Source of the DNA: an uncultured Bacillota bacterium
Lineage (GTDB): Bacteria; Bacillota; Clostridia; Oscillospirales; Oscillospiraceae
NCBI GenBank assembly: GCA_947073765.1
Contig: CAMTMZ010000015.1
Location: forward strand, 1-53,899
Length of the DNA: 53,899 nucleotides
Direction of reading: 5' to 3'
In this document: positions 1 to 53,899 of the stretch, piece after piece
Layout of the letters: each line of letters opens with the position of its first letter
How positions within the stretch are numbered: position 1 is the first letter of the stretch
Notes under the pieces: model-generated
What the model was told of the DNA's origin: nothing
Database searches by the model: none
What the model saw: only the letters and a program-made list of their open reading frames with translations
Made by a program: the position numbers and the translations under genes

Positions 1-84
1 CCGGCGACCAGCCCACGGAAAGCGTTTCTTATTTCAGGCAGATCGGCGCTGATGTCAAAAGCGTTGTCGTTTAGGGCCAAAAGT

Positions 85-373
<289 letters not shown>

Positions 374-412
374 CTATATTATAACGCGCCGTTCCTCTTT
401 TTTCAGCAGCTT

Positions 413-661
413 TCATTCTGTTGCCTCCAAATTTCCCGCCATGATACGGCGCAGCTTGTCCAGTACGCTTTCCGCCTCTCCCTCCGCATAATGGGGGATG
501 ACATGATAGACCGTATTCCCTTCAACGGCAATCATTTCTTCTGTGCTGAAATCAAACTCGAAAACGCCGTCTTTGAAATGCTCTGCCACACGCTCGGCAA
601 TTTCCGGTTTCAGATTTTTGGGAAGTTCACTGAAATCCACAGGCTTACGCAATCCCATCAC
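413..661 (-). CDS. TnpW-like small transposon-associated protein
   Basis: An 82-residue protein that I would place with the small TnpW-annotated proteins carried by Clostridia transposons, from its C-terminal part (GNTVYHVIPHYAEGEAES then LDKLRRIM), where those proteins have a GGTTYEV...HFS...DKILRLI pattern. The role of the family is not known. The start overlaps the end of the RepA_N-type gene by 17 bp, so the two are translated from one message, and the serine recombinase fragment follows 90 bp downstream on the same strand. No membrane segment or signal peptide is visible. The family assignment is from memory of the pattern only; the gene itself is well supported by its overlap and context. 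Confidence 0.5.
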   Translation of the reverse strand: MMGLRKPVDFSELPKNLKPEIAERVAEHFKDGVFEFDFSTEEMIAVEGNTVYHVIPHYAEGEAESVLDKLRRIMAGNLEATE

Positions 662-1013
662 GCTCCTTCCTTGCAGGTAAAATATTCAGCGTAATGACCG
701 CCGGACGGCCAAGCCCCTGCTTTCTGCGGAGAATCAGGCCACAGCGTTGTAATTCCTGAAATGCCCTGGTCGCCACCTGCCTGCTCCTATGCAGTTTCCC
801 TTTTGCTTCTTCCAGCGTAAAGTAGAGACGAATCCGCCCGTCCGGTTCTATGTATCCGTTTTCTCTGGAAATACCCGCCCGGTCTAAGAGCAGGGCATAC
901 AGCACCTTTGCGTCGTTGGATAAGTCCATCGGCACCAGAAAACGGGGAAATGGCAGATAGGGCGGTACGCCGCTGTCCTCTTTGTAAGGCGTCAAAAAAT
1001 CATTTTGCATCAT
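645..1013 (-). CDS. RepA_N-type replication initiator-like protein, short form
   Basis: The 122 residues resemble the N-terminal winged-helix region of RepA_N replication initiators: a YLPFPRFLV block, then NDAKVLYALLLDRAGIS, then IRLYFTLEEAKGKLHRSRQ. Plasmid RepA_N proteins are typically two to three times longer; short versions like this are common in Clostridia integrative elements and may not start replication. The second ATG at 1010 is better spaced from the ribosome binding site (aaaggag) than the first at 1013. It heads a run of overlapping minus-strand genes (RepA_N-like, TnpW-like, recombinase), which fits one element operon. Confidence 0.6.
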   Translation of the reverse strand: MMQNDFLTPYKEDSGVPPYLPFPRFLVPMDLSNDAKVLYALLLDRAGISRENGYIEPDGRIRLYFTLEEAKGKLHRSRQVATRAFQELQRCGLILRRKQGLGRPAVITLNILPARKERDGIA

Positions 1014-1380
1014 ATACTCCTTTCCATCAATCCATCCCTGATTGATTGGATTGATATTGACTATCTTGTTATTAACTTCTTCTCTTTAATTTCCATCTAA
1101 ATATGGGCTGTCAAGACTGTCTGGAAATCCATCGCCGGGAAGAGAGGAACAGGGCTGTCCGGAGCGTCAGGTTTTCCAGTCTCTGAAAATCCAGTATTGG
1201 AGAATCCCATATAGGAGGAAATGGCAAAAGCGGTAAATTTGCAAAGTAGAAACCAACACCTATCTGGGAAAATCCCGTTTAGGTTAAAATCGTCCTGCGG
1301 ACAGTTAAAAACAGGTTTTAGAGGGGAGCAGGGGATTTATCCCTCATACCCGTTGACCGCAGCCTGAAACGCCAATAATC
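1014..1380. other. Gene-free stretch inside the island
   Basis: No convincing reading frame. It contains an imperfect direct repeat, tggagaatcccatatagg at 1198-1215 and tgggaaaatcccgtttagg at 1265-1283, 67 bp apart, which could be binding sites. A TTGACA-like box lies on the minus strand near 1119-1124 and could belong to a weak promoter for the RepA_N-like gene, but its -10 partner is poor. Confidence 0.4.
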
Positions 1381-1746
1381 TCAAGGCTTTTTTGCTTCTA
1401 ATTGTCCGCATAGGAGCCGCCTTTTCCTGTCGCTGGCTGTTTTCTGCCTGCGGTGGACTTTCTTTGCACAGAACTTACAGTATTTCGCCCGGTTGGAACC
1501 GGGGAGGAATGATTGGCCGCAGACCACGCAGCGTTTTAATTCCTCCCGAAACAGCAGTGCCGTTTCCAATGGCTTGTCCAGCGGCAGGACAGCGCAGCGG
1601 AACCATTTGCAGAGAAGCGAATAGGAAATACTCTGGACGCAGACACATTCCTCCTCGTCGTCCAGAAGAATACAGTTGCCGCCGTCGTAGTTGCAGCACT
1701 CATGTACCAGTTTACGCATTCGGCGGTACTGCGGATAATTCATCAC
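1381..1746 (-). CDS. Cysteine-rich VLP domain protein
   Basis: The 121-residue protein has the layout of the Cys-rich VLP family of Firmicute mobile elements: an N-terminal MNYPQYRRMRKLVHECCNYD block, a C-V-C pair, the LCKWFRCAVLPLD segment that gives the family its name, then a zinc-ribbon-like part (CVVCGQSF ... CKFCAKK) and a basic tail. The four late cysteines would bind one metal ion. Function is unknown; it may bind nucleic acid. The start is uncertain: a GTG at 1746 and an ATG at 1743 are available, but the only good ribosome binding site (ggaggc) lies about 25 bases upstream and the frame stays open between, so an in-frame non-ATG start further up is possible. Confidence 0.6.
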   Translation of the reverse strand: MMNYPQYRRMRKLVHECCNYDGGNCILLDDEEECVCVQSISYSLLCKWFRCAVLPLDKPLETALLFREELKRCVVCGQSFLPGSNRAKYCKFCAKKVHRRQKTASDRKRRLLCGQLEAKKP

Positions 1747-1810
1747 CGGAATCTGATTGTGGATAAAAACGCCTCCTTCCTACCGTAAAAAATATCCCTC
1801 TACTATACAT

Positions 1811-1995
1811 TTCATTTTTGAGGGGAAATAGGGCGGTCAATTTTGCACAAAAATATCTTTCTATTATTCAATTCATTTTTGAGACGAAATTACGGGGGCA
1901 TTTCGCAAATTTCACAAAAAATTCATAATTGCCGTGTACAGGTAAGCGGTTATAAAATAATCCCCTCATATATCCGTACATTTTTAAGGGGAAAG
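1811..1995. repeat. Three iteron-like direct repeats
   Basis: Three copies of a 19-bp motif lie in an AT-rich gene-free stretch: ttcatttttgaggggaaat (1811-1829), ttcatttttgagacgaaat (1872-1890) and tacatttttaaggggaaag (1977-1995). Spacing is 61 and 105 bp. They sit upstream of the Cys-rich VLP gene and downstream of the winged-helix regulator. Repeats near replication-type genes may be regulator or initiator binding sites; this is an inference from position only. Confidence 0.4.
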
Positions 1996-2059
1996 TTGCC
2001 GTCTGCATAAAAATTTGTCAAAAAAATCCGCCGCAGATGTTCCGCGGCGGCAAGCTCTT

Positions 2060-2574
2060 TTATTTCTCTGTATGCGGTATATCAAATTTATATCCAACAC
2101 CCCGCACACTGATAACATATTCAGGCGCTTCAGGTGCAATTTGAAGTTTCTGACGAAGGCGGCTCAACAGATTATGAATTGTTTTCGGTGTAACGTCAAT
2201 ATATTCTTCACCCCAAACATGGTAAGCTATGGTTTCAAAAGTTAAAACCCGTTTCCTGTTGACAATCAGTAAGTGGAGGGCATCGAATTCTTTAGCTGTT
2301 AATTCTATCTCCTGACCGCTGACACACACCGTTCTTTCCTCCAGGCAAAAATACAGATCACCTTCCCAAATTTCTGTTAATGGTTTCGCATAATCACTTT
2401 GTAGGTCAGAGGTATTAAGCGCAGAAAGAGGATTATCTGTATAGGAGCTATTTTGTTTATTCCTGGCAAGAACATAATGGATCAATTCTTTTTGCTGCTC
2501 TGCGTCAAGAAGAACAAACAGCTTTTCTCCAATCTGTCTGCCGGATTCTGATAAATCAAGTACAGCTAATTTCC
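2060..2574 (-). pseudogene. OmpR/PhoB-type winged-helix regulator with a frameshifted start
   Basis: The C-terminal part of the product is a clear OmpR/PhoB DNA-binding domain (LTAKEFDALHLLIVN, TPKTIHNLLSRLRQKL, VRGVGYKF). There is no receiver domain. The frame is open up to the end of the MFS gene, encoding a helical N-terminal part (GKLAVLDLSESGRQIGEKLF). The well-placed ATG at 2577, after the ggaggtgatggc ribosome binding site, runs into a stop after three codons; one extra G after that ATG would restore the frame. The only other in-frame start is a TTG at 2485 that would remove about 30 residues. So this is either a one-base loss, a sequencing error, or use of the TTG start. The preceding MFS stop overlaps the upstream ATG (TGATG), implying coupled expression. 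Confidence 0.6.
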
Positions 2575-2581
2575 CATGCCA

Positions 2582-3847
2582 TCACCTCCCCGTATTTTTG
2601 TTAGATAAATGGCGATAGGTATTTTTACCAACATTGCCTACGGCTAATATTGCGGCTGAAGTCAAAAACAATATAGCCGGAAGATGATTTATAAACTTTT
2701 CATATAGAAAACCATAGAGCAAAATGCCTATGGGCAGGACAACGCTTACGATTGCTGAATAAAAGGACATGATACGGCCTAACATATTATCAGCTACATT
2801 CTGTTGAATGGCCGACATAATAAAAATCCCTGCTATGCTTGCACTTATGAAAACAACAATGCTAATCATTACAAATATGATATAGGTCAAGTTTGCGGAA
2901 AAATTGAATAAAAGGCTACAACCAAAAGCTGCTATTGATATTCCCATAATCCAAAACAGCCGATAGATTTTTTCTGTTTTGAATTTATTAGCAATCACTC
3001 CGGCGATTATTCCGCCTATCAGTCCGGCAGCTCCCATAAAAGCCTGTGACAGACCGTTCAAAACAGAACTTAAATTAAGTACAACTCGAATTATGAATGG
3101 TGCGCCTGTTGTAATTAAGGGCTGTATCAAAAAAACAAAAGTAGCATTTAGAAGAATTGCTTTGAATACGTATACCTGTTCTGATGTTAGGAAATGGAAA
3201 CTTTCGCCCAAGTCTTTTTTTACTGCGTGTAATGGGCTGCTAATTTGGGGCAATATGATTTTCGGTATTTTTATAAACGCCTCAAGGATAGTAGCAGAGA
3301 AAAAACAAATGGCACATCCTAAAAAGATAATTCGTACGCCCTGCAAATCTGTCTTTCCGACCGCACTATAAAACATTCCTGCTAATAATGGCCCAATCAG
3401 ATTAGCAAGCATATTTATTTGACTAACAATAGCATTAGACTGTATAAGGTGACTTTTTTCTTGAATGAGTGGTATGCTGGATTGTACGACAGGGGTTTCA
3501 AAAGAAGATACAGCCGCCAGTCCCACCACGATAATCGTTATCAAAATAAGCACATTGGAAAACGATAATGAAAGCACTAAGAGGACAGCCATAATACCAT
3601 ACAGGCCGTCTAAAGCAATCATAAGATTTCTTTTATTATTGCGGTCAGCTATAATACCGGCGATAGGAGATAAGAAAACAGGCGGCAGATAGCTGATGGC
3701 TGTAATCGTTCCAAACAAAACGGCGGAACTGGTCAGATCAAGAATTAGCAAAGAAACGGTAAATTTAAGTAAGACGGTTCCAAACATAGATAAAGCCTGT
3801 CCTATTATCAAAAATACAAAATTTCTGTTTAATGTTTTTGAGTTCAT
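2582..3847 (-). CDS. MFS efflux transporter
   Basis: A 421-residue, very hydrophobic protein with about 12 predicted membrane segments. It has the MFS loop 2-3 motif in the form GIIADRNNKR near residue 65 and the layout of the macrolide-efflux-like (MFS_3) drug transporters of Gram-positive bacteria. It probably exports a drug or other small lipophilic compound by proton antiport; the substrate cannot be read from sequence. The ATG at 3847 follows gaggtagggt. It is the first gene of a two-gene unit with the winged-helix regulator directly downstream, a common arrangement for inducible efflux. Codon use is AT-rich, like the rest of the island, so it is likely transferred cargo. Confidence 0.8.
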   Translation of the reverse strand: MNSKTLNRNFVFLIIGQALSMFGTVLLKFTVSLLILDLTSSAVLFGTITAISYLPPVFLSPIAGIIADRNNKRNLMIALDGLYGIMAVLLVLSLSFSNVLILITIIVVGLAAVSSFETPVVQSSIPLIQEKSHLIQSNAIVSQINMLANLIGPLLAGMFYSAVGKTDLQGVRIIFLGCAICFFSATILEAFIKIPKIILPQISSPLHAVKKDLGESFHFLTSEQVYVFKAILLNATFVFLIQPLITTGAPFIIRVVLNLSSVLNGLSQAFMGAAGLIGGIIAGVIANKFKTEKIYRLFWIMGISIAAFGCSLLFNFSANLTYIIFVMISIVVFISASIAGIFIMSAIQQNVADNMLGRIMSFYSAIVSVVLPIGILLYGFLYEKFINHLPAILFLTSAAILAVGNVGKNTYRHLSNKNTGR

Positions 3848-3880
3848 ACCCTACCTCGATAAAGTTTTTTCTATGATTAT

Positions 3881-3911
3881 AAAAACAAAAGCCTGACAAC
3901 GGTTGTCAGGC
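3881..3911 (-). terminator. Rho-independent terminator
   Basis: A perfect 10-bp stem (gcctgacaac / gttgtcaggc, 3891-3911) followed on the minus strand by TTTTGTTTTT. It ends the WYL-regulator transcript just before the MFS gene. Confidence 0.85.
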
Positions 3912-3933
3912 TTTCAAAATCTTTATGTAGGCT

Positions 3934-4131
3934 TTACTTGATGATTTTCAACATAGCTGCAATATCCTCGGTTGCCATTGTTACTTTTGATTTTTCGATT
4001 AGGATGTTTCCCCCTGTCATTATGTAGGATGGCATTACCCGAATACCCTTATAATAGATTTCGCTACTACGCAATTTGTAGGTGGAAACGGCAGGAATAG
4101 CATTTTTCTTTGTTGCCTTTTTCGTAATCAT
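3934..4131 (-). CDS. Small hypothetical protein after the WYL regulator
   Basis: A 65-residue basic protein not recognised as any family. It starts at an ATG that overlaps the stop of the WYL-regulator gene (ATGA) and ends 23 bp before a strong terminator, so it is translated in the same unit. Lysine-rich at the N-terminus, with a central RVMPSYIMTGGNILIEKSK segment and no membrane helix. It could be a genuine small protein, or the tail of an unrelated gene joined when the WYL gene lost its end. Confidence 0.4.
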   Translation of the reverse strand: MITKKATKKNAIPAVSTYKLRSSEIYYKGIRVMPSYIMTGGNILIEKSKVTMATEDIAAMLKIIK

Positions 4132-4646
4132 GTTAAAGGCTTGTAAACCAACTTGTAAGGATATACATTTCGTTTGCCACTATCCCCGGCAGCATTGTGA
4201 TAATCAAAGGCAATTTCACAATTTTCAATTATAGCCTGTTTTAGTTGTCTAAACAATTTATTTTCGCTTTCTGCAACACTACCCCAACGTGAAAAATCCA
4301 CATCAATCCAATCCGTTAAACTGGTTTGAAAAATTGCACCAAGTTTATTTAAAATGGTGTCTACCTCTGGATATTGAACGGCTGACAGGCTTTGCAAGCT
4401 GGATAATATCTCTAACTTTTCACTATCTGAAAAAAAGGATTTATTGAGGACATAATCATCAAGAAACTGTATGCCGCCGTTTCTTCCCGTTGTAACATAG
4501 ATAGGAATGCCTGCACTGCTTATAGCGTCTACATCACGGTAAATTGTACGGACGGACACCTCAAATTTCTCTGCCAATTCGGGAGCAGTAGCATGTCCCT
4601 TATCTAATAAGTAATACAAAATTCTAAACAGTCTGCTTTCCTGCAA
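4128..4646 (-). CDS. YafY/WYL-type transcriptional regulator, C-terminally truncated
   Basis: Residues 1-60 form a DeoR/HTH_11-type winged helix (LLDKGHATAPELAEKFEVS then VRTIYRDVDAI). A linker follows, then the very beginning of a WYL domain (CEIAFDYHNAAGDSG, YPYKLVYK). Full members have about 300 residues; this one stops at 172, just before the Trp-Tyr-Leu ligand-sensing part. Translation starts from a TTG at 4646 with an ideal ribosome binding site (ggaggtgatgac). A 30-bp perfect palindrome overlaps its promoter, pointing to self-repression. Without the sensing domain it may be a constitutive repressor or non-functional. Confidence 0.75.
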   Translation of the reverse strand: MQESRLFRILYYLLDKGHATAPELAEKFEVSVRTIYRDVDAISSAGIPIYVTTGRNGGIQFLDDYVLNKSFFSDSEKLEILSSLQSLSAVQYPEVDTILNKLGAIFQTSLTDWIDVDFSRWGSVAESENKLFRQLKQAIIENCEIAFDYHNAAGDSGKRNVYPYKLVYKPLT

Positions 4647-4666
4647 GTCATCACCTCCATAGCTTA

Positions 4667-4707
4667 ATTATATCATAGTAACCTTGACAGCGCAATGTCA
4701 AGGTTAC
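4667..4707 (-). promoter_or_regulatory. WYL-regulator promoter with palindromic operator
   Basis: On the minus strand a TTGCGC box (4690-4695), 17-bp spacer and TATAAT (4667-4672) precede the regulator. The -35 box is the loop of a perfect inverted repeat with 12-bp arms, gtaaccttgaca / tgtcaaggttac (4678-4689 and 4696-4707). A dimer bound there would block RNA polymerase, so autoregulation is likely. Confidence 0.75.
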
Positions 4708-4770
4708 TTGTCGGTAAATTTGCGCATCCATTGTAAGGACATACGAAAAGCGGAACAAAACGGCAAGCAA

Positions 4771-4905
4771 TGCAATCTTCCGTAAGATTGCGTATTTTGG
4801 CAGGAATACCGGAAACGGATTCCTGCCAAAATGCTTGTTGGTGACATGTCCCCAAACCCCTGAGATCATCACCTGCGGTGATGGCTGCGCGTTCCGTTGG
4901 AACGC
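4771..4905. other. Cluster of four perfect hairpins, possible structured RNA
   Basis: No gene is evident between 4708 and 5059. Four perfect hairpins lie in a row: gcaatctt/aagattgc (4772-4791), a 13-bp stem ttttggcaggaat/attcctgccaaaa (4795-4831) that on the plus strand is capped by CCG-GAAA-CGG, catcacc/ggtgatg (4867-4883), and gcgttcc/ggaacgc (4889-4905). A terminator at 4939-4978 follows. The GAAA tetraloop suggests a plus-strand RNA, but no matching promoter was found. Confidence 0.35.
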
Positions 4906-4935
4906 TGAAAATGGAAACCTAATATCTTGCAAAAA

Positions 4936-4980
4936 TAAAAAATGCTATGCAATTAGTGAACCTTTTGCATAGCATTTTCT
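4936..4980. terminator. Bidirectional terminator
   Basis: A 14-bp perfect stem aaaatgctatgcaa / ttgcatagcatttt (4939-4952, 4965-4978) with T-rich runs on both sides. It marks the right side of the island. Confidence 0.75.
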
Positions 4981-5030
4981 ATTTTTCCGTTTACCTGGCG
5001 TAAGTCATAAGTTTTGTAATGTTTCCTTAT

Positions 5031-5061
5031 GGGCTACTGCCATTCGACAGCGCCCTTTTTT
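5031..5061 (+). terminator. Plus-strand terminator at the island edge
   Basis: Stem gggctactg / cagcgccc (one mismatch) followed by six T (5056-5061). It would stop plus-strand transcripts leaving the island; it overlaps the last bases of the XRE-cupin gene. Confidence 0.5.
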
Positions 5062-5602
5062 ATGGGTTGTAGAGGATCATATGCAATACCGCTCTCTCCT
5101 CCCCCGCATTCCGGTAAGAGTGAACTGTGTCCCCCTGAAAACGCATACTTACCCCGGCCGCAAGCACAAAGCTTTTGCCGTCCACTTTAATTTCAATGGT
5201 CCCCTGAAATACAGTAATGAACTCCTTAGTTCCCCTTAAGTGGGGCTCCGACTGCCAATAGCTTTCCGACTCCAGCTCCAGATAGTAAACTGCAAATCTG
5301 CGGTTCTCCCCATCCGGAAACACCGGATAATTCTTTACCCGCCCCGCGTCCTCCAGCAGGGGCTGAATGTCAGCAATCCTTATCAGCTCATAGGGCTCCT
5401 TTGGCCTGACGATCAGGGCATCAAAGGGGAGCTTCATTCCATTGGACAGCTTCCACAGCGTTGAAATGGTGGGGTTGCCCGCCCCACGCTCAATCTGCGC
5501 CAGCATGCTCTTGCTTACGCCGCTTAACCTGGCCAGCTCATCCATGCTCAGCTTTTGCTCCTCTCTGAGCCGTTTGATATTTTTCGCCACAATTAAATTC
5601 AT
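5060..5602 (-). CDS. XRE-family regulator with C-terminal cupin
   Basis: An N-terminal helix-turn-helix of the XRE type (IKRLREEQKLSMDELARLSG, then SKSMLAQIERG and NPTISTLWKLS) is followed by a cupin sensor domain (TVFQGTIEIKVDGKSF ... MRFQGDTVHSYRN). This is the usual build of small-molecule-sensing repressors next to exporters. The ATG at 5602 begins the conserved part; a TTG at 5611 is better spaced from gaggagaggga, and the frame stays open further up, so the exact start is uncertain. It is divergent from the LysE-type exporter, whose promoter it most likely controls through the palindrome at 5671-5686. Confidence 0.8.
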   Translation of the reverse strand: MNLIVAKNIKRLREEQKLSMDELARLSGVSKSMLAQIERGAGNPTISTLWKLSNGMKLPFDALIVRPKEPYELIRIADIQPLLEDAGRVKNYPVFPDGENRRFAVYYLELESESYWQSEPHLRGTKEFITVFQGTIEIKVDGKSFVLAAGVSMRFQGDTVHSYRNAGEERAVLHMILYNP

Positions 5603-5629
5603 AGAATCCAAAATTTTCTCCCTCTCCTC

Positions 5630-5686
5630 TTGACAATATATTATCCTTATTGTATTATTATATTGTACTTGTGCACTATAGTACAC
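5630..5686 (+). promoter_or_regulatory. lysE-type promoter and operator in the divergent spacer
   Basis: TTGACA (5630-5635), a 17-bp spacer and TATTAT (5653-5658) form a strong plus-strand promoter. A 16-bp near-palindrome, gtgcactatagtacac (5671-5686), lies over the expected transcription start and is a probable binding site for the XRE-cupin regulator. A weaker minus-strand promoter (TTGCAG-N18-TACAAT) overlaps it. Confidence 0.65.
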
Positions 5687-5743
5687 TGCAATATCCATTA
5701 TAGCATTTTAACGAGAATTGTAAAGAGGAACGGGGTATATTTT

Positions 5744-6325
5744 ATGTTTTCAGCCACTAGTTTTTTGATTTACTGTTTTGTCTCGGCCTACACTCCAGGG
5801 GCCAACAATCTGCTGTCCATGAGCTACGCCGCCCGTCTTGGATTCCGGCGCAGCGTTCGGTTTAATTTCGGAATCACTGCCGGATTTCTGATTGTTATGA
5901 GCCTCTGCACCCTATTTACCTCCACCCTGTACACTTATCTTCCCAAAATAAAATTTTTCATGCAGATCCTTGGATGTGTTTATATGCTCTATTTAGCCTG
6001 GAAGGTATGGAGAAGCTCCGGAGAACTGGAGGAAATGTCTGAAAATGAAGCCAGTTTTCTGTCTGGCTTAGTTTTACAGTTTATGAACCCAAAAATCTAC
6101 GTTTACGCAATTACCGCCATGTCCCTTTACATTCTGCCGGTCTTTCGTTCCCCCTTTTCCCTGGCCGGCTTCACCCTTGTGCTGACTATAATTGGCACGT
6201 CCGGCACTTATGTCTGGGCCCTGTTTGGCACGGTCTTTTGTAACTTTTTTTCCAAACACACCAAGGCGGTCAACCTGGTTATGGCGCTTCTGCTGGTCTA
6301 TTGTGCACTATCCCTCTTTCTGTAA
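5744..6325 (+). CDS. LysE/RhtB-family amino-acid exporter
   Basis: A 193-residue integral membrane protein with about six hydrophobic segments. It has the LysE-family N-terminal signature around YTPGANNLLSMSYAARLGFR and the mid-protein FMNPK motif. Such proteins export amino acids or related compounds. The ATG at 5744 follows agaggaacgggg; the frame extends further upstream but has no ribosome binding site there. It stands alone between a strong promoter and a terminator and is divergent from an XRE-cupin regulator, which implies that expression responds to a small ligand. The substrate is unknown. Confidence 0.85.
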   Translation: MFSATSFLIYCFVSAYTPGANNLLSMSYAARLGFRRSVRFNFGITAGFLIVMSLCTLFTSTLYTYLPKIKFFMQILGCVYMLYLAWKVWRSSGELEEMSENEASFLSGLVLQFMNPKIYVYAITAMSLYILPVFRSPFSLAGFTLVLTIIGTSGTYVWALFGTVFCNFFSKHTKAVNLVMALLLVYCALSLFL

Positions 6326-6327
6326 TT

Positions 6328-6364
6328 AAAAAAACCGCTGGAGTAAACACTCCAGCGGCTTTTG
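6328..6364. terminator. Bidirectional terminator between lysE-type gene and rpsU
   Basis: A perfect 10-bp stem ccgctggagt / actccagcgg (6335-6344, 6349-6358) with A-run before and T-run after, serving the convergent genes on both sides. Confidence 0.9.
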
Positions 6365-6367
6365 TGC

Positions 6368-6550
6368 TTAATAGAACTTCTTGCGGTTCTTACGGGCGGC
6401 CTCAGATTTCTTGCGGCGCTTGACGCTGGGACTCTCGTAGTGCTCACGCTTACGCACCTCGGCCAGCACTCCAGACTTGGCGCAGCTGCGCTTAAAGCGC
6501 TTCAGGGCGCTCTCCAGAGACTCGTTTTCTCTCACACGGACTTCCGACAT
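6368..6550 (-). CDS. rpsU: 30S ribosomal protein S21
   Basis: A 60-residue, highly basic protein with the standard S21 sequence: [20 protein letters not shown], then a lysine- and arginine-rich tail ([17 protein letters not shown]). The length is usual for Firmicutes. S21 binds the 30S platform near the anti-Shine-Dalgarno end of 16S rRNA and helps initiation. A consensus promoter lies 76-104 bp upstream, and the gene forms its own transcription unit ending at the bidirectional terminator. Confidence 0.97.
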
Positions 6551-6625
6551 TTATATTTCCCTCCCTCCGCGCGCGGCGGGGATTTCCCGCTCACGTAGGG
6601 CCATCTTTATGGCTTTATCATTACT

Positions 6626-6654
6626 ATTATATTGCCTTTTGCTCCATCTGTCAA
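6626..6654 (-). promoter_or_regulatory. rpsU promoter
   Basis: Perfect consensus on the minus strand: TTGACA (6649-6654), 17 bp, TATAAT (6626-6631). It fits the high expression needed for a ribosomal protein gene. Confidence 0.85.
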
Positions 6655-6682
6655 GAGAAGATTTGTAAACAGCCTGTGAATG

Positions 6683-9193
6683 TTATACAGGCTTGAAGAT
6701 CAGGCTGACCAGCTTGCCCTTGACTACGATAGACTTCACCAACTGCATCCCCTCGGCCAGCTTGACGATCTTAGGCTCTGCCAAGGCGGCGGACACAACC
6801 TCCTCATCGGAGGCATTGGCGTCCACCACGATGTTGGCCTTCACCTTGCCGCCCACCTGAACAGCCATTTTGGCGGTAGCGGCCACGGTCTTGCTCTCGT
6901 CGTACTCCGGCCAGCTCTGGAGGCAAACCTGCCCGCTAAAGCCATTCATCTCCCACAGCTCCTCGCACAGATGAGGGGCGAAGGGAGACAGCATCAGCAG
7001 CAGCTGCTTGTAGTCCCCTCTGGCAGCCCCTTTGGCGTAAAAGTCGTTGACCAGGGACATGAGGGCGGCGATGGCGGTGTTGAACTTCATGGCCTCGATG
7101 TCGTCAGACACCTTTTTGATGGCCCGATGGACGGCCAGTTCGTTCTCCGGGGAGACCTCCTCCCCCTCTTTCAGCTTCTCGCTCAGGTTCCACACCCGGT
7201 CCAGGAATTTTTTGCAGCCCCGGACGGACTCATCGGACCAGGTGGCAGTCTTCTCAAAGTCGCCGATGAACATGATATACAGCCGCATGGTGTCCGCACC
7301 GTAATCCCGGATCACATCGTCGGGATTGACCACATTGCCCAGAGATTTGGACATCTTCACAGAAGGCCGCAGAGCCTGACTGCCGTATTTGTCAATGAGG
7401 GCCTGCTTCTCCTCCTCCGTCTCCGCGTTGCCCACATAGTGGGGGTTCCTGCCCAGGATCATGCCGTGGCTGGTACGCTTGGCGTAGGGCTCAGCATGGG
7501 GAATCACACCGATGTCGTGGAGGAAGTTATTCCAGAACCGGGAGTAAAGCAAATGGAGGGTGGTGTGCTCCATGCCGCCATTATACCAGTCCACCTGGCC
7601 CCAGTAGTCCAGGGCCTCCTTGGAGGCCAGGGCTTCGCTGTTGTCCGGATCCATATACCGCAGGAAATACCAGCTGGAGCCCGCCCACTGGGGCATGGTG
7701 TCGGTCTCACGCTTAGCGGGGCCGCCGCAGCAGGGGCAGGTGGTATTTACCCAGTCGGTCATCTTGGCGATGGGGGACTCGCCGTTGTCGGTAGGCTCGT
7801 AGGACTCCACCTCGGGCAGCAGCAGGGGAAGCTGGTCCTCAGGCAGGGGGACCCAGCCGCATTTGTCACACCACACCATGGGGATGGGCTCACCCCAGTA
7901 CCGCTGGCGGGAGAATACCCAGTCCCGGAGCTTGTAGTTGATCTGTTCGTGGCCGATGCCCTTCTCTTCCAGCCACTTGGTGACGGCAGGGATAGCGTCC
8001 TTTACGGTCATGCCATTGAGAAAGTCGGAGTTGACCATGGTGACGGTGTCGTCCTTGGCCGTGAAGGCCTCCTTCTGTACGTCCTCGCCGCCGGAGACCA
8101 CCTCGATGATCTCGCAGCCGAACTTTTTGGCAAAGGCCCAGTCGCGGGTATCATGGGCGGGGACAGCCATGATGGCCCCCGTGCCGTAGGAGGCAAGGAC
8201 ATAGTCAGAGATGAAGATGGGGATCTCCCGGCCGTTGACGGGGTTGACAGCCCGCACCCCCTTCAGCTTCACGCCGGTTTTCTCCTTATCAGCGGCCAGC
8301 TCAGTGCGTTCAAAGTCGGACTTACGGCCCGCCTCCTCCACGTAGGCAGCTACCTCATCCCAGTTTTGCAGCTTGTCTTTCCATTCCTTCACAAAGCGGT
8401 GCTCTGGGGAGATGACCATATAGGTGGCGCCGAAGAGGGTGTCAGGCCGGGTGGTGAACACCACAATATCCTCCCCCGTGGTAGCCTTGAAGGTGACCTC
8501 CGCGCCGGTCGACCGGCCAATCCAGTTGCGCTGCTGGGTCTTTACCCGCTCGATAAAGTCCACAGTGTCCAGCCCGTCGATCAGCTTCTGGGCGTAGGCG
8601 GTGATCTTCAGCATCCACTGGGACTTCTCCTTGCGGACCACCGGCGCACCGCACCGCTCGCAGACTCCCTCCACCACCTCCTCGTTGGCCAGCACACACT
8701 TACAGGAGGTGCACCAGTTCACGGGCATGGTGGTCTTGTAGGCCAGGCCGTGCTTGTACAGCTGGAGGAAAATCCACTGGGTCCACTTGTAGTAGCTGGG
8801 GTCGGTGGTGTCTACACACCGGTCCCAGTCGAAGGAATAACCCAGCATGTGAAGCTGCCGGGTAAAATTTTCGATGTTCTTTCTGGTAACGACAGCGGGG
8901 TGGACATGGTTCTTGATGGCAAAATTTTCCGTGGGCAGGCCGAACGCATCGTAGCCGATCGGCAGCAGGACATTGTAGCCATCCATCCGCTTCTTCCGGG
9001 CAATGACATCCATGGCGGTGTAGGGCCGAGGGTGACCCACATGCAGGCCCGCTCCGGAGGGGTATGGAAACTCCACCAGACCGTAAAACTTGGGTTTGGA
9101 ATCGCCAGTCTTGCAGGCGAAGGTCTTCTCGTCCTTCCACCTGGTCTGCCACTTCTTCTCAATGGCGGTAAAATCATATTTCAATGCAAACAC
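6683..9193 (-). CDS. leuS: Leucyl-tRNA synthetase
   Basis: The 836-residue class I synthetase charges tRNA-Leu. The Rossmann fold carries the HIGH-type motif as HVGH at residues 51-54 and the KMSKS motif near residue 614 ([14 protein letters not shown]). The CP1 editing domain is present ([20 protein letters not shown]), followed by the anticodon-binding domain and the C-terminal extension. Zinc-ribbon cysteines ([12 protein letters not shown]) are visible. Length is normal for bacterial LeuRS. It has its own promoter with a leader of only about 45 nt, so there is no room for a T-box riboswitch. Confidence 0.97.
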
Positions 9194-9243
9194 TCTCCTG
9201 TATCGTTTGGACCACAGGTCCGAATCAACAGTAATTCTATGTC

Positions 9244-9272
9244 ATTATAGCGGAACGGGGCCATAATTGCAA
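9244..9272 (-). promoter_or_regulatory. leuS promoter
   Basis: Minus strand TTGCAA (9267-9272), 17 bp, TATAAT (9244-9249). Confidence 0.8.
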
Positions 9273-9594
9273 GAGGTGAATCAAAAACTCCGTTTTTTAC
9301 GGAAACAGGTTCTATCAAATAGGCTCCGTGATAGAGTCAGGGCAGTCGACAAAATTTTCAGAAGAGTGATGCACAACACGGCACAAGAAAAAATAGAGGG
9401 TTTTTTGACGGAGCTTCGTTCTATAAGCTGGTTTACAAACAGCGGTAAACCAGTGGAAAAAATGTTGGATATGCCCGGTTTTCCACTGCGCTGACCGGGA
9501 TTTACAGGCAAGAATATTTTCCTTGCTCCCGGATTGGGAAGTATCCCTCCAGTCAGTCAGTTGTTGTGTAACTGCTTTCCGCCTTGATCTCACC

Positions 9595-9622
9595 AAAAAC
9601 AGCCGGCCCGATGGGCCGGCTG
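9595..9622 (-). terminator. Terminator of the SprA-like gene
   Basis: A perfect 10-bp GC-rich stem cagccggccc / gggccggctg (9600-9622) followed by five T on the minus strand. Confidence 0.85.
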
Positions 9623-9635
9623 TCCATTGTTTTGA

Positions 9636-10460
9636 TTAGGCCACCACCTCAAAGCCGGACTTTTGCTCGTCCTCCGCCGGCTTGGCCTCCTCTACGGGAT
9701 TGGCCTTGGTGGTGGTGCGGGTGGTGCCACCGGAGACGTACACATCGCCGCACTCGGGGCAGATCGCAGTGTGGATGGTCACCGACTGGCTGACCACCTT
9801 CCGGTCCTCTCGCTGGGCTTTTGCCTGTTCCCGGACTACATGCTCCTGTTCATGGCCCCGAACAGCGGAGGCCGCCAGTTCAGGCGCCACATTTGTGGCA
9901 GTTTTAAAGGAAACGCCTGGGTCGTCGGAGCCATCCTGATACTTACGGTTCTTGCAGGTCTGGCACTCGGCGTCCTCCATCACCTCCTGGGGTGATTTGG
10001 CATCCTCCACACCGGCAGGCTCCAAAGCGTCCTTTTCGCTTTGATCCCCAGCGCTCCTGCCCCTATCCTTTGCCTCCCCACCATTCAGCAGTCTCTCCAG
10101 CCCCTTCGACTGATTCCAGCCCAGCAGTTCCTTCTCCATACCTTCCGCCTCACCGTCCAGATAGCGGATACGGGCGCGCACCGCCATCTCGGCTGGGTCA
10201 GCCCCTTCCCGAAGGGTTGGGAAAGGAAATTTGCTCTCCTGCTGTTCCGGAATAAGCTGAGCGGCACCCCGGCTTACCGCAGGCGTTTTATCCACAGGCG
10301 GCACAGGAGTGGTCTGAGCCCGGGCCACTGGACTGACCGGCTCAGTGCCAGATCCTCTGTTTTGATAGGAGGCCCTGTTTTGATAAATGGAATAGTAGCC
10401 GCCGATGCTGCCATAGCTCCCAATTGCTCCAATGCCAGCCACTGCGGACACCCCTTTCAT
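9636..10460 (-). CDS. SprA-related putative metalloprotease-like protein
   Basis: The 274-residue protein has a low-complexity Gly/Ser/Tyr and Pro-rich N-terminal half. Its conserved C-terminal domain contains ECQTCKNRKYQDGSDDPGVS (C166, C169), an HEQEH motif at 203-207 and CPECGDVYVSGG (C234, C237). This arrangement matches the SprA-related family, often annotated as putative metalloproteases from the HExxH-like motif; note that here it reads HEQEH. Enzyme activity is unproven. Start choice: the ATG at 10460 would leave only about 10 nt of leader and no ribosome binding site, while the in-frame GTG at 10442 has aaagggg eight bases upstream and may be the true start. Confidence 0.65.
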   Translation of the reverse strand: MKGVSAVAGIGAIGSYGSIGGYYSIYQNRASYQNRGSGTEPVSPVARAQTTPVPPVDKTPAVSRGAAQLIPEQQESKFPFPTLREGADPAEMAVRARIRYLDGEAEGMEKELLGWNQSKGLERLLNGGEAKDRGRSAGDQSEKDALEPAGVEDAKSPQEVMEDAECQTCKNRKYQDGSDDPGVSFKTATNVAPELAASAVRGHEQEHVVREQAKAQREDRKVVSQSVTIHTAICPECGDVYVSGGTTRTTTKANPVEEAKPAEDEQKSGFEVVA

Positions 10461-10477
10461 GAAAACTTGTCAGTGTA

Positions 10478-10506
10478 ATTATACTAAATCATCCGTCTCT
10501 ACGCAA
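10478..10506 (-). promoter_or_regulatory. Promoter of the SprA-like gene
   Basis: Minus strand TTGCGT (10501-10506), 17 bp, TATAAT (10478-10483). Confidence 0.7.
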
Positions 10507-10532
10507 GAGCTTTTTCAAATTTTCCCACTCCG

Positions 10533-11222
10533 CTATGCCTCTACCACCGTAAGCACACCCTCCACCCCGCCCAGGGTTTGGAGGATCTCCTCCTTTCCCG
10601 CCCCCTGGCGGGAGAGCAGCGCCAACACGGCGCAGGAGCCATCGCCGCCGTCGCCCTTCCGGGTAATCTCTACATCCACAACCTTGATGCCCAGCATGTG
10701 GCATTGGGACACCATCTCCTCCAGGCAGGAGGGATGTGCGTACTCGGCGTAGACTGTAACCTCCCGGTTGTCCCGGAGCAGGCGGTATTCCAGCTTAGAG
10801 AAGAACACTTCCGCCACCAGCACCAAGGCAGTACCGTACACCGCGCCTTCATAGAACCCCGCCCCGCAGCACAGCCCCACGATGGCCGCCACCCACAGCC
10901 CGGCGGCGGTGGTCAGCCCCCGCACCCGCCTCCATTTGGTCATGATAATGGCTCCGGCGCCAATAAAGCTGATCCCCGCGATCACCTGGGCGCCCAGGCG
11001 GGCCACATCGCTGTACAGCCCCAAAACCACATAAACATACTGGCTGGTGGCGGTGGTCATGGCGGCCCCCAGGCAGATGAGAATGTGGGTGCGAAACCCG
11101 GCGGGCCGGCGCTTCTCCGAGCGCTCAATCCCGATCATGCCGCCGCATACCAGGGCCAGCATCACCCGCACCGTAACGCTGAGCATATCCATTCCCCGAA
11201 GGAAATCCAGACTGTGCAGCAA
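10533..11222 (-). CDS. MgtC/SapB family membrane protein, copy 2
   Basis: The N-terminal half has four to five membrane segments with the MgtC signature (GGMIGIERSEKRRPAGFRTH, then ISFIGAGAIIM and RGLTTAAGLW). It is followed by a cytoplasmic ACT-like domain (EVTVYAEYAHPS ... VVDVEITRKG). MgtC proteins are linked to survival at low magnesium and to control of ATPase activity; their exact role in Firmicutes is unclear. The start is taken as the TTG at 11222, because the first residues (LDFLRGMDMLSV) align with the start of its tandem neighbour (LDYLRQFNMASV); an ATG at 11192 is the alternative. It lies 11 bp after copy 1, in the same unit. Confidence 0.85.
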   Translation of the reverse strand: MLHSLDFLRGMDMLSVTVRVMLALVCGGMIGIERSEKRRPAGFRTHILICLGAAMTTATSQYVYVVLGLYSDVARLGAQVIAGISFIGAGAIIMTKWRRVRGLTTAAGLWVAAIVGLCCGAGFYEGAVYGTALVLVAEVFFSKLEYRLLRDNREVTVYAEYAHPSCLEEMVSQCHMLGIKVVDVEITRKGDGGDGSCAVLALLSRQGAGKEEILQTLGGVEGVLTVVEA

Positions 11223-11233
11223 ATCCTCACCCC

Positions 11234-11947
11234 CTATATTTCGTCAATGGCCCGCACATCCGGGCTGTATGACAGGTCAGTCAACAGCTTGGTGTGAGAC
11301 TGATTTTTAGGCAGATGGAGATAGAACACCACTCCAACGCCGCCCCCGGCGGCCCGTTTCCGGTCCAGCTCCACATCGAAAATCTGGATACCTACAGCCT
11401 TCATCAGGGCGATAAAGTCCCGCAGCCGTTCCAGAGAGACCAATTCCACATACAGATTCATGTTTCTGGAACGAGACAGCAAAAACATCTCCGCATAGGG
11501 CAGCACCTTGATGCTCAGGAAAATACACGCGAAGCTGAGGGCCACCCCCTCATAAAAGCCAGCGCCGATGGCCAGCCCCATACAGGCCGTGGCCCACAGT
11601 CCTGCCGCGGTGGTCAGTCCCTTTACTTCCCGCTGTTCGGTGATGAGGATGGTGCCAGTGCCCAAAAAGCCAATACCGTTAATCACTTGGGCCCCAAACC
11701 GAGTGACGTCGCTGGGCTGCCCCACCGCCCCGAAGGCGTCGGAGATCAGAGAGTGAAGAATAGCGTCCTCATACTGGCCCAGAATCATAGACAACGCCGC
11801 ACCCATACACACCATCATGTAGGTGCGAAAACCCGCCGGCCGCCGCTTGTGCTCCCGGTTCACTCCAATCAGCCCACCGCACACCACCGCCAGCGTCAGC
11901 CGCAGGAGAACGGAGGCCATATTAAATTGGCGAAGATAGTCCAGCAT
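11234..11947 (-). CDS. MgtC/SapB family membrane protein, copy 1
   Basis: A 237-residue paralogue of the next gene, with the same order: hydrophobic N-terminal region (GGLIGVNREHKRRPAGFRTY, GIGFLGTGTILI, GLTTAAGLWATA), then a C-terminal ACT-like domain (NLYVELVSLERLRD). Compared with copy 2 it has about ten extra residues between the second and third conserved blocks (LISDAFGAVGQPSDVTRFGA). The ATG at 11947 has an upstream gagaggtgacaa. Two adjacent MgtC genes suggest a heteromeric protein or two responses to different ions. Confidence 0.85.
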   Translation of the reverse strand: MLDYLRQFNMASVLLRLTLAVVCGGLIGVNREHKRRPAGFRTYMMVCMGAALSMILGQYEDAILHSLISDAFGAVGQPSDVTRFGAQVINGIGFLGTGTILITEQREVKGLTTAAGLWATACMGLAIGAGFYEGVALSFACIFLSIKVLPYAEMFLLSRSRNMNLYVELVSLERLRDFIALMKAVGIQIFDVELDRKRAAGGGVGVVFYLHLPKNQSHTKLLTDLSYSPDVRAIDEI

Positions 11948-12110
11948 TTGTCACCTCTCCTGAGCGTTCACAGGTGTTCCAGCACGTATTTCAGATATTC
12001 CGGGGTTTTCGACCAATATTTTATCCCCCAGTTCTCGAAATTCCACTATCCAGCAGCTGCAAAGGGAAAACAGCTCCTCCCATTGAGGGTAATCTTCCCC
12101 AGCTCCGACA

Positions 12111-15100
12111 TCATTTCACCACAACGTTTTCCTCTCCCAGTCTCTCTTTCAGGTCCTGCACCAGGGCGGGATGTATCTCACACCGGGAACCCAGGCGTTT
12201 TTTACAGTCCTCAAAATAGAGCACCACCTGCTCCGTGCCCGGGAAGAAGGACAGGGCCAGCTGCACCTTCCTCAAACGGGAGTCCTCCTGACTGCGCAAG
12301 CGCAGATACAGCGTCTCTCCCCCGGTCTTCCCCTCCTCCAGAGCTGAAAGAAGGCGCAGGTTATCCACCATCAGCTGGGGCTCCTTCTCATCCCGGACGG
12401 ATATCTTCCCCTCGGCCAGCAGGGCGGCGTTTTCCTTGATGTAACTGCCGCTCTCGTTGAGTACCCGGGCAAAGCACAGCAGCTCCATGGCGGCTGTATC
12501 GTCCTCCAGCATCACATAGGCCATCAGAGTATTGTTTCGCGTGGTCCGGGTGCGGTAGGAGGAAACCACCCCCGCGATGGCCACCCGCTGTCCGTCCCGG
12601 TAGGTGTTGGGTCCCTCCTCTCCGGCAAAATCAGCCAGGATGGAGCCAATGGTAACCGCTCCGTATCCCCTGGCGGCCTCCCGATACTGCTCCATCGGGT
12701 GTCCCGTCAGGTAGAGCCCGGTGGTCTCTTTCTCCATGGTCATCAGCTCCTGAGGGGAATATTCCGGCAGATCAGGCAGCACCAGGGGGGGCAGCGGGGC
12801 GCTCTCCTCCTCCCCACCACTCAGGCCGAACAGATCCATCTGGCCTTCCAAATTCCGCCGCCGGGCGGCCGCGATGCCGTCCAGCACCTGGCCAAAGACC
12901 TCCATCAACTGGGAACGCCGGTACCCCATCGTGTCAAAGGCCCCGCTCTTAATCAAGCTCTCAATCACCCTCCGGTTCATGTCCTGATCAAAGAGCCGGC
13001 CGCAGAAGTCCATAAAGTCAGAAAAAGGCCCATTTTTCTCCCGCTCAGCCAGCAGGTTGACAATAAAAGCCCGTCCCACTCCCTTCAGGGCCACAAGCCC
13101 GAACCGGATGCCCTTTTCCACCACCGTGAAATCGGCTCCCGACTGGTTTACATCAGGGGGCAGCAGGGAAATACCCATATCTTTGCACTCAGCGATATAC
13201 CCGGCCACCTTCTCCGTAGAGTCCAGCACCGAGGTAAGCAGGGCCGCCATGTATTCCTTTGGGTAATGACACTTGAACCAGGCGGTCTGATAGCACACAA
13301 TGGCGTATACCAGGGAGTGGGATTTGTTGAACGCGTATTCAGCAAAATCGTACATTTCGTTGTAGATGGCCTGCGCCGCTGGCTCCGGTATGCCGTTAGC
13401 CACACAACCGGCGATGTCCCGGGCCGGGTCGCCGTAGAGGAATGCCTCCCGCTCCCGCTCAATCTCCTGCACCTTTTTCTTGCTCATGGCCCGGCGCACC
13501 ATGTCCGCCTGACCCAAGGAGTAGCCCGCCAAGTCCTGGAAAATGCGGATCACCTGCTCCTGATAGACGATGCACCCATAGGTCCCCGACAAAATAGGAA
13601 CCAGCGAGGGGTCCTTATAGGTGACCTTGGCCGGATCTTGAGCACAGGCCAGAAATTTGGGGATGGAGTCCATCGGGCCAGGGCGGTACAGCGCGATCAC
13701 AGCACAGATATCCTCAATACTCCTGGGCTTCAGCCCAACGCACACACCGGTCATGCCGGCGGATTCCAGCTGGAATACCCCAGCGGTTTTTCCCTCCGCC
13801 AGCATAGCCATTGTCTTCGGGTCGTTGTCTGGAATATCCCGGATGGTAAAGCCCGGGTTCCGGATTTGAACCATCTTGGCCGCGTCGTCCAGAACTGTGA
13901 GGTTGCGCAGTCCCAAAAAATCCATTTTAAGCAGCCCCAGCTCCTCCAGTGTGGTCATCACATACTGGGTAACAGGCTGTCCGTCGTTGGCGGCCAGGGG
14001 AACATAGTCCACCACCGGCTGCCGGGTGATCACCACCCCGGCGGCGTGGGTAGAGGTATTCCGGGGCATCCCCTCAATGGCCATTGCCGTATTGATCACC
14101 TTTCGGGTCACGGGGTCGGCGTCGTAGGCGTCCTTCAGCTGCTTTGACAGCTTCAGCGCATCCTCCAGTGTAATATGCAGGTTGCCCGGCCCGCTGGGAA
14201 TCAGCTTGGCCAGAGCGTCCACGTCCCGGTATGGCACTCCAAGCACCCGCCCCACATCTCTCACCGATCCCCGGGCGGCCATCGTACCGAAGGTAACAAT
14301 CTGGGCTACATGGTCATCCCCATATTTCCCCTTGACATAGTCGATCACTTCCTGCCGCCGGCGGGGGCAGAAGTCGATATCAATATCGGGCATAGATACC
14401 CGCTCCGGGTTCAAGAAGCGCTCAAAATACAGTCCATACTGCACCGGGTCCACATCCGTAATATCCAGGCAGTAGGACACCATGGATCCCGCCGCTGATC
14501 CCCGCCCCGGCCCCACCGGAATGCCTTTTCCCTTGGCATATCCAATAAAGTCGGAGACAATGAGAAAATAGTCCACAAATCCCATCTTGCGGATCATATC
14601 CATCTCATAGCGCAGCTGCTTCAGGTGGTCTGGGGGTTGGTCCGGATACCGCCGGGCAAATCCGTCCATGCAGAGCTTCTCAAAGTAGGCGTTCCCGTCT
14701 GTCCATCCCTCAGGAAGCTGAAACAGCGGCAAATGGTAATTGCCAAACTCAAAGTCAAGCTCACACAGCCGGGCAATTTCCACCGTATTGCTGATAGCCT
14801 CCGGATGTTCGGGGAAGAGGGCGGCCATCTCCTCCTCCGATTTCACATAGAGCTCCCGGGTGCCAAAGCGCAGCCTGTCCGGATCATCCAACGTCTTGGA
14901 CATCTGGATACACATTAAAATATCCTGGGTTTCGGCGTCCTCCCGGCGCAGGTAGTGGGCGTCATTGGTGGCGATCAGGGGAATCCCCGTCTCTTGGCTG
15001 AGGCGGACCAGCCCTGGTTGAATTCTCTTCTGATTTTCCAGGCCGTGATCCTGTATCTCCAGATAGTAGCCATCCTCTCCGAATAGGCCGCGCATCTCCA

Positions 15101-15581
15101 GCGCCACCTCTTTGGCCCGGTCATATTCCCCCGCCAGCAGCAGCTTGGGCACCTCCCCCGACACACAGGCTGAGCAGGCGATCAGGCCGGCGGCGTGCTC
15201 CCGCAGCAGGTCCAGATCGATTCTGGGCCTGATATAAAACCCCTCTAGATAGGCTTTGGACACTAAGTAAGACAGGTTGCGGTATCCCTCCTCATTTCTG
15301 CACAGCAAAATCAGGTGGCTGTAGGCCGAGTCGAACTCCCTGTCTTTCTGAAATCGGGTCCGCCCCCTGGGAGCCACGTATACCTCACAGCCGATAATGG
15401 GTTTAATCCCCGCCTTTTTACAGGCCCGGTAGAAGTCAATCACCCCGTACATGCAGCCATGGTCGGTAATGGCCACCGCTTCCTGGCCCAGCTCTTTCAC
15501 CCGCTCTACCAGCTTGTTGATCCGGCAGGCACCGTCCAGCAGGGAGAACTCCGTATGCAAATGTAAGTGGACAAAGGACAT
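12111..15581 (-). CDS. dnaE: DNA polymerase III subunit alpha
   Basis: A replicative C-family polymerase of about 1156 residues. The N-terminal PHP domain starts HLHLHTEFSLLDGACRI. The palm has the catalytic aspartates in PDIDIDFCPRRR and, later, LLKMDFLGLRNLTVLDD. A helix-hairpin-helix region (LVALKGVGRAFI) and a C-terminal OB fold (RVAIAGVVSSYRTRTT) follow. The ATG at 15581 begins MSFVHLHLHTEF and is preceded by ggaggaactcacc; the frame extends nine codons further up but without a ribosome binding site. It is the last gene of the murB-rapZ-yvcK-whiA-GNAT-dnaE run, 23 bp after the acetyltransferase gene. Low-GC Firmicutes also use PolC; this is the DnaE type. Confidence 0.97.
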   Translation of the reverse strand: MSFVHLHLHTEFSLLDGACRINKLVERVKELGQEAVAITDHGCMYGVIDFYRACKKAGIKPIIGCEVYVAPRGRTRFQKDREFDSAYSHLILLCRNEEGYRNLSYLVSKAYLEGFYIRPRIDLDLLREHAAGLIACSACVSGEVPKLLLAGEYDRAKEVALEMRGLFGEDGYYLEIQDHGLENQKRIQPGLVRLSQETGIPLIATNDAHYLRREDAETQDILMCIQMSKTLDDPDRLRFGTRELYVKSEEEMAALFPEHPEAISNTVEIARLCELDFEFGNYHLPLFQLPEGWTDGNAYFEKLCMDGFARRYPDQPPDHLKQLRYEMDMIRKMGFVDYFLIVSDFIGYAKGKGIPVGPGRGSAAGSMVSYCLDITDVDPVQYGLYFERFLNPERVSMPDIDIDFCPRRRQEVIDYVKGKYGDDHVAQIVTFGTMAARGSVRDVGRVLGVPYRDVDALAKLIPSGPGNLHITLEDALKLSKQLKDAYDADPVTRKVINTAMAIEGMPRNTSTHAAGVVITRQPVVDYVPLAANDGQPVTQYVMTTLEELGLLKMDFLGLRNLTVLDDAAKMVQIRNPGFTIRDIPDNDPKTMAMLAEGKTAGVFQLESAGMTGVCVGLKPRSIEDICAVIALYRPGPMDSIPKFLACAQDPAKVTYKDPSLVPILSGTYGCIVYQEQVIRIFQDLAGYSLGQADMVRRAMSKKKVQEIEREREAFLYGDPARDIAGCVANGIPEPAAQAIYNEMYDFAEYAFNKSHSLVYAIVCYQTAWFKCHYPKEYMAALLTSVLDSTEKVAGYIAECKDMGISLLPPDVNQSGADFTVVEKGIRFGLVALKGVGRAFIVNLLAEREKNGPFSDFMDFCGRLFDQDMNRRVIESLIKSGAFDTMGYRRSQLMEVFGQVLDGIAAARRRNLEGQMDLFGLSGGEEESAPLPPLVLPDLPEYSPQELMTMEKETTGLYLTGHPMEQYREAARGYGAVTIGSILADFAGEEGPNTYRDGQRVAIAGVVSSYRTRTTRNNTLMAYVMLEDDTAAMELLCFARVLNESGSYIKENAALLAEGKISVRDEKEPQLMVDNLRLLSALEEGKTGGETLYLRLRSQEDSRLRKVQLALSFFPGTEQVVLYFEDCKKRLGSRCEIHPALVQDLKERLGEENVVVK

Positions 15582-15604
15582 GGTGAGTTCCTCCCTCTCT
15601 CTTT

Positions 15605-16090
15605 TCATTCAGGCCTTGCGGCTTCTTCCAGCGTCTCTCCCGTCAGGCGGTACACCGTCCACTCGTCCATGGGGACAGCACCCATCCGTTTGGTGTAAAA
15701 GTCGATGGAGGGCTGGTTCCAGTCCAGACAGGACCACTCCAGCCTTCCGCAGCCCCGCTCCACGGCGATGCGTGCCAGCTCTTTCAGCAGGGCCTTGCCA
15801 TAGCCGTGCCCCCTCTCTTGGGGCAGCACGATCAGGTCCTCCAGATAGATGCCCGCCCGGCCCAAAAAAGTAGAAAAATTATAGAAAAACAGGGCATATC
15901 CCACCGCTTTTCCTTTTACCTCAGCAAAAATGACCTCCGCTGTTCTCTTCTCAAACAGCCACTCCCGCAGCAGCTCCGGGGTAGCCACCACCTGGTCTGA
16001 CATCTTTTCATAGTCCGCCAAGGCGCAAATAAAGCTCAGAATCAATTCCTCGTCCCCCGCCACAGCGGGCCTGAAGGTACATCTGTCCAT
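15605..16090 (-). CDS. GNAT-family N-acetyltransferase
   Basis: A 161-residue single-domain acetyltransferase. The acetyl-CoA loop is visible as PQERGHGYGKALLKEL (the Q/RxxGxG/A pattern), followed by CGRLEWSCLDWNQPSIDFY, the conserved block of the spermidine/spermine (SSAT-like) branch. The likely substrate is a polyamine, diamine or thialysine-type amine, but this cannot be fixed from sequence. It sits between whiA (50 bp away) and dnaE (23 bp away), so it is cotranscribed with them, although no functional link is obvious. Confidence 0.8.
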   Translation of the reverse strand: MDRCTFRPAVAGDEELILSFICALADYEKMSDQVVATPELLREWLFEKRTAEVIFAEVKGKAVGYALFFYNFSTFLGRAGIYLEDLIVLPQERGHGYGKALLKELARIAVERGCGRLEWSCLDWNQPSIDFYTKRMGAVPMDEWTVYRLTGETLEEAARPE

Positions 16091-16140
16091 GGTTCTCTCT
16101 CCTTATAACAATGTTGCGCGGACAGCCCCTGCCGCTCCTT

Positions 16141-17040
16141 TTACTTTCTCCTGCCGCTCTCCCCCAGTTCCATCAATTTGCGCAGCCGGTGGTTTAGGGC
16201 TGATTTGGTCACAGGCGGGTCGCACCGCTCTGCCAGCTGGGCCAAAGTATCCTCCGGGTGTGCTATCCGCAGAGCGGCGGCCTCCCGCAGCTTTTCCGGC
16301 AGGGTGATCAGCTTTCCCTCCTGTTCCAGCCATCGGATAGCCTCTACCTGTGACATAGCGGCCTCCACCGCCTTGTCCAGGTTGGCGGCATCGCAGTTCA
16401 CCCGGCGGTTGACACTCCCCCGCAAATCCCGCTCCAGTTTCGCGTTCATCACCTCCATGGCTGACAGAGGCGCGCCGATGCAGGTTAGAAAATCCTCAAT
16501 TTTTTCGCTCTGCTTAAAGTAAAGCACCGTATTCCCCTTGCGCTGGGCCGACTTGGGCTCCTGGTCCAGTTCCCGCATCAGGGCTGTCACTTCTCGGCTC
16601 ACGCTGTGGTGGGAGGTAGCCAGCTCCAGGTGGTAGCCCTTTCTGGGGTCAGTCACTGATCCGCCTGCCAGAAAGGCTCCCCGCAGAAAGGCGGCGCGGC
16701 AGCAGTTCTCCTCCAGCATAGCGAAGTTGACGTGGAGGGCCAGCGCCCTTGGATCGACGCCAAAGATCTGCTGAATCGCAGAGAGCTTGTCCTGGCCGCG
16801 GATCTCAAAAATCTGCTTGCCACCTCCCTTGGGCAGGCGGTCAAAACTCAGGCTGAACGCCTTTTTAAACAGTGGCGGCAACCGCTGAGCAAAGGCCTCA
16901 TTCTCAGTGACAATCCGGGCTTGGGACGCATGGAAGGTGTTGCAGTACAGCAACACGCCATATGCTTCCGTCTGGGCGCAGCATTTGCGGCCTATCGGGG
17001 CACGGCACAGTTCCGTTTTCACATCCACCGCAAAGGACAT
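16141..17040 (-). CDS. whiA: DNA-binding protein WhiA
   Basis: A 299-residue WhiA/YvcL homologue: two LAGLIDADG-like homing-endonuclease folds without nuclease residues (FLRGAFLAGGSVTDPRKGYH) and a C-terminal helix-turn-helix (HPEDTLAQLAERCDPPVTKS, ALNHRLRKL). In Gram-positive bacteria it affects cell division and chromosome segregation. The start at 17040 (MSFAVDVKTEL) follows the end of yvcK by only 4 bp, supporting translational coupling; the longer frame upstream lies inside yvcK. Gene order rapZ-yvcK-whiA is the standard Firmicute and Actinobacteria arrangement. Confidence 0.95.
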   Translation of the reverse strand: MSFAVDVKTELCRAPIGRKCCAQTEAYGVLLYCNTFHASQARIVTENEAFAQRLPPLFKKAFSLSFDRLPKGGGKQIFEIRGQDKLSAIQQIFGVDPRALALHVNFAMLEENCCRAAFLRGAFLAGGSVTDPRKGYHLELATSHHSVSREVTALMRELDQEPKSAQRKGNTVLYFKQSEKIEDFLTCIGAPLSAMEVMNAKLERDLRGSVNRRVNCDAANLDKAVEAAMSQVEAIRWLEQEGKLITLPEKLREAAALRIAHPEDTLAQLAERCDPPVTKSALNHRLRKLMELGESGRRK

Positions 17041-17044
17041 ATCT

Positions 17045-18085
17045 TCACTCCTCCAGTATATACTGCCGCGCCCCATGAAAAATACGCACTGCCCGTCCGC
17101 GGTATATCTCCAGCACCGCCTGGGCCAGCCGGTCCGGATCGTGTCGGGCATAGTTTCCTTTCTCCGAGGCCACTGGCCGCTCCACCAGCTCCACACCCAG
17201 TCCGGCGACCCGCCCCTGGTCCACCAGCAGCGGGACAGCGTCCTCCTCCCGATACTTCTCCAAAAGGCCAGGCCGCACCGGGGCGGTATTGGCTAGACAC
17301 AAGTCCACCAGCCCCGGCCCCCCATGGGCCAGCAAGGCCTCCAGATGGTCGGCGGCAGTGTAGCCCTCTGTCTCTCCATCCTGGGTCATGATATTGCAGA
17401 TATACAGCTTTGGGGCGTCTGCCTGGGCGATGGCCCTGGCCACCCCCTCCACCAGCAGGTTGGGTATCACACTGGTATACAGGCTTCCGGGCCCCAACAG
17501 AATCAGGTCCGCCTCTCCAATAGCCTCCAGCGCGGCCGGCGCGGCCTTGGGGCTGCGGGGAATCAGGTTTACATGGTGGATGCGGCAGTCCTGTTCCCGC
17601 TTAAAGGCGGCAATCTGGGACTCCCCCACCACCCGGGCCCCATTTTCAAAGACGGCCTCCAACTGCACGTCGGCGCTGGTCACCGGCACCACCCGGCCGG
17701 TAATGGCCAGCACATGACTCATCTGGGTCACAGCCTCTTCAAAGGAGCCGGCGATGCCGTTGAGGGCAGCTAGAATCAGATTTCCAAAGGACTGCCCCGC
17801 CAGCGTCCCCTCCGCAAAGCGGTAAGTAAGCAGCTGCTCCATAATGGGTTCGGTGTTGGCCAGCGCCTCCATGCAGTGGCGGATATCCCCCGGTGGCGGC
17901 ATCCCCAAGTCGTTGCGCAGCGCCCCGGATCCACCTCCGTTGTCCGCCACTGTAACAATGGCGGTAAGGTTTTTCGTATACTTTTTCAGTCCTCGCAGCA
18001 TAGTGGAAAGCCCCGTCCCACCGCCGACGGCAACGATCTTGGGCCCCCGCTCCCACTGATGGGGAGTTGGATAATTATAAGACAT
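17045..18085 (-). CDS. yvcK: Gluconeogenesis factor YvcK (CofD-like)
   Basis: A 346-residue member of the CofD/YvcK family with the phosphate-binding start KIVAVGGGTGLSTMLRGLK, the VTVADNGGGSGALR block and LLGPGSLYTSVIPNLLV. In Bacillus it binds UDP-sugars, is needed on gluconeogenic carbon sources and affects PBP1 placement. The ATG at 18085 follows aggaagggac. It lies 36 bp after rapZ and 4 bp before whiA. Confidence 0.95.
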   Translation of the reverse strand: MSYNYPTPHQWERGPKIVAVGGGTGLSTMLRGLKKYTKNLTAIVTVADNGGGSGALRNDLGMPPPGDIRHCMEALANTEPIMEQLLTYRFAEGTLAGQSFGNLILAALNGIAGSFEEAVTQMSHVLAITGRVVPVTSADVQLEAVFENGARVVGESQIAAFKREQDCRIHHVNLIPRSPKAAPAALEAIGEADLILLGPGSLYTSVIPNLLVEGVARAIAQADAPKLYICNIMTQDGETEGYTAADHLEALLAHGGPGLVDLCLANTAPVRPGLLEKYREEDAVPLLVDQGRVAGLGVELVERPVASEKGNYARHDPDRLAQAVLEIYRGRAVRIFHGARQYILEE

Positions 18086-18121
18086 AGCTTTTGTCCCTTC
18101 CTGTAGGGTGCCCCCACAAAA

Positions 18122-18985
18122 TCAGGCTCTGCCCAAGTCCCGGTGGCTCTCCGCCACCGGCCAGCCTCGCTCCTTAATCCTTTCTCCCAGGGCGTGGGCA
18201 ATGGCCACCGACCGGTGATGTCCTCCAGTACAGCCTATGGAAACAACCAGAGAGGTCTTTCCCTCTTCCTCATACCGAGGCAGCAGCCAACCTACCAGAT
18301 CCCACAGGCGGTTTAAAAACTCCCCGGCCTGGCCATTTTGAAACACGTAGTCCCGCACACCGGCATCCAGGCCGGTGAGGGGACGCAGTTCGGCTACATA
18401 GTAGGGGTTGGGCAGAAAGCGGACATCAAAGATAAGATCCGCCTCCATAGGCACACCATGCTTAAAGCCAAACGAGGTCACCCGCACCTCCATCCGCCCC
18501 TCCGCCGTGCCTGCCCGACCGAACATCTGCCGCAAAATTCCCTTCAGCTTAGCGGTAGACAGATTCGTAGTATCAATCATCTTGTCCGCCCGGCCCCGCA
18601 GAGGCGCCAGCATCTGCCGCTCCAAGGCAATGGCCCCTTCCAGGCTTTCCGTCTCCTCCGCCAGAGGGTGAGCCCGGCGGGTCTCCTTGTATCGCTTGAT
18701 AATCGTCTCGTCGGCCGCATCCATAAACAGGATGTGGCAGGGACATCTCATAGCTTCCAAGGCGTCTAGGGCATGAAACAGTCCATCGAAGTTGGTGCCT
18801 CCCCGTACGTCGGTGACCAGGGCCACCCGGTCATACTCCCCAGAGCCCGCCATACCCAGTTCAGCAAATTTTGGAATCAGCGGCGCAGGCAGATTGTCCA
18901 CACAGAAGTAGTCCATATCTTCCATGAAAGAGGCCGCCTTGCTCTTTCCCGCTCCGGACATTCCCGAAATTATCACGAATTCCAT
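18122..18985 (-). CDS. rapZ: RNase adapter / nucleotide-binding protein RapZ
   Basis: A 287-residue P-loop protein (YvcJ/RapZ). The Walker A motif is GMSGAGKS near residues 8-15, and the C-terminal half has the conserved SIGCTGGHHRSVAIA. In E. coli RapZ senses glucosamine-6-phosphate and guides RNase E to GlmZ; Firmicutes lack that RNA, and YvcJ there is linked to competence and nucleotide hydrolysis. The ATG at 18985 (MEFVIISGMSG) starts 20 bp after murB; the longer frame upstream overlaps murB and is not used. Placement next to murB and yvcK ties it to cell-wall precursor supply. Confidence 0.95.
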   Translation of the reverse strand: MEFVIISGMSGAGKSKAASFMEDMDYFCVDNLPAPLIPKFAELGMAGSGEYDRVALVTDVRGGTNFDGLFHALDALEAMRCPCHILFMDAADETIIKRYKETRRAHPLAEETESLEGAIALERQMLAPLRGRADKMIDTTNLSTAKLKGILRQMFGRAGTAEGRMEVRVTSFGFKHGVPMEADLIFDVRFLPNPYYVAELRPLTGLDAGVRDYVFQNGQAGEFLNRLWDLVGWLLPRYEEEGKTSLVVSIGCTGGHHRSVAIAHALGERIKERGWPVAESHRDLGRA

Positions 18986-19005
18986 CGGTATCACTCTCTT
19001 TTGTA

Positions 19006-19923
19006 CTATCTCAAAATTTTTACTTCCATTTCCAACTCCACACTGGTTTCCCGGAACACCCGCTCCTTCACCAGACGCACCAGCTCCAGAACGTCCGTAC
19101 AGGTCGCCCCGCCCCGATTGACCACGAAACCGGCGTGCTTCTCTGACACCTGGGCCCCGCCCACGGAGAGACCCTTCAGCCCGCACTGTTCGATGAGAGC
19201 AGCGGCGAAATGTCCCACAGGCCGTTTAAATGTAGACCCGGCACTGGGGTACTCCAGAGGCTGTTTTTCCTTCCGCCTGGCCGCCAGTTCCTCCATACGG
19301 GCCTTGATGGCCGCTGAATCATCCCGGTCCAGTTGAAAAATCGCTCCCAAAATCAAGGAATCACCGCCGGAAAAAATACTCTTCCGGTAGCCGAAACCGC
19401 ACTCTGAGGCGTCGAAAAATTTTTCCGTTCCTGTCCGGTCCAGCGTGTGGACAACCCCCACCTTCTGGGCGATCTCTCCACCGTAGGCCCCGGCGTTCAT
19501 GGTAACTGCTCCGCCTACGCTGCCGGGGATGCCGCCGGCGAACTCCAAACCGGTAAATCCCTCCTCCAGCGCCCTGCTGGCCAGACGGGACAGGAGCGCC
19601 GCTCCTCCCGCCTCCAGCGCCTCCGTACCGTCCTGGAGAACGGCTGTGCGGATCTCCTCAAACTCACCCGCCAGCTTGATGATAAAGCCGGGATAGCCCC
19701 CGTCCGCCACCAGCAGGTTAGAGCCATTGCCCAGAAAAAAGGGTTCAATGCCCAACTCCCATGAAGTTTTCACCGCCGCTTTCGCCTCTGCTGTCGTCCT
19801 GGGCAGCGCCATCAGGGCCGCCGGCCCCCCGATGCGGAAGGTGGTGTATTTCCACATGGGCTCCCTCACCCGCAGTTCCAGCTCCGGGCAGCGTTCTCTC
19901 AACTGTTTTTTCAGCTGTTCCAT
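19006..19923 (-). CDS. murB: UDP-N-acetylenolpyruvoylglucosamine reductase
   Basis: The 305-residue flavoenzyme makes UDP-MurNAc from UDP-GlcNAc-enolpyruvate using NADPH. FAD-binding segments are visible (LGNGSNLLVADGGYPG, then GGIPGSVGGAVTMNAGAYGG), as are the catalytic-serine region YPSAGSTFKRP and the final NRGGAT block. It is a type II MurB, without the extra C-terminal loop of type I. The ATG at 19923 has gggagg five bases upstream. A TATAAT box at 19959-19964 on the minus strand suggests that murB heads its own transcript with rapZ, yvcK, whiA, GNAT and dnaE. Confidence 0.96.
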   Translation of the reverse strand: MEQLKKQLRERCPELELRVREPMWKYTTFRIGGPAALMALPRTTAEAKAAVKTSWELGIEPFFLGNGSNLLVADGGYPGFIIKLAGEFEEIRTAVLQDGTEALEAGGAALLSRLASRALEEGFTGLEFAGGIPGSVGGAVTMNAGAYGGEIAQKVGVVHTLDRTGTEKFFDASECGFGYRKSIFSGGDSLILGAIFQLDRDDSAAIKARMEELAARRKEKQPLEYPSAGSTFKRPVGHFAAALIEQCGLKGLSVGGAQVSEKHAGFVVNRGGATCTDVLELVRLVKERVFRETSVELEMEVKILR

Positions 19924-20002
19924 AATTCCTCCCAAATCAGTCTGTAGTGCTTCATCTGATTATAGCAAACTTTTAGGAAAAATAGAATAGAGTTTGAAAA
20001 AT

Positions 20003-20027
20003 AAAGCCCGGGCTCTGCCCGGGCTTT
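20003..20027. terminator. Terminator-like hairpin after glk
   Basis: A perfect 11-bp stem aaagcccgggc / gcccgggcttt with a 3-nt loop, directly after the glucokinase stop. It separates hprK-glk from murB. Confidence 0.7.
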
Positions 20028-20033
20028 GCGTCA

Positions 20034-20990
20034 TTAGACCAGATTGCACAGCAGAGCCGCCCCCACCACGCCGGCGTCGTTGCCCAGGGATGCTTTCTCA
20101 ATGCGTGTGTGATTGCTCTTGTCAAAACAGCCCCGGTTGACCAGTTCCCTCAAGGGGTTGAGCAGCAGGTCATCCTCGGCGTTGCTCACGCCGCCGCCCA
20201 GACAGATTATTTCGGGCTGGAGGATGTTTACCAGATTGATCATCCCCACAGCAAGCCCCTGCAGGTAGTTGGCCAGCACCCGCTTGGCGGCCTCATCCCC
20301 CAGGCGGGCTCCCTGGAAGGGTGTGCGGCCCTGTACCTTAAAGCTGTCGCCGTCCACCAGTTCCCAAAGCTTACTGCTCCGGTCCCGCTCCATCTCCAGC
20401 TGGGTGAGCTGAATCAGGGCGGTGGCGGAGCCATACCGCTCCCAGCAGCCCCGGCCTCCGCAGCCACACAGAATACCGTTTGGCTGAATGATCATGTGTC
20501 CAATTTCCATGCCGGAGTTGGCAAAGCCTGTAAACAGCTTTCCACCGCACACCATCCCGCCGCCGATGCCGGTACCCAAGGTGACCATCACCGCCGGGTC
20601 GCAGCCCTTGGCCGCGCCAGCCCAGTATTCACCCACAGCGGCGCAGTTGGCGTCGTTGCCCAAAAATACAGGCACATCCCAATCCCTGTGGAACATCTCC
20701 CGCAGGGGCACGTTGTTATCCCGGAAAGGCATATTGGGGTTTTGCACAAACAGCCCCCGGTCATTGTCCACCACACCAGGCAGTCCCACCCCTACAGCCT
20801 CAATCTGATCAAAGGGTATCTCCCCTACCTCACACAGCCGGCGGGACATCCGCGCCAGTTCTGAGCCAAACTGCTGCGCAGTCATATCCTTATCCACTGG
20901 GGTGCTCACCTTGTTGTGGATACGCCCCGTTTCATCCACCAGACCGGCCACCAGATTGGTTCCGCCCACGTCGATCCCAATATAGTTCAT
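20034..20990 (-). CDS. glk: ROK-family glucokinase
   Basis: A 318-residue ROK kinase. The N-terminal phosphate loop is IGIDVGGTNLVAGLVDE and the catalytic-base region is LGNDANCAAVGEY. The ROK zinc motif appears as CGCGGRGCWERYGS, preceded by EIGHMIIQPNG. It probably phosphorylates glucose at the 6 position in the cytoplasm. Its ATG shares one base with the hprK stop (TGATG), so the two are translationally coupled. Pairing with HPr kinase joins free-sugar phosphorylation to the carbon-repression sensor. A ROK repressor is excluded because there is no N-terminal helix-turn-helix. Confidence 0.9.
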   Translation of the reverse strand: MNYIGIDVGGTNLVAGLVDETGRIHNKVSTPVDKDMTAQQFGSELARMSRRLCEVGEIPFDQIEAVGVGLPGVVDNDRGLFVQNPNMPFRDNNVPLREMFHRDWDVPVFLGNDANCAAVGEYWAGAAKGCDPAVMVTLGTGIGGGMVCGGKLFTGFANSGMEIGHMIIQPNGILCGCGGRGCWERYGSATALIQLTQLEMERDRSSKLWELVDGDSFKVQGRTPFQGARLGDEAAKRVLANYLQGLAVGMINLVNILQPEIICLGGGVSNAEDDLLLNPLRELVNRGCFDKSNHTRIEKASLGNDAGVVGAALLCNLV

Positions 20991-21943
20991 CAGTTGTCTC
21001 CTCCTTCTGCCTGCTGCGCAAACAGCCTGTCCATGCGCTCTGTCAGCTCCTGGGCCGCGTTGTGGCCCATCTTTCGGTTACGGTTGTTCATAGCCGCCAC
21101 CTCCACAATACTGGCCAGATTCCGCCCCGGTTTTACCGGAATGGTGGCGGCTGGAACCTTCACTCCCAGTATTTCCGTGAAATGGGATTCCAAGCCAAAG
21201 CGGTCATACACCGCCTTATCGTCCCAGGGTTCCAGGTTCACCACTAAATCGATCTCCTGGGTCAACTTGATAGCTCCCATGCCCAACAGCCGGCTGATGT
21301 CAATCACGCCGATGCCCCGCAGTTCCATATACCCCCGAATCAGCTCCGGCGCGGTAGCCACCAGGGTGTGGCGGCTGGTCTCTTTAATCTCCACCGCGTC
21401 GTCAGCCACCAGGCGGTGGCCCCGCTTCAGCAGCTCAATGGCCACCTCGCTCTTGCCCACCCCGGATTCTCCCTGAATCAGCACCCCTTCGCCGTATACC
21501 TCCAGCATCACCCCAGACTGGGTAATCTGAGGGGCGAGGTGGTTATAGAGACTGCTGATCAGCGAACTCATAAACACCGAGGTGCGCAGCGTGGAGCGCA
21601 GCACCGTCCGGTCGTGCTTACCTGCCATCTCCATACACTCAGGATATGCCTCCAGTCCCCGGGTCAAAATCAGAGCGGGCACCGGGTAGGACAGAAGTTT
21701 GTCAAAGCTCTCCCGCCGCTGCTCTGAAGTCAGCCCACTGAGATAAGTGTGCTCTGTCAGGCCGATCAGCAGCAGCCGCTCGGTGTCAAAATGCTCAAAA
21801 AATCCTGTCAGCGGCAGGCCGGGCCGGTTGATGTCCAGGGCCCGCAGGGGAAGATTTTTATAATCGGGGGCCGTGCGCAGAATTTCCAGCTTGAATTCCC
21901 GAATAATCTCCCCCAGCTTTACACTCTTGTGCTGGTCTACCAT
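20990..21943 (-). CDS. hprK: HPr kinase/phosphorylase
   Basis: A 317-residue bifunctional enzyme that phosphorylates or dephosphorylates Ser46 of HPr according to the energy state, controlling CcpA-type catabolite repression. The Walker A motif is GESGVGKSE (around residue 157), followed by HRLVADDAVEI and the family signature IRGIGVIDISRLLGMGAI, then the C-terminal K3-loop region RNRKMGHNAA. It is the first gene of its unit, with a promoter about 75-105 bp upstream and a good ribosome binding site (gaggagactgatct). Confidence 0.96.
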   Translation of the reverse strand: MVDQHKSVKLGEIIREFKLEILRTAPDYKNLPLRALDINRPGLPLTGFFEHFDTERLLLIGLTEHTYLSGLTSEQRRESFDKLLSYPVPALILTRGLEAYPECMEMAGKHDRTVLRSTLRTSVFMSSLISSLYNHLAPQITQSGVMLEVYGEGVLIQGESGVGKSEVAIELLKRGHRLVADDAVEIKETSRHTLVATAPELIRGYMELRGIGVIDISRLLGMGAIKLTQEIDLVVNLEPWDDKAVYDRFGLESHFTEILGVKVPAATIPVKPGRNLASIVEVAAMNNRNRKMGHNAAQELTERMDRLFAQQAEGGDN

Positions 21944-22019
21944 AGATCAGTCTCCTCTCAAATATACATGTGCCGCAACCGCTCAGGGCAACAGCACCCT
22001 AGGAATTTTCTTCTTTTTT

Positions 22020-22049
22020 AGTATAAGCGAAACGGGGGTTTCCTGTCAA
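22020..22049 (-). promoter_or_regulatory. hprK promoter
   Basis: Minus strand TTGACA (22044-22049), 18 bp, TATACT (22020-22025). Confidence 0.75.
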
Positions 22050-22104
22050 TTGCTTGACTCCGATTTCTGCCATTCACTTTTCCCTCTCTTTTTGAAAAAA
22101 GTGC

Positions 22105-22133
22105 TTGCAATTCCACAAAATTTCTGATATGAT
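22105..22133 (+). promoter_or_regulatory. rpmB promoter
   Basis: Plus strand TTGCAA (22105-22110), 17 bp, TATGAT (22128-22133), about 65 nt before the start codon of rpmB. Confidence 0.75.
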
Positions 22134-22203
22134 ATCAGTCGGAACTTTTTTGAAGGCAATCATTCAAGGTTTCATATATTCTCATAGCGAGGAGGTTAGC
22201 AAC

Positions 22204-22392
22204 ATGGCCAAATGCGAATTTTGCGACAAGGGCGTGACCTTTGGCATTAAGGTTTCCCACTCCCACCGCCGCTCCAACCGCACCTGGAAGCCCAACGTGA
22301 AGCGGGTCAAGGCAATCGTGAATGGAACTCCCACTCACGTCTACGTCTGCACCAGATGCCTCCGTTCCGGTAAGGTCACCCGCGCTGTGTAA
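22204..22392 (+). CDS. rpmB: 50S ribosomal protein L28
   Basis: A 62-residue L28 of the zinc-binding (C+) type: CEFC near the N-terminus and CTRC near the C-terminus would bind one zinc. The rest is typical (GIKVSHSHRRSNRTWKPNVK). The zinc form implies that a zinc-free paralogue may exist elsewhere for zinc starvation. The ATG at 22204 follows gaggaggttagcaac. It is a single-gene unit between a promoter and a terminator. Confidence 0.97.
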   Translation: MAKCEFCDKGVTFGIKVSHSHRRSNRTWKPNVKRVKAIVNGTPTHVYVCTRCLRSGKVTRAV

Positions 22393-22400
22393 TGGAACAT

Positions 22401-22436
22401 AAAAAATCTCCCGTGCTAAGCACGGGAGATTTTTTT
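22401..22436. terminator. Bidirectional terminator between rpmB and dapL
   Basis: Perfect stem aaaaaatctcccgtg / cacgggagatttttt with a short loop, usable from both convergent sides. Confidence 0.92.
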
Positions 22437-22463
22437 ATCCGCTTAACAGGACAGCCCTGCCGT

Positions 22464-23684
22464 TCATTTAAACATGCGGCATACCCGCTCCACAGCGGTC
22501 TTTGTGGCCTCCGCGTCGCCGAACGCAGTGAGACGCACATAGCCCTCCCCGCTGGGACCAAAGCCAGCGCCCGGGGTAGTGGCTACATTGGCCTGATCCA
22601 GCACCCGGTCGAAAAACTCCCAGGAGCCCTCTCCATCGGGGGTTTTCAGCCAGATATAGGGAGCGTCCACCCCACCGAAGCAGGCCAGTCCGGCTGCGGT
22701 CAGTCCTTCCCGGATAACCCGGGCATTCTCCCGATAATAGTCAATGTTGGCCATAATCTGTGCCCGGCCCTCAGGGGTGTAGACGGCGGCCGCTCCCCGC
22801 TGCACCACGTAAGGCACGCCGTTGAATTTGGTGCACTGGCGGCGATTCCATAAACTGTTCAGCTTCACACCGCCCCGCTCCAGCTCCCTGGGCACCACAG
22901 TATAGGCACAGCGGTTGCCGGTAAAGCCAGCGGTTTTGGAGAAGGACCGGAACTCAATGGCGCAGGTCCGGGCCCCCTCAATCTCAAAAATTGTGTGGGG
23001 CACGTTCTCGCTGGTGATAAAAGCCTCGTAGGCCGAGTCGTAGAGGATCACCGCCCCGTGAGTGTTGGCGTAGTCCACCCACACCTTCAGCTGCTCCCTG
23101 CTGAGCACCGCGCCAGTGGGGTTATTGGGGGAGCAGAGATAGATGATATCCGGAATTTGCTGGGGAGGCTGGGGGGAAAAGCCGTTTTCCTCCACACAGG
23201 GCATATAGACCAGCCGGTTCCATCTGCCCAGCTCCTCCTGATACTCCCCGGCCCGGCCTGCCATAGCGTTAGTATCTACATAGACGGGATACACCGGATC
23301 GCACACCGCCACCACATTGTCCACACCAAAAATATCCCCGATGTTGCCACAGTCGCTTTTGGCGCCGTCGGAGACAAAAATCTCGCCGGGCTGCACATCC
23401 ACCCCCCGGGCAGCGTAGTCCCCCTGAGCGATAGCTTCCCGGAGAAACTCATAGCCCTGCTCCGGGCCGTAGCCGTGGAAGCCTTCCGTGGTACCCATCT
23501 CGTCCACTGCGGCGTGCATCGCCTTTACCACCTCTGGTACCAGGGGGCGGGTCACATCACCAATGGACAGCTTGATAATCTGGGCCTGAGGACAAGCAGC
23601 GGTGTACGCGCCGATGCGCCGGGCCACCTCAGAAAAGAGGTAGCTGCCAGGAAGCTTTAAATAATTCTCATTTACTTTTAACAT
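22464..23684 (-). CDS. dapL: LL-diaminopimelate aminotransferase
   Basis: A 406-residue fold-type I PLP enzyme that converts tetrahydrodipicolinate straight to LL-diaminopimelate, the one-step route used by some Clostridia. The PLP lysine lies in [18 protein letters not shown]. Other conserved blocks are [29 protein letters not shown]-like [15 protein letters not shown], and [11 protein letters not shown]. The product feeds peptidoglycan and lysine synthesis. Its own promoter is probable (TTTACG-N17-TATAAT, 23747-23775), and it ends at the bidirectional terminator shared with rpmB. Confidence 0.95.
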
Positions 23685-23746
23685 AGAGATTCTACTCCTT
23701 CCGGATTCAAAGCGACAGTGGGGCTCTCCGCCTGCCGTTTCATAAA

Positions 23747-23775
23747 ATTATAGCACAGCCAGACCAGTCCGTAAA
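23747..23775 (-). promoter_or_regulatory. dapL promoter
   Basis: Minus strand TTTACG (23770-23775), 17 bp, TATAAT (23747-23752). The -35 box is weak. Confidence 0.5.
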
Positions 23776-23781
23776 GCCCTC

Positions 23782-25452
23782 TCACTCCTGCTCCTGCTTA
23801 ATGGCCTTGATCAGCTGGGGAATCATCTGTTTCTTCCGGCTTACCACACCGGGCAGGGCGGCCACACCCCCCTCAACACTTGTCCCAAAGGTCTTGGCGA
23901 TCAGCTCCTCAGCCCCAGGGCCCGCCATCAGCAGCTCGGTGCTGGAGTTGCGGGCGTCGGTAAACATATAGAAAATGTAATTCAGGTGCTGCTTGGCAAG
24001 AGCGGTTGGCAGATAGGGGGCAATCAGGGCCTGAGCGGCTTTGCGGTTCTTTTCCGCCATATAAATTCCCTGTCCCACTCCAAAGCGTACATCCCCGCTG
24101 GTGAAAATCTTATAGTCACCGTTGAATACTTCCTCGGCTGTCTTGCCAGACACATCTCCGCCGTGTTCAAACATTGCGTCGGCGTACTCCTCCAGCTTCA
24201 CGCCGGCCAGCTCCGCCAGTCTCCGGGCCGCCCGCTCATCGGCGGGGGTACAGGTGGGACTGCGGAACATCAGAGTATCGGACAAAATAGCGGACAGCAT
24301 CAGCCCGGCCATAGTGGGACTAATCTCCACATCATTCTCCCGATACATCTGATATACGATGGTGCAGGTACAGCCAACAGGCACGTTTCGGAAATAGACG
24401 GGCCCGTCTGTCTCCATAGTGCCGATGCGGTGGTGATCAATAATCTCCAGCACCTCTGCCTGGTCGATGCCCTCCACCGCCTGACTCTTCTCATTGTGGT
24501 CCACCATAATCAGCTGCTTTTTGTGCAGATTCATCATGTTCCGGCGGGATACCACACCGATATACTTTCCATCGTCATCCAATACAGGAAAATACCGAAA
24601 ACGCACGCTGGCCATCACCCGGGTGGCCTCCTCCACGGGGGTGTGAAGCGTAAAGGTAAGCAGCTTTCCCGTGGTCATATAATGGCGGATGGGGGCAGCC
24701 TGGCTGAGCATCTGTCCGGTGACGTAAGTACTGTTTTGGGTAATAATCACAATACAGCCCTTCTCCTCGGCCAGCATCTGCATTGTGCGGGACACCTTAC
24801 TGCTGGCACACACAATAATGCAGCCGGCATCCATCTCCAGCGCGGCCAGCTGGCTCTCCGCCCGGTTGCTCACCACCACCACATCTCCGGGAGAGATAGA
24901 GGCCTCAATCTGTTCCGCGCTGCCCGAACCGATGATAATGCGCCCCTCCACTGTCTTTCCCGTCACATCCCCCACCAGAACGGTGCCCTCCAGAATATCA
25001 ATCAAGTTTTGATAGCTGGTTTTAGCGGTCTCCAGGGCGTGGGGGTCCATCCCGTCCATGTTGGCCGTGGCCACATCCTTTACGGTAATGACCCCTTTCA
25101 AATTATTCTCCCCATCCACAATACACAGGGTGTCCAGTTCCTGGTCCCGCATGGTCATCCAGGCCCGGCGCAGACTCATCTCTCCGTCCATCCCAGGCGC
25201 AGGGCGAATATCCACATCTCGGATATGGGGGCTCACATCGGTATACAGCTGCGGCAGCGGGACCTTAAAGTAGTCCAGCACAAACTCTGTCTCCCGGTTG
25301 AGCAGGCCCGCCCGGCAGGGCTTGCAGGGCCGGTCCGGGTACAGAATATTTTTCAGGTTGCTGTACGCGATGGCGGAGCAGATGGAGTCGGTGTCCGGAT
25401 TGCGGTGTCCAATCACTTTAATCGCCCGGGGGTTGATTGTCTTATTTTCCAT
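23782..25452 (-). CDS. ppaC: Manganese-dependent inorganic pyrophosphatase with CBS and DRTGG domains
   Basis: A 556-residue family II (DHH/DHHA2) pyrophosphatase. The catalytic DHH part is split: the start is VIGHRNPDTDSICSAIAYSN, and the DHH motif occurs after an insertion, as MVDHNEKSQ and IIDHHRIG. The insertion, roughly residues 70-310, holds a CBS domain, a DRTGG domain and a second CBS domain (RRNMMNLHK). The C-terminal DHHA2 part contains the SRKKQMIPQL substrate-binding block. In characterised Clostridia enzymes of this build, the CBS pair senses adenine nucleotides (AMP/ADP inhibit, diadenosine polyphosphates activate). It hydrolyses PPi to pull biosynthesis forward. Good ribosome binding site (gggaggaagcca). 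Confidence 0.94.
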   Translation of the reverse strand: MENKTINPRAIKVIGHRNPDTDSICSAIAYSNLKNILYPDRPCKPCRAGLLNRETEFVLDYFKVPLPQLYTDVSPHIRDVDIRPAPGMDGEMSLRRAWMTMRDQELDTLCIVDGENNLKGVITVKDVATANMDGMDPHALETAKTSYQNLIDILEGTVLVGDVTGKTVEGRIIIGSGSAEQIEASISPGDVVVVSNRAESQLAALEMDAGCIIVCASSKVSRTMQMLAEEKGCIVIITQNSTYVTGQMLSQAAPIRHYMTTGKLLTFTLHTPVEEATRVMASVRFRYFPVLDDDGKYIGVVSRRNMMNLHKKQLIMVDHNEKSQAVEGIDQAEVLEIIDHHRIGTMETDGPVYFRNVPVGCTCTIVYQMYRENDVEISPTMAGLMLSAILSDTLMFRSPTCTPADERAARRLAELAGVKLEEYADAMFEHGGDVSGKTAEEVFNGDYKIFTSGDVRFGVGQGIYMAEKNRKAAQALIAPYLPTALAKQHLNYIFYMFTDARNSSTELLMAGPGAEELIAKTFGTSVEGGVAALPGVVSRKKQMIPQLIKAIKQEQE

Positions 25453-25538
25453 TGGCTTCCTCCCTTCCCCGCCGGAGCTTGCCGCCGGGGAAACTACATT
25501 TTTGTTTTCATCATATCACATCCATCCTTTTTTCGCAA

Positions 25539-25578
25539 GAAAAAAGCGCACCGGGCGTTCCCTCAAGAAACGCCCGGT
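25539..25578 (-). terminator. Terminator of the LtaS-type gene
   Basis: Stem accgggcgtt / aacgcccggt (25550-25559, 25569-25578) followed on the minus strand by GCGC and a run of T. Confidence 0.85.
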
Positions 25579-25612
25579 TTTCGCAAGCTTTATTTTTCCG
25601 GAGCCGCGCCCA

Positions 25613-27439
25613 TCAATCCTGGCAGAACATGGGCCGCGCCTCGTCAAACAGGTCCACCATGCCGCAGTAGTTGAGCACCTCATACCTCCACAGCCACTCC
25701 CTCTGCTCCACGCTCAGGTCCTTTTTTTCCAAAAATTCCCCCTCCCCGGTAACAAAACCAACCGGGGTAACAGCGGGCAGCTCCTGATACATCTGGAGCA
25801 GGAAATTCATATACCCGGTAACGGGCAGACCTGCCATCCGCGCGGTGAGCGCCCCCAGGTAGTTGGGACTGATCACCATATCCTCCCTCTCCTCAATATT
25901 GTAGTTTGCCCAGATAAAGAAGGGAACGGCATACTGCCGCATCACCTCCTCCGTATTCCGCTCCGACAGCTTTTTGCCGTACAGTTCCTCATAAAAGGCG
26001 TTGGTCAGCGGCGGTTGATGGTCCCCAAAGAATACTACCAGCGTGGGCTCCTCACATTGGCTGTAATAGCCTATCAGCTCCTCCAAAGCCCTGTCGCTCT
26101 CCCGCATCAGGGCCAGAAACTGCTCCGCCGTCCGGTCCGCCGCCTTCAAGCTGGCAGGTAGCTGAATGGTTCGGGGCAGGTTATACCATCCCTGGGCATA
26201 GCCGCTGTGGTTCTGCATGGTCACATTGAAAAAAAACACCGGCTCCTCCGACCGCTCGGTCGCCCGATAGATCATCTCATAGTCCGACTTGTCTGAGATG
26301 TAGCTGCGGATAATATAGGGGTCCGGGACATCCTCCTCATACATCTGCCGGTCAAAGCCTAGATAATTGTAGGCCAGCACCCGGTTCCAACCAGAGGATT
26401 TATATGGATGGAAGGCGGTTCCCCCATATCCCTGGCTCTTGGCGAGCGCCGCCAGGGAGGGCATGCCCTCCTCTACATAGAGCTGATAGGCCACGGTGTG
26501 GGGCGGCTGAAACAGGCTGGTAAACCCGGTGAGATACTCAAATTCCACTGTGGCCGTCCCCCCGCCGGTAACGGTGGAGTACATCCATCCCTTCACAGTG
26601 TTCTCCTTCAAGGAGTGGAGGAAGGGGGTCGGATCCTCCGAGGGCTCCAGAGCGTCAAAGATGGTCAGGTCACCAAAGGACTCGTTCATAATCACCACAA
26701 TGTTGGTTGGCTTGCTCCCTTCCTCCGGCGGCAGCGCCGGATACTCCTTCACCAGCTCCAGCACCGCCTCTTTGGAGTAACCCTCCGGCCGCTCTATGGA
26801 GGAGTACCGCAGCGCAATGGAAAAATTGAGCAGAAAGCCATTGCGCTGGGTAACCCACTGCTGGGTATAGATATTCAGCGCGGGGAGCATCCCTGTGCAG
26901 AAAAAGGCATAGCAGTATCCCCCCATCACCGCCCACAACAGCAAAGCGGCGGGCAGCTTCACCCTGACCCGCTTTTTTTGGGGAACGCAGAACAGCACCA
27001 GAAACAGGTATGCCGTAAGCAGAACAGCTGCCTGGGTAATGTACGTATCTACAGAGTAGTCAAACCCCTGGGCCACATTGGCGGCGGTGCGCCAGCCGGT
27101 GATATCCGCCGGAAAAAGAATACGGCCCCGGAACCGCAGCACATAGTGATTCACCAGCCCGAAAAGGAAGCACAGCACTGTTCCCAATGCGGAGGAGCAC
27201 CGATTTCGTCCTAAAATCAGCCGCAGAGCAATAAAAATGCTGTAATAAAACACCATGTTCATCAGCACCTGCCAGGCCGCCAGATCCTTGAACACGTCGT
27301 TCTCATTTAAGATTTCCATCATCCACAGGCAGACCCAGGGCCCCAGCAGAAATACCAGCCGGGAGATCCACTTGCCCGGGTGCTCCCGCCAGTCCCTCAC
27401 CAGCCGAGGAAAGGTGTCGTCATACAGCAGTGCTCTCAT
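25613..27439 (-). CDS. LTA synthase-type sulfatase-fold membrane enzyme
   Basis: About 608 residues: five N-terminal membrane segments, then a large extracellular alkaline-phosphatase-superfamily domain. Metal and catalytic motifs are visible: NIVVIMNESFGDL, GGGTATVEFEYLTG (the threonine is the expected nucleophile), AFHPYKSSGWNR, NVTMQNHSGY and FFGDHQPP. Family members move glycerol-phosphate groups from phosphatidylglycerol to lipoteichoic acid or other glycans. Which polymer is made here is not clear. The ATG at 27439 is preceded by ggaggaacaagac; a longer frame upstream lacks a site. A weak promoter (TTGCTT-N16-TATTCT) lies at 27484-27511. Confidence 0.85.
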   Translation of the reverse strand: MRALLYDDTFPRLVRDWREHPGKWISRLVFLLGPWVCLWMMEILNENDVFKDLAAWQVLMNMVFYYSIFIALRLILGRNRCSSALGTVLCFLFGLVNHYVLRFRGRILFPADITGWRTAANVAQGFDYSVDTYITQAAVLLTAYLFLVLFCVPQKKRVRVKLPAALLLWAVMGGYCYAFFCTGMLPALNIYTQQWVTQRNGFLLNFSIALRYSSIERPEGYSKEAVLELVKEYPALPPEEGSKPTNIVVIMNESFGDLTIFDALEPSEDPTPFLHSLKENTVKGWMYSTVTGGGTATVEFEYLTGFTSLFQPPHTVAYQLYVEEGMPSLAALAKSQGYGGTAFHPYKSSGWNRVLAYNYLGFDRQMYEEDVPDPYIIRSYISDKSDYEMIYRATERSEEPVFFFNVTMQNHSGYAQGWYNLPRTIQLPASLKAADRTAEQFLALMRESDRALEELIGYYSQCEEPTLVVFFGDHQPPLTNAFYEELYGKKLSERNTEEVMRQYAVPFFIWANYNIEEREDMVISPNYLGALTARMAGLPVTGYMNFLLQMYQELPAVTPVGFVTGEGEFLEKKDLSVEQREWLWRYEVLNYCGMVDLFDEARPMFCQD

Positions 27440-27831
27440 GTCTTGTTCCTCCCATACGGCCCAAGCCGCCGCAGTCAAAGATTAGAATAGCAATTTTTTT
27501 CTAAAAAGCAAGAGGATTGTACCATCTTAAAAAATTTTTAATCTTCTCCTCCATCTATTAAAGACGCAAAATCTGCCAAATGGTTCCCCAACCATCCCCG
27601 TGTACCGCCCGGTCTTTTTATAATCCCTCTCCGCTCCGCGCAAGGATCCCCGTATCCTCCGGATATCCCTTTCCCCTTTTGCCCTATGCCGCCAGCCGTG
27701 TCTTTTTTACCCAAAAAAGCCCTGCCAGCCGGCAGATTTTTGAATATTTATCTATTGACTGTGAATATTTATCGGGGTATAATTTTCACAGCATCCGGAA
27801 AACAGAAACCCAAGGAAAAGGAGTTTTAGAC
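27440..27831. other. Divergent regulatory spacer, LtaS-type gene / ABC operon
   Basis: No gene is seen. The left part holds the weak minus-strand promoter for the LtaS-type gene, and a small hairpin with T-run (ctgcc/ggcag, 27722-27740) lies further right. The right end holds the promoter and repeat pair of the ABC transporter operon. Confidence 0.5.
27741..27783 (+). promoter_or_regulatory. ABC operon promoter with tandem ArgR-box-like repeats
   Basis: TTGACT (27755-27760), 17 bp, TATAAT (27778-27783) is a strong promoter. tgaatatttatc occurs twice, at 27741-27752 and 27762-27773, exactly 21 bp apart, once upstream of and once within the promoter spacer. TGAAT-WWWW-AT is the left part of an ARG box, and 21 bp is the usual centre-to-centre distance of paired ARG boxes. 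Repression by ArgR/AhrC with arginine is inferred. Confidence 0.6.
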
Positions 27832-28695
27832 ATGAAAAAGATTCTTGCTCTGGCCATGGCCGCCGCCATGAGCCTGTCCCTCGCCGCCTGCGGCGGTGGA
27901 AACGGCGCCGCCAGCTCCAAGCCCGCCGCCAGCAATCCCCCCGCTGCCTCCTCCACCCCCAGCGGCAGCACCGGCGGCGGGACTCAGGGCAGCGGCTTCA
28001 CCACCGTGGAGCCCGGCAAGCTGCACATGTCCACCAACGCCGAGTTCCCGCCCTATGAGATGCTGGACGACTCCGGCAATCCCATCGGCATCGACGTAGA
28101 GGTGGCGGCCGCCATCGCGGAGAAGCTGGGCCTGGAGCTGGTGGTGGATAACATGGGCTTCGACGCCGCCCTTCTGGCCGTGCAGAACGGCCAGAGTGAC
28201 ATCGCCATGGCCGGCATCACCGTCACTGAGGACCGTCTGGCCAAGATGGACTTTACCGACTCCTACGCCACCGGCGTGCAGGTCGTCATCGTGAAAGAGG
28301 GCTCCGACGTTACCATGGACAACCTGGGTGACTACATGATAGGCACTCAGCTGGGCACCACCGGCTACATCTATGCCTCCGATACCCCTGAAAATGGCGG
28401 CTACGGCGAGGACCACGTGATTGGCTTTGAGACCGGCGCTGTGGCGGTCCAGGCCCTGGTCAGCGGCCAGGTGGACGCTGTTATCATCGACAATCTGCCC
28501 GCTCAGGAGTATGTGAAGGCCAACGCCGCTAACAACCTGACCCTGTTGGAGGGCACCTGGGTGGAAGAGGACTACGCCATCGCGCTTCAGAAGGGCAACG
28601 TCTCGCTGATGGAAGCCGTCAACGGCGCGCTGAACGAGCTGAAGGCCGACGGAACCTTCCAGAACATCGTGGACAAGTACATCACTGCCGGCTGA
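27832..28695 (+). CDS. Amino-acid ABC transporter substrate-binding lipoprotein
   Basis: A 287-residue secreted lipoprotein: signal peptide MKKILALAMAAAMSLS followed by the lipobox LAAC, then a Gly/Ser/Pro/Ala linker of about 30 residues. The family 3 solute-binding domain has STNAEFPPYEMLDDSGNPIG, DIAMAGITVTEDR and GTQLGTTG. It binds a polar amino acid outside the membrane and hands it to the permease. ARG-box-like repeats over the promoter suggest arginine or a related basic amino acid. The ATG at 27832 follows aaaaggagttttagac. A GC hairpin after the gene probably favours its higher expression relative to the permease. Confidence 0.93.
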   Translation: MKKILALAMAAAMSLSLAACGGGNGAASSKPAASNPPAASSTPSGSTGGGTQGSGFTTVEPGKLHMSTNAEFPPYEMLDDSGNPIGIDVEVAAAIAEKLGLELVVDNMGFDAALLAVQNGQSDIAMAGITVTEDRLAKMDFTDSYATGVQVVIVKEGSDVTMDNLGDYMIGTQLGTTGYIYASDTPENGGYGEDHVIGFETGAVAVQALVSGQVDAVIIDNLPAQEYVKANAANNLTLLEGTWVEEDYAIALQKGNVSLMEAVNGALNELKADGTFQNIVDKYITAG

Positions 28696-28714
28696 GGCAG
28701 CTTAATATCACGTG

Positions 28715-28739
28715 GGGGCGGCTCATACCGGGCCGCCCC
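28715..28739 (+). terminator. Intercistronic hairpin in the ABC operon
   Basis: Stem ggggcggc / gccgcccc without a T-run, between the binding-protein and permease genes. Likely a partial stop or a stabiliser of the upstream message. Confidence 0.5.
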
Positions 28740-28768
28740 TCTCACGGTAGGGAAAGGGGGACGTGCCC

Positions 28769-29542
28769 ATGGACTGGGCGCAGTACTATCTTCAGTTGAC
28801 CGAAGCAGCCAAATCCGGACAGGAGCTGGATTTCTTTGAAAACTTCTTCCGCCTGTTCTACCAGGCCTTTATCGAGGGGGAGCGATGGCGTCTCTATCTC
28901 CGGGGCATGGGCGTTACATTGCAGCTTACCGTAGTCGCCCTGTGTATCGGCATTGTGCTGGGGGTGCTGGTGGCCGTGATCCGTACCGCTCACGACCAGC
29001 AGCGGCTGGGGCGAAGCAATATGCTCCTTGGCGTGTTTAACGGCCTGTGCAAGGTCTATACCACGGTCATCCGGGGCACGCCCATGATGGTACAGCTTCT
29101 GATCTGGAGCTTTGTCATTTTCAGTGCCAGCCGGAACAAGACCATGGTGGGCGCGCTGGGCATCGGCATTAACTCTGGGGCCTATGTGGCGGAAATTGTC
29201 CGGGGCGGCCTGATGAGCGTGGACGTGGGGCAGTCGGAGGCAGGCCGCTCCCTTGGCCTGAATTACTTCGACACGATGCGCTTCATCGTCATTCCACAGG
29301 CCTTTAAGAACATCCTCCCCGCCCTGGGCAACGAGTTTATCACGCTGTTTAAGGACACCTCCCTGGTCTCCGCCATCGGCGGCACGGAACTGATTTATTT
29401 TGCCAAAGCCATCGGCTCTAAAACCTATGAGGTCATGTTCCCCTATCTGGGCATCGCCGTGATGTATCTGGCCGCCGTGCTGGTGCTTACCTGGCTCCAG
29501 GGCAAGCTGGAAAGGAGGCTGCGTCAAAGTGATCGACGTTAA
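28769..29542 (+). CDS. Amino-acid ABC transporter permease
   Basis: A HisM/GlnP-type inner-membrane protein of 257 residues. It has about five membrane segments and the EAA loop in the form [20 protein letters not shown] followed by [20 protein letters not shown]. The N-terminal 40 residues are a soluble or amphipathic extension seen in some members. The ATG at 28769 has ggaaaggggg at good distance; the GTG two codons earlier is too close. Its end overlaps the ATPase gene by 14 bp. Confidence 0.93.
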
Positions 29543-30251
29543 AAATCTGTCCAAATCCTTCGGGGACCACCTGGTGCTGGACGACATCTCCGAGCACATC
29601 TCCCCCGGCGAGAAGGTGGTGGTCATCGGCCCCTCCGGCTCGGGCAAGTCCACCTTCCTGCGCTGCCTCAACCTGCTGGAGGCCCCCACCAAGGGCACCA
29701 TCACCTTTGAGAACACCGTCATCACCGATCCCAAGGTAAAGATTGACAAGGTCCGCCAGCAGATGGGCATGGTGTTTCAGCACTTCAACCTCTTCCCCAA
29801 CATGACCATCCGGCAGAATATCACCCTTGCACCAGTGCGCACCGGCCTGATGAAGCAGGCCGAGGCTGACGAGGCGGCCGAGGCTCTGCTCAAGCGGGTG
29901 GATCTGTCCGACAAGGCGGAGGCCTACCCCAATCAGCTCTCCGGCGGCCAGAAGCAGCGCATCGCCATCGTCCGTGCTCTGGCCATGAAACCCAAGGTCA
30001 TGCTTTTTGACGAGCCCACCTCTGCCCTGGACCCGGAAATGGTGGGCGAGGTGCTGGATGTGATGAAGGAGCTTGCCCATGACGGCATGACTATGGTGGT
30101 AGTCACTCACGAGATGGGCTTTGCCCGGGAGGTGGGCAGTCGGGTACTATTTATGGACGGCGGCCATATTCTGGAGCAGAACAGCCCCTATGAGTTCTTC
30201 GACCACCCCCAGCATCCCCGGACTCAGCTGTTTTTGTCCAAGGTTCTATAA
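29529..30251 (+). CDS. Amino-acid ABC transporter ATP-binding protein
   Basis: A 240-residue GlnQ/HisP-type ATPase. Walker A is GPSGSGKST, the Q-loop is [12 protein letters not shown], the ABC signature is [15 protein letters not shown], Walker B is [14 protein letters not shown] and the H-loop is [12 protein letters not shown]. It starts with GTG, overlapping the permease end, so it is translationally coupled. It powers import by the two preceding proteins. Transcription ends at a strong terminator just downstream. Confidence 0.96.
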
Positions 30252-30258
30252 AGATATC

Positions 30259-30302
30259 TCCACCGCATATCACTCACTGAGGTGATATGCGGTGGATTTT
30301 TT
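30259..30302 (+). terminator. Terminator of the ABC operon
   Basis: A 15-bp perfect stem tccaccgcatatcac / gtgatatgcggtgga (30259-30273, 30282-30296) followed by six T. Its right arm contains ggtgg, the only ribosome binding site of the next gene. Confidence 0.9.
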
Positions 30303-30303
30303 A

Positions 30304-31665
30304 ATGAGGACGGCGGATTTTCTCTGGAACCCTTGGCTGCTGAGCCTGTTTCTCATGACTGGCCTGGTATATTCCATCGGTTCCGGGTTCTTTCAGCTCT
30401 TTTCATGGCGGCTGTGGTGGAGGAGCACAGCGGGGTCCCTGCTGAAAAAAGGGCGGCGGGGGGACGGCGGCCTCTCTCCTCTTCAGGCTCTGGCCACCGC
30501 TCTGGCCTCCACCATGGGCACAGGCTCCATCGCCGGGGTAGCCGCCGCCCTCACTTTAGGCGGGCCTGGGGCGGTGTTCTGGATGTGGGTATCCGCCCTC
30601 CTGGGGATGATGACCTCCTGTGGAGAGAAGCTGCTGGCGGTGAAATACCAGCGTCCCAGCGGCCCTGACGGCAAGCTCCGGGGCGGTCCTATGTACTACA
30701 TCCGGGATGGCCTGGGTTTCCCCCTTCTGGCATCCCTGTTCTGCCTGGCCTGCATTCCCGCCACTCTGGCCGGCGGCAACCTGATTCAGTCCTCCTCCAT
30801 CGCTTCCAGCCTGGAATCAGCCTTCGGCCTGCCCCGCCTCCCTGTGGGGCTAATCACCGCCTTACTCGCTGGACTTGTGATGGTGGGTGGACTGGGCCGG
30901 ATCGCGGCGGTATCCTCCGCCTTAGTACCCGCTATGGCCCTGCTCTACCTGGGCAGCGGTGGTCTGGTGCTTCTATACAACTGGGAAAAAATTCCTTCCG
31001 CTCTGGCATTGATCGTCTCCTGTGCTCTCTCCCCGTCCGCGGCAGCGGGGGGCGCCGGCTGGACGGTCTCCGCCGCTCTGCGCTACGGAGTAGCTCGGGG
31101 CGTATTCACCAATGAGGCGGGCCTGGGCACCTCCGCCATAGCCCACGGTGCCGCCCAGACGGACCACCCGGCCCGCCAGGGGATGTGGGGCATCTTCGAG
31201 GTATTTTTATCCACAGTGCTGGTGTGCACCGTTACTGCCCTGGCCATCCTGGTCAGTGGAGTCTGGACCCCGGCCGTTCCCGGCGCACTCACCGGCGCCC
31301 CTCTTACCGCAGCTGCCTTTCGCTCTGTCCTGGGGCCCTTCGGCCAGGCGGCGGTGGCTTTGTCTCTGCTTCTGTTCGCTTTCTCCTCTATTTTGGGCTG
31401 GAGCTATTATGGAGAACAGTGTCTGTTTTTCCTCTCTGGCAGTAAAAGACGACAGCCAGAAAATTTTGTGGCAATATATCGCCTCGCGTTCCTGAGCAGT
31501 ACGGTTTTGGGTGCGGTATGGAGTCCTCAAATCATCTGGCAACTGGTTGATTTATGCAACGCACTTATGGCCCTTCCAAATCTTTTGGCCCTGCTTTTCC
31601 TTGCGCCCCAGGCGCTCAGCCTGCTCTCACTGTGGAAAAACAAGTACACCTCCCCAAAGAGCTGA
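30304..31665 (+). CDS. Sodium:alanine symporter (AGCS family)
   Basis: A 453-residue membrane protein with about ten segments. Conserved AGCS blocks are visible: LATALASTMGTGSIAGVAAA, MTSCGEKLLAVKYQ, GGPMYYIRDGLG, GVFTNEAGLGTSAIAHGAA and FSSILGWSYYGEQ. It imports alanine, glycine or a related small amino acid with Na+. The ATG at 30304 lies two bases after the T-run of the preceding terminator, and its likely ribosome binding site (ggtgg, eight bases upstream) is inside that terminator stem, so transcription read-through and translation may compete. No separate promoter was seen. Confidence 0.9.
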   Translation: MRTADFLWNPWLLSLFLMTGLVYSIGSGFFQLFSWRLWWRSTAGSLLKKGRRGDGGLSPLQALATALASTMGTGSIAGVAAALTLGGPGAVFWMWVSALLGMMTSCGEKLLAVKYQRPSGPDGKLRGGPMYYIRDGLGFPLLASLFCLACIPATLAGGNLIQSSSIASSLESAFGLPRLPVGLITALLAGLVMVGGLGRIAAVSSALVPAMALLYLGSGGLVLLYNWEKIPSALALIVSCALSPSAAAGGAGWTVSAALRYGVARGVFTNEAGLGTSAIAHGAAQTDHPARQGMWGIFEVFLSTVLVCTVTALAILVSGVWTPAVPGALTGAPLTAAAFRSVLGPFGQAAVALSLLLFAFSSILGWSYYGEQCLFFLSGSKRRQPENFVAIYRLAFLSSTVLGAVWSPQIIWQLVDLCNALMALPNLLALLFLAPQALSLLSLWKNKYTSPKS

Positions 31666-31697
31666 AATAATAAAGCGCAGAAATTGGAAAAATCCTA

Positions 31698-31726
31698 TTG
31701 ACAGCGGAGGAAAATATGCCTATCAT
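31698..31726 (+). promoter_or_regulatory. acpP promoter
   Basis: TTGACA (31698-31703), 17 bp, TATCAT (31721-31726), about 50 nt before the acpP start. Confidence 0.7.
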
Positions 31727-31775
31727 ATAAGAACAGAAACAGTGCTCAGTCACAGAATAAAAGGAGCGACGTACT

Positions 31776-32009
31776 ATGATCTTTGAAAAGCTGGCTGCCC
31801 TGATTGCCGAGCAATTCAATGTTGACGCCGACAGCATCACAATGGAAACCTCTTTTACCGATGACCTGAACGCCGACTCTGTGGACATTGTAGATCTGTC
31901 CATGGCCCTGGAGGAAGAATTTGGCATCGATGAGCTGGGAGAGGATGAGGCCTCCTCTATCTCCACGGTGGGCGACTTGGTCCTATTTCTGAAAAACAGA
32001 ATCGATTGA
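31776..32009 (+). CDS. acpP: Acyl carrier protein
   Basis: A 77-residue acidic protein. The phosphopantetheine site is in DLNADSVDIVDL; most ACPs read DSLD, so Val replaces Leu after the modified serine. Helix II and III blocks (SMALEEEFGIDEL, STVGDLVLFLKN) are normal. It carries acyl chains for fatty-acid synthesis. ATG at 31776 after aaggagcgacgtact. It is followed by rnc, a common acpP-rnc pairing, here without plsX or fabD genes directly upstream. Confidence 0.93.
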   Translation: MIFEKLAALIAEQFNVDADSITMETSFTDDLNADSVDIVDLSMALEEEFGIDELGEDEASSISTVGDLVLFLKNRID

Positions 32010-32082
32010 AACGACGGAACTCCGCCTCCGGCGGAGTTTCACTATTTAAGAACCCCCGCTGCTGGGTTCCAAGGAGTTTAAC

Positions 32083-32760
32083 ATGAGTACATTGGAAGAA
32101 AAACTGGGTTATTCCTTTCAGGACTCCACCCTGTTGGAGAACGCCCTGACCCACAGCTCTCGGGCCAACGAGAGCCGGGGCAGGCTGCCCAGCAACGAGC
32201 GGCTTGAATTTTTAGGTGACTCCATCCTGGGCATGGTGGTGGCTGACCATTTGTACCGCAGCCACCCCGACTTACCCGAGGGAGACTTGACCCGCACCCG
32301 GGCCGCTCTGGTGTGTGAGGAGAGCCTGGTAGAGGTCGCCCGGGAGCTGGGCCTGGGGGAGTATCTCCGCCTTGGCAAGGGAGAGAGCTCCGGCGGGGGC
32401 CGGGAGCGCCCCTCTATCCAGGCCGACGCAGTGGAGGCCGTGCTGGCCGCTATCTATCTGGACGGCGGCATCGGATCAGCCCGAAAGTTTATCCAAAAGT
32501 ATATCCTCAGCCGGGAGATCGCCGGGTTGACCAAGCCCTTGGACCATAAAACTGCCCTTCAGGAGCTGGTTCAGCGGGAGAGCGGCCAGATCCTCCAATA
32601 CCGCCTGGTAGGTGAGGAGGGTCCCGACCACAACAAGCGCTTTTTTGTAGAGGTCGATCTGAACGGCCGCCCTGTCGGCTCCGGCTCTGGCCACAGCAAA
32701 AAGGAGGCCGAGCAGATGGCCGCTGCCGTCGCAATTCAGGCCTTGTCCTCATCCAAATAA
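32083..32760 (+). CDS. rnc: Ribonuclease III
   Basis: A 225-residue double-strand-specific RNase. The signature NERLEFLGDSILG contains the catalytic acidic residues, with DAVEAVLAAIYLDGG as the second acidic cluster. The C-terminal double-stranded RNA-binding domain starts around KTALQELVQRESGQ and ends GSGHSKKEAEQMAAAVAIQAL. It processes rRNA and structured messages. ATG after aaggagtttaac. It is probably cotranscribed with acpP across a GC hairpin (aactccgcc/ggcggagtt, near 32018-32038) that lacks a T-run. Confidence 0.97.
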   Translation: MSTLEEKLGYSFQDSTLLENALTHSSRANESRGRLPSNERLEFLGDSILGMVVADHLYRSHPDLPEGDLTRTRAALVCEESLVEVARELGLGEYLRLGKGESSGGGRERPSIQADAVEAVLAAIYLDGGIGSARKFIQKYILSREIAGLTKPLDHKTALQELVQRESGQILQYRLVGEEGPDHNKRFFVEVDLNGRPVGSGSGHSKKEAEQMAAAVAIQALSSSK

Positions 32761-32794
32761 ACGAAAGCGGTGACCTCGGGGTCACCGCTTTCGT
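32761..32794. terminator. Bidirectional terminator between rnc and the AraC-type gene
   Basis: A 15-bp perfect stem acgaaagcggtgacc / ggtcaccgctttcgt. The stop codon of the AraC-type gene lies inside the stem. Confidence 0.85.
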
Positions 32795-33642
32795 TTAATT
32801 TGGTTTTGTGCCCGCCACTCCCGAGGAGAGAGGCCGTACCGCTTCCGAAAAGCCCTGGAAAAATGGAGTTGATTGGGATAGCCGCATTGGGCGGCAATCG
32901 AGCCGATGGCGCTGCCAGTACCCTTCATCAGATCCGCCGCCTTAGAAAGCCGCAGCCGGATCAGAAATTCCTGGGGCGGGCAGCCCATGCTCTCCTTGAA
33001 TATCTTGCTGAAGTAACTACGGTTCAGTTTGCACACGTCGGCCAGCTCCTCCACGGTGAGCTCCCGGGAGTAGTTATGCTCCATAAAGGTAATGGCCTCC
33101 TGAATATAGAAGTCCCTCAGCTGTCCGCCGTGGAGCTCCCGCCGGGTTGCGGAGGACTGAATCAGCCCATCCATAAACAGACACAGATGACCAATCAAGT
33201 GCAGAGCGGACTCATTGGAGTTCTGGGCAATATACACCATCGTGTCCCCCAGCGCCTGGCCCTGGTCCTGGGTCAGCGGCCGGTAGAGGGGCTGGGACAT
33301 CCCCAGGCCTGCCTGATCAATGTACTCCGCCACCCGCAGGCCGTCAAACTCCAGCCAGGTATATTTCCATGGGTCGTCCTCATCGGCCCAATAGGTATTC
33401 ACCTGCCCAGGCAGAATCAAAAACCCCTGTCCCGCCCGCAGTTTGTAAGTATGACTCACACCGTTCTGGTCTGTGGAGTCCAAGCACCCCTGTCCGGAGA
33501 GTACATAGTGGAACAGATAATGGTTACGTACAATAGGACCAAAGGAATGAAGCGGAGCGCACTGCTCCCAGCCATATTGATATAGCCTCAGATCCAAAAA
33601 ATTTTCATTTGGGAAGATAGAAAAGGAATACTGATCCGCCAT
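32782..33642 (-). CDS. AraC-family regulator with cupin-like sensor domain
   Basis: A 286-residue protein: an N-terminal AraC-type ligand-binding cupin (HYVLSGQGCLDSTDQNG, AGQGFLILPGQVNTYWAD) and a C-terminal pair of helix-turn-helix motifs (ELTVEELADVCKLNRSYFSK and GSIAAQCGYPNQLHFSRAFR, ending KRYGLSPREWR). This is the layout of sugar-responsive activators (MsmR type). Neither neighbour is a sugar gene, so its target is unknown. It has its own promoter (TTGATT-N16-TATAAT) and the ribosome binding site aaggaggtgcggc. Confidence 0.88.
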   Translation of the reverse strand: MADQYSFSIFPNENFLDLRLYQYGWEQCAPLHSFGPIVRNHYLFHYVLSGQGCLDSTDQNGVSHTYKLRAGQGFLILPGQVNTYWADEDDPWKYTWLEFDGLRVAEYIDQAGLGMSQPLYRPLTQDQGQALGDTMVYIAQNSNESALHLIGHLCLFMDGLIQSSATRRELHGGQLRDFYIQEAITFMEHNYSRELTVEELADVCKLNRSYFSKIFKESMGCPPQEFLIRLRLSKAADLMKGTGSAIGSIAAQCGYPNQLHFSRAFRKRYGLSPREWRAQNQIKRKR

Positions 33643-33690
33643 GCCGCACCTCCTTCAAAGGAATGGTATTATATGCCATCTGTAGCGGCT

Positions 33691-33718
33691 ATTATATCAT
33701 AGTTTTTGGAAAAATCAA
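33691..33718 (-). promoter_or_regulatory. Promoter of the AraC-type gene
   Basis: Minus strand TTGATT (33713-33718), 16 bp, TATAAT (33691-33696). Confidence 0.65.
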
Positions 33719-33732
33719 TGCCAAGACAAATA

Positions 33733-33766
33733 AAAACACCGCAAAATCGAAGGGTTTTGCGGTGTT
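33733..33766 (-). terminator. Terminator of the MATE gene
   Basis: A 12-bp stem aacaccgcaaaa / ttttgcggtgtt (33735-33746, 33755-33766) followed on the minus strand by TTTTTAT. Confidence 0.85.
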
Positions 33767-33781
33767 CAGAAATTTTTTCTG

Positions 33782-34555
33782 TTACACGGGCTGTTCAAGT
33801 TCTTTATTTGCTAAAAAATTCCAAAAGCTGACCACACCGATCCATCCCAATCCGGTGGCCAGCGCCACCGCTTTCAGCCCCATGCGAGGGGCCAGCAGGT
33901 AAGAGAGCGCCACCCGCACAGAGATGTGTCCCGTGGCGCCTATCACCGGAACATTTACCCTGCCCCGTCCCCGGAAGTACCCCGCCAGTCCGCTGCCCAG
34001 AAAATTAAACACATAAAAGCAGGCCACCAGCCGGAGGTAGCCCACCGCGGGGGCCAGGGCCACTCCGTTGTTCCGGGGAAGCACCAGCTCCAAGCACGGC
34101 TCCGCCCCCAACACCATAAGTAGAGACATAAACAACCCAAAAACGAACAGCAGCTTCTGCCCTTTGTAAAAACCCTCCCGAACCCGGCCGCTCTCCCCCG
34201 CACCGGTATTCTGCCCCACAAAGATAGCTGCCGCCGCCGCTCCGCTGTCTCCAAAAGAGTTTGCGAACCCCTCCACCCGGGTAGACGCGGTAAAGGCAAC
34301 GATAGCGTCCTCTCCCAGGGAGTTGACTGTACCTTGCACCAACAGCTTACCGATATATAGGTTGCACATATGCAGCGCGGTCACAAAGCTGAAGCGTGCT
34401 GTCCGCAGCAGCAGCGGGCGGTCCAGCACCATGTCCGCCCTGTGAAACATCAGCTCCGGGAATTTCAATCGCAGGTAAACTCCGCACAGCCCGGCCGCCA
34501 GGGCGATCAGCTGCCGGCCGATGGGACCACGGGTCATATACCGCATATCGGTCAC
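33782..34555 (-). pseudogene. MATE-family efflux transporter with large internal deletion
   Basis: Complete MATE transporters have about 450 residues and 12 membrane segments; this product has 257. The start (MTRGPIGRQLIALA) is the normal MATE N-terminus, but it passes directly into the central cytoplasmic-loop region (LRLKFPELMFHRADMVLDRP ...) and the second half, which is intact (LVQGTVNSLGEDAIVAFTAS, SGAAAAAIFVGQNTGAGE). So roughly the first six membrane segments are missing while the frame is kept. The GTG at 34555 has ggaggagagact at proper distance and a terminator follows, so it may still be expressed as a half transporter; full function is unlikely. Confidence 0.8.
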
Positions 34556-34665
34556 AGTCTCTCCTCCTCACAATGACTGATACCAGTATATCGAGAGAAG
34601 ATTCATCCGTAAAATGCTTTTTTATTCCATAAATTATAATATTTATATTATATTTCAGGGGTAAA

Positions 34666-34687
34666 AGGACAGCCCGAAGGCTGTCCT
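34666..34687 (-). terminator. Terminator of glsA
   Basis: A 9-bp stem aggacagcc / ggctgtcct with a 4-nt loop, followed by TTTT on the minus strand. Confidence 0.8.
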
Positions 34688-34692
34688 GAACT

Positions 34693-35613
34693 TTAAAATA
34701 TGCTCAGCCCCATATTGTCGGACAGATATTCCATAATCTTCAATCCGCCGATGCTGTTTCCCTTATCGTCCAGGGAAGGACCATAGGTCGCAATACCGTA
34801 CTGCCCGATGGCGCAGGAGATGATGCCGCCCCCCACACCGCTTTTAGAGGGCATCCCCACTGTAGCGGCAAACTCTCCCGAGTAGTCGTACATCCCGCAG
34901 GTGACCATTAACGAGCGGGCCAGACGCACCACCCTGGGCTGGATCAGCCTCTCCCCGGTTGTCGGGCTTACACCATTGTTGGCCAGAGTAGCAGCGAAAA
35001 ACGCCAGGTCCCGGCAGTTGCACGCCAGAGAACACATCATAAAATACAGCTCCAGATGCTCCTCGCAGTTTCCCTCAATGATTCCGTTGGAGCGCATCAG
35101 GTAAATGATCGCCCGGTTTTTAAATCCGGTCTCCGATTCCGACAAAAATACCTCGTAGTCCACCCCCAGCTCCGGATTCCCGGTGAGCTTCCTAGCACAG
35201 CTGAGGCAGGCCTCCTTCCGCTCCTCCAGCGTGCTGCCCCGAATGGTACTGGTAACGGCAATCGCTCCGGCGTTAATCATTGGATTAAAGGGCTTGTTAT
35301 TTGTCAGATGGTCCAGCCGGACCGTGGAATTAAAGGAGTCACCCGTCGGCTCCAGCCCCACCTTGGAAAAGACATTCTCAAAACCGTTCTGCTCCAAAGC
35401 CAGGATCAGCGCCATTACTTTTGAGATGCTCTGCATAGTAAACTTGTCCTCACAGTCCCCCGCCGTCAGCATATTTCCCTCCATATCGCACACCGCAATG
35501 CCAAGCCTAGAGGGATTTTTGGAGGCCAACTCCGGTATGTAGCTGGCCGGCTTTCCATACCGGACAAACCGGCGTCCATGAGACAGGGCACATTGAATTA
35601 ATTCTTGTTTCAT
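34693..35613 (-). CDS. glsA: Glutaminase
   Basis: A 306-residue serine-dependent glutaminase of the beta-lactamase-like fold. The catalytic SxxK is in TMQSISKVMAL, and other family blocks are NKPFNPMINAGAIAVTS, RAIIYLMRSNGIIEGN and GMPSKSGVGGGI. It converts glutamine to glutamate and ammonia in the cytoplasm, and may support acid resistance or nitrogen balance. ATG after gggaggaaagacaat. A single-gene unit with its own promoter and terminator. Confidence 0.95.
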   Translation of the reverse strand: MKQELIQCALSHGRRFVRYGKPASYIPELASKNPSRLGIAVCDMEGNMLTAGDCEDKFTMQSISKVMALILALEQNGFENVFSKVGLEPTGDSFNSTVRLDHLTNNKPFNPMINAGAIAVTSTIRGSTLEERKEACLSCARKLTGNPELGVDYEVFLSESETGFKNRAIIYLMRSNGIIEGNCEEHLELYFMMCSLACNCRDLAFFAATLANNGVSPTTGERLIQPRVVRLARSLMVTCGMYDYSGEFAATVGMPSKSGVGGGIISCAIGQYGIATYGPSLDDKGNSIGGLKIMEYLSDNMGLSIF

Positions 35614-35667
35614 ATTGTCTTTCCTCCCAAAACACCAGCGGTAACCCGCATTCTATTTGTCGAAATC

Positions 35668-35696
35668 ATTATAATATATTTTTCTCTCTTTCGCAA
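35668..35696 (-). promoter_or_regulatory. glsA promoter
   Basis: Minus strand TTGCGA (35691-35696), 17 bp, TATAAT (35668-35673). Confidence 0.7.
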
Positions 35697-35757
35697 GACT
35701 AAACTATAATGTGGAAGAAACACCTTCGCTCCGCTTCAGCTTTGTTAGTATTTCCCC

Positions 35758-35786
35758 TTGCGCGGCGGTTGCTCCTGTGCTATACT
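35758..35786 (+). promoter_or_regulatory. Promoter of the ParB-like/phosphoesterase pair
   Basis: Plus strand TTGCGC (35758-35763), 17 bp, TATACT (35781-35786), about 38 nt upstream of the first start codon. Confidence 0.65.
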
Positions 35787-35824
35787 GCAAAACTGAAAAT
35801 CCTTCAATTGCAGGAGGTGTTCCG

Positions 35825-36652
35825 ATGTATTTGGAAGAATACCGCAAGGCCCGGCAGATGGGTCAGAAGGAGGCCAAGCGCTCTCAAAGCCGGGGCTGTT
35901 CCCCCTATCTGCCCGTGCTGGACGAGATATTGGCCGCCGAGACCACCTGCGGCGAGACGGGCCTGGGCCTGGTGGAGATCCCCATTGAACTCATCGTGGG
36001 CACCCGCTCCGCCGGACGCAGCAAGGCCTTTTCCCACTCCTTCCTCCCCCTGATGGACGAGGACTCTGAATTCTGCCACAAGTGGACCGCTCTGTGCAAG
36101 GCGCATATGGATTCCGGCATTACCGACCCAATCAAAGTATATGAGTATATGCACACTTTTTACGTGGTCGAGGGACATAAGCGCGTCAGCGTCCTGCGCT
36201 GGTTCGGCGCTGTGAGCATTCCCGCCGAAGTCACCCGCATCCTCCCTGCCCGGGACGGCTCTAAGGCCAGTAACATCTACTACGAGTTTGTAGACTTTTA
36301 TCAGCTGTCTAAAATCAACTACCTGTGGTTCAGCGGAACCGGACGGTTTGCCCGCCTCCAGGAGGCAGTCGGCAAAGCTCCCGGTGAAGTCTGGGCAGAG
36401 GACGAGCGGAGAAAGTTCTTCAGCTTTTACACCCGCTTTGCCGCTCTCTACGGCGACAGAGAGGCAAAAGAACTATCCACCCACCTCACTGTGGCTGATG
36501 CCATGCTGCTCTATCTGGAATTTTTCGGCTACGATCAGGTGAAAAATTTTACCCAATCCGATTTGAAGGACGGTTTCCTCCAGCTCCACAAGGCCTTTTC
36601 CGTAAAAAAATCTCAAAACCTCAACCCACTGAAAGGACTGCTGAATCGATGA
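35825..36652 (+). CDS. ParB-like domain protein (stand-alone N-domain of BMP-type proteins)
   Basis: A 275-residue soluble protein with no signal peptide. It has the pattern YEYMHTFYVVEGHKRVSVLR, resembling the ExNKR/EGHKR motif of ParB/sulfiredoxin-like folds, preceded by VEIPIELIVGTRSAGRSKAF. From memory, the same block (MYLEEYRKARQMGQKE onward) occurs as the N-terminal part of longer Clostridia proteins that end in a BMP-type substrate-binding domain; that second domain is missing here. The role is unknown. The ATG at 35825 follows aggaggtgttccg. It overlaps the phosphoesterase gene by 4 bp (ATGA), so the two products probably work together. Confidence 0.5.
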   Translation: MYLEEYRKARQMGQKEAKRSQSRGCSPYLPVLDEILAAETTCGETGLGLVEIPIELIVGTRSAGRSKAFSHSFLPLMDEDSEFCHKWTALCKAHMDSGITDPIKVYEYMHTFYVVEGHKRVSVLRWFGAVSIPAEVTRILPARDGSKASNIYYEFVDFYQLSKINYLWFSGTGRFARLQEAVGKAPGEVWAEDERRKFFSFYTRFAALYGDREAKELSTHLTVADAMLLYLEFFGYDQVKNFTQSDLKDGFLQLHKAFSVKKSQNLNPLKGLLNR

Positions 36653-37242
36653 GGATCTTGGCGTTGTCCGACCAGGAGTCCCCCTGGCTGTGGGATTATT
36701 TGGACCGGCGCCGGCTGGAGGGAGTCGATCTTATTCTCTCCTGCGGCGATTTAGATCCCCGTTACCTGTCCTTTATCGTCACCTTCGCCCACGCGCCGGT
36801 GCTCTATGTCCACGGCAATCATGACGACCGCTATTCTGTTGTTCCGCCGGAGGGCTGTATCTGCGTAGAGGATCAGATCTACACCTATCGCGGCATCCGC
36901 ATCCTGGGGTTGGGGGGCTGTGTCCGCTACAAGCAGCAGGGCAACCACCAGTATACCCAGCGGCAGATGGGCCGTCGTGTCCTGCGCAGAAGGCTGGAAC
37001 TGCTGCGCAAGGGCGGATTTGATATCCTGCTCACCCATGCGCCGGCCCTGGGTCTTAATGACGGTGAGGATCTGTGCCACAATGGATTTGATGCTTTCAA
37101 CACTCTGATGGAAAAGTATAAGCCCCGTTATTTTGTTCATGGCCACATCCACATGAGCTATGGTCAAAATGTTCCCCGCCTGTCCTCCTATGGCGACACT
37201 CAGGTCATCAACGCCTACGAAAGCTACACTTTCGAGTATTAA
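36649..37242 (+). CDS. Calcineurin-like metallophosphoesterase
   Basis: A 197-residue phosphoesterase with the metal-binding motifs in order: ALSDQES (D-x-H position altered, H replaced by E or Q), LSCGDLDPRYL, YVHGNHDDRY, LLTHAP and FVHGHIHMSYG. The substitution at the first metal motif is notable: most members read DxH, here DQE. It may hydrolyse a phosphodiester or nucleotide. It overlaps the preceding ParB-like gene and shares its promoter; a perfect terminator begins in its stop codon. Confidence 0.85.
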   Translation: MRILALSDQESPWLWDYLDRRRLEGVDLILSCGDLDPRYLSFIVTFAHAPVLYVHGNHDDRYSVVPPEGCICVEDQIYTYRGIRILGLGGCVRYKQQGNHQYTQRQMGRRVLRRRLELLRKGGFDILLTHAPALGLNDGEDLCHNGFDAFNTLMEKYKPRYFVHGHIHMSYGQNVPRLSSYGDTQVINAYESYTFEY

Positions 37243-37276
37243 AAGCCCGGTGCGGGTTTTCCCGCACCGGGCTTTT
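37241..37276. terminator. Bidirectional terminator after the phosphoesterase gene
   Basis: A 16-bp perfect stem aaaagcccggtgcggg / cccgcaccgggctttt with a TTTT loop, also serving the convergent chemoreceptor gene. Confidence 0.93.
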
Positions 37277-37286
37277 TACTTTCCCT

Positions 37287-38936
37287 TTACACCTTGAGCT
37301 TAAAGCGCTTGGTCTGCTCCTCCATCAGCTGCACCTGCGTAAAGAGCTCAGCACTCACAGCGGCGGATTCCTCGCTGCTGGCGGAGTTGCTCTGCACTAC
37401 AGAGGAAATCTGCCCAATGCCCTCTGTCACCTGAGCAATGGACTCCGCATCGTTCTTCACCGCATCCACAATAGCTCCAATGGCCTCGTTAGACTGCACA
37501 ACCAAATCCAAAGTCTTGTTCAAGGTAGCGGATACTTCGCTGACAATATGACTGCCCCGACCGGTGGCCTGAACAGAGTTTTCAATGAGTCCCTTGGTGG
37601 CCTTGGCTGCCTCATCAGATTTAGAGGCCAGATTGCGCACCTCGTCGGCCACTACGGCAAAGCCCTTACCGGCAGCTCCCGCCCGAGCGGCCTCAACCGC
37701 GGCGTTCAAGGCCAGAATATTGGTCTGGAACGCGATATCCTCAATGGTGGCGATAATCTTCTCAATCTGTTGAGAGGCCTCGGTGATGTCCTTCATAGCG
37801 GCCACCATCTGCTCCATCTGCTGACCGCTGATCGTCACCTGCTCGCCGGTTTTTCTTGCGTTATCCTGCGCAGCGGCGGCAGTCTTCACATTCTCCGCCG
37901 CGCTGCGGGACAGAGTATCCAGCGTGGCATACAGCTCCTGAACGGCGCTGGCCTGTTCCGTGGCTCCCTGGGCCAGGGACTGGGCGCCGCTGGACAGGTG
38001 CTCCGCATTGCCGGACACCTTCTGCTGCGCCTGACAGATGCTGTCAATGGTGGCGGACAGACGGGAGGTAAGTACTTCCATCGACTCCTCAATGGAGCGG
38101 AAATCACCAATAAAGGGGGTGGCAGCCCTCACATTGAAGTTGCCTTTGGCCAGCTGCTCCATAATTCTGTTCAGATCCCAGATATAGCCCCGGATCAGCT
38201 CCATGGCCTTCTCCAATGTACCGGCCATATCGCCCAATTCATCGTTGGTCTTCATATCCAGCGCCAGGTCCAAGCGTCCCTCATGGAGAGGCTGAACCTG
38301 CCGGGTGATATGCAGTATAGGCCGAAGGACATTTTTCAGCACATACAGTACCAGGCTGATCAAACATGACAAGGCCAGCACCAAACAAAAGGCGGTAATT
38401 GCCTGCATCATCATAATGGTAGAGTGCATTTGCTTGCTGCTCTCATCATTAAGGTTATTCCCCCGCTCAATCACCTTGTCCAGCTTTCCTACCAGTGTAG
38501 ACAGATTAGATTGAATGGTCTCCTGATAATACTTTTGGGCCTGAGAGGGACTGGTACTCTTCAACCCCAGCACATAGTCGGCAGACTCATGGAGCGTCTT
38601 GTGCAAAGGCTCCATCTCGCTGCGCAGAGCCAGAAACTCCTCATCTTTGGTTCCCGCGTCACCGTAAAGCCACTGGCCCAGTATACAGGTAGTTGGATCC
38701 TTGCTGCCTGTAAATTCGGTATTGGCATAAAGCGCGTTGCTCAGATTTGTTGCCCACTTGTAGTGGGCAACCTCTGCGCTCTGGGCCCGACTCAGCACAG
38801 CCACAGTCTCCACGTTTCTCTCTTGCATACCCTTTATCCGCAGCAGGTTGAAGGTAGTCACGCCGCTGAACAGTAAAATTGACAGCAACGCCGCAGCAAC
38901 TCGGATAAACACCATTTTCTTGATACTTTTGCGCAT
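37287..38936 (-). CDS. Methyl-accepting chemotaxis protein with extracytoplasmic CZB zinc domain
   Basis: A 549-residue chemoreceptor: membrane segment at about 8-30, sensor region to about 175, second membrane segment, HAMP domain ([14 protein letters not shown]), then the signalling domain with the conserved tip [20 protein letters not shown]. The sensor region has the CZB zinc-binding pattern: H58 (AHYKW), C84 ([10 protein letters not shown]), H112 and H116 (LHKTLHESA). CZB domains sense oxidants such as hypochlorous acid, or zinc itself. The ATG at 38936 is chosen because gcgaggctgatttt precedes it and the membrane segment follows at once. No flagellar or che genes are in the window. Confidence 0.9.
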
Positions 38937-38991
38937 AAAATCAGCCTCGCTTCTTTTATAAGTACCGCATACTGCGGACACCAGTGAGGCT

Positions 38992-39021
38992 AGTATATCA
39001 TATAGACAGGCTACATTTCAA
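38992..39021 (-). promoter_or_regulatory. Chemoreceptor gene promoter
   Basis: Minus strand TTGAAA (39016-39021), 18 bp, TATACT (38992-38997). Confidence 0.65.
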
Positions 39022-39040
39022 TACCTTTTTTTAATCTGAT

Positions 39041-39080
39041 AAAAACCGGAGAGCCATTACTTACGGCTCTCCGGTTTTTT
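39041..39080 (-). terminator. Terminator of the redox operon
   Basis: A 15-bp stem aaaaaccggagagcc / ggctctccggttttt directly after the flavodiiron gene, with a T-run on the minus strand. Confidence 0.9.
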
Positions 39081-39084
39081 AAGT

Positions 39085-40311
39085 TTACTTATTTTCGCCC
39101 TTAATAGAAGCGGCAATGGCATCAGCCAGAGCGTCAATCTCCGACTCGTTGTCGGCCTTCAGCGAAGAGGTGACAGTCATCTCCTCATCCAGAATATTAA
39201 TATGCTTGAGCTGTTCCAGCTCCTCCCGCATCAGCGCACCGGACCTGGGAGCCCAGGAACCGCTGCCCATCAGGGCCACAGTGCGGTTTTGCAGGTTGAG
39301 CGCCTTCATATCAATGAGGAAGTTGTGCATGGGCGGGAAGATACCCAAGTTGTAGGTAACAGAGGCCAGCACCAGGTGGCTGTACTTGAACAGATCAGAG
39401 ATCAGATAGCTGACATGGGTAGATGACACGTCATACAGCCGGGTGTTGGTGACCCCACGGGCAGTGAGCTTGGCAGCCAGCACCTCAGCGGCAGCCTCAG
39501 TGTTGCCATACATGGAGGCGTAGACGATCATAACGCCCTTCTCTTCCGGCTCATAGGTAGCCCAGTGGGTGTACTTGTCAATGATGTAGCCCAGATCCTT
39601 GCGCCAGATAGGACCGTGGAGGGGACAAAGCATCTTGATGTTCTCCAAGCCCACCACAGAGGCGGCCTTATTCAGCAGAGCAACCACCTGGGGACCGTAC
39701 TTGCCCACGATATTGGTGTAGTAACGCCGGGCGTCATCAATCCACTCGCCGTCAAAGTTTACCTCATCGGCAAAGAGCTTGCCGTCCAGAGAGCGGAAGG
39801 AGCCGAAGGCGTCGGCGGAGAACAGAACGCCGTTGGTGGTGTCAAAGGACACCATAGCCTCGGGCCAGTGGACCATGGGGGCGTAAACAAAGGCAATGGT
39901 GTGCTTGCCGAAGCAACGGCTGTCGCCCTCGTTCACCTCGTCCACCTGCTCGGGGTCCAGGGCGAAGCCGAACTGGTTGAGCAGAGTCACCGCCTTGGGG
40001 GTGGTGATAATCTTCACATTAGGCCAGCGCAGCAGAATCTCCTCAATCGAGGCGGCGTGATCGGGCTCCACGTGGTTGATGACCATGTAGTCCAAGGGAC
40101 GGCCATTGAGCACGGCCTTTACATTGGTAATGAACTGCCGGCCCACAGCCCAGTCGGCGGTGTCAAAGAGAACTGTCTTCTCATCCAGCAGCACGTAGGC
40201 GTTGTAGGACACACCGTGGTACAGGGGGTGAATGTTCTCAAACAGGGCCAGCCGATGCTCGTCCGCACCTACCCAATACAGGTCGTCAGTGACCATACGG
40301 TAATTATACAT
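39085..40311 (-). CDS. Flavodiiron protein (FprA-type O2/NO reductase)
   Basis: A 408-residue class A flavodiiron protein. The N-terminal metallo-beta-lactamase-like domain binds two irons through NHVEPDH (H80, E82, D84, H85), H148, D167 and H232 (PLHGP). The C-terminal flavodoxin domain, from about residue 258, has the FMN phosphate loop YASMYGNT. Such enzymes take electrons from rubredoxin and reduce O2 to water or NO to N2O without forming radicals. The gene lies 36 bp after the rubredoxin-containing fusion and before a strong terminator, so its electron donor is probably that neighbour. ATG after aaaggaggcaactctat. Confidence 0.93.
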   Translation of the reverse strand: MYNYRMVTDDLYWVGADEHRLALFENIHPLYHGVSYNAYVLLDEKTVLFDTADWAVGRQFITNVKAVLNGRPLDYMVINHVEPDHAASIEEILLRWPNVKIITTPKAVTLLNQFGFALDPEQVDEVNEGDSRCFGKHTIAFVYAPMVHWPEAMVSFDTTNGVLFSADAFGSFRSLDGKLFADEVNFDGEWIDDARRYYTNIVGKYGPQVVALLNKAASVVGLENIKMLCPLHGPIWRKDLGYIIDKYTHWATYEPEEKGVMIVYASMYGNTEAAAEVLAAKLTARGVTNTRLYDVSSTHVSYLISDLFKYSHLVLASVTYNLGIFPPMHNFLIDMKALNLQNRTVALMGSGSWAPRSGALMREELEQLKHINILDEEMTVTSSLKADNESEIDALADAIAASIKGENK

Positions 40312-40347
40312 ATAGAGTTGCCTCCTTTATATTTTGATATTGGTGTC

Positions 40348-42261
40348 TTAGACTTCAATCTCGATGAAGCCGTCCACTTCCTCGCCGCAGTGGGGGCAGG
40401 ACCATCCCTCAGGCAGCTCCTTGAAGGCTGTGCCGGGCTTCACATCGTTCTCGGGGTCGCCGAGCAGCAGGTCGTACTCGTAGCCGCAGCCATTGCAGAT
40501 ATACAGCTTCCGGGGCGGAGTCACCTTCTTGGGGGCCATCCGCTTCATCTTGGTCATGGGCGGCGCGGGCAGCTTCTCGCCAGTATCCAGCGCGTCGGTG
40601 AGCAGGGGCAGAATCTCCATCACATCGCCCACAATTCCGTAGTCACAGTTCTTAAAGATTCTGGCGTTGGGATTCTTGTTGATGGCCACGATGCAGGACG
40701 CGTCCTTAATGCCCTTCAGGTGCTGGATGGCACCGGAAATGCCGCAGGCGATGTACAGGTTGCCCTTGAACTTCTGTCCGGACATACCCACATAGCGGTT
40801 GAGCGGTACATATTTCAGCGTCTCGGCCACAGGGCGGCTGGAGCCCACGGCGGCGCCGGCGGCCTTGGCCAGCTCCTCAATGAGCTTCATGTTCTCCTTG
40901 GCCCCGATGCCCTGTCCGGCGGAAACCACCCGCTCCGCCTGGGTGATGGGGGTATCCATGGGGATACCCACGGTAAAGTCGTGGCCATCCTTCTTGAGGT
41001 TGGCGACCAGAGTCTCTACCTTCTCCTGGGCAGTGCCGTCCTTCAGAATCAGGCGCTTCCGGGCGCCGGTCTCAGGACCCCGGGGGCCAGCCGCGGCGGC
41101 GGAGGGGGCCTCCTTGGCAGCCTTGCCCAAAATGTGAGAGGCAATAACCACCCGCTGAATCTCGTTGGTGCCCTCGTAGATGGTGGTGATCTTGGCGTCA
41201 CGGTAGAACCGCTCTACCTCCATGCCCTTCAGGTAGCCGCTGCCGCCGAAAATCTGCAGAGCGTCGTTGGTGACCTCCAGGGCGATATCAGAGGCGTACT
41301 GCTTGGCCATGGCGGACTCCATGCCGTAGGGGGCGTGAGCCTGCTTCAGCTCGGCGGCGGAGTAGATCAGGAACCGGGCACAGCGCAGCTTGGTGGCCAT
41401 GTCGGCAATCTTGAAGGCAATATTCTGCTGCTGACAAATAGGCTTGCCGAACTGGATGCGCTCCTTGGAGTACTCCACGGCAGCCTCATAGGCCCCTTGG
41501 GCAATACCCAGGGCCTGAGCGGCGATACCGATGCGTCCGCCGTCCAAGGTAGCCATGGCGATCTTGAAGCCTTGGCCCTCTTTTCCAAGCAGGTTCTCTT
41601 TCGGAATCTTCACGTTGTTGAAGTTCAGCTGGCAGGTGGCGGAGGAGCGGATACCCATCTTGTCGTAGTGCTCCTCAAAGGTAAAGCCCTCCCAACCTTT
41701 TTCCACAATAAAGGCGGAAATGCCGCGGGTTCCGATGCCGGGGGTGGTAACAGCAAACACCACATAGGTGCTGGCTTCGCCGCCGTTGGTGATAAAAATC
41801 TTCTCACCATTGAGCAGCCAGTGGTCTCCCATATCCTCAGCGGTCGTCTCGGTGCCGCCGGCGTCAGAGCCGGCGTTGGGCTCGGTGAGGCCAAAAGCCC
41901 CCAGTTTCTTGCCGGAGCACAGGTCAGGCAGATACTTCTTCTTCTGCTCCTCGGTGCCAAAGGCGTAAATGGGGAAGGTGCCCAGAGAGGTGTGCGCAGA
42001 CAGAATCACTCCCACGCCGCCGTCCACTCGGGCCAGCTCCTCCACAGCGATGGCGTAACTCAAGGCATCGGATCCGGCGCCGCCATACTTTTTCTCATAG
42101 GGCAGGCCCATCACGCCCAGCTCTCCCATCTTCGCCACTACCTCGTGGGGGAACTGATTGTTCTGATCCAGCATGAAGGCGATGGGCTTCACCTCGGTCT
42201 CGGCAAATTCTCTTACCTTGGCCCGCAGTTCCTCATGCTCAGGTTTGGTTTGATACAGCAT
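40348..42261 (-). CDS. Acyl-CoA dehydrogenase / ETF-alpha FAD domain / rubredoxin fusion
   Basis: A 637-residue three-part protein. Residues 1-380 are an acyl-CoA dehydrogenase of the short-chain (butyryl-CoA) type, with catalytic Glu363 in IYEGTNEIQR and the flavin block GAFGLTEPNAGSDAG. After an Ala/Pro linker, residues 440-560 match the C-terminal FAD domain of ETF-alpha (VVSAGQGIG, GSSRP, NLYIACGISGAIQHLKG, DYGIVGD). Residues 585-637 are a rubredoxin with C589, C592, C622 and C625. ETF-beta and the ETF-alpha N-domain are absent. The chain could pass electrons from acyl-CoA through FAD, FAD and iron to the flavodiiron enzyme encoded next. ATG after gaggaggaagtatctgt. Confidence 0.93.
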   Translation of the reverse strand: MLYQTKPEHEELRAKVREFAETEVKPIAFMLDQNNQFPHEVVAKMGELGVMGLPYEKKYGGAGSDALSYAIAVEELARVDGGVGVILSAHTSLGTFPIYAFGTEEQKKKYLPDLCSGKKLGAFGLTEPNAGSDAGGTETTAEDMGDHWLLNGEKIFITNGGEASTYVVFAVTTPGIGTRGISAFIVEKGWEGFTFEEHYDKMGIRSSATCQLNFNNVKIPKENLLGKEGQGFKIAMATLDGGRIGIAAQALGIAQGAYEAAVEYSKERIQFGKPICQQQNIAFKIADMATKLRCARFLIYSAAELKQAHAPYGMESAMAKQYASDIALEVTNDALQIFGGSGYLKGMEVERFYRDAKITTIYEGTNEIQRVVIASHILGKAAKEAPSAAAAGPRGPETGARKRLILKDGTAQEKVETLVANLKKDGHDFTVGIPMDTPITQAERVVSAGQGIGAKENMKLIEELAKAAGAAVGSSRPVAETLKYVPLNRYVGMSGQKFKGNLYIACGISGAIQHLKGIKDASCIVAINKNPNARIFKNCDYGIVGDVMEILPLLTDALDTGEKLPAPPMTKMKRMAPKKVTPPRKLYICNGCGYEYDLLLGDPENDVKPGTAFKELPEGWSCPHCGEEVDGFIEIEV

Positions 42262-42289
42262 ACAGATACTTCCTCCTCTATGTTTAATC

Positions 42290-42691
42290 TTAGAACATTG
42301 CGCTCAGCGGTGTTTTACGCAGCTCCACGTTCAGGACCTGCTGGACTCTGGACAGCTCCCGGCACAGGCCGCAGCGGCCCTCTTGATGGTTTTCGCACTG
42401 GTAGCCGGGCTGCTGGCAGCGGTTGACATAAACCGGCTCTCCCAGCGCCTGAAACAGATCCCCCAGATACAGTGCCTCACAGGACTCTTCCAGAACATAA
42501 CCCCCGCTGGCCCCTCTGCGGCTGGATACCAGTCCGGCCGCATGGAGCTGCTTGAGTATTTTCAGCGTGATGGCCTTTGGCATGCTCTCTTTCTGGGCAA
42601 TGGCAGCGGCAGACAACTGCCCCTCCTGATACAGCGCCCGCAGGATTCGCAGAGCATAATCCATTTCCCGGGTCATCAGCAATGGGATCAC
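42290..42691 (-). CDS. Rrf2-family regulator with four-cysteine cluster
   Basis: A 133-residue winged-helix regulator (MDYALRILRALYQEGQLSAAA ... LKILKQLHAAGLVSSRRGASGGY). The C-terminal part has cysteines at 92, 99, 107 and 110 (RCQQPGYQC, GRCGLC). IscR and NsrR hold an Fe-S cluster with three cysteines spaced about five apart; four with this spacing is a variant that could hold a cluster or zinc. The start is uncertain: GTG 42691, TTG 42682 or ATG 42676, all after aggagg. It lies 28 bp upstream of the fusion gene with no promoter between, so it likely controls that operon and itself in response to O2, NO or redox state. Confidence 0.85.
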   Translation of the reverse strand: MIPLLMTREMDYALRILRALYQEGQLSAAAIAQKESMPKAITLKILKQLHAAGLVSSRRGASGGYVLEESCEALYLGDLFQALGEPVYVNRCQQPGYQCENHQEGRCGLCRELSRVQQVLNVELRKTPLSAMF

Positions 42692-42719
42692 TCCTCCTGA
42701 ATGAGTACCTTTTTAGTCT

Positions 42720-42747
42720 ATTATAACACACCCGTGCAACATGTCAA
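42720..42747 (-). promoter_or_regulatory. Promoter of the rrf2-fusion-flavodiiron operon
   Basis: Minus strand TTGACA (42742-42747), 16 bp, TATAAT (42720-42725). No other promoter was found before the fusion gene or the flavodiiron gene. Confidence 0.8.
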
Positions 42748-42810
42748 TGAAAACAAGTATCCACCAAAAATTTTCAGCGTTTTCACCAGGAACGGCTCCA
42801 AATATTGGAC

Positions 42811-42846
42811 AAAAAAGAGACATGCCTTGACATGTCTCCCTTTTTT
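42811..42846. terminator. Bidirectional terminator after the PilZ gene
   Basis: Stem gagacatg / catgtctc (42817-42838) with A6 before and T6 after. Confidence 0.85.
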
Positions 42847-42869
42847 ATTCGTCGTTTTAGCCAAAACAC

Positions 42870-43559
42870 TCAGTAAAGCCCGTGATATAAGGCGTACATC
42901 GCCCGGAACAGCCGGCGCTCCGTCTCCTCGTCCAGTTCAACAAAGCGGCAGCCATACTCAAAATAACCCGCCCTGCGGGTATCAATGCGCAGCACCTGAC
43001 ACAGCAGAGGGGTATCCCGCAGCTCCAGCAGCTGGTTAATCCGCAGCAGAAATTTATCCCCCACGTCACGCCGGGACTGGGCTCCAACGCATACGCCGCC
43101 CATACCCATGTTATTCACCTGGCAGCGCTCCTCGGGCACACCGGCCCGGTCGGGCAGCACATATGATCCCTCCAGCTCGGTGTTAACACGGATGTTGGCC
43201 CGCTGCTCCTCCTTCCCTTTTAGGGCCAGGTGCTCCGCCTGCCACAGCCCGCTGGGCCCCATTCTTATGGTGCCCTCCAGCAATACCGTTCGGTTCTCCC
43301 GGCTGCTGTAGCCCCGCAGGGTCACCGGAAGCGGCTCCTCCGAGCGGGACATCAGGCTTCCATCCACTCCCGGCTCCAACTGGGCTCGGTCACCTCGCAG
43401 CTCCAGCAGTTTGGCTACCAGAAACACCCTGCCGTCCCCGCTGGTTACCTCAACCCGCATCCCGGAATATACCTCCAGGTCCTCTTTCATGGCCCTTCTA
43501 TGGGCCTCCTCCACCCGTTTTTCTCTTGCACTCTTCCGAAAAGAGTCAAACAATCCCAT
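42870..43559 (-). CDS. PilZ-domain c-di-GMP effector
   Basis: A 229-residue soluble protein: basic, helical N-terminus, a YcgR-N-like beta domain (residues about 28-110), then a PilZ domain. c-di-GMP binding residues are R120 and R124 (EEQRANIRV, the RxxxR motif) and NNMGMGG at 149-155, which stands in for the usual (D/N)xSxxG with Gly in place of Ser. It probably acts as a brake or adaptor for motility, or controls surface polymers, when c-di-GMP rises. It starts 3 bp after the stop of a diguanylate cyclase gene, so enzyme and receptor are made from one message. Confidence 0.82.
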   Translation of the reverse strand: MGLFDSFRKSAREKRVEEAHRRAMKEDLEVYSGMRVEVTSGDGRVFLVAKLLELRGDRAQLEPGVDGSLMSRSEEPLPVTLRGYSSRENRTVLLEGTIRMGPSGLWQAEHLALKGKEEQRANIRVNTELEGSYVLPDRAGVPEERCQVNNMGMGGVCVGAQSRRDVGDKFLLRINQLLELRDTPLLCQVLRIDTRRAGYFEYGCRFVELDEETERRLFRAMYALYHGLY

Positions 43560-43562
43560 TTA

Positions 43563-44492
43563 TTAAGTCCCTCCAATTTCCTCCTTACCCCGGGAGTTAG
43601 ACCACACCACTCTGTTACGGCCAAATCGCTTGGCGTCATAAAGCATGGTGTCAGCAAGCTTCAGATAAGTATCGTAGGAGTCCTCCACCCTGGGCACCAC
43701 AGTCACCCCGCCGATGCTCACCGTAACCCACTGGGATGTCCCCGCAGTATGCGGAATATTCAGATCCTCCACCGCCTTTCGTATCTTCTGCATCTGCTCT
43801 GCGGCGGTCGCGGCGTCACAGCCCATCAGGATAGCCACAAACTCCTCTCCCCCATAGCGGGCAAAAAAGTCGGTACTCCGCCGCAGAAAGGAGGTAGCCG
43901 TCTGGGCAACAGCGCAAATTACCTTATCCCCAGCGGGGTGGCCAAAGGTGTCATTATACGATTTAAAATGGTCGATATCGAACATACACAGAGAAATAGG
44001 CTGGCGGAAGCGAATCGCCTCCTGCCATTTATTGTGACAGCTGATATTATAGCTGCGCCGGTTGGGCACACCAGTCATCGGGTCCACCATAGACTGCCGC
44101 TCCACTTGGGAGCGATAGCGGTAAAGCTTCACATGGGTGTTCACCCTTGTCCGGACAATTGGCGGGTAGTAGGGCTTTGTTATGTAGTCCACCGCGCCCC
44201 GCACCAGTCCCCGCTCCTCATTCTCCGCGTCCCGCAGGCTGGTAATCAGAATCACTGGAACATGTCTGGTGACAATCTCTTCCTGTAGCTCCCGCAACAG
44301 CGCAAAGCCATCCATACCGGGCATAATCACATCCAGCAGCACCAGGGAAAAATTACCCACCTTGGCGTGGTACAGCCCCGCCTCCGCTGTGTGCGCAACC
44401 GTCACATCATATTCCTTCGCCAAGATAGACCGCAGCATATCGGCCTGAACCGAGCTGTCATCAATAATCAGAACTTTATCACGACTCTCCAT
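43563..44492 (-). CDS. REC-GGDEF response-regulator diguanylate cyclase
   Basis: A 309-residue PleD/WspR-like protein. Residues 1-120 are a receiver domain with acidic pocket DD at 11-12, phosphorylation site D54 (LLDVIMPGMDG), and K106 (ITKP). Residues 133-300 are a GGDEF domain with active site GGEEF at 214-218. The inhibitory site RSTD (205-208) lies exactly five residues before it, so product inhibition is expected. It makes c-di-GMP from GTP when phosphorylated. No partner kinase is next to it. ATG after aaggagtaaaaaa; PilZ gene directly downstream. Confidence 0.93.
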   Translation of the reverse strand: MESRDKVLIIDDSSVQADMLRSILAKEYDVTVAHTAEAGLYHAKVGNFSLVLLDVIMPGMDGFALLRELQEEIVTRHVPVILITSLRDAENEERGLVRGAVDYITKPYYPPIVRTRVNTHVKLYRYRSQVERQSMVDPMTGVPNRRSYNISCHNKWQEAIRFRQPISLCMFDIDHFKSYNDTFGHPAGDKVICAVAQTATSFLRRSTDFFARYGGEEFVAILMGCDAATAAEQMQKIRKAVEDLNIPHTAGTSQWVTVSIGGVTVVPRVEDSYDTYLKLADTMLYDAKRFGRNRVVWSNSRGKEEIGGT

Positions 44493-44534
44493 TTTTTTAC
44501 TCCTTGCATATTTGTTCTTGCTTTTCCGGACCAG

Positions 44535-45818
44535 TCAGCGCCCGGTCTCAAACACCAGGGGGGTGCCCTTGCAGCTCACCAGCCCTCGGTCAACCTCTAC
44601 CTGCCCTCCGCTCAGCAGGTCCTCATACAGGCCGTCGGGCGCCTCCACTCGCACCGGACCGGCCGTGCCTCTCACGCTGAAAATTCCCACCAGCTGCCGC
44701 TGTCCACGGCAGTATACCGCCTGGAGCATATCGCCGGGCAGAGCCTCCACGCGGTACACTCCCTCAGCCATCAGGGGATGATGCTTCAACGCGGCCAGCT
44801 GCCGGAACTGCTCTGTGCGGTCCGGTCCAGACCAGTCCACCGGATCCTTGTCGAATAGGCTGGGAAGATGGGAATCCCCCCGCTCCTGGCCGCCGTAAAT
44901 CAAAGCGCTCCCCTTCTGGAAGAACTGGAAAGCCGTCCAGTTGTGCAGATTCCTCTCATTGGGAATCCGGAAGGCGGCCCGAAGCTGATCGTGATTCTCC
45001 AGATAACGGAGCTTAACGTAGTTATCCGGATAAATCGTCTCCTGCCAGCTGACCGCCTGGGCGTAGCGCTCCAGAGGGCACTTCCCTTCCAGGTAGTCTA
45101 GGAAAATCTGGTAGATGTCATAATCATAGCACAGGTCAAAGGCTTCAAAGGCCTGCGAGTCAGACAGACAATCAAACCCCATCTCCCGCAGCGCCAGGAT
45201 AAAGGGCGGCTCCACCGTCTCCGCCAGCCAAAGGCAGCCCGGGCGCACCTCCTCTACCCGCTCTCTGGCCTCCTTCCAAAACGCGAGGGGCACCAGCGAG
45301 GCTACATCACACCGAAAACCATCCACCATAGAGGCCCAGTACTTCAGGGTCTCTATGAGATAGTCCCACAAGCCCCTGTCACCGTAGTCCAAATCCACAA
45401 TATCCGTCCAGTCCCCCACCTTGTTGCCGAAGGAGCCGTCCTCCCTGTGAAAAAACCACTCTGGATGCTCCTCTGCCAGCACGGAATCCGGAGCGGTGTG
45501 GTGATATACCACATCAATGATACACTTCATTCCCTGGCTGTGAATGTCGTCTACCAGGTTCTGGAAGTCCTCCAGGGTGCCGTATTCCGGGTTGACGGCC
45601 CGGTAATCCCGGATGGCATAGGGGCTGCCCAGTGTACCCTTTCGAGCTTTCTCTCCGATGGGGTGGATTGGCATCAGCCACACGACATCCGTACCCAACT
45701 CCCTAATCCGCCTCAAATCCCGACGCACACCCTCAAAGGTGCCCTCAGGCGAGTGGCTGCGCACATAGACGGAATAAATCACCTGATTGCGCCAGATCTT
45801 TTTCGTACATTCCGCCAT
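44535..45818 (-). CDS. GH13 alpha-amylase family hydrolase, intracellular
   Basis: A 427-residue TIM-barrel glycoside hydrolase without a signal peptide. GH13 regions are all visible: DVVYHHTA (I), GFRCDVAS with the nucleophile Asp (II), WLAETVEPP with the acid Glu (III) and YLENHDQLR (IV). It lacks a starch-binding domain, fitting breakdown of imported malto-oligosaccharides or similar glucosides in the cytoplasm. The ATG at 45818 (MAECTKKIWRNQ) is preceded by gaggaggagatttgtc. The promoter has a perfect 16-bp palindrome in its spacer, implying repression by a regulator not encoded nearby. Confidence 0.88.
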   Translation of the reverse strand: MAECTKKIWRNQVIYSVYVRSHSPEGTFEGVRRDLRRIRELGTDVVWLMPIHPIGEKARKGTLGSPYAIRDYRAVNPEYGTLEDFQNLVDDIHSQGMKCIIDVVYHHTAPDSVLAEEHPEWFFHREDGSFGNKVGDWTDIVDLDYGDRGLWDYLIETLKYWASMVDGFRCDVASLVPLAFWKEARERVEEVRPGCLWLAETVEPPFILALREMGFDCLSDSQAFEAFDLCYDYDIYQIFLDYLEGKCPLERYAQAVSWQETIYPDNYVKLRYLENHDQLRAAFRIPNERNLHNWTAFQFFQKGSALIYGGQERGDSHLPSLFDKDPVDWSGPDRTEQFRQLAALKHHPLMAEGVYRVEALPGDMLQAVYCRGQRQLVGIFSVRGTAGPVRVEAPDGLYEDLLSGGQVEVDRGLVSCKGTPLVFETGR

Positions 45819-45870
45819 GACAAATCTCCTCCTCTCAGGTATCATCAGAGTGTTGACCTTCTCAGTGTAG

Positions 45871-45899
45871 ATCATACTATCTTTACACCTGTAAAGCAA
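45871..45899 (-). promoter_or_regulatory. GH13 promoter with palindromic operator
   Basis: Minus strand TTGCTT (45894-45899), 17 bp, TATGAT (45871-45876). The spacer holds ctttacacctgtaaag (45881-45896), a perfect palindrome with 7-bp arms, a likely repressor site. Confidence 0.65.
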
Positions 45900-46046
45900 G
45901 CATAAAATTCCCTCGCAAGGAAAAATTTTTGTCAAATACGACGCTATCGAAGTTCCCGCCTATATTTTTTCTCTTAACCTCCTCCGCCACGCCTCAGCAG
46001 CCTTCCTTGTCATACAGAACACCGCTCTCTGCTCCCTCCCGGCAAG

Positions 46047-46074
46047 CAGGAGCCCGCCGGACGGCGGGCTCCTG
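46047..46074. terminator. Strong hairpin after nhaC-type gene
   Basis: A 13-bp stem caggagcccgccg / cggcgggctcctg. There is no clear T-run, so it may act as a message stabiliser rather than a terminator. Confidence 0.5.
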
Positions 46075-46110
46075 AAAGCTTGATCATTCTGTTTACAGCA
46101 TACCAGACGC

Positions 46111-47592
46111 TCAGACCTTGGCGGCCTTCTTCTTAAAAGGCTTGCCATTCAGATCCTTCAGGGTAAGACCCAGCGCGACGAAGAGAACGTTAATCACCGG
46201 CATCATCCAGTTAAACAGGGCCCAGGGGCCATATTTCACAACCTCAATATCCAGTGTATCGGCAATGAACACACCGCAGGTATTCCAGGGAATCAGGGCG
46301 GAGGTCACAGTGCCGGCGCCCTCCAGGGCGGAAGACAGCACGGTGGGGTGCACGCCCATCTTGCGGTATTCCTCAGCGTACATACGGCCGGGCACCACGA
46401 TGGAGATGTACTGCTCAGGCATAGTCATGTTGGAGAACACACAGGTGGCCTCGGTAAGGGTAACCAGACCGACGGGACCTCTGGCCAGCTTCTTGAGCTG
46501 ATCCACAACGACCTCCAGCTGGTGGGTGTACTCCATAATTCCGCCGAACATCATGGCAATGATGGTCATGGAGACGGAGAACATCATGTTCAGGATGCCG
46601 CCGCTCTCCAGCAGGCGGGTCATGGTGTAGGCAGTTTCCTCAGAGAGGGTGGCGTCAAACATGGCCAGCGCCTCATCGCTGAAGGCATAGCCGTTGATGC
46701 CGAAATTAAAGATGGTTCCCAGGTTGCAGTCAGGCTGGAAAATCATGCCCAGGGCGCCGCCGACAATGATGCCCAGGGTAATTCCGGGAATGGCGGGTAC
46801 TTTCATGGCCACAGCCACAATCACCACCACGGGGGGCAGCAGCAGGATGGGATTGATGTGGAACACACCGCCCTCAGCCACATTCAGCGCGTTGGCAAAT
46901 TCAGTCACCCGGCTCATATCAGCGTCGCCGCCGTGATACTGCATGGCACCCACCACACCAAAGATAGCCAGCACCAGTCCGTAGGTCACAGCGGTGGGCA
47001 GCAGCATGGCTTTCACGTGGCTCATCACGTCGGTGCCGGCCATGGCGGGGGCCAGGTTGGTGGTGTCGGACAGGGGGGACATCTTATCGCCAAAATAGGC
47101 GCCGGACAGAATGGCGCCGGCAGTCATGCCAGGGTCCATGCCCAGGCCGAAGCCGATACCCATGAACGCCACGCCCATGGTGCCCATAGTACCCCAGGAG
47201 GTACCGGTAGCCAGGGAGGTGATGGAACAGATCAGCACGACGGCAATGAAGAAGATGGCAGGATGCAGGATCTTCAGGCCGTAATAGACCATAGAGGGCA
47301 CTACGCCAGCGTTAATCCACACGCCGATGAGGATGCCGACGATAATCAGGATACAGCAGGACTGAAGGGCCTTGTAGATGCCGTCCATCATGGATTTCTC
47401 AATTTCTTCCCACTTATAGCCCAGGTACATGGCCATCAGGGCCGCGGCAATAACGCCCACAAACATCGGAACATGGGGATCGACCTCATAATACATGATG
47501 CCGACTGCCAGCGAAACAATCAGAATCACCAGGGTCACTATGGCCTCCCACAGCTTTGGCATGCGGCCAGAGGTTTTCTTTTCTTCACTCAC
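46111..47592 (-). CDS. NhaC-family Na+/H+ antiporter
   Basis: About 493 residues with 11-12 membrane segments. NhaC-type blocks are visible: SLATGTSWGTMGTMGVAFMG, ILSGAYFGDKMSPLSDTTNL, and LIPWNTCGVFIA. Family members exchange Na+ for H+, or, in the MleN branch, malate for lactate coupled to Na+/H+ exchange; lysine or arginine-ornithine use is also reported for relatives. The start is uncertain. A GTG at 47592 (SEEKKTSG follows) has aaagg about 12 bases upstream; a TTG at 47604 sits directly on it. A leader of about 200 nt precedes the gene. Confidence 0.88.
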   Translation of the reverse strand: MSEEKKTSGRMPKLWEAIVTLVILIVSLAVGIMYYEVDPHVPMFVGVIAAALMAMYLGYKWEEIEKSMMDGIYKALQSCCILIIVGILIGVWINAGVVPSMVYYGLKILHPAIFFIAVVLICSITSLATGTSWGTMGTMGVAFMGIGFGLGMDPGMTAGAILSGAYFGDKMSPLSDTTNLAPAMAGTDVMSHVKAMLLPTAVTYGLVLAIFGVVGAMQYHGGDADMSRVTEFANALNVAEGGVFHINPILLLPPVVVIVAVAMKVPAIPGITLGIIVGGALGMIFQPDCNLGTIFNFGINGYAFSDEALAMFDATLSEETAYTMTRLLESGGILNMMFSVSMTIIAMMFGGIMEYTHQLEVVVDQLKKLARGPVGLVTLTEATCVFSNMTMPEQYISIVVPGRMYAEEYRKMGVHPTVLSSALEGAGTVTSALIPWNTCGVFIADTLDIEVVKYGPWALFNWMMPVINVLFVALGLTLKDLNGKPFKKKAAKV

Positions 47593-48065
47593 TGATTTTA
47601 CCAACCTTTCTTAATGCACACACTCCTTTGTCCGGAAATCTGACAGATCGCAGGACAAACAAATGCATTTTTTTGGAGAACGTTACGTTTTCTGGTAATC
47701 CGTGGGTATTACGCGCAAAGTCAATCGCAACACCTCTTCCCCCGATTCCTATCCTGTCCCGCCCCTCCGTATGGAGCGGACAGCTCAATCCAAACTGTTA
47801 ATTTATTATACTACAGCGACAGTAAAAACGCAAGTATTATTCTCCTCCGCTTCACACTTCCCAAAGGCAGACACAGATTTTCGGCCATAGCATCGACATT
47901 TTCACAGAATAGAGAGGACAATAACCAAAACAGATATACGCAGTCACAAGCCCCCAATCGCTGCGGAAAAATTTTGCAGGAACTCTTTCGCCAAGTTTTA
48001 TGCGCTCAGCTGTCCCTGACGGACAGCGCCCCGAGGAGCGCCGTCCGTCATAGGACAAAACGATC
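47593..48065. other. Gene-free spacer with the nhaC-type promoter and long leader
   Basis: A promoter TTGCGT-N17-TATAAT lies on the minus strand at 47805-47833, giving a leader of about 205 nt. The leader starts with a hairpin whose outer stem is ctgtcc/ggacag and inner stem ctcc/ggag (47754-47783). It does not match any riboswitch I can recognise. To the right, a hairpin gacggac/gtccgtc (48018-48049) follows argD. A frame for 68 residues here has no ribosome binding site. Confidence 0.55.
48018..48049 (-). terminator. Hairpin after argD
   Basis: Stem gacggac-a-gcgc / gcgc-c-gtccgtc with one mismatch, 17 bp after the argD stop; no T-run, so a weak or partial terminator. Confidence 0.4.
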
Positions 48066-49292
<1,227 letters not shown>

Positions 49293-49337
49293 ATAGATGA
49301 CCTCCTGATAAATTTTATTGTGCGCTCCGGGCGCGTT

Positions 49338-50219
49338 TTACTTGTTCCATTTAATGCCCACGCTGGGCTGCGCAGTACCTACGGTGGTTCCAAGGCCCTC
49401 GTTGGAGAAGGCCTCATACAGCATGCTGTGGGGCTGGCGCCCGTCGATGATATGCACGCTGGTTACCCCCTCGTCGATGGCCTGCACACAGCAGTCCACC
49501 TTGGGGATCATCCCTCCGGCGATGGTGCCTTGGTCCTTTAGGCCCTGCACATCGGCCACATTCAGGTAAGAGATGACGTCCCGGGTCTTGATGTCGTTGC
49601 ACAGGCCCTCGATGTCGGTAAGGATCATCAGCTTCTCCGCTTTCAGCGCTCCGGCCAGCTTGCTGGCGGCAGTGTCTCCGTTAATGTTGAAGCTGTTCCC
49701 CTGCCCATCGGTGCCCACGGGGGCTACCACAGGGATGAACCCGGCGTCCAGCATAGCCAGCACCGGCTCGGCGTTGACCTTCACCACGTCGCCCACGAAG
49801 CCCAGCTCCTCGCTGCGCTGGACGCACTGGAACAGGTTGCCGCTGATTCCGGACAGACCCACAGCCTTGCCGCCTTGGGCGCTGATGCGGCCCACCAGTT
49901 CGCTGTTCACCTGGCCAATGAGCACCATCTCCACCACACGGATAATCTCGGCGGAGGTGTACCGTAGGCCATTCATAAACTTCACAGGGATATCCAGCTG
50001 CTCCAGCATCTTGTTGATGCCGGGCCCGCCGCCGTGACACAGCACGGGCTTGAGACCCATGGCCTTGAGCAGCACCACGTCCTTGATGACGTTGGCCTTC
50101 AGCTCCTCGTTAATCATGGCGTTTCCGCCGTACTTGATGACCACAACCTTACCCGCGTACTTATTCAGGTAGGGCAGGGCCTCCAGCACGGTTTCCACCT
50201 TGTTGGCAATTTCGTTCAC
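49338..50219 (-). CDS. argB: Acetylglutamate kinase
   Basis: A 293-residue amino-acid kinase. The lysine at VVIKYGGNAM, the CHGGGPGINKML loop, the NGLRYTSAEI segment and NINGDTAASKLAGAL mark the ATP and substrate sites. The N-terminal helix (NKVETVLEALPYLNKYAGK) found in arginine-inhibited enzymes is present, so feedback inhibition by arginine is likely. It starts with GTG at 50219, after ggggaggggg. Third gene of argCJBD. Confidence 0.96.
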   Translation of the reverse strand: MNEIANKVETVLEALPYLNKYAGKVVVIKYGGNAMINEELKANVIKDVVLLKAMGLKPVLCHGGGPGINKMLEQLDIPVKFMNGLRYTSAEIIRVVEMVLIGQVNSELVGRISAQGGKAVGLSGISGNLFQCVQRSEELGFVGDVVKVNAEPVLAMLDAGFIPVVAPVGTDGQGNSFNINGDTAASKLAGALKAEKLMILTDIEGLCNDIKTRDVISYLNVADVQGLKDQGTIAGGMIPKVDCCVQAIDEGVTSVHIIDGRQPHSMLYEAFSNEGLGTTVGTAQPSVGIKWNK

Positions 50220-50237
50220 GGTACTACCCCCTCCCCA

Positions 50238-51461
50238 TCAAGAGCGGTAATCGCCGTTGATCTTTACGTAGTCATAGGTAAGGTCGCAGCCGAAGGCGGT
50301 GGCCTGGCCGCCGCCGCTGTGGAAGTCCACAATCACGGTGATGTCGTGCTCAGTGAGCACGGCCTTGGCTAGCTCCTCGCTGAAGTCGGCGCCAAAGCCG
50401 GCCTCCATCACCACCACCTCGCCGGCGGCGCTCTTCAGGATGCAGTCGGCCTTGGTGGGGTCCACATCGGCGCCCGAGTAGCCGGCGGCGGCCATGATGC
50501 GGCCCCAGTTGGCGTCCCGGCCAAACACAGCAGCTTTGAACAGGGTAGATCCAGCGATGGACCGGGCCACCAGGCGGGCGTCCTGTTCGGTGGGCAGGCC
50601 CTTGGCCTCCACGATCATCAGGTGAGTGGCGCCCTCGCCGTCAGAGGCGATGCGGCGGGCCATGTCGATGCAGATGTCGTCCAGCAGGGCGGCAAAGGCC
50701 TCCTTGTCCTCCTCAGTCTCAATAGCCACGCCGGATGCGCCGTTGGCAAAGAGGAACAGGGAGTCGTTGGTGGAGGTGTCGCCGTCTACGGTAAGCATGT
50801 GGAAGCTCTTGTCCGCGGCTGCCTTCAGCATGGGCTGGAGGAGGTCGGCGCTCACCTTGGCGTCAGTGGTGACATAGCTGAGCGTGGTAGCCATATTGGG
50901 GTGGATCATGCCGGAGCCCTTGGCCATGGCGCCGATGCGGATGGTGCCCCCGGACAGCTCCAGCTCATAGGCCACCTCCTTCTTCACCAGGTCGGTGGTC
51001 ATAATGGCCCAGGCGGCGTCGGTGCCCTGCTCCATAGTCATATTGGGCACGATGCGGCGTACGCCGTCCAGCACCTTTTCCACAGGCAGCTGCTGGCCGA
51101 TTACGCCGGTGGAGCTGACGAACACCTCGTCCTCCCCCAGACCCAGCAGCTCCTCGGCAAGCAGCTCCACCTTCTTGGCGTTTTCCATGCCCTGCTCGCC
51201 AGTGGCTGCGTTGGCATTGCCGCTGTTGATGACCACAGCCCGGGCCCTGCCCTTTTTCAGCACCTCCCGGCCCAGCAGAACGGGGGCGGCACAGAACTTG
51301 TTGGTGGTAAACAGCGCCGCGCAGGAGGCTGGCTCCTGGGAGTAGAGGATGGCTACATCAGGCTTTTCGCTCTTGCGGCTCTTCACACCCACATAGCACG
51401 CGCCGGCCAGAAAGCCCTTGGGGCTGGTGATACTGCCGCCCTCGATAACTTTATACGCCAT
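50238..51461 (-). CDS. argJ: Glutamate N-acetyltransferase / ornithine acetyltransferase
   Basis: A 407-residue self-cleaving enzyme that recycles the acetyl group from acetylornithine to glutamate; forms that also use acetyl-CoA are bifunctional. The cleavage site is in AMAKGSGMIHPNMATTL: cleavage is expected between Ala and the first Thr, which becomes the nucleophile. Most relatives read MATML; here it is MATTL. Other blocks: NSGNANAATGEQG, VSSTGVIGQQLP, GDTSTNDSL, RDANWGRIM. Presence of argJ explains why argA and argE are not needed. Confidence 0.96.
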   Translation of the reverse strand: MAYKVIEGGSITSPKGFLAGACYVGVKSRKSEKPDVAILYSQEPASCAALFTTNKFCAAPVLLGREVLKKGRARAVVINSGNANAATGEQGMENAKKVELLAEELLGLGEDEVFVSSTGVIGQQLPVEKVLDGVRRIVPNMTMEQGTDAAWAIMTTDLVKKEVAYELELSGGTIRIGAMAKGSGMIHPNMATTLSYVTTDAKVSADLLQPMLKAAADKSFHMLTVDGDTSTNDSLFLFANGASGVAIETEEDKEAFAALLDDICIDMARRIASDGEGATHLMIVEAKGLPTEQDARLVARSIAGSTLFKAAVFGRDANWGRIMAAAGYSGADVDPTKADCILKSAAGEVVVMEAGFGADFSEELAKAVLTEHDITVIVDFHSGGGQATAFGCDLTYDYVKINGDYRS

Positions 51462-51531
51462 GATACATTGCTCCTTTCCAAATCACTTCTATCAAGCACA
51501 TCCGGCCCAAAGACCGGCCTTTCGGGACCGA

Positions 51532-52605
51532 TCAGGGGTACATCGGGGGGATCATCAGGCCGGTGGTCTCGGGCAGGTCGAAGATTATATTCATATTCTG
51601 GATGGCTTGACCGGCAGCTCCCTTGCCGATGTTGTCAATTACAGAGCTGATCACGGCGCGCTTGGTGCGCTTGTCAAAGGTGGGGGTGATGCAGCACAGG
51701 TTGGTGCCGGCGGTCCACTTCGTCTGCACCGGCTTGCTGGCGGGGAAGACGTGGACAAAGGGCTCGTCCTTATAGTAACGGCTGTAGAGCTCAAACAGCT
51801 CCTCGTCGCTGGTGTCCTTGTTCAGAGTGGCGTACAGAGTTACCTCAATGCCCCGGATCTGGGGGGTGAGGTGGGGCTGGAAGTTGATGAACTGCCAGGT
51901 CTCCGGCTTCATCAAGTCCTTGCCCGTGATGTAGGCGATGTTCTGCTCGATCTCGGGGGTGTGGCGGTGGCTTCCGCCCAGAGCGTAGGCGCAGAAGCTG
52001 TTGCTGGCCTCAGCCAGCAGCTTGTTGGGGGCGGGCCGGCGTCCGGCACCGGTAAATCCGCTCTTGGCATCCACGATGATGGTGTTCTCCACCACCATGT
52101 TCTCCTTCAGGATAGGCATCAGGCCCAGGGTGGAGGCGGTTGGGTAACAGCCGGGGTTTGAAATGAGGCTGGCGCCCTTGGCCAAATCCCGCATGACCTC
52201 CGGGATGCAGTACACGGCATCCTTCGTCATCTGGGGGTCGGGATGCTCCAGGTGATACCACTTTTCCCAGGTCTTGGCGTCCCGGAAGCGGATGTCAGCG
52301 CCGAAGTCGATAAATTTCTTGCCGCCGGCCAGCACCTTGGCGGCAATGCCGGGCACAGTGCCGGCATCCACAGCGGTGAACACCACATCGCTGTCCTTCA
52401 CGATCATCTCCAGGGTGGCGTCGTCCATGGGCAGGATCTCCTGGTCATAGAAGCCAACCAGGGCGGGGTGCTCATCCTGAATCTTGTGGCCGGCGGCAAA
52501 GCTGTCGGCCAGATGGGCCACCTGGGTCTCGGGGTGGGTCACCATCAGGCGCAGAAGCTCACCACAGGCATAGCTGGCAGCGCCGCAGATAGAAAAACGA
52601 ATCAT
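51532..52605 (-). CDS. argC: N-acetyl-gamma-glutamyl-phosphate reductase
   Basis: A 357-residue NAD(P)-dependent dehydrogenase. The nucleotide-binding start is SICGAASYACGELLRLMVTH, and the catalytic cysteine is in LISNPGCYPTASTL. GGSHRHTPEIEQN is the conserved histidine block. It reduces the acyl phosphate made by ArgB. First gene of argCJBD; ATG after aaggaggtaatgtatc. The promoter is about 200 bp upstream. Confidence 0.95.
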   Translation of the reverse strand: MIRFSICGAASYACGELLRLMVTHPETQVAHLADSFAAGHKIQDEHPALVGFYDQEILPMDDATLEMIVKDSDVVFTAVDAGTVPGIAAKVLAGGKKFIDFGADIRFRDAKTWEKWYHLEHPDPQMTKDAVYCIPEVMRDLAKGASLISNPGCYPTASTLGLMPILKENMVVENTIIVDAKSGFTGAGRRPAPNKLLAEASNSFCAYALGGSHRHTPEIEQNIAYITGKDLMKPETWQFINFQPHLTPQIRGIEVTLYATLNKDTSDEELFELYSRYYKDEPFVHVFPASKPVQTKWTAGTNLCCITPTFDKRTKRAVISSVIDNIGKGAAGQAIQNMNIIFDLPETTGLMIPPMYP

Positions 52606-52778
52606 GATACATTACCTCCTTGAATATTCTGCCCGCATTTTTACCGGGCTTTTGAAACTTTTTAATGCGCTAGAGTCCTACTGTCACAACCTTTCCCGGG
52701 TTTTTTGTCCTTATTTTAAAGCCCTTGATATAGATTGTGTTGAATTTTTCTATTTTTTATTATATAATCATTAGGCAG

Positions 52779-52807
52779 AATATACAAGATAGGATTTTTT
52801 CTGTCAA
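52779..52807 (-). promoter_or_regulatory. argCJBD promoter
   Basis: Minus strand TTGACA (52802-52807), 17 bp, TATATT (52779-52784). The leader is about 170 nt. A single half-site similar to an ARG box (tgaat at 52741-52745) lies downstream; a full pair is not evident. Confidence 0.7.
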
Positions 52808-52868
52808 GCATTCCGTTTTTGAATGTTCTGATACACCATTATTTTCCATCCGGGAGGCATGATTTATC

Positions 52869-53762
52869 ATGAGCATCCAGAAGTACATCGCTTATCTCAA
52901 AACCATCGAGACCGGAAGCATCACCCGGGCAGCCGCCCAGTTGGGCTATACCCAATCCGCTGTCAGCCGGATGATCGCAGACCTGGAAAAATCCTGGAAC
53001 GTCACCCTTCTCACCCGCAACCGTTCCGGTATTGAGATCAGCTCCGAGGGGCTGATGCTCCTCCCCAAGCTCCAGGTCATCTGCTCCGGCTACGAATCTC
53101 TCAATCGCACCATTCACGAACTGCACAGCCATACCTCCGGCTCCATTCGGGTTGGCACCTTCTCCAGCTTTTCCTGCGGACTGCTTCCCGCTATTATCAA
53201 ATCCTTTCACGAAACCTATCCCCATATCAACTTCCATCTTTTGAACGGGGAGTATAGCGAGATTGCCGGCTGGTTACGGAAGGGATTGGTAGACTGCGGC
53301 TTCGTCGCCCTCCCAGCCGCTGAGGACTTGGAAGCCACCTTTCTAATTCAGGACAGCCTGGTGGCAGTCCTCCCTCAGAGCCATTCCATGGCCGACGCCC
53401 CCTGTTTTCCTCTGGAGATGCTCTCCAACGAGGACTTCATCAACGTCCGGGAGGAGCAGGACTACGAAATTGCAAAATTTCTGGATGGACTGCAGCAAAA
53501 GCCAAAAATTCGCTATGAAAGCAGCGACGACTACGCCATCCTCTCCATGGTGGAAGCGGGACTGGGCATCAGCGTAATTCATGACCTGATGCTTATCCCC
53601 AACCGCTACCGGGTGGTAGCCAAGCCCTTTGACATTCCCATTATCCGTGACATCGCCGTCGCCGTAAAAAAGGACGCCGCTCTGTCCACCATTACCCAGC
53701 TGTTCGTGGACCACACCAAATTGTGGGCCCGACAGCAGATATACTCTTCCATGCAGGGCTGA
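52869..53762 (+). CDS. LysR-family transcriptional regulator
   Basis: A 297-residue LysR-type protein: N-terminal winged helix (LKTIETGSITRAAAQLGYTQ, SAVSRMIADLEK) and a C-terminal periplasmic-binding-like effector domain (GSIRVGTFSSFSCGLLPAII, GLVDCGFVALPA, VEAGLGISVIHDLM). Effector and target are unknown. It is divergent from argCJBD, so control of arginine genes is possible but not shown; targets may also lie to the right of the window. The ATG at 52869 has gggagg eleven bases upstream. Confidence 0.9.
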   Translation: MSIQKYIAYLKTIETGSITRAAAQLGYTQSAVSRMIADLEKSWNVTLLTRNRSGIEISSEGLMLLPKLQVICSGYESLNRTIHELHSHTSGSIRVGTFSSFSCGLLPAIIKSFHETYPHINFHLLNGEYSEIAGWLRKGLVDCGFVALPAAEDLEATFLIQDSLVAVLPQSHSMADAPCFPLEMLSNEDFINVREEQDYEIAKFLDGLQQKPKIRYESSDDYAILSMVEAGLGISVIHDLMLIPNRYRVVAKPFDIPIIRDIAVAVKKDAALSTITQLFVDHTKLWARQQIYSSMQG

Positions 53763-53899
53763 TTTCCTTCTCCACCGCTCCATTCTGACCAAAATCTTGC
53801 ATTTTGACCAAAAACGCGGTGTGTTTTTTGTTCTCAGATTTCATGACTACAGCCAACTGGTTGTGGTAACCTCAACAAAATATTTGCTGTACAGGCCAC

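Follow-up and report, generated by a model that had tools for sequence, protein, structure and literature searches.

A putative butyryl-CoA oxygen oxidoreductase operon with an Rrf2-type regulator gene in an uncultured Oscillospiraceae bacterium

Can a single operon of an anaerobe encode the whole path by which electrons from an acyl-CoA reach oxygen? The question is raised by a locus on contig CAMTMZ010000015.1 (assembly GCA_947073765.1) of an uncultured Bacillota bacterium of the Oscillospiraceae, within a stretch of 53,899 nucleotides that is referred to here as the window. The original prediction, made from the DNA letters, was that a fused dehydrogenase and a neighboring flavodiiron protein (FDP) allow an acyl-CoA to be used for the removal of O2 or NO. 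We propose that the operon (Table 1) is very probably an orthologue of the butyryl-CoA oxygen oxidoreductase (BOOR), in which, judging from its sequence, electrons from butyryl-CoA or a similar short acyl-CoA would reduce O2 to water. Such an acyl-CoA-to-O2 chain is already known, having been published as BOOR, and a recent preprint includes the Rrf2 link (PMC13404960). The locus is one more example, good but ordinary, of BOOR in a gut-type anaerobe and leaves that picture unchanged. What is added here is a predicted operator just downstream of the −10 box in 18 relatives, which provides something concrete and testable for the Rrf2 control proposed in the preprint, and a variant of the fusion, found in Peptococcus-like genomes, that has no rubredoxin.

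The genes are read in the order Rrf2, butyryl-CoA reductase (BCR) fusion and FDP, with a gap of 36 bp between the last two according to the ORF coordinates, as had been described. A promoter scan gave five promoter-like sites in the window where 1.7 were expected, and a comparison of upstream regions showed that a similar promoter is present in the loci of relatives. The terminator, read directly from the sequence, has a stem of 10 bp (39046-39055 with 39065-39074) and a loop of 9, and is absent from the list of the terminator scan because the loop limit of that scan was 8. Its folding energy is −28.6 kcal/mol (z = −8.2), and none of 200 shuffled sequences was equally stable; together with the consensus promoter, this agrees with the transcription signals initially assigned to the operon.

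Table 1. Features of the operon and its predicted control elements (positions in the window).
Feature	Position	Strand	Remarks
Rrf2-family regulator gene	42290..42691	−	133 aa, GTG start in ORF list
BCR fusion gene	40348..42261	−	637 aa, ORF list
Flavodiiron protein (FDP) gene	39085..40311	−	408 aa, two-domain, ORF list
Sigma-70-type promoter	42720..42747	−	TTGACA-16-TATAAT, TG before −10; 12/12 consensus matches
Predicted Rrf2 operator AGACTAAAAAGGTAC	42705..42719	−	2 mismatches to relatives' consensus GTACTAAAAWRGTAC
Intrinsic terminator of the operon	39041..39074	−	T-runs on both strands

The domain structure of the fusion is as first read from its translation, with Pfam matches to Acyl-CoA_dh_N, Acyl-CoA_dh_M and Acyl-CoA_dh_1 at residues 7-377, to ETF_alpha (the C-terminal FAD domain of EtfA) at 439-519 (E = 2e-28) and to Rubredoxin at 587-630 (E = 3.5e-16). 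The IYEGTNE motif begins at residue 361, which places the expected glutamate at Glu363, and C589, C592, C622 and C625 are, by their position, the presumed ligands of the rubredoxin iron. Among solved chains the nearest is 5ol2_C, which belongs to an acyl-CoA dehydrogenase that we take to be Bcd of Clostridioides difficile. The same dehydrogenase, ETF_alpha and rubredoxin domains are present in all 120 of the homologues listed (the best 120 of 7996) and the parts of the operon are intact, and chance, a local frameshift or a chimera is therefore ruled out as the origin of the fusion. The dehydrogenase and the EtfA FAD domain are homologous to those of the electron-bifurcating Bcd-EtfAB complex, from which the fusion differs by having neither EtfB nor the N-terminal domain of EtfA and by its added rubredoxin.

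The assignment to BOOR is based on orthology with the Fusobacterium enzyme. A review (PMC12288474) states that the BCR and FDP of Fusobacterium nucleatum (FN1423-FN1424) have been characterized as BOOR, an alpha4beta4 complex that reduces O2 to H2O with butyryl-CoA, and gives butyryl-CoA reductase as the published name of BCR. The operon resembles that of F. nucleatum in having the same three-domain fusion with an FDP directly downstream, although the identities were measured on the Fusobacterium vincentii copy: the fusion is identical at 475 of 633 positions (75%), over its full length and with the same Pfam architecture, and the FDP at 247 of 401 positions (about 61-62%) to the FDP encoded directly downstream of the F. 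vincentii BCR. The sequence features that characterize a BOOR are found here, namely Bcd, the EtfA C-terminal domain and rubredoxin in one chain (by Pfam), full-length orthology to a Fusobacterium BCR (against the F. vincentii copy) and a two-domain FDP encoded beside it, and the co-occurrence of Bcd-Etf and Rnf, which is usual if not strictly defining, is seen in the organism's own genome. Butyryl-CoA is, from this orthology, the probable substrate. That the window's copy has the same function is inferred, as are the acyl-CoA that it actually uses, the succession of electron transfers inside the complex and the way in which the operon is regulated.

The dehydrogenase domain would form the enoyl-CoA by oxidizing butyryl-CoA or another short acyl-CoA of this kind. 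From its FAD, electrons would pass to that of the EtfA domain in the same chain, then to the rubredoxin iron, and finally to the FDP with its FMN and diiron site, where O2 would be reduced to water. The enoyl-CoA could then return to the ordinary butyrate pathway, as Bcd-Etf and Rnf genes are present in the genome. NCBIfam models identify RnfC, D, G, E, A and B (RnfG just under the cut-off) and a 3-hydroxybutyryl-CoA dehydrogenase (also under the cut-off), while a separate Bcd-like gene is followed by a presumed etfB at the end of a contig and an EtfA-type gene lies on another contig. It is rather unlikely that the fusion mainly uses a different acyl-CoA, such as a propionyl-, branched or aryl acyl-CoA, which would make it an acyl-CoA:O2 oxidoreductase with another specificity. 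Its best NCBIfam match is indeed acryloyl-CoA reductase (479 bits, below the cut-off of 640), but the same model is the best for the separate Bcd-like protein and does not discriminate, and the full-length identity to the Fusobacterium orthologue and the butyrate-type gene set of the genome both argue for butyryl-CoA. According to the argument of the review, anaerobes that make butyrate can use BOOR to remove O2 at the expense of a weak reductant rather than of NADH, and the enzyme may reduce the amount of butyrate produced when air enters (PMC12288474).

The predicted O2-reducing partner of the fusion, the FDP, has the Pfam domains ODP (PF19583) and Flavodoxin_1 (PF00258), in agreement with the flavodiiron assignment of the original prediction, and contains the motifs HxExDH (from residue 80), PMVHWPE (145), SADAFG (165) and CPLHGP (229). 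The FDP core and diiron motifs are shared with other flavodiiron proteins and flavorubredoxins, presumably including Moorella FprA and E. coli NorV, in which, unlike here, the rubredoxin donor is fused to the FDP or stands alone rather than being fused to a dehydrogenase. FDPs are able to reduce NO, and the pair could be mainly a nitric oxide reductase that uses acyl-CoA electrons to convert NO to N2O and is controlled by a sensor of NO similar to NsrR. The best PDB sequence match of the FDP (1ycf) and its best NCBIfam match are both named NO reductases, and the three cysteines and aspartate of the Rrf2 regulator are as described for NsrR. However, the NCBIfam match is far below its cut-off (221 versus 635 bits), and we consider a primary role in NO reduction highly unlikely because the orthologous F. 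nucleatum complex is reported to have no NO reductase activity (PMC12288474). For the suggestion that an acyl-CoA serves to remove O2 or NO, the same account of the F. nucleatum pair supports the O2 part, with butyryl-CoA, and speaks against the NO part.

The product of the first gene was correctly recognized as an Rrf2 regulator (PF02082, E = 2.6e-24). C92, C99 and C107 are kept in all 39 aligned sequences, and position 11 is Asp in 35, Glu in two and a gap in two (L102 and L103, where the gene is cut by the end of the locus). The protein therefore has the three putative cluster cysteines and the N-terminal Asp ligand of an Fe-S, NsrR-like Rrf2, together with a fourth cysteine, C110, that is common to 23 of the 39, and it shares 46 of 126 residues (37%) with the Vescimonas copy. 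The 2026 preprint ties an Rrf2 regulator of the C0FN14 type, with three Cys and an Asp as described for NsrR, to BOOR pairs in gut Clostridia, and the regulator of the window, likened by description, is of the same Fe-S type and is likewise encoded before BCR and FDP (PMC13404960). The operon differs in this respect from that of F. vincentii, in whose 13.9-kb locus BLAST finds no Rrf2 gene. By BLAST, an Rrf2 gene adjoins the fusion in 35 of the 80 named loci (the best 80 of 487), and in 34 of the 68 whose upstream sequence extends for 600 bp or more, and Rrf2 regulation is therefore lineage-specific.

The predicted operator, a conserved dyad, lies directly 3′ of the −10 box and overlaps the presumed transcription start. 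With up to two mismatches, GTACTAAAAWRGTAC is found at 20 sites in the 80 loci, of which 18 directly follow such a −10 box, the motif having been derived from the same sequences as those counted and the upstream regions placed by alignment-based fusion starts. It is absent in six of the 23 loci with a close Rrf2 gene, and L045 and L037 retain an operator-like dyad with no Rrf2 gene detected by BLAST within their 14.7 kb. The main text of PMC13404960 mentions no operator, palindrome, promoter, binding site or binding motif. A wider operator regulon in the organism's own genome is unsupported: ACTAAAAAGGTACT with at most one mismatch occurs at two places, the operon promoter and one site with one mismatch, versus one for the backwards control. 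Most likely, the product of the first gene is an Fe-S Rrf2 repressor that silences the promoter for as long as O2 or NO has not damaged its cluster. We also think it fairly probable that the Oscillospiraceae-type lineage has a self-contained O2/NO-sensing switch, in which this repressor would bind the dyad over the presumed start and oxygen itself would derepress its own butyryl-CoA-fueled removal, and that some species have kept the operator in place after relocation of the regulator gene.

Tabulation of neighbors, which had been suggested as a check on the proposed chain, shows that 74 of the 80 named loci, a sample biased to close relatives, have an FDP downstream of the fusion and in the same orientation, and that the sequence of the other six stops no more than 428 bp from the fusion; among these relatives the refuting case, the architecture standing without FDP neighbors, was not encountered. 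Such synteny, together with the lack of a candidate rubredoxin reductase in the ORF list between promoter and terminator and the direction to O2 reported for F. nucleatum in the review (PMC12288474), makes it exceedingly improbable that the chain runs in reverse, from an outside donor through rubredoxin to enoyl-CoA reduction with the FDP a mere neighbor, as the published name butyryl-CoA reductase might imply. The synteny expected of BOOR extends to the three other full-length fusion matches in a draw of 299 genomes from the phylum, all with an adjoining FDP, and no FDP adjoins one related protein that lacks rubredoxin. In ten of the 80 loci no single frame holds a full-length fusion, and the FDP aligns only in part in L034 and L069 (260 and 313 residues). 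The FDP begins 32 bp downstream of the fusion in L063, and its alignment starts more than 250 bp past the fusion frame in 15 of the 74 loci, including L037, where the distance is inflated as the fusion frame stops at residue 410 and continues in another frame. A DUF1963 gene lies between BCR and FDP in L041, and a similar insert, plus a second frame, is seen by eye in L043.

The operon in the window proved to be as originally noted, with open reading frames, Pfam domains, motif inspection and a terminal hairpin all confirming a fusion gene that carries Glu363 and lies between an Rrf2 regulator gene and a flavodiiron protein (FDP) gene, under one promoter and one terminator. The 637-residue fusion comprises a complete acyl-CoA dehydrogenase, an EtfA part represented only by its C-terminal FAD-binding domain, and a rubredoxin (Pfam), and motif inspection shows that Glu363 and the four cysteines of the rubredoxin part are present. 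The ETF N-terminal domain PF01012 was not found in it by Pfam, and hence the fusion does not rebuild a full ETF. The 408-residue FDP begins 36 bp further on and retains the diiron-type motifs, and a hairpin of −28.6 kcal/mol 3' of its gene ends the operon.

Features of the operon and its surroundings in the window
Feature	Coordinates	Strand	Remarks
Operon as one compact unit	42747-39041	minus	promoter, Rrf2, fusion, FDP, hairpin, in this order
Perfect promoter, TTGACA-16-TATAAT		minus	ahead of the Rrf2 gene; promoter scan
Response regulator-GGDEF gene and, 3 bp further on, a PilZ-domain gene	42870-44492	minus	5' of the operon; possible c-di-GMP pair
Chemoreceptor with CZB zinc-binding and HAMP domains	37287-38981	minus	3' of the operon terminator
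313-residue frame	35711-36652	plus	4 bp overlap with a metallophosphoesterase gene; no Pfam match at E 0.001

The same system has already been characterized in Fusobacterium nucleatum, as the literature makes clear. According to the review PMC12288474, which names Bystrom and Wolthers (2024; Biochemistry 63:2352) as the primary source, the F. nucleatum BCR consists of Bcd, the EtfA C-terminus and rubredoxin, and with the adjoining FDP (FN1423) it forms an alpha4beta4 complex, the butyryl-CoA oxygen oxidoreductase (BOOR; FN1423-FN1424 in PMC12630350, JBC), which oxidizes butyryl-CoA and reduces O2 to H2O. The complex is reported there to lack NO reductase activity. Hence, of the proposed acyl-CoA-dependent removal of O2 or NO, the interpretation is supported for O2 and not for NO. 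The same review states that many anaerobic Firmicutes encode BOOR, and a preprint (PMC13404960) places relatives of the Rrf2 regulator C0FN14 next to BOOR pairs in Clostridia of the gut, Oscillospiraceae among them: of 149 neighborhoods, 123 contain the BCR architecture and 115 that of the FDP. What our analysis adds is a predicted operator and a variant without rubredoxin, each a small addition.

The fusion of Fusobacterium vincentii has the same domain layout as that of the window (475/633 identical residues), and the FDP encoded immediately 3' of it matches the window's FDP at 247/401 residues. Its record (NZ_CP084075.1) is labeled a plasmid, at 2.1 Mb with one annotated feature, and looks like a chromosome. 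Of 487 confirmed relatives, the best 80 were compared, a sample thereby biased to close relatives; an FDP lies downstream on the same strand in 74 of these loci, and in the other six the contig extends only 0-428 bp past the fusion. When 299 genomes were drawn evenly from the phylum, four of them, the window's genome included, matched the whole EtfA-rubredoxin part; in the other three an FDP lies within about 25 bp of the fusion, and two of these have an Rrf2 frame directly 5'. Other genes, such as DUF1963, separate BCR and FDP in some Oscillospiraceae (L041, 7721-8557, and also L043). In Vescimonas fastidiosa (NZ_AP023417.1) a 142-kb replicon, recorded as plasmid pMM35_02, carries Rrf2-BCR-FDP (locus L006, 7545-11144), with thioredoxin genes, ferritin and another FDP-like gene close by.

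The review PMC12288474 also links Rnf and Bcd-Etf partners to BOOR. The window's genome contains an rnf cluster; its hbd-bcd run includes a presumed etfB, located where a contig ends, and an EtfA-type gene lies on a separate contig; the RnfG and hbd matches are just or somewhat below the NCBIfam cut-offs. A second FDP of this genome (contig C1; locus L018, 3869-5269) carries a C-terminal rubredoxin-like domain, and its FDP part is 53% identical to the BOOR FDP.

An alignment of 39 sequences shows three cysteines of the Rrf2 protein to be conserved in every one and an Asp in 35 (Glu in two, a gap in two), and these are the features that PMC13404960 gives for an Fe-S regulator. By BLAST, by which divergent copies could be missed, Rrf2 adjoins in only 35 of the 80 loci, and in 34 of the 68 whose upstream sequence spans 600 bp or more. 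Comparison of promoters across relatives revealed a dyad directly 3' of the −10 box, consensus GTACTAAAAWRGTAC, which is perfect in locus L072 (AATGTACTA-AAA-TAGTACATT) and has two mismatches in the window. A scan of both strands of the 80 loci (1.88 Mb in all) gave 20 sites with at most two mismatches, compared with a mean of 4.5 (sd 3.0, maximum 13) for 60 letter-permuted motifs, the motif having been derived from the same, related sequences in which sites were counted. Eighteen directly follow a −10 box ahead of Rrf2 or the fusion, and the remaining two are also 5' of the fusion in a different setting (L081 at −29; L099, reverse strand, −195). Among the 23 loci with an Rrf2 that shares 55% identity or more with that of the window, 17 have such a site; five (L025, L029, L030, L031 and L055) have a different sequence at this position and L046 has none. 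Promoter and dyad are retained before the fusion in L045 (one mismatch) and L037 (three mismatches; fusion read in two frames), and BLAST found no Rrf2 gene in either locus. We predict from sequence that the dyad is the Rrf2 operator. The literature searches and the passages of papers covered contained no published operator for this regulator. The L099 site, from Clostridium brassicae, is a palindrome, GTATACTTTTTTAGTATAC, on the reverse strand at 293, about 180-200 bp before the fusion; it resembles the proposed operator, and no Rrf2 gene was found nearby by BLAST.

A 561-residue dehydrogenase-EtfA fusion without rubredoxin occurs in G092, one of the 299 genomes (contig C5; locus L105, 301-1986), and shares 89% identity with a protein of Peptococcus simiae. 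No FDP was found within 1.5 kb 3' of it, and the next long frame looks RecQ-like by eye. Elsewhere the genome encodes two FDP-like proteins and two rubredoxins, and this fusion may serve the same electron chain with its parts in trans.
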